Part shown: in pieces, positions 1 through 10,133 of the stretch
How the letters are laid out: each line of letters starts with the position of its first letter
Numbering within the stretch: position 1 is the first letter of the stretch
NCBI GenBank assembly: GCA_937921835.1
Contig: CAKZVG010000455.1
Location: 1 to 10,133, forward strand
DNA length: 10,133 nt
DNA from: an uncultured Bryobacteraceae bacterium
GTDB taxonomy: Bacteria > Acidobacteriota > Terriglobia > Bryobacterales > Bryobacteraceae
Direction: 5' to 3'
Translations under genes and position numbers: made by a program
The notes under the pieces: model-generated
Told to the model about the DNA's origin: nothing
The model's input: only the letters and a program-made list of their open reading frames with translations
Database searches by the model: none

Positions 1-473
1 ATGCGGGAGAACGACGCGATGGGTCCGGGGATCTCGATCACCGCGCGTTGCTCCACCTCCGTGCTGGCGGCGCGGTTGCCGCCGGGCGGCGAGGCGAAGT
101 CCTTGCCTCCGGCCGCGCGGTAGACTTCAAGGTGCCTCACGGCGGCGGCACGGTCTCCGGCCAGCAGGTCCAGCAGCACCAGACGCCGGGCGGCGGCGGC
201 GCGCCGGGGAGAGGGCGCCGCGGGGGTGGCCTGGAGCAGCCGCTCATACAGCGCGCGAGCCTCCGGGTCTCCGCGCCGGTCCAGAAACGCCGCGTAGGCC
301 TCCAACGCTTCCGCGCCGGCGCCCGGGTTGTCCGCCGCGTTTCGCAGCAGCGTACGGGCGCCCCGCACGTCCCCTTTGAGTTCCAGTTCCAGCGCCCGGT
401 TGACTGTCTCCTCCGCGGCCAGCGTCCCCGCCAGAGCGCAGATGGCTAGAAGGATCGTTCCATGTCGCTGCAT
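1..473 (-). CDS. Exported repeat-containing protein of unknown function, N-terminal part (cut by window edge)
   Basis: The frame is open from the ATG at 473 to the left edge: 157 residues, with the C-terminus missing. It starts MQRHGTILLAICALAGTLAAEE, a short basic n-region, a hydrophobic core and an ALAGTLAA|EE signal-peptidase-like site, so export is likely. The mature part is Ala/Arg/Leu-rich and helical. Residues about 25-120 have the spacing of TPR-type helix pairs (ALELELKGDVRGARTLL, then AYAAFLDRRGDPEARALYERLL, then a third pair near LLDLLAGDRAAAVRHLEVY). A possible boundary with a new domain comes near IEIPGPIASFSR. The start is supported by AGAGAAGGG about 6 bases upstream; the other nearby ATG (463) is out of frame. 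The full-length protein may be large and its main domain lies outside the window. The function is not recognised; periplasmic scaffold or protein-interaction roles are only guesses from the repeats. Confidence 0.75.
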   Translation of the reverse strand, partial: MQRHGTILLAICALAGTLAAEETVNRALELELKGDVRGARTLLRNAADNPGAGAEALEAYAAFLDRRGDPEARALYERLLQATPAAPSPRRAAAARRLVLLDLLAGDRAAAVRHLEVYRAAGGKDFASPPGGNRAASTEVEQRAVIEIPGPIASFSR

Positions 474-501
474 GCTTGCCCTTCTCTCTCTCTTGGATCT
501 T

Positions 502-510
502 ACTGTACCA
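502..510 (-). promoter_or_regulatory. Candidate extended -10 promoter for the exported repeat protein
   Basis: On the minus strand the bases read TGGTACAGT, a TGn extension followed by a TATAAT-like hexamer (4 of 6 matches), 28 bases before the start codon at 473. The implied transcript would begin near 495 and include the AGAAGGG ribosome site. No convincing -35 is visible, which is compatible with an extended -10 promoter. It lies in the 84-base gap after the glycosyltransferase stop, so the downstream gene could be expressed on its own as well as by readthrough. Confidence 0.35.
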
Positions 511-557
511 TTGCCACCGGGCGTTTGGGCTGGCGCGTCCCGGAGGGCCGTGGCAGC

Positions 558-2408
558 TCAATACGGCAGGTTCGTGAACAGGTGCTTGCCACCGCTCGCC
601 CGCACGCTGTGCAACGCGCCGCGCCCGACCAGGCCCTCGATGCGCGCCGCCGACGGGCCTTCCACCAGCAGGTAGTACCGCTCGGGGCTGCGCCAAAGCC
701 GGGCGAATTCCTGGTCGTCAAGAAAGGCGTCCGGCGCGCCGGGCTCATAAGAGCCGTACTCGAGGTTGTTGACCCGCCCGTTGAGCAGCAGCGCGCGGCG
801 GTTGGCGTAGAAGAACACCGAGGAGAACGTGTAGTACTGGTTGTCGGCGATCAACCGCCCCGGCGGCGCCTCTTGAAGCGCCCGCGCTAGGGGCCGCGAA
901 GACAGGTAGGGATCGAAGGCGATCATCGCCACCCGGGCGGCGTGAAAGAACACCACCATCATGAGCGCCAGCGCGGCCACGGCGCGGGGAAGCGGCAGGC
1001 GCCAGCTGGCCGCGCCAATCAGCAGCGCTACGCCCGCCAGCGCCAGCGGCAGCCGAAGATAGGCGAACGCGCCCAGGGTAAGGTCGGCCATGTGCCCGAG
1101 CGACAGCGTGTACAACTCCGGATTCAGCGTCAGGGCGTTTGAGATGTCGCCGGGCGTGGGCATTCCGTGCACCCGCGCCAGGATCGCCCCGATGACGATG
1201 GCTGCCAGCGCCGCCACCACCGCGACCGCGCGCACGCCCCAGCTAAGCCACCTGCCGCCGCCCGCCAGCGCGCATCCCAGCAGGAGCGCGAGCGCGGGAT
1301 AGCAGGGCATCGAGTAGTACTCCTGCGTCGTCGAGAAGGTGAAGAACGCCAGGATGAAGCCGGTCCAGCACAACGCCAGCAGCCGCGCGCGCCCGCCGCG
1401 GTCCGCCGGCCGGTAGCTTAGCTTCGCGAGCGCGGGCAGGAAGGCGCTCCAGGGAAACAGCCACAGCAGGTGGAACAGCCAGAAGGCCACGCGGGGCACG
1501 GTGTTGTAATCGCGCGGGTGGCGCATGTCGAGAAAGCGGAAGACGTGCTCGTTGAGGAAGTAGAACCAGAAGAAGCCGCGGTAGTGGCCGGGCTCGCTGC
1601 GCAGGGTGAAGTCGAAGTAGGGCGGGTTGCGCAGAATGGCCAGCAAGTGCCAGGGCCCGGCCACGGCCAGCACGATCAGCGCGCCCGTGAACGGACGGAG
1701 GCGGCGCCACGCGCGCGCCGAGAATAACTGCCGCGTGAAGGCCAGGTAGAGGAAGCCCGCCGCGCAGGGGAACACGGCCGCGATCAATCCTTTGAGCAGA
1801 AGCCCGGTTCCGATCGAGCCGGCCATCACCGCGGCCCACAGCCGCGGCCGCGGTTCGTCCTCCTCGAGCGCGCGCAGGAAAGCCCACATGGCAAGCGTGA
1901 TGGTGAGCGTGAGGATCACGTCCGGGATCAGAATGCGCGTGAACAGAAACAGGCCCACGCAGGTGGCCAGCGCCAGGCCGGCGTGGAAGCCCGCGCGCGG
2001 GGAGAACGCCCAGGCGCCGAAGCGGTACGCCACCCAACACAGCAGGATGGCCGAAAGGGCGACCGGCAGCCGCGCCGCCCAGTCGTGGACGCCGAACAGC
2101 AGGTAGGAAACCGCGATCATCCAGTACTTGAGCGGCGGCTTCTCCAGGTATTTCACGCCGTTGAGGCGCGCCGTCACCCAGTCGCCGGATTCGAGCATGT
2201 TGCGCGCGATCTGCGCCTGTACGGCGTCGACGTCGTCCATCAGCGACGGCGGGCCGATGGCGGTCCCCAGGAAGACCGCCGCGGCAACCAGGATGACGAT
2301 CAGTTGATAACGCCCGCCCCGGCTCTCGAGGATGTCATTCCCACCCCGCGGCCGGGCGTTTGAATGGCCCATTTCCTCATCCAGAGGAACAGGATCAGGA
2401 GACCCCAT
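558..2408 (-). CDS. ArnT-like (GT83/PMT family) integral-membrane glycosyltransferase
   Basis: This is a 616-aa polytopic protein of the ArnT/PMT fold, which transfers a sugar from a polyprenyl-phosphate carrier to an acceptor on the outer face of the membrane. After a first membrane helix (about residues 34-52) comes the family's acidic first loop ([17 protein letters not shown]), followed by [23 protein letters not shown], which closely resembles the ArnT motif around its catalytic aspartate and the EKPP/KYW segment. Roughly ten or more hydrophobic helices follow. The [17 protein letters not shown] stretch is also typical. A soluble C-terminal domain of about 110 residues follows (from about DPYLSSRPL to the end), presumably periplasmic. 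Sugar and acceptor cannot be told from sequence. The start is unresolved: ATG at 2408 or ATG at 2372, both inside asnB and neither with a well-spaced ribosome site. The first hydrophobic helix requires a start upstream of about 2310, so the overlap with asnB is real. Translation is probably coupled to asnB. Confidence 0.88.
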
Positions 2409-4219
2409 AGGTGATACCCGAGGTTAGCACGCCGGTTGAGATGGGCGCCGACGGCGGCCTCGACCGCGCCCGTCCGGAACAGGCCGGTGCGCTCGACGGC
2501 GGCGGGCGAGAGCGTGTCGGTGAGCAGCGGCCGCAGCACACCCCGCAACCAGCGGTGAGCCGGGATGTCGAAGCCTTCCTTCTTGCGCGTCAGCACCGCC
2601 GCCGGGAGCTTGCCGCGCATCAACTCGCGCAACAGAAATTTCAACTTTGAACCGCGCACCTTGAAGCCGGCCGGCAGCGAGGCGGCGAACTCGACGATGC
2701 GGTGGTCGAGAAACGGCGGCCGCACTTCGAGCGAATGCGCCATGCTCATACGGTCGCACTTGTACAGGATGTCGTCGGGCAGGTAGCAGATCTGGTCGAG
2801 CCAGAGCATCCGGTTGAGGCTGTCCAGGCGCTCCGCTTCGGGTGGCAGCAACGCCTTCAGGGAAGCTACGTCGGTCTCGGCCGGAACGGCCAGCAGACGC
2901 GCCTTCTCCTGGCGCGAGAAGGTGCCGTTCCAGAACAGGTGCGCCTCGAAGGGGTCGAGCAGCGATCCGGCCAGAAACCGCTTGAGCTTATACTCGAAGC
3001 CGATCTTGTCGTCCGACACCGGCCAACGGCCGAGCAGCCTGAGCCCCGCGCGGCGAATCGGGGCCGGAAGCAGCCGCAGCGCGCGCGCGTATCGGTCGGC
3101 CAGGTAGGTGTAGTAGCCTCCGAACAACTCGTCGGCGCCCTCGCCGCTGAGCGCCACGGTTACCTGCTCGCGGCACATGCGGGAGAGATACCAGACCGGC
3201 ACGGCGCCCGCGTCGGCGCTGGGCTCGTCGCCATGTTCGACGATGCTTTCGATGGTGTCCGGAAGCTCCGGGCCGGGGTTGAGATCGAACTCGTGATGCT
3301 CGGTGCCGAAGCGCGCGGCCACCTGGCGGAAGTAACGGCTTTCGTCGAACGTCTCCCCGCGGAAGGAGACCGAGAAGGTCTTCAGACGGCCGGCTGCGCC
3401 GTTCGCGGCGTAGTAAAGGATGGCCGAGGAGTCCAGCCCGCCACTGGCCCAGACACCCAGCGGCACGTCGGAAACCAGGTGCTCCCGCACCGACGCCGTG
3501 AGCAGCCCGTCGAGTTCTTCTTTGGCTTCTTCCAGCTTCCATGGGCGGGGCTCAAACCGGAGCTTCCAGTAGGGCCGGATCCCGGTCTGGCCGGCGCGCC
3601 ACTCCAACCAGTGGCCGGGCGGCAGTTTGCGGATGCCGCGCACCAGCGTGTAGGGGCAGGGGACGTAGTTGAGAGAGAGATAGAGCGACAGACCGTCGGG
3701 ATCGATCTCGCGGGCGATCTCCGGGTGCTCAAAGAGCGCCTTCAGTTCCGAGCCGAAGTAGATCTCGCCGCCCAGTTCGCAGTAGTAGAGCGGCTTGATT
3801 CCAAGCCGGCAGCGCGACAGCACCAGGCGCCGCACGGGCTCCGTCCACAGCGCGACGGCCCACATTCCGCGCAGCCGCTCGAAACAGCCGGTGTCCCATT
3901 CGAGAAAGGCGCGCAGCACCACCTCGGTGTCGCAGCGCGAGCGGAAGCGGTGGCCGCGGCTCTCCAGCTCGGCCCGCAGGGCGGCGTGGTTGTAGACCTC
4001 GCCGTTGAAGGCGATCACCGTCCCGCCGCCGGTGCTCATGGGCTGGTCGCCACCGTGCAGGTCGATGATCTTGAGGCGCACGGCGCCGAGCGAGGCCGCG
4101 TGGCCGTCGTAGACGCCTTGCTGGTCGGGCCCCCGGTGGACAAGCGTTGCCGTCGCGGCGCGGATGCGCTCCGGATCGGGACGGCGTTGGCTGTGGGTGT
4201 ATCCGGCGATGCCGCACAA
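2300..4219 (-). CDS. asnB: Asparagine synthase (glutamine-hydrolysing), TTG start
   Basis: This 639-aa class II glutamine amidotransferase-synthetase hydrolyses glutamine at its N-terminus and uses the ammonia, with ATP, to amidate aspartate or a related carboxylate. I place the start at TTG 4219 because the next codons read CGIAGY: the family requires the cysteine directly after the initiator Met, to be exposed as the N-terminal nucleophile. The ATG at 4246 would leave nine residues in front of it. The glutaminase signatures are [25 protein letters not shown] and CDTEVV (usually SDTE). The synthetase half has the PP-loop SGGLDSS at residues 259-265, [16 protein letters not shown], and the [17 protein letters not shown] segment. 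The length is at the long end for the family. The C-terminal tail after LWMRKW (about 22 residues) overlaps the next gene and is probably not functional. The neighbouring glycosyltransferase suggests a cell-surface glycan amidation role as an alternative to free asparagine synthesis; this is inference. Confidence 0.93.
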
Positions 4220-4235
4220 AATCGTGATCCCAAAA

Positions 4236-4266
4236 TCCGCCGCCACCGGATTTCACGAGCGGCGGA
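4236..4266 (-). promoter_or_regulatory. Hairpin in the asnB leader (attenuator- or terminator-like)
   Basis: Perfect 8-bp arms (TCCGCCGC and GCGGCGGA) enclose a 15-base loop. In the direction of transcription the hairpin is followed at once by TTTTGGGATC and then, 16 bases after the stem, the TTG start of asnB. The stem is GC-rich, but the T-run has only four bases, so it is a weak intrinsic terminator at best. It could end readthrough from the bfr unit or modulate asnB translation, since the GGGAT ribosome-site candidate lies just after the stem. Confidence 0.4.
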
Positions 4267-4289
4267 GCCTTTTCACCTGATTTGGGATG

Positions 4290-4298
4290 ACTATATCA
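4290..4298 (-). promoter_or_regulatory. Candidate extended -10 promoter for asnB
   Basis: The minus strand reads TGATATAGT: TGn followed by TATAGT (5 of 6 matches to TATAAT). The predicted transcript would start near 4283, giving a leader of about 64 bases that contains the hairpin described separately. The -35 region falls within the last codons of the preceding small gene and shows no good consensus. The element supports independent transcription of asnB and the glycosyltransferase rather than pure readthrough from bfr. Confidence 0.4.
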
Positions 4299-4309
4299 CG
4301 ACGCGCGGA

Positions 4310-4573
4310 CTACTCGCCGCTCCGCTCCTGCCGGAGTTCCTGCATGGCCGCCGAGACGAGTTCCTTGGCGCCGTCCAGGGCGTGCGAGATCATGCGGATG
4401 TCCATCGCCGGCTTACCCGGGGTGCGGGCGCTCTGGCAATAGACGCCGTGCTGTCCCACCAGCACCAGCGCGTCGGTCAACAGGTCGAGCGTAAGCGCCA
4501 GCTTGCCGCGCGAGAGCCCGTACATGGTCTGGTAGGAGTCGAGCTCTTCGCGCCGCTCCTCGAACACCGACAT
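4310..4573 (-). CDS. Small helical protein of unknown function, downstream of bacterioferritin
   Basis: This 87-aa frame starts with ATG at 4573, nine bases after the bacterioferritin stop, and ends with TAG. Its codons have the strong G/C third-position preference of the surrounding genes, which argues that it is a real gene. The protein appears all-alpha and soluble: a charged start (MSVFEERREELDSYQ), a leucine-rich amphipathic segment around KLALTLDLLTDALVLVGQHG, a short TPGKPAMD turn, and a second helix ending in QELRQERSGE. It has one cysteine and no membrane segment. I do not recognise a family. There is no strong ribosome site between the genes (GAGGGAAG lies at the end of bfr, rather far upstream), so translation is probably coupled to bfr. 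A link to iron storage is suggested only by position. Confidence 0.65.
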   Translation of the reverse strand: MSVFEERREELDSYQTMYGLSRGKLALTLDLLTDALVLVGQHGVYCQSARTPGKPAMDIRMISHALDGAKELVSAAMQELRQERSGE

Positions 4574-4582
4574 CGCGCGCCG

Positions 4583-5065
4583 CTAGCTTCCCTCGCCCTG
4601 GTGCACCTGCTGGGCAAGGTAGTTGCTTAGGCCGATCTCCTGGATGAGGTGAAGCTGCGCTTCCAGCCAGTCGATGTGATGCTCTTCGTCGGTCAGGATC
4701 TTTTCGAAGAGCTCGCGCGAGCCGTTGTCGCCGGCTTCGACGGCGGCGGCTACGGCCTTGTTGAGCCGGGCCACGGCTTCGATTTCGAGCCCCAGGTCGT
4801 TCTCGAACTGCGCCTTCACGTCCTTGCCGATGCGCAGCGTGAACAACTCGCTCATGTTGGGCTCGCCGTCAAGATAGAGAATGCGCTCGATCAGCGCCTC
4901 GGCGTGCTTCATCTCGTCGATGGACTCTTTCTTGGTGTACTTGGCGAGCCGCTCATAGCCCCAGTTCTCGCACATCTCGGCGTGCAGGAAGTATTGGTTG
5001 ATGGCCGTCAATTCCGCCTTCAGGACTTCGTTCAGGTACGCAATTACCGTCTCGTTTCCGCGCAT
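4583..5065 (-). CDS. bfr: Bacterioferritin
   Basis: The 160-aa product has the length of E. coli Bfr and aligns without gaps to it by eye. It assembles into a 24-subunit cytoplasmic shell that oxidises ferrous iron and stores it as a mineral, limiting Fenton chemistry. All di-iron ferroxidase ligands are present at the expected positions: E18, E51, H54, E94, E127 and H130. M52, the axial ligand to haem shared at the subunit interface, is also kept (SIDEMKHAE), so this is a haem-binding Bfr rather than ferritin or Dps. The start is ATG 5065, chosen because MRGNETVIAYLNE matches the family's N-terminus and GGAG lies nine bases upstream. A longer in-frame reading to 5230 is a non-coding extension. 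An extended -10 and an inverted repeat lie upstream, consistent with its own regulated promoter. Confidence 0.96.
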   Translation of the reverse strand: MRGNETVIAYLNEVLKAELTAINQYFLHAEMCENWGYERLAKYTKKESIDEMKHAEALIERILYLDGEPNMSELFTLRIGKDVKAQFENDLGLEIEAVARLNKAVAAAVEAGDNGSRELFEKILTDEEHHIDWLEAQLHLIQEIGLSNYLAQQVHQGEGS

Positions 5066-5102
5066 GTAGGGAGTCTCCAGTGTTTCGAACCAGTCTAAAC
5101 CG

Positions 5103-5111
5103 ATTGTAGCA
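5103..5111 (-). promoter_or_regulatory. Extended -10 promoter of bfr
   Basis: The minus strand reads TGCTACAAT: TGn followed by TACAAT, 5 of 6 consensus matches. It lies 37 bases before the bfr start, giving a leader of about 31 bases containing GGAG. The -35 position (around 5126-5131) reads GTACTC, a poor match, and is covered by an inverted repeat. Confidence 0.5.
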
Positions 5112-5118
5112 GGAAGCA

Positions 5119-5135
5119 CGGTGTCGAGTACACCG
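5119..5135. promoter_or_regulatory. Inverted repeat, candidate operator of bfr
   Basis: CGGTGTCGAGTACACCG has perfect 6-bp arms (CGGTGT and ACACCG) around a five-base centre. It occupies the -35 position of the bfr promoter, where a bound repressor would block polymerase and an activator could replace the poor -35. It does not look like a classical Fur box, which is AT-rich, and I cannot name the regulator. Confidence 0.4.
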
Positions 5136-5276
5136 AGTAACGGCGATGTCCCGGAAACCCGGCTTCCGCCGGGCGTTGGTAAGCGCCCGCCGTGATTCCG
5201 CCGCATCGAGCCGTCAACGACGGCGCCCATCCTCCCCCTCCTCGCGCGCCCCCGGGAAGTGCGAGGATAAATCGTA

Positions 5277-6026
5277 ATGACCCATGCGATTCTCGAAGCC
5301 TGCGTCGCCTGTGCGCGGGAGTCGGAGAAGCCGCTCCCGGTGCGCCAGATCCGGGAACGGCTCGAGCGCGGCCTGCGCTTCCCGCCGCGGCGCGCGCCGG
5401 AGTTTCAGGAGCTTCTCAAGGAACGCGCGCGCGCCGGCGAGATCTGCGAATGGCCGGGCCGTTCGCCGCGCTTCTGGGGAACGAGTCTGGCTGATTGCGT
5501 ACAGGAGGCGCTGCTGGCCGTCCTGGCCGAAGGACCGTTCCTGGAGAAGCCATTGTTGAAGCGGATCCAACCGCGGCTGCACGGAGTGAATGCCAAGCAA
5601 ACCTGCGACGAAGCGCGCGCCGTGCTGCCCCGGCTCGAGAGCGACGGGCGGCTCTACAAGGCGATCGTTTCGCGGCAGCCTTTCTACATCTCGCGCGGTT
5701 GGGCGTTGAAGTTCGGCGGGCCGCCGCCTCCTGCGCCTCCAGCGCCGCAACCGGGCGGGCTGGAAGAGAGCATCCTGGCGGCGGTCGCCGGACTGGAACC
5801 GGGCTACGGCAACTACGTGCCCGTCTACCAACTGCGCGCCGCCGAGCCGGTCCGCGCCGCATTCGACCGCGCCGTGATCGCGCTCGCCGACGCGGGCAAA
5901 CTGGTGCTGGCCGGCTATGGTGGTGCGGAATCGGTTCCACCGGAGCGCATTCACTACTACGTCGAGGACGCGCAGCGCAGACTCTATGTTGCGGTCGCAC
6001 GGCCCCATCCGCCAGGGGTGTCCTGA
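5277..6026 (+). CDS. Tandem winged-helix-like protein, first gene of the ATPase/nuclease-translocase cassette
   Basis: This is a 249-aa soluble protein; I do not recognise a named family. It appears to be built of three similar units of about 65-80 residues. Unit 1 (about 3-68) ends ARAGEICEWPGRSPRFWG; unit 2 (about 73-141) ends LESDGRLYKAIVSRQPFYISRG; unit 3 (about 161-241) ends ALADAGKLVLAGYGG and then IHYYVEDAQRRLYVAVA. Each has two or three helices, then a D/A-G-x-hydrophobic turn into a beta hairpin, the layout of a winged helix. Units 2 and 3 are joined by a proline-rich linker (residues 147-161). No enzyme motif is seen. The start is well supported by GAGGAT about nine bases upstream. 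Its stop overlaps the ATG of the next gene by one base (TGATG), so the two are translated together. A role as DNA-binding or specificity subunit of the cassette is inferred from fold and context. Confidence 0.8.
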   Translation: MTHAILEACVACARESEKPLPVRQIRERLERGLRFPPRRAPEFQELLKERARAGEICEWPGRSPRFWGTSLADCVQEALLAVLAEGPFLEKPLLKRIQPRLHGVNAKQTCDEARAVLPRLESDGRLYKAIVSRQPFYISRGWALKFGGPPPPAPPAPQPGGLEESILAAVAGLEPGYGNYVPVYQLRAAEPVRAAFDRAVIALADAGKLVLAGYGGAESVPPERIHYYVEDAQRRLYVAVARPHPPGVS

Positions 6027-7921
6027 TGATCCCGGTCCAGAACCTCCAGAATCCGTTTGACGCCGCCATTGTGGCCTTTCCCGGCCAGCCGGTTCCGGCC
6101 GACGTCCGCGAGATCTACCACCTGGCGTTTGATAAGTGCCGTGAGGAGTATCTTCTCGTCGCCGGCGGCCAGTCCCGCTCCATGCTCTTTTGCGGCGAGG
6201 CGGGTTGCGGCAAGACCCATTTGCTTGGCCGGTTCCGCCGCTGGCTGGCGGGCGAAATCGATCAGGGCCCCCCGGTGCGGCCGGCGGTCTTTGTGGCGGT
6301 GCGCATGGAGACCGCGCCCAGCCAGGTATGGCGTCACCTTCGGCAGCGCTTCGCCGAAGAACTGCTGGAAATAACGTCCGATGGAACAGCCCTGCTTGAC
6401 GGCATCCTGGCGCGCTTCGCCGCGCGTCAGGCGGGCGGCGATCCCAGCCGCGCCTTCGAGGAAGCCGCCATCCGCGACCTGACGCTGGATCTTTCCAAGG
6501 TGTTGGAGCAGTTCTCGTCCGGGAAGCACCGGAGACTTTGCAGGGCGTGGCTCAAGGGCGAGACTCTGTCGGATCGGGATTTGGATACGCTCGGGCTTGG
6601 CGAGCGCCTGGAGGATGAGTCCGACGAGGAACTGGCGGAAGCCGCTGCCCGGCGCTTTGTTCTGGCGATGGTGCGGGTCTGTTCCCCTGAACCGGTTGTG
6701 TTCTGCCTCGATCAGGTCGAAGCGCTCGCCATCTCGATGGCGCCGAACTGCTACTCCCGGTTCTCGAAGATGGTGGCGTGCCTGATCGACGAGACCACCA
6801 ATGCGCTGGTGATCTCCTCGATCGTGTCACGATACCTGGCCGAATTCCGCGAAAAGTCCGAACCGGCCGATCTGGACCGAATCCAGAAAGCGGTTCAGGA
6901 TCTACAGCCGCTCGATCCGATGCTGGGGAGGAAGCTGCTCGAAGCCCGGCTGGAGGCGGCGCCCGCACTCAAGCCCTACCGGCCGCGCGGCGGCATCGAA
7001 CCGCTGCGCGCGGCAGATCTCGACCGCGTTTTCGCGGATCACCATGGCCGCTGCACCGCGCGCAAGCTGATCCATGAGGCGCACCGCCTGTTCGATCTCT
7101 GGCGCGGTGCTTCGCCGGAACCGTCCGTTCCGCGGGAGGAGTTCATCCGCCGCCGCTTCGCGCACTACCGCGAGGACTCGCCGGTCCGCAGCGACCCCAC
7201 CCGCGCCGAAGACATCCTGGCCCACGTTCTCGCCAAGGCCGCGCAGCTTGCCGGCCGGAAGATGCGGGCCGGAGGCGAAGCGGGGATCGAGTTCGAGGCT
7301 CAAGGATGTCAAGGCTCCGTGTTGGTGGCGCTTTGCAACCACGCGCACACGCCTTCGTTGGCCAGGAAGCTGAAGCGACTCATCGGCCAGCTCGACCGCG
7401 AAGCGATGCCGCGGCTGCGGCTGGTGCGCCATGAGAGGCTTCGCATCCCGCCAACGGCTGCCAAGACCCGCAAGTACCTCGAAGAACTGCAATCGGCCGG
7501 CGCCCGCCTTGTCCATCCGCGGCCGGAAGCGCTGGCGGCGCTGGACGCCATGCGGCGGCTGCTGGCTGAGGCAACCTCCGGCGACCTCACGCACCAGGGC
7601 GAAAGCGTCGCCGAAGAGACGGTCGCCGCCTGGCTGGCGGCGAACCTCCCCGCGGAGGTCTCCGCGCTGCTCGATGAACTCACTGGCGAGCCGGAAGGTG
7701 GGCCGCCTCCTCCAGCGCCCGACGGCGCGCTTCTTGAATTGCTGCGGGAGGACAAGGTGTTGGACGCCGCCGAAGCCGCCCGGCGGCTTGGCTGGACCCT
7801 GGAGCAGATGGAAAACCATGCGCGTCAGAATCCGGATTCCATTGGATTCGTGGCCGGCCCCGCCGCGGTCTTGTTTGACCTGGGCTTCGCGCCTGCCGTG
7901 GGCTCGGATCGTCATGCCTGA
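6026..7921 (+). CDS. P-loop ATPase with winged-helix-like C-terminus, second gene of the cassette
   Basis: The product is 631 aa. The ATG at 6026 shares its A with the upstream stop and has AGGGG seven bases before it; the frame is open further upstream but that part is antisense to protein logic and overlaps the first gene. Walker A is GEAGCGKT (residues 57-64, K63). Walker B is VVFCLDQVEAL (D229, Q230, E232): the usual DE is replaced by DQ-x-E, reminiscent of the DQFE motif of STAND-type NTPases. NALVISSIVSRYL (from 259) sits where sensor 1 is expected. A second region, about 430-530 (GSVLVALCNHAHTPSLARKL, later RLVHPRPEALAALDAMRRLL, SGDLTHQGE, WLAANLP), has an alternating strand/helix look but no motif I can name. 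The last 65 residues (LLELLREDKVLDAAEAARRLGW and on) look like another winged helix. It is probably a nucleotide-switched loader or regulator acting with the nuclease-translocase that follows. Confidence 0.88.
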   Translation: MIPVQNLQNPFDAAIVAFPGQPVPADVREIYHLAFDKCREEYLLVAGGQSRSMLFCGEAGCGKTHLLGRFRRWLAGEIDQGPPVRPAVFVAVRMETAPSQVWRHLRQRFAEELLEITSDGTALLDGILARFAARQAGGDPSRAFEEAAIRDLTLDLSKVLEQFSSGKHRRLCRAWLKGETLSDRDLDTLGLGERLEDESDEELAEAAARRFVLAMVRVCSPEPVVFCLDQVEALAISMAPNCYSRFSKMVACLIDETTNALVISSIVSRYLAEFREKSEPADLDRIQKAVQDLQPLDPMLGRKLLEARLEAAPALKPYRPRGGIEPLRAADLDRVFADHHGRCTARKLIHEAHRLFDLWRGASPEPSVPREEFIRRRFAHYREDSPVRSDPTRAEDILAHVLAKAAQLAGRKMRAGGEAGIEFEAQGCQGSVLVALCNHAHTPSLARKLKRLIGQLDREAMPRLRLVRHERLRIPPTAAKTRKYLEELQSAGARLVHPRPEALAALDAMRRLLAEATSGDLTHQGESVAEETVAAWLAANLPAEVSALLDELTGEPEGGPPPPAPDGALLELLREDKVLDAAEAARRLGWTLEQMENHARQNPDSIGFVAGPAAVLFDLGFAPAVGSDRHA

Positions 7922-9809
7922 GCCCGTCGAGGTCACCGTCAGCGGCCTCTGCCGCCGCATCCGCGAACTCGAACCCGCTCCCTCCGCCGAAGCCGCGGGC
8001 GGCGCGCTCTTTGGCGCTCTCTTTCACGCCACGGCCGCGGCCCTGTTCGATCCTGACCATCCCGCGCACTGGGAACAGATCCTCGATGACGAAGCCGACC
8101 GTGTCAGCCGCCTGGCCGCGGAGCTTTACGACCGGGCGCTGGGGCCGGAACTCGTCCGGCACCGCGCCCTGCTCGAGGGCGCGGGCGCGCGGGTGCTGGG
8201 AGTCTGGAACGCCACGCGGGCGTTCGCGCGCTGGTTCTGCCGCCTGGTGGAGGTGGCGGTCAGCAGCGGCGCTCTACGCTACGACGCCGCGCGCGAAACC
8301 TGGGAAGGCGCCGAAGGGTTATTCCAATCCGAAGTCGAACTGGCGGCTTGGTTCCGGGAGCCGGGATGGAAGCGCACGGTGCTGGTATCAGGCCGCGCCG
8401 ATAATCTCGTCCGCGCGGGCGCCAACAAGTGCTGCGTGGTGGAGTTCAAGCTTGGCGACGGCGGCGATAGCGCGGCTTTGCTGCAAGCCTGCCTGTACCG
8501 CCTGCTGCTCGATACGGGTGAGGCCGGCGCGGGGCGCACGTCAGTGGCGCTGGTGCGTTTTCTGCCCTCGGGCGAGCAGCGCGAGATCGTGATCTCTGCC
8601 GAGCGCGCCGAATCTGTGCGGCCGCAACTGATGGACCTGATCGCGGCGGAAGCCGAGGCGGCGTTGCATCCGGCGCCTCCCCGCCCGGCTGCCGGTGCGG
8701 TTCCCGGATGGCCGAAGCCGCCTGGGGAGGAGGAGGAGGAAACCGCCCGCCAGCTTCTGGACGCCTTCACCGAGTTCGGCGCGCGCGTCCGGCTTACCGG
8801 CCCGGCCCTGGTTGGTCCGGCGTTTGTCCGCTACTTCGTCGAGCCGGCGCGCGGGGTTCCCGCGAGGCGCGTCCTCAAGCAGGCCTTGAACCTGCAAGCC
8901 CGGCTGCGGCTGCCGCACGCCCCGCTCATCGACGTCGTGGACGGCCGAATCGCGGTCGACGTGCAGCGCGCCACCCGCGAGGATGTTCCCTTCGAGCACG
9001 TCCGCGGCGCGCTGCCGCCGCCCGACCCTGGGGCAGGCAATTCCCGCGTCCTGGTGGGCGTGGACCTTGCCGGGCAGGCGGTCTTCGCCGACTTCTCGGC
9101 GCCCGAAAATACGCACGCGCTGGTGGCCGGCGCGGCCGGCGGCGGCAAGACCGAGTGGCTGCGCTCGGCGCTGGCCAGCCTGCTGCTGGCGAACACGCCG
9201 GAGACGCTGCGGCTGGCGCTGGTCGATCCCAAGGGGAACGCCTTCGGCGACCTGGCCCGCTCGCCGTTTCTGTGGAAGCCGGGACCGCTCTTGCAGGCTT
9301 CCGGACAGGACGCTCTCGCCCTGTTCGAGGAACTGGGCGAGGAGATGGACCGCCGTTTCCGCCTGTTCGCCGTCTCCGGCGCCGACGATCTCCAGGCGCA
9401 TGCGCGCAAGGCGGGCGCGCCGCTGGCGCGGATCTTCTGTGTTTGCGACGAACTCGCCGACCTACTGCTGGCCGGGCGCGGCCTCCGCCAGGCAATCGAA
9501 AGCGCCGTCAACCGCCTGGGGCAGAAGGCGCGCGCGGCAGGCATCCATCTGATCTTCGCGACGCAGCGGCCGAGCCGGGACGTCGTCAGCGGCATCCTGA
9601 AGGCCAACCTGCCCTGCCGTGTGGCGCTGCGCGTCACCGAGGCGCTCGAGTCGCGCATCATCCTCGACGCCGGCGGCGCGGAGAACTTGCTCGGCCGCGG
9701 CGACCTGCTGTTCTTGAGCGCCGCGCGGCGGCTGCGGTTGCAATCGCCGTATCTGGACGAGCGCGCGCGGCGGGAGATCTTCGCGGGCGCCGCCGCTACA
9801 GCCGGTTGA
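7914..9809 (+). CDS. RecB/Cas4-type nuclease fused to FtsK-like DNA translocase
   Basis: The product is 631 aa, with ATG 7914 overlapping the previous stop by eight bases. Residues about 1-240 carry a full PD-(D/E)XK set in RecB/Cas4 order: G34xxxH38, GRAD163, VVEFK with E177 and K179, and Q191xxxY195. The linker at about 245-270 is Pro/Glu-rich. From about 275 the FtsK alpha domain follows ([35 protein letters not shown] and [15 protein letters not shown]). The motor then has Walker A GAAGGGKT (406-413, K412), Walker B IFCVCDEL (D512, E513), and the FtsK signature [34 protein letters not shown]. The N-terminal membrane helices and the gamma (KOPS-reading) domain of chromosomal FtsK are absent, so it is not the cell-division FtsK. 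The expected activity is ATP-driven pumping along duplex DNA coupled to cutting, functionally parallel to HerA plus NurA but in one chain. The last codons overlap the opposing larB gene. Confidence 0.92.
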
Positions 9810-10133
9810 TGAGGCTGGCCACGTAGCCCGCGCCGAAGCCGTTGTCGATGTTGACCACCGTGACGTTGCTGGCGCAACTATTCAGCATGCCGAGCAGCGC
9901 CGCCAAGCCATGGAAGCTGGCGCCGTAACCGACGCTGGTGGGAACCGCGATGACGGGGCAGGGAACCAGCCCGCCCACTGCGCTCGGCAGCGCCCCCTCC
10001 ATGCCCGCGCAGACCACGCACACCCGCGCCTCGGCCAGCCGCTGGCGGTTGTTCATAAGGCGGTGAATGCCGGCCACGCCCACGTCGAAGACCGTGTCGA
10101 CACGGTTGCCCATCGTTTCGGCGGTCACCTGGG
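9796..10133 (-). CDS. larB: LarB, nickel-pincer cofactor biosynthesis enzyme, C-terminal part (cut by window edge)
   Basis: The last 111 residues are present; the N-terminus lies beyond the right edge. A GTG at 10128 falls inside the conserved domain and is not the true start. LarB carboxylates the pyridinium ring of nicotinic acid adenine dinucleotide and cleaves the phosphoanhydride, the first step toward the nickel-pincer cofactor of lactate racemase and related enzymes. The PurE-like fold signatures are evident: [51 protein letters not shown] and [11 protein letters not shown] followed by [11 protein letters not shown]. The cysteine of LNSCA lies 25 residues before the end, the same spacing as catalytic Cys221 in the 246-residue Lactobacillus plantarum LarB. 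Whether larC and larE follow cannot be seen; in many genomes larB stands apart. The stop lies within the end of the opposing nuclease-translocase gene. Confidence 0.93.

Follow-up and report, generated by a model that had tools for sequence, protein, structure and literature searches.

Organization of the locus

The window analyzed here is a stretch of 10,133 bp from an uncultured Bryobacteraceae bacterium; it is a whole contig of a 62% complete genome, and the neighborhood of the genes described below is visible within the window only. Three co-directional open reading frames (ORFs) on the plus strand occupy positions 5277–6026, 6026–7921, and 7914–9809, with overlaps of one and eight bases, exactly where a preliminary description of this DNA had placed them. 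Gene 1 extends from an ATG at 5277 to a TGA at 6024–6026 and encodes 249 amino acids. The ATG of gene 2, at 6026, has one base in common with that TGA, and its stop codon ends at 7921 (631 amino acids). Gene 3 starts with an ATG at 7914, overlapping gene 2 by eight bases, and its stop codon ends at 9809 (again 631 amino acids). The trio lies, as had been proposed, between bfr (4583–5065, minus strand; family match at E = 5e-62) upstream and larB (from 9796, minus strand; E = 2e-53) downstream, and gene 3 and larB overlap by 14 bases at their 3′ ends. Neither a methylase nor a mobile gene was recognized within the window, which agrees with the preliminary description.

Domain content of the three proteins

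Gene 3 encodes the nuclease-FtsK fusion that had been suspected, namely a RecB/Cas4-type PD-(D/E)XK nuclease followed by an FtsK alpha domain and an FtsK motor. In Pfam, PDDEXK_1 (PF12705) matches residues 16–249 (E = 1.9e-7; approximately positions 7959–8660, plus strand), FtsK_alpha (PF17854) matches residues 272–350 (E = 1.7e-4, at 22.2 bits slightly below its 22.9 cut-off), and FtsK_SpoIIIE (PF01580) matches residues 378–554 (E = 3.4e-31; the motor core, approximately positions 9045–9575, plus strand), with the motor as a whole covering about residues 378–620. The protein also matches FtsK chains in the PDB by sequence. In an alignment of the window protein with 35 of 64 full or partial fusion relatives (P0002–P0065), residues H38, D163, E177, K179, Q191, and Y195, which make up the full residue set of a RecB/Cas4-type nuclease, are all kept in 34 of 36 rows, and the motor lysine, K412, is kept in every row (36/36), including the two (P0061 and P0062) without the full nuclease set. 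With its motif intact, the nuclease is predicted to be active. No FtsK gamma domain (PF09397) was listed for the best 65 fusion rows, the window's included. In a motor tree, a 100/100 branch splits 29 fusion motors (the window and 28 relatives) from 40 cellular FtsK motors, with a long-branch warning, above all for P0065, and an unusual composition in the window's row. The PADLOC profiles that match the motor are SspH (E = 5e-52), mad8, and HerA; the two strong SspH matches cover only the last 290–330 positions of profiles of 1766 and 1561 positions. The nuclease has a weak PADLOC match to Cas4 (E = 0.0015).

The protein encoded by gene 2 (6026–7921, plus strand) had been described as a P-loop ATPase, and its N-terminal part is, more specifically, an Orc1/Cdc6-type AAA+ ATPase. 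The AAA+ part comprises about residues 1–366, with Walker A at 57–64 and Walker B at D229/E232, and the ATPase lysine is kept in 46 of 46 aligned rows. Family matches were to generic P-loop models, and AAA_22 (E = 9e-7) was the one above its cut-off. This part is followed, at about residues 390–496, by an alpha/beta domain with a restriction-nuclease-like topology (predicted for residues 391–467 as helix-strand-strand-strand-helix-strand) and without a catalytic motif: no (D/E)xK pattern occurs in the domain, and N438 is kept in 45 of 46 rows. The alpha/beta domain had no fold match of its own, the VIA rows being driven by the AAA+ part. The remainder, about residues 500–620, is helical with winged-helix-like segments.

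Gene 1 (5277–6026, plus strand), whose relatives lie directly 5′ of gene 2, had no family match in Pfam, PADLOC, NCBIfam, or PHROG, and PADLOC gave no good match for gene 2 either. The preliminary description had called its product winged-helix-like, and the AF2 model (mean pLDDT 89.5, pTM 0.60) bears this out with three predicted tandem winged helices, at about residues 2–67, 71–139, and 162–241. A Foldseek search with the model returned no row at E ≤ 0.001; the best rows, ScpB, UFL1, and MukE, are generic tandem winged-helix proteins, and the VIA rows are mostly single winged helices. Neither the Foldseek nor the VIA lists contained rows that would indicate kinship to DndG, SspB, or the DNA-binding part of FokI, and VIA lists without REase, DndG, SspB, or FokI rows are no proof of a different fold. 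Gene 1 evolves fast: its product is 45% identical between the window and locus L134 (19% to L107), the lowest value of the three genes, compared with 53% (37%) for gene 2 and 58% (43%) for gene 3. Gene 1 is presumed to encode a DNA-binding or adaptor subunit.

Conservation of the trio

By tblastn, we located 21 loci with genes 2 and 3 (the window, L106–L115, L134–L142, and L164). Gene 1 lies directly 5′ of them in 19, so the fusion is indeed preceded by the same two partners; this count includes L114 and L115, in which gene 1 is partial at contig ends. Of the two others, L112 starts inside gene 2 at a contig end and L142 is without gene 1, its place directly upstream being taken by a thymidylate synthase (Thy1 family) gene. 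A gene 1 profile matched 20 of the 21 carrier genomes, the exception being G102, the genome of L142, and the three genes can thus be said to belong together. In 19 of 19 loci, a candidate ATG for gene 2 falls close to the end of gene 1, from 47 bases ahead of it to 4 bases beyond it, a count in which the ends of gene 1 were set by hand, which leaves out L112, L115, and L142 since they have no full gene 1, and which includes L130. The latter locus has only genes 1 and 2, the 3′ part of gene 2 having been lost beside a transposase-like ORF. Because the same order and strand recur in other genomes, the trio is not a chance arrangement. The preliminary description was right to propose a coupled DNA-processing trio.

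A sister operon with a different motor

A related operon, L166, comes from another class of the phylum and encodes, in the same order, a 253-residue ORF, a 675-residue Orc-like protein, and a 668-residue nuclease-motor fusion, separated by a 12-base gap and then, with the chosen start, by a 19-base overlap. In hhalign comparisons, an alignment of 540 columns was obtained between its Orc protein and the gene 2 profile (98.8% probability, E = 9e-17), and its nuclease aligned with that of gene 3 over 97 columns (84%, E = 7e-6), including the D...ExK...QxxxY residues. The motor of L166 is HerA (HerA_C, E = 1e-13; DUF87, E = 1e-7) and not FtsK. No sequence relation to gene 1 was found for the first ORF, which gave sub-threshold Pfam matches only (AbiEi_4 and Rpc34). 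A homologous Orc protein and nuclease combined with a HerA motor fit the motor swapping proposed below, and the FtsK/HerA difference between the related operons provides a natural experiment on the motor's contribution.

Distribution and genomic surroundings

The trio is patchily distributed. Among 101 close relatives searched, a match running from the nuclease into the motor was found in 10, the window's own genome included, whilst the gene 3 search as such was swamped by cellular FtsK (95 of 101 genomes match). A contig scan with gene 3 gave 75 loci, which we regard as FtsK-type since none of the listed matches starts before query residue 203. Of 399 genomes searched in the class, 15 have a strong gene 2 match (E ≤ 2e-48), the own genome included and all of one family, and three further matches in the class are weak. 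Among 396 genomes across the phylum, 43 match the gene 2 profile at E ≤ 0.001; the strong matches are in the own genome and in three genomes outside the class, of which G741 has the trio, G488 has the sister operon with a HerA motor, and G690 has a lone gene 2 relative. The match in G716 is intermediate (7e-8), and the remainder are weak and short. Searches of 72,556 plasmid and 50,697 phage records (E = 1e-5) gave no gene 2 relatives, and none was confirmed in IMG/VR. A protein search gave a few fusion relatives outside the phylum, an example being P0058, labeled Deltaproteobacteria by its source.

Gene 2 of G196, a genome of genus g42, is 53% identical to that of the window, even though the window comes from another genus; compared with G333, another species of genus g42, the identity is only 32%. 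This divergence suggests lateral exchange. Genus g44 speaks against free mobility: the trio is present in five of its genomes, and any two of the four loci whose flanks are complete agree in 10–17 of 19 flank ORFs. The G196 locus has three flank ORFs in common with the g44 loci, two of which are of the OmpH and Cpn10 families (a groES–ompH stretch), and the G196 and g44 positions may therefore not be independent. A neighborhood of this kind is what a vertically kept locus might show, in which case the 32% identity could reflect old divergence and not transfer. Beyond g44 and G196, no other pair of loci had at least two flank ORFs in common, in a comparison for which ORF calling was incomplete at some loci. 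From one genus to another, the flanking genes are mostly different.

The preliminary description had suggested looking for recurrence of the trio near defense genes. No defense or mobile gene is recognizable among 20 flanking proteins (ten upstream and ten downstream) from 11 loci. The flanks are housekeeping or unrelated genes (2-oxoglutarate dehydrogenase, aldo/keto reductase, PKS, histidine kinase, ThiG, FolB), and one of the 20 proteins has no family. The sole transposase-like ORF that we saw is the one adjoining the broken copy at L130. At L164, which is outside the flank-scan set, dinB (Pol IV) starts directly 3′ of gene 3. We also sought an empty site, and among 81 relatives searched per gene, many of them represented by fragmented assemblies, no bfr/larB pair within 20 kb on one contig was found besides that of the window.

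Comparison with known systems

The preliminary description had held that the cassette matches no system that can be named and might be undescribed. That view has to be given up, as all three proteins correspond in most of their domains to the Orc/CDC6-linked HerA/FtsK capture systems predicted from sequence by Rakesh, Aravind, and Krishnan in 2024 (PMC10853773), and a wholly novel system is ruled out by that published class, as far as the accessible part of the paper describes it. According to this part of the text, the class has an inactive REase domain between the Orc/CDC6 AAA+ core and a C-terminal wHTH, an active REase, and a HerA/FtsK motor, in one set with FtsK alpha; a subset has an extra fast-evolving gene with 2–4 wHTH domains that is related to DndG, SspB, or the DNA-binding part of FokI (PMC10853773). 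HerA/FtsK capture is presented there as a wider theme, and its anti-invader role as a prediction (PMC10853773). In the trio, gene 2 is an Orc/CDC6-family AAA+ ATPase, gene 3 has an apparently active REase-superfamily nuclease (PF12705, H-D-E-K-Q-Y) and a HerA/FtsK motor with FtsK alpha, and gene 1, fast-evolving as well, is modeled with a wHTH number in the published range; the compact operon is a further common trait. We are highly confident that the trio belongs to this class. There are differences: the published systems were described from mobile gene neighborhoods whereas the trio has housekeeping flanks, and of the two active REase families in the class, the portion of the text at hand is silent as to whether a RecB/Cas4-type FtsK fusion is one (PMC10853773). 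An experimental study of the Orc/CDC6-FtsK class was not found in the open PMC literature, a scope that excludes preprints and subscription papers.

DndFGH and SspFGH are restriction modules linked to DNA phosphorothioation. They too consist of three genes, encoding a multi-winged-helix protein, a P-loop protein, and a chain with a nuclease and a HerA/FtsK motor, as outlined in the available text (PMC10853773). However, DndH averages ~1700 residues, compared with 631 in gene 3, and comprises eight domains in all, among them further inactive helicase, methylase, and target-recognition domains, and DndF is by the description given there a P-loop kinase, compared with the Orc-type gene 2 (PMC10853773). 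Membership of DndFGH/SspFGH is ruled out by the size and domain content of gene 3. DndC (TIGR03183) was over its cut-off in none of the 21 carriers, nor in any of 14 control genomes, a search run without a positive control in which the window's genome is 62% complete and the genes sought, those for phosphorothioation, are common with DndFGH/SspFGH and not obligatory; genome G045 had one 69-base match below the cut-off. A BREX-related offshoot, BREX-Related Capture (BRC), appears in a 2026 paper that cites the 2024 work as its authors' own; as the accessible text has it, BRC involves PglZ together with an active STAND NTPase, partly also GNAT and TGT, none of which was recognized in the window (PMC12839542). 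HerA-NurA and HerA-nuclease defense pairs couple a ring pump of the HerA/FtsK superfamily to a nuclease, as the trio does. To our knowledge, however, these pairs are separate polypeptides without an Orc-like ATPase or a winged-helix gene. HerA-NurA membership is ruled out, since gene 3 has a motor of the FtsK type in one chain with a RecB/Cas4-type nuclease.

A putative function

We consider it probable, if well short of certain, that the trio is a modification-independent, Orc-positioned translocating nuclease that restricts invading DNA. In the complex that we envisage, gene 1 and the Orc-like gene 2, with its C-terminal winged-helix-like part, would bind DNA, or encircle it, at a site or structure for which they have a preference and, once on the DNA, would position gene 3. 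The FtsK ring of the latter could then pump double-stranded DNA past the RecB-type nuclease domains fused to it, and these would cut or degrade the DNA. The gamma domain of cellular FtsK reads orientation signals, and as gene 3 is without one, genes 1 and 2 would have to supply both the loading site and the direction. A more tentative version, which we regard as possible but would not bet on, is that an Orc1/Cdc6-type reader of site or structure and its three-winged-helix partner load the nuclease ring onto the invader, with no self-marking and with a motor that can be swapped.

Restriction of invading DNA is supported by the agreement with the published capture class, within the accessible text (PMC10853773), by the trio being kept together in 19 of 21 loci, by the preserved active sites of nuclease, motor, and ATPase, by the patchy distribution together with the suggested lateral exchange, and by the motor swap at L166. 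Counting against it are the 20 scanned flanking proteins without a defense or mobile gene, the failure to find gene 2 relatives in plasmids, phages, or IMG/VR, the lack of a good PADLOC match for genes 1 and 2, and the conserved g44 neighborhood. The same applies to the 21 carriers without a DndC match over the cut-off, as far as self/non-self discrimination is concerned, to gene 1, for which the structure searches gave no sign of kinship with DndG/SspB/FokI, and to the presumed inactive nuclease domain, which has no fold match of its own.

Defense or double-strand-break processing had both been put forward in the preliminary description; defense is the better supported, and HerA-NurA-type repair is the weaker reading since the trio occurs patchily and the relationships among its copies disagree with the genus labels. 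In AddAB and RecBCD, RecB/Cas4-type nucleases with the QxxxY motif work on DNA ends, and a HerA-NurA-like resection, in which genes 1 and 2 serve as loaders and the FtsK motor feeds broken ends to the nuclease, would also suit the dinB gene directly 3′ of gene 3 at L164 and the conserved g44 neighborhood. Yet the very patchy occurrence (15 genomes of 399 with a strong gene 2 match), divergent copies inside one genus, and a scan of 20 flanking proteins that gave no repair gene (L164 not being among the loci covered) speak against it, and we consider end processing unlikely. An initiator, an FtsK-like motor, and winged helices are typical plasmid functions, and a segregation or transfer module left from, or serving, an integrated plasmid-like element would account for flanks that mostly differ between genera. 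The description of the class from mobile gene neighborhoods, as given in the available text, points the same way (PMC10853773). Such a module is nevertheless improbable, given that the scanned flanks hold no integrase or transfer gene, that plasmids, phages, and IMG/VR yielded no gene 2 relative, and that a conserved nuclease fused to a pump would seem harmful to a resident element. An abortive system, in which an infection-sensing Orc-like ATPase unleashes the FtsK-nuclease on the host chromosome and causes cell death, appears rather unlikely: gene 2 has no evident sensor region of the repeat type, and the winged helices that genes 1 and 2 encode point to DNA targeting. Orc-like ATPases belong to the same AAA+ group as STAND NTPases.

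If the trio does restrict invading DNA, it would be a compact, modification-free system whose target is chosen by an origin-recognition ATPase, and replication-initiator logic would have been reused for immunity. This lineage offers a minimal form of the class, with three genes in about 4.5 kb whose active sites are intact and whose order recurs, and at that size the trio is easy to express in one piece.

Variation in the composition of the trio

Some loci carry only part of the trio. In L142 (G102:C1), the Orc1/Cdc6-type AAA+ ATPase (gene 2) and the nuclease-FtsK fusion (gene 3) are present, the predicted winged-helix gene (gene 1) is absent, and the gene directly upstream encodes a thymidylate synthase of the Thy1 family. 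No match to gene 1 was found anywhere else in genome G102. The gene 2 relative at L165 (G690:C125, 8732-10906, minus strand), which is 725 amino acids long and has a repetitive tail at its C-terminal end, stands alone, with neither gene 1 nor gene 3 next to it.

Other copies are broken or split. The gene 2 of L130 (G413:C265, 2996-3694) is truncated, its 3′ part having been lost, and adjoins an ORF with a transposase-like HTH (Pfam); a gene 3 match is absent from there to the contig end. Genome G048 harbors two copies: in L111 the gene 3 match is uninterrupted, and in L112, the second copy (G048:C69, 1469-3299), it lies in two separate pieces. Among the gene 3 fusion relatives, P0061 and P0062 retain the motor lysine, and their nuclease residues have decayed.

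A sister operon, L166 (G488:C320, about 6305-11091, minus strand), differs from the trio in that its RecB-type nuclease is fused to a HerA motor, rather than FtsK. It also encodes an Orc-like ATPase, and a small ORF takes the position of gene 1.

Genes flanking the trio

At L164 (G741:C17), a trio found outside the class of the window's organism, the gene 3 stop is followed directly by the start of dinB, encoding DNA polymerase IV (6084-7199, minus strand). Related OmpH- and Cpn10-family genes lie near the trio in two genera, namely at L134 in G196 of genus g42 (14085-15595) and at the g44 loci; relative to the trio, they are oppositely oriented.

In the window itself, an 87-amino-acid ORF (4310-4573), with no family match above cut-off, lies between bfr and an asparagine-synthase-type amidotransferase gene (2300-4246). 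The latter is also matched by the XrtA/PEP-CTERM amidotransferase model, with a score below that model's cut-off, and adjoins an ArnT-like glycosyltransferase gene (558-2408; match below cut-off). All three are on the minus strand.
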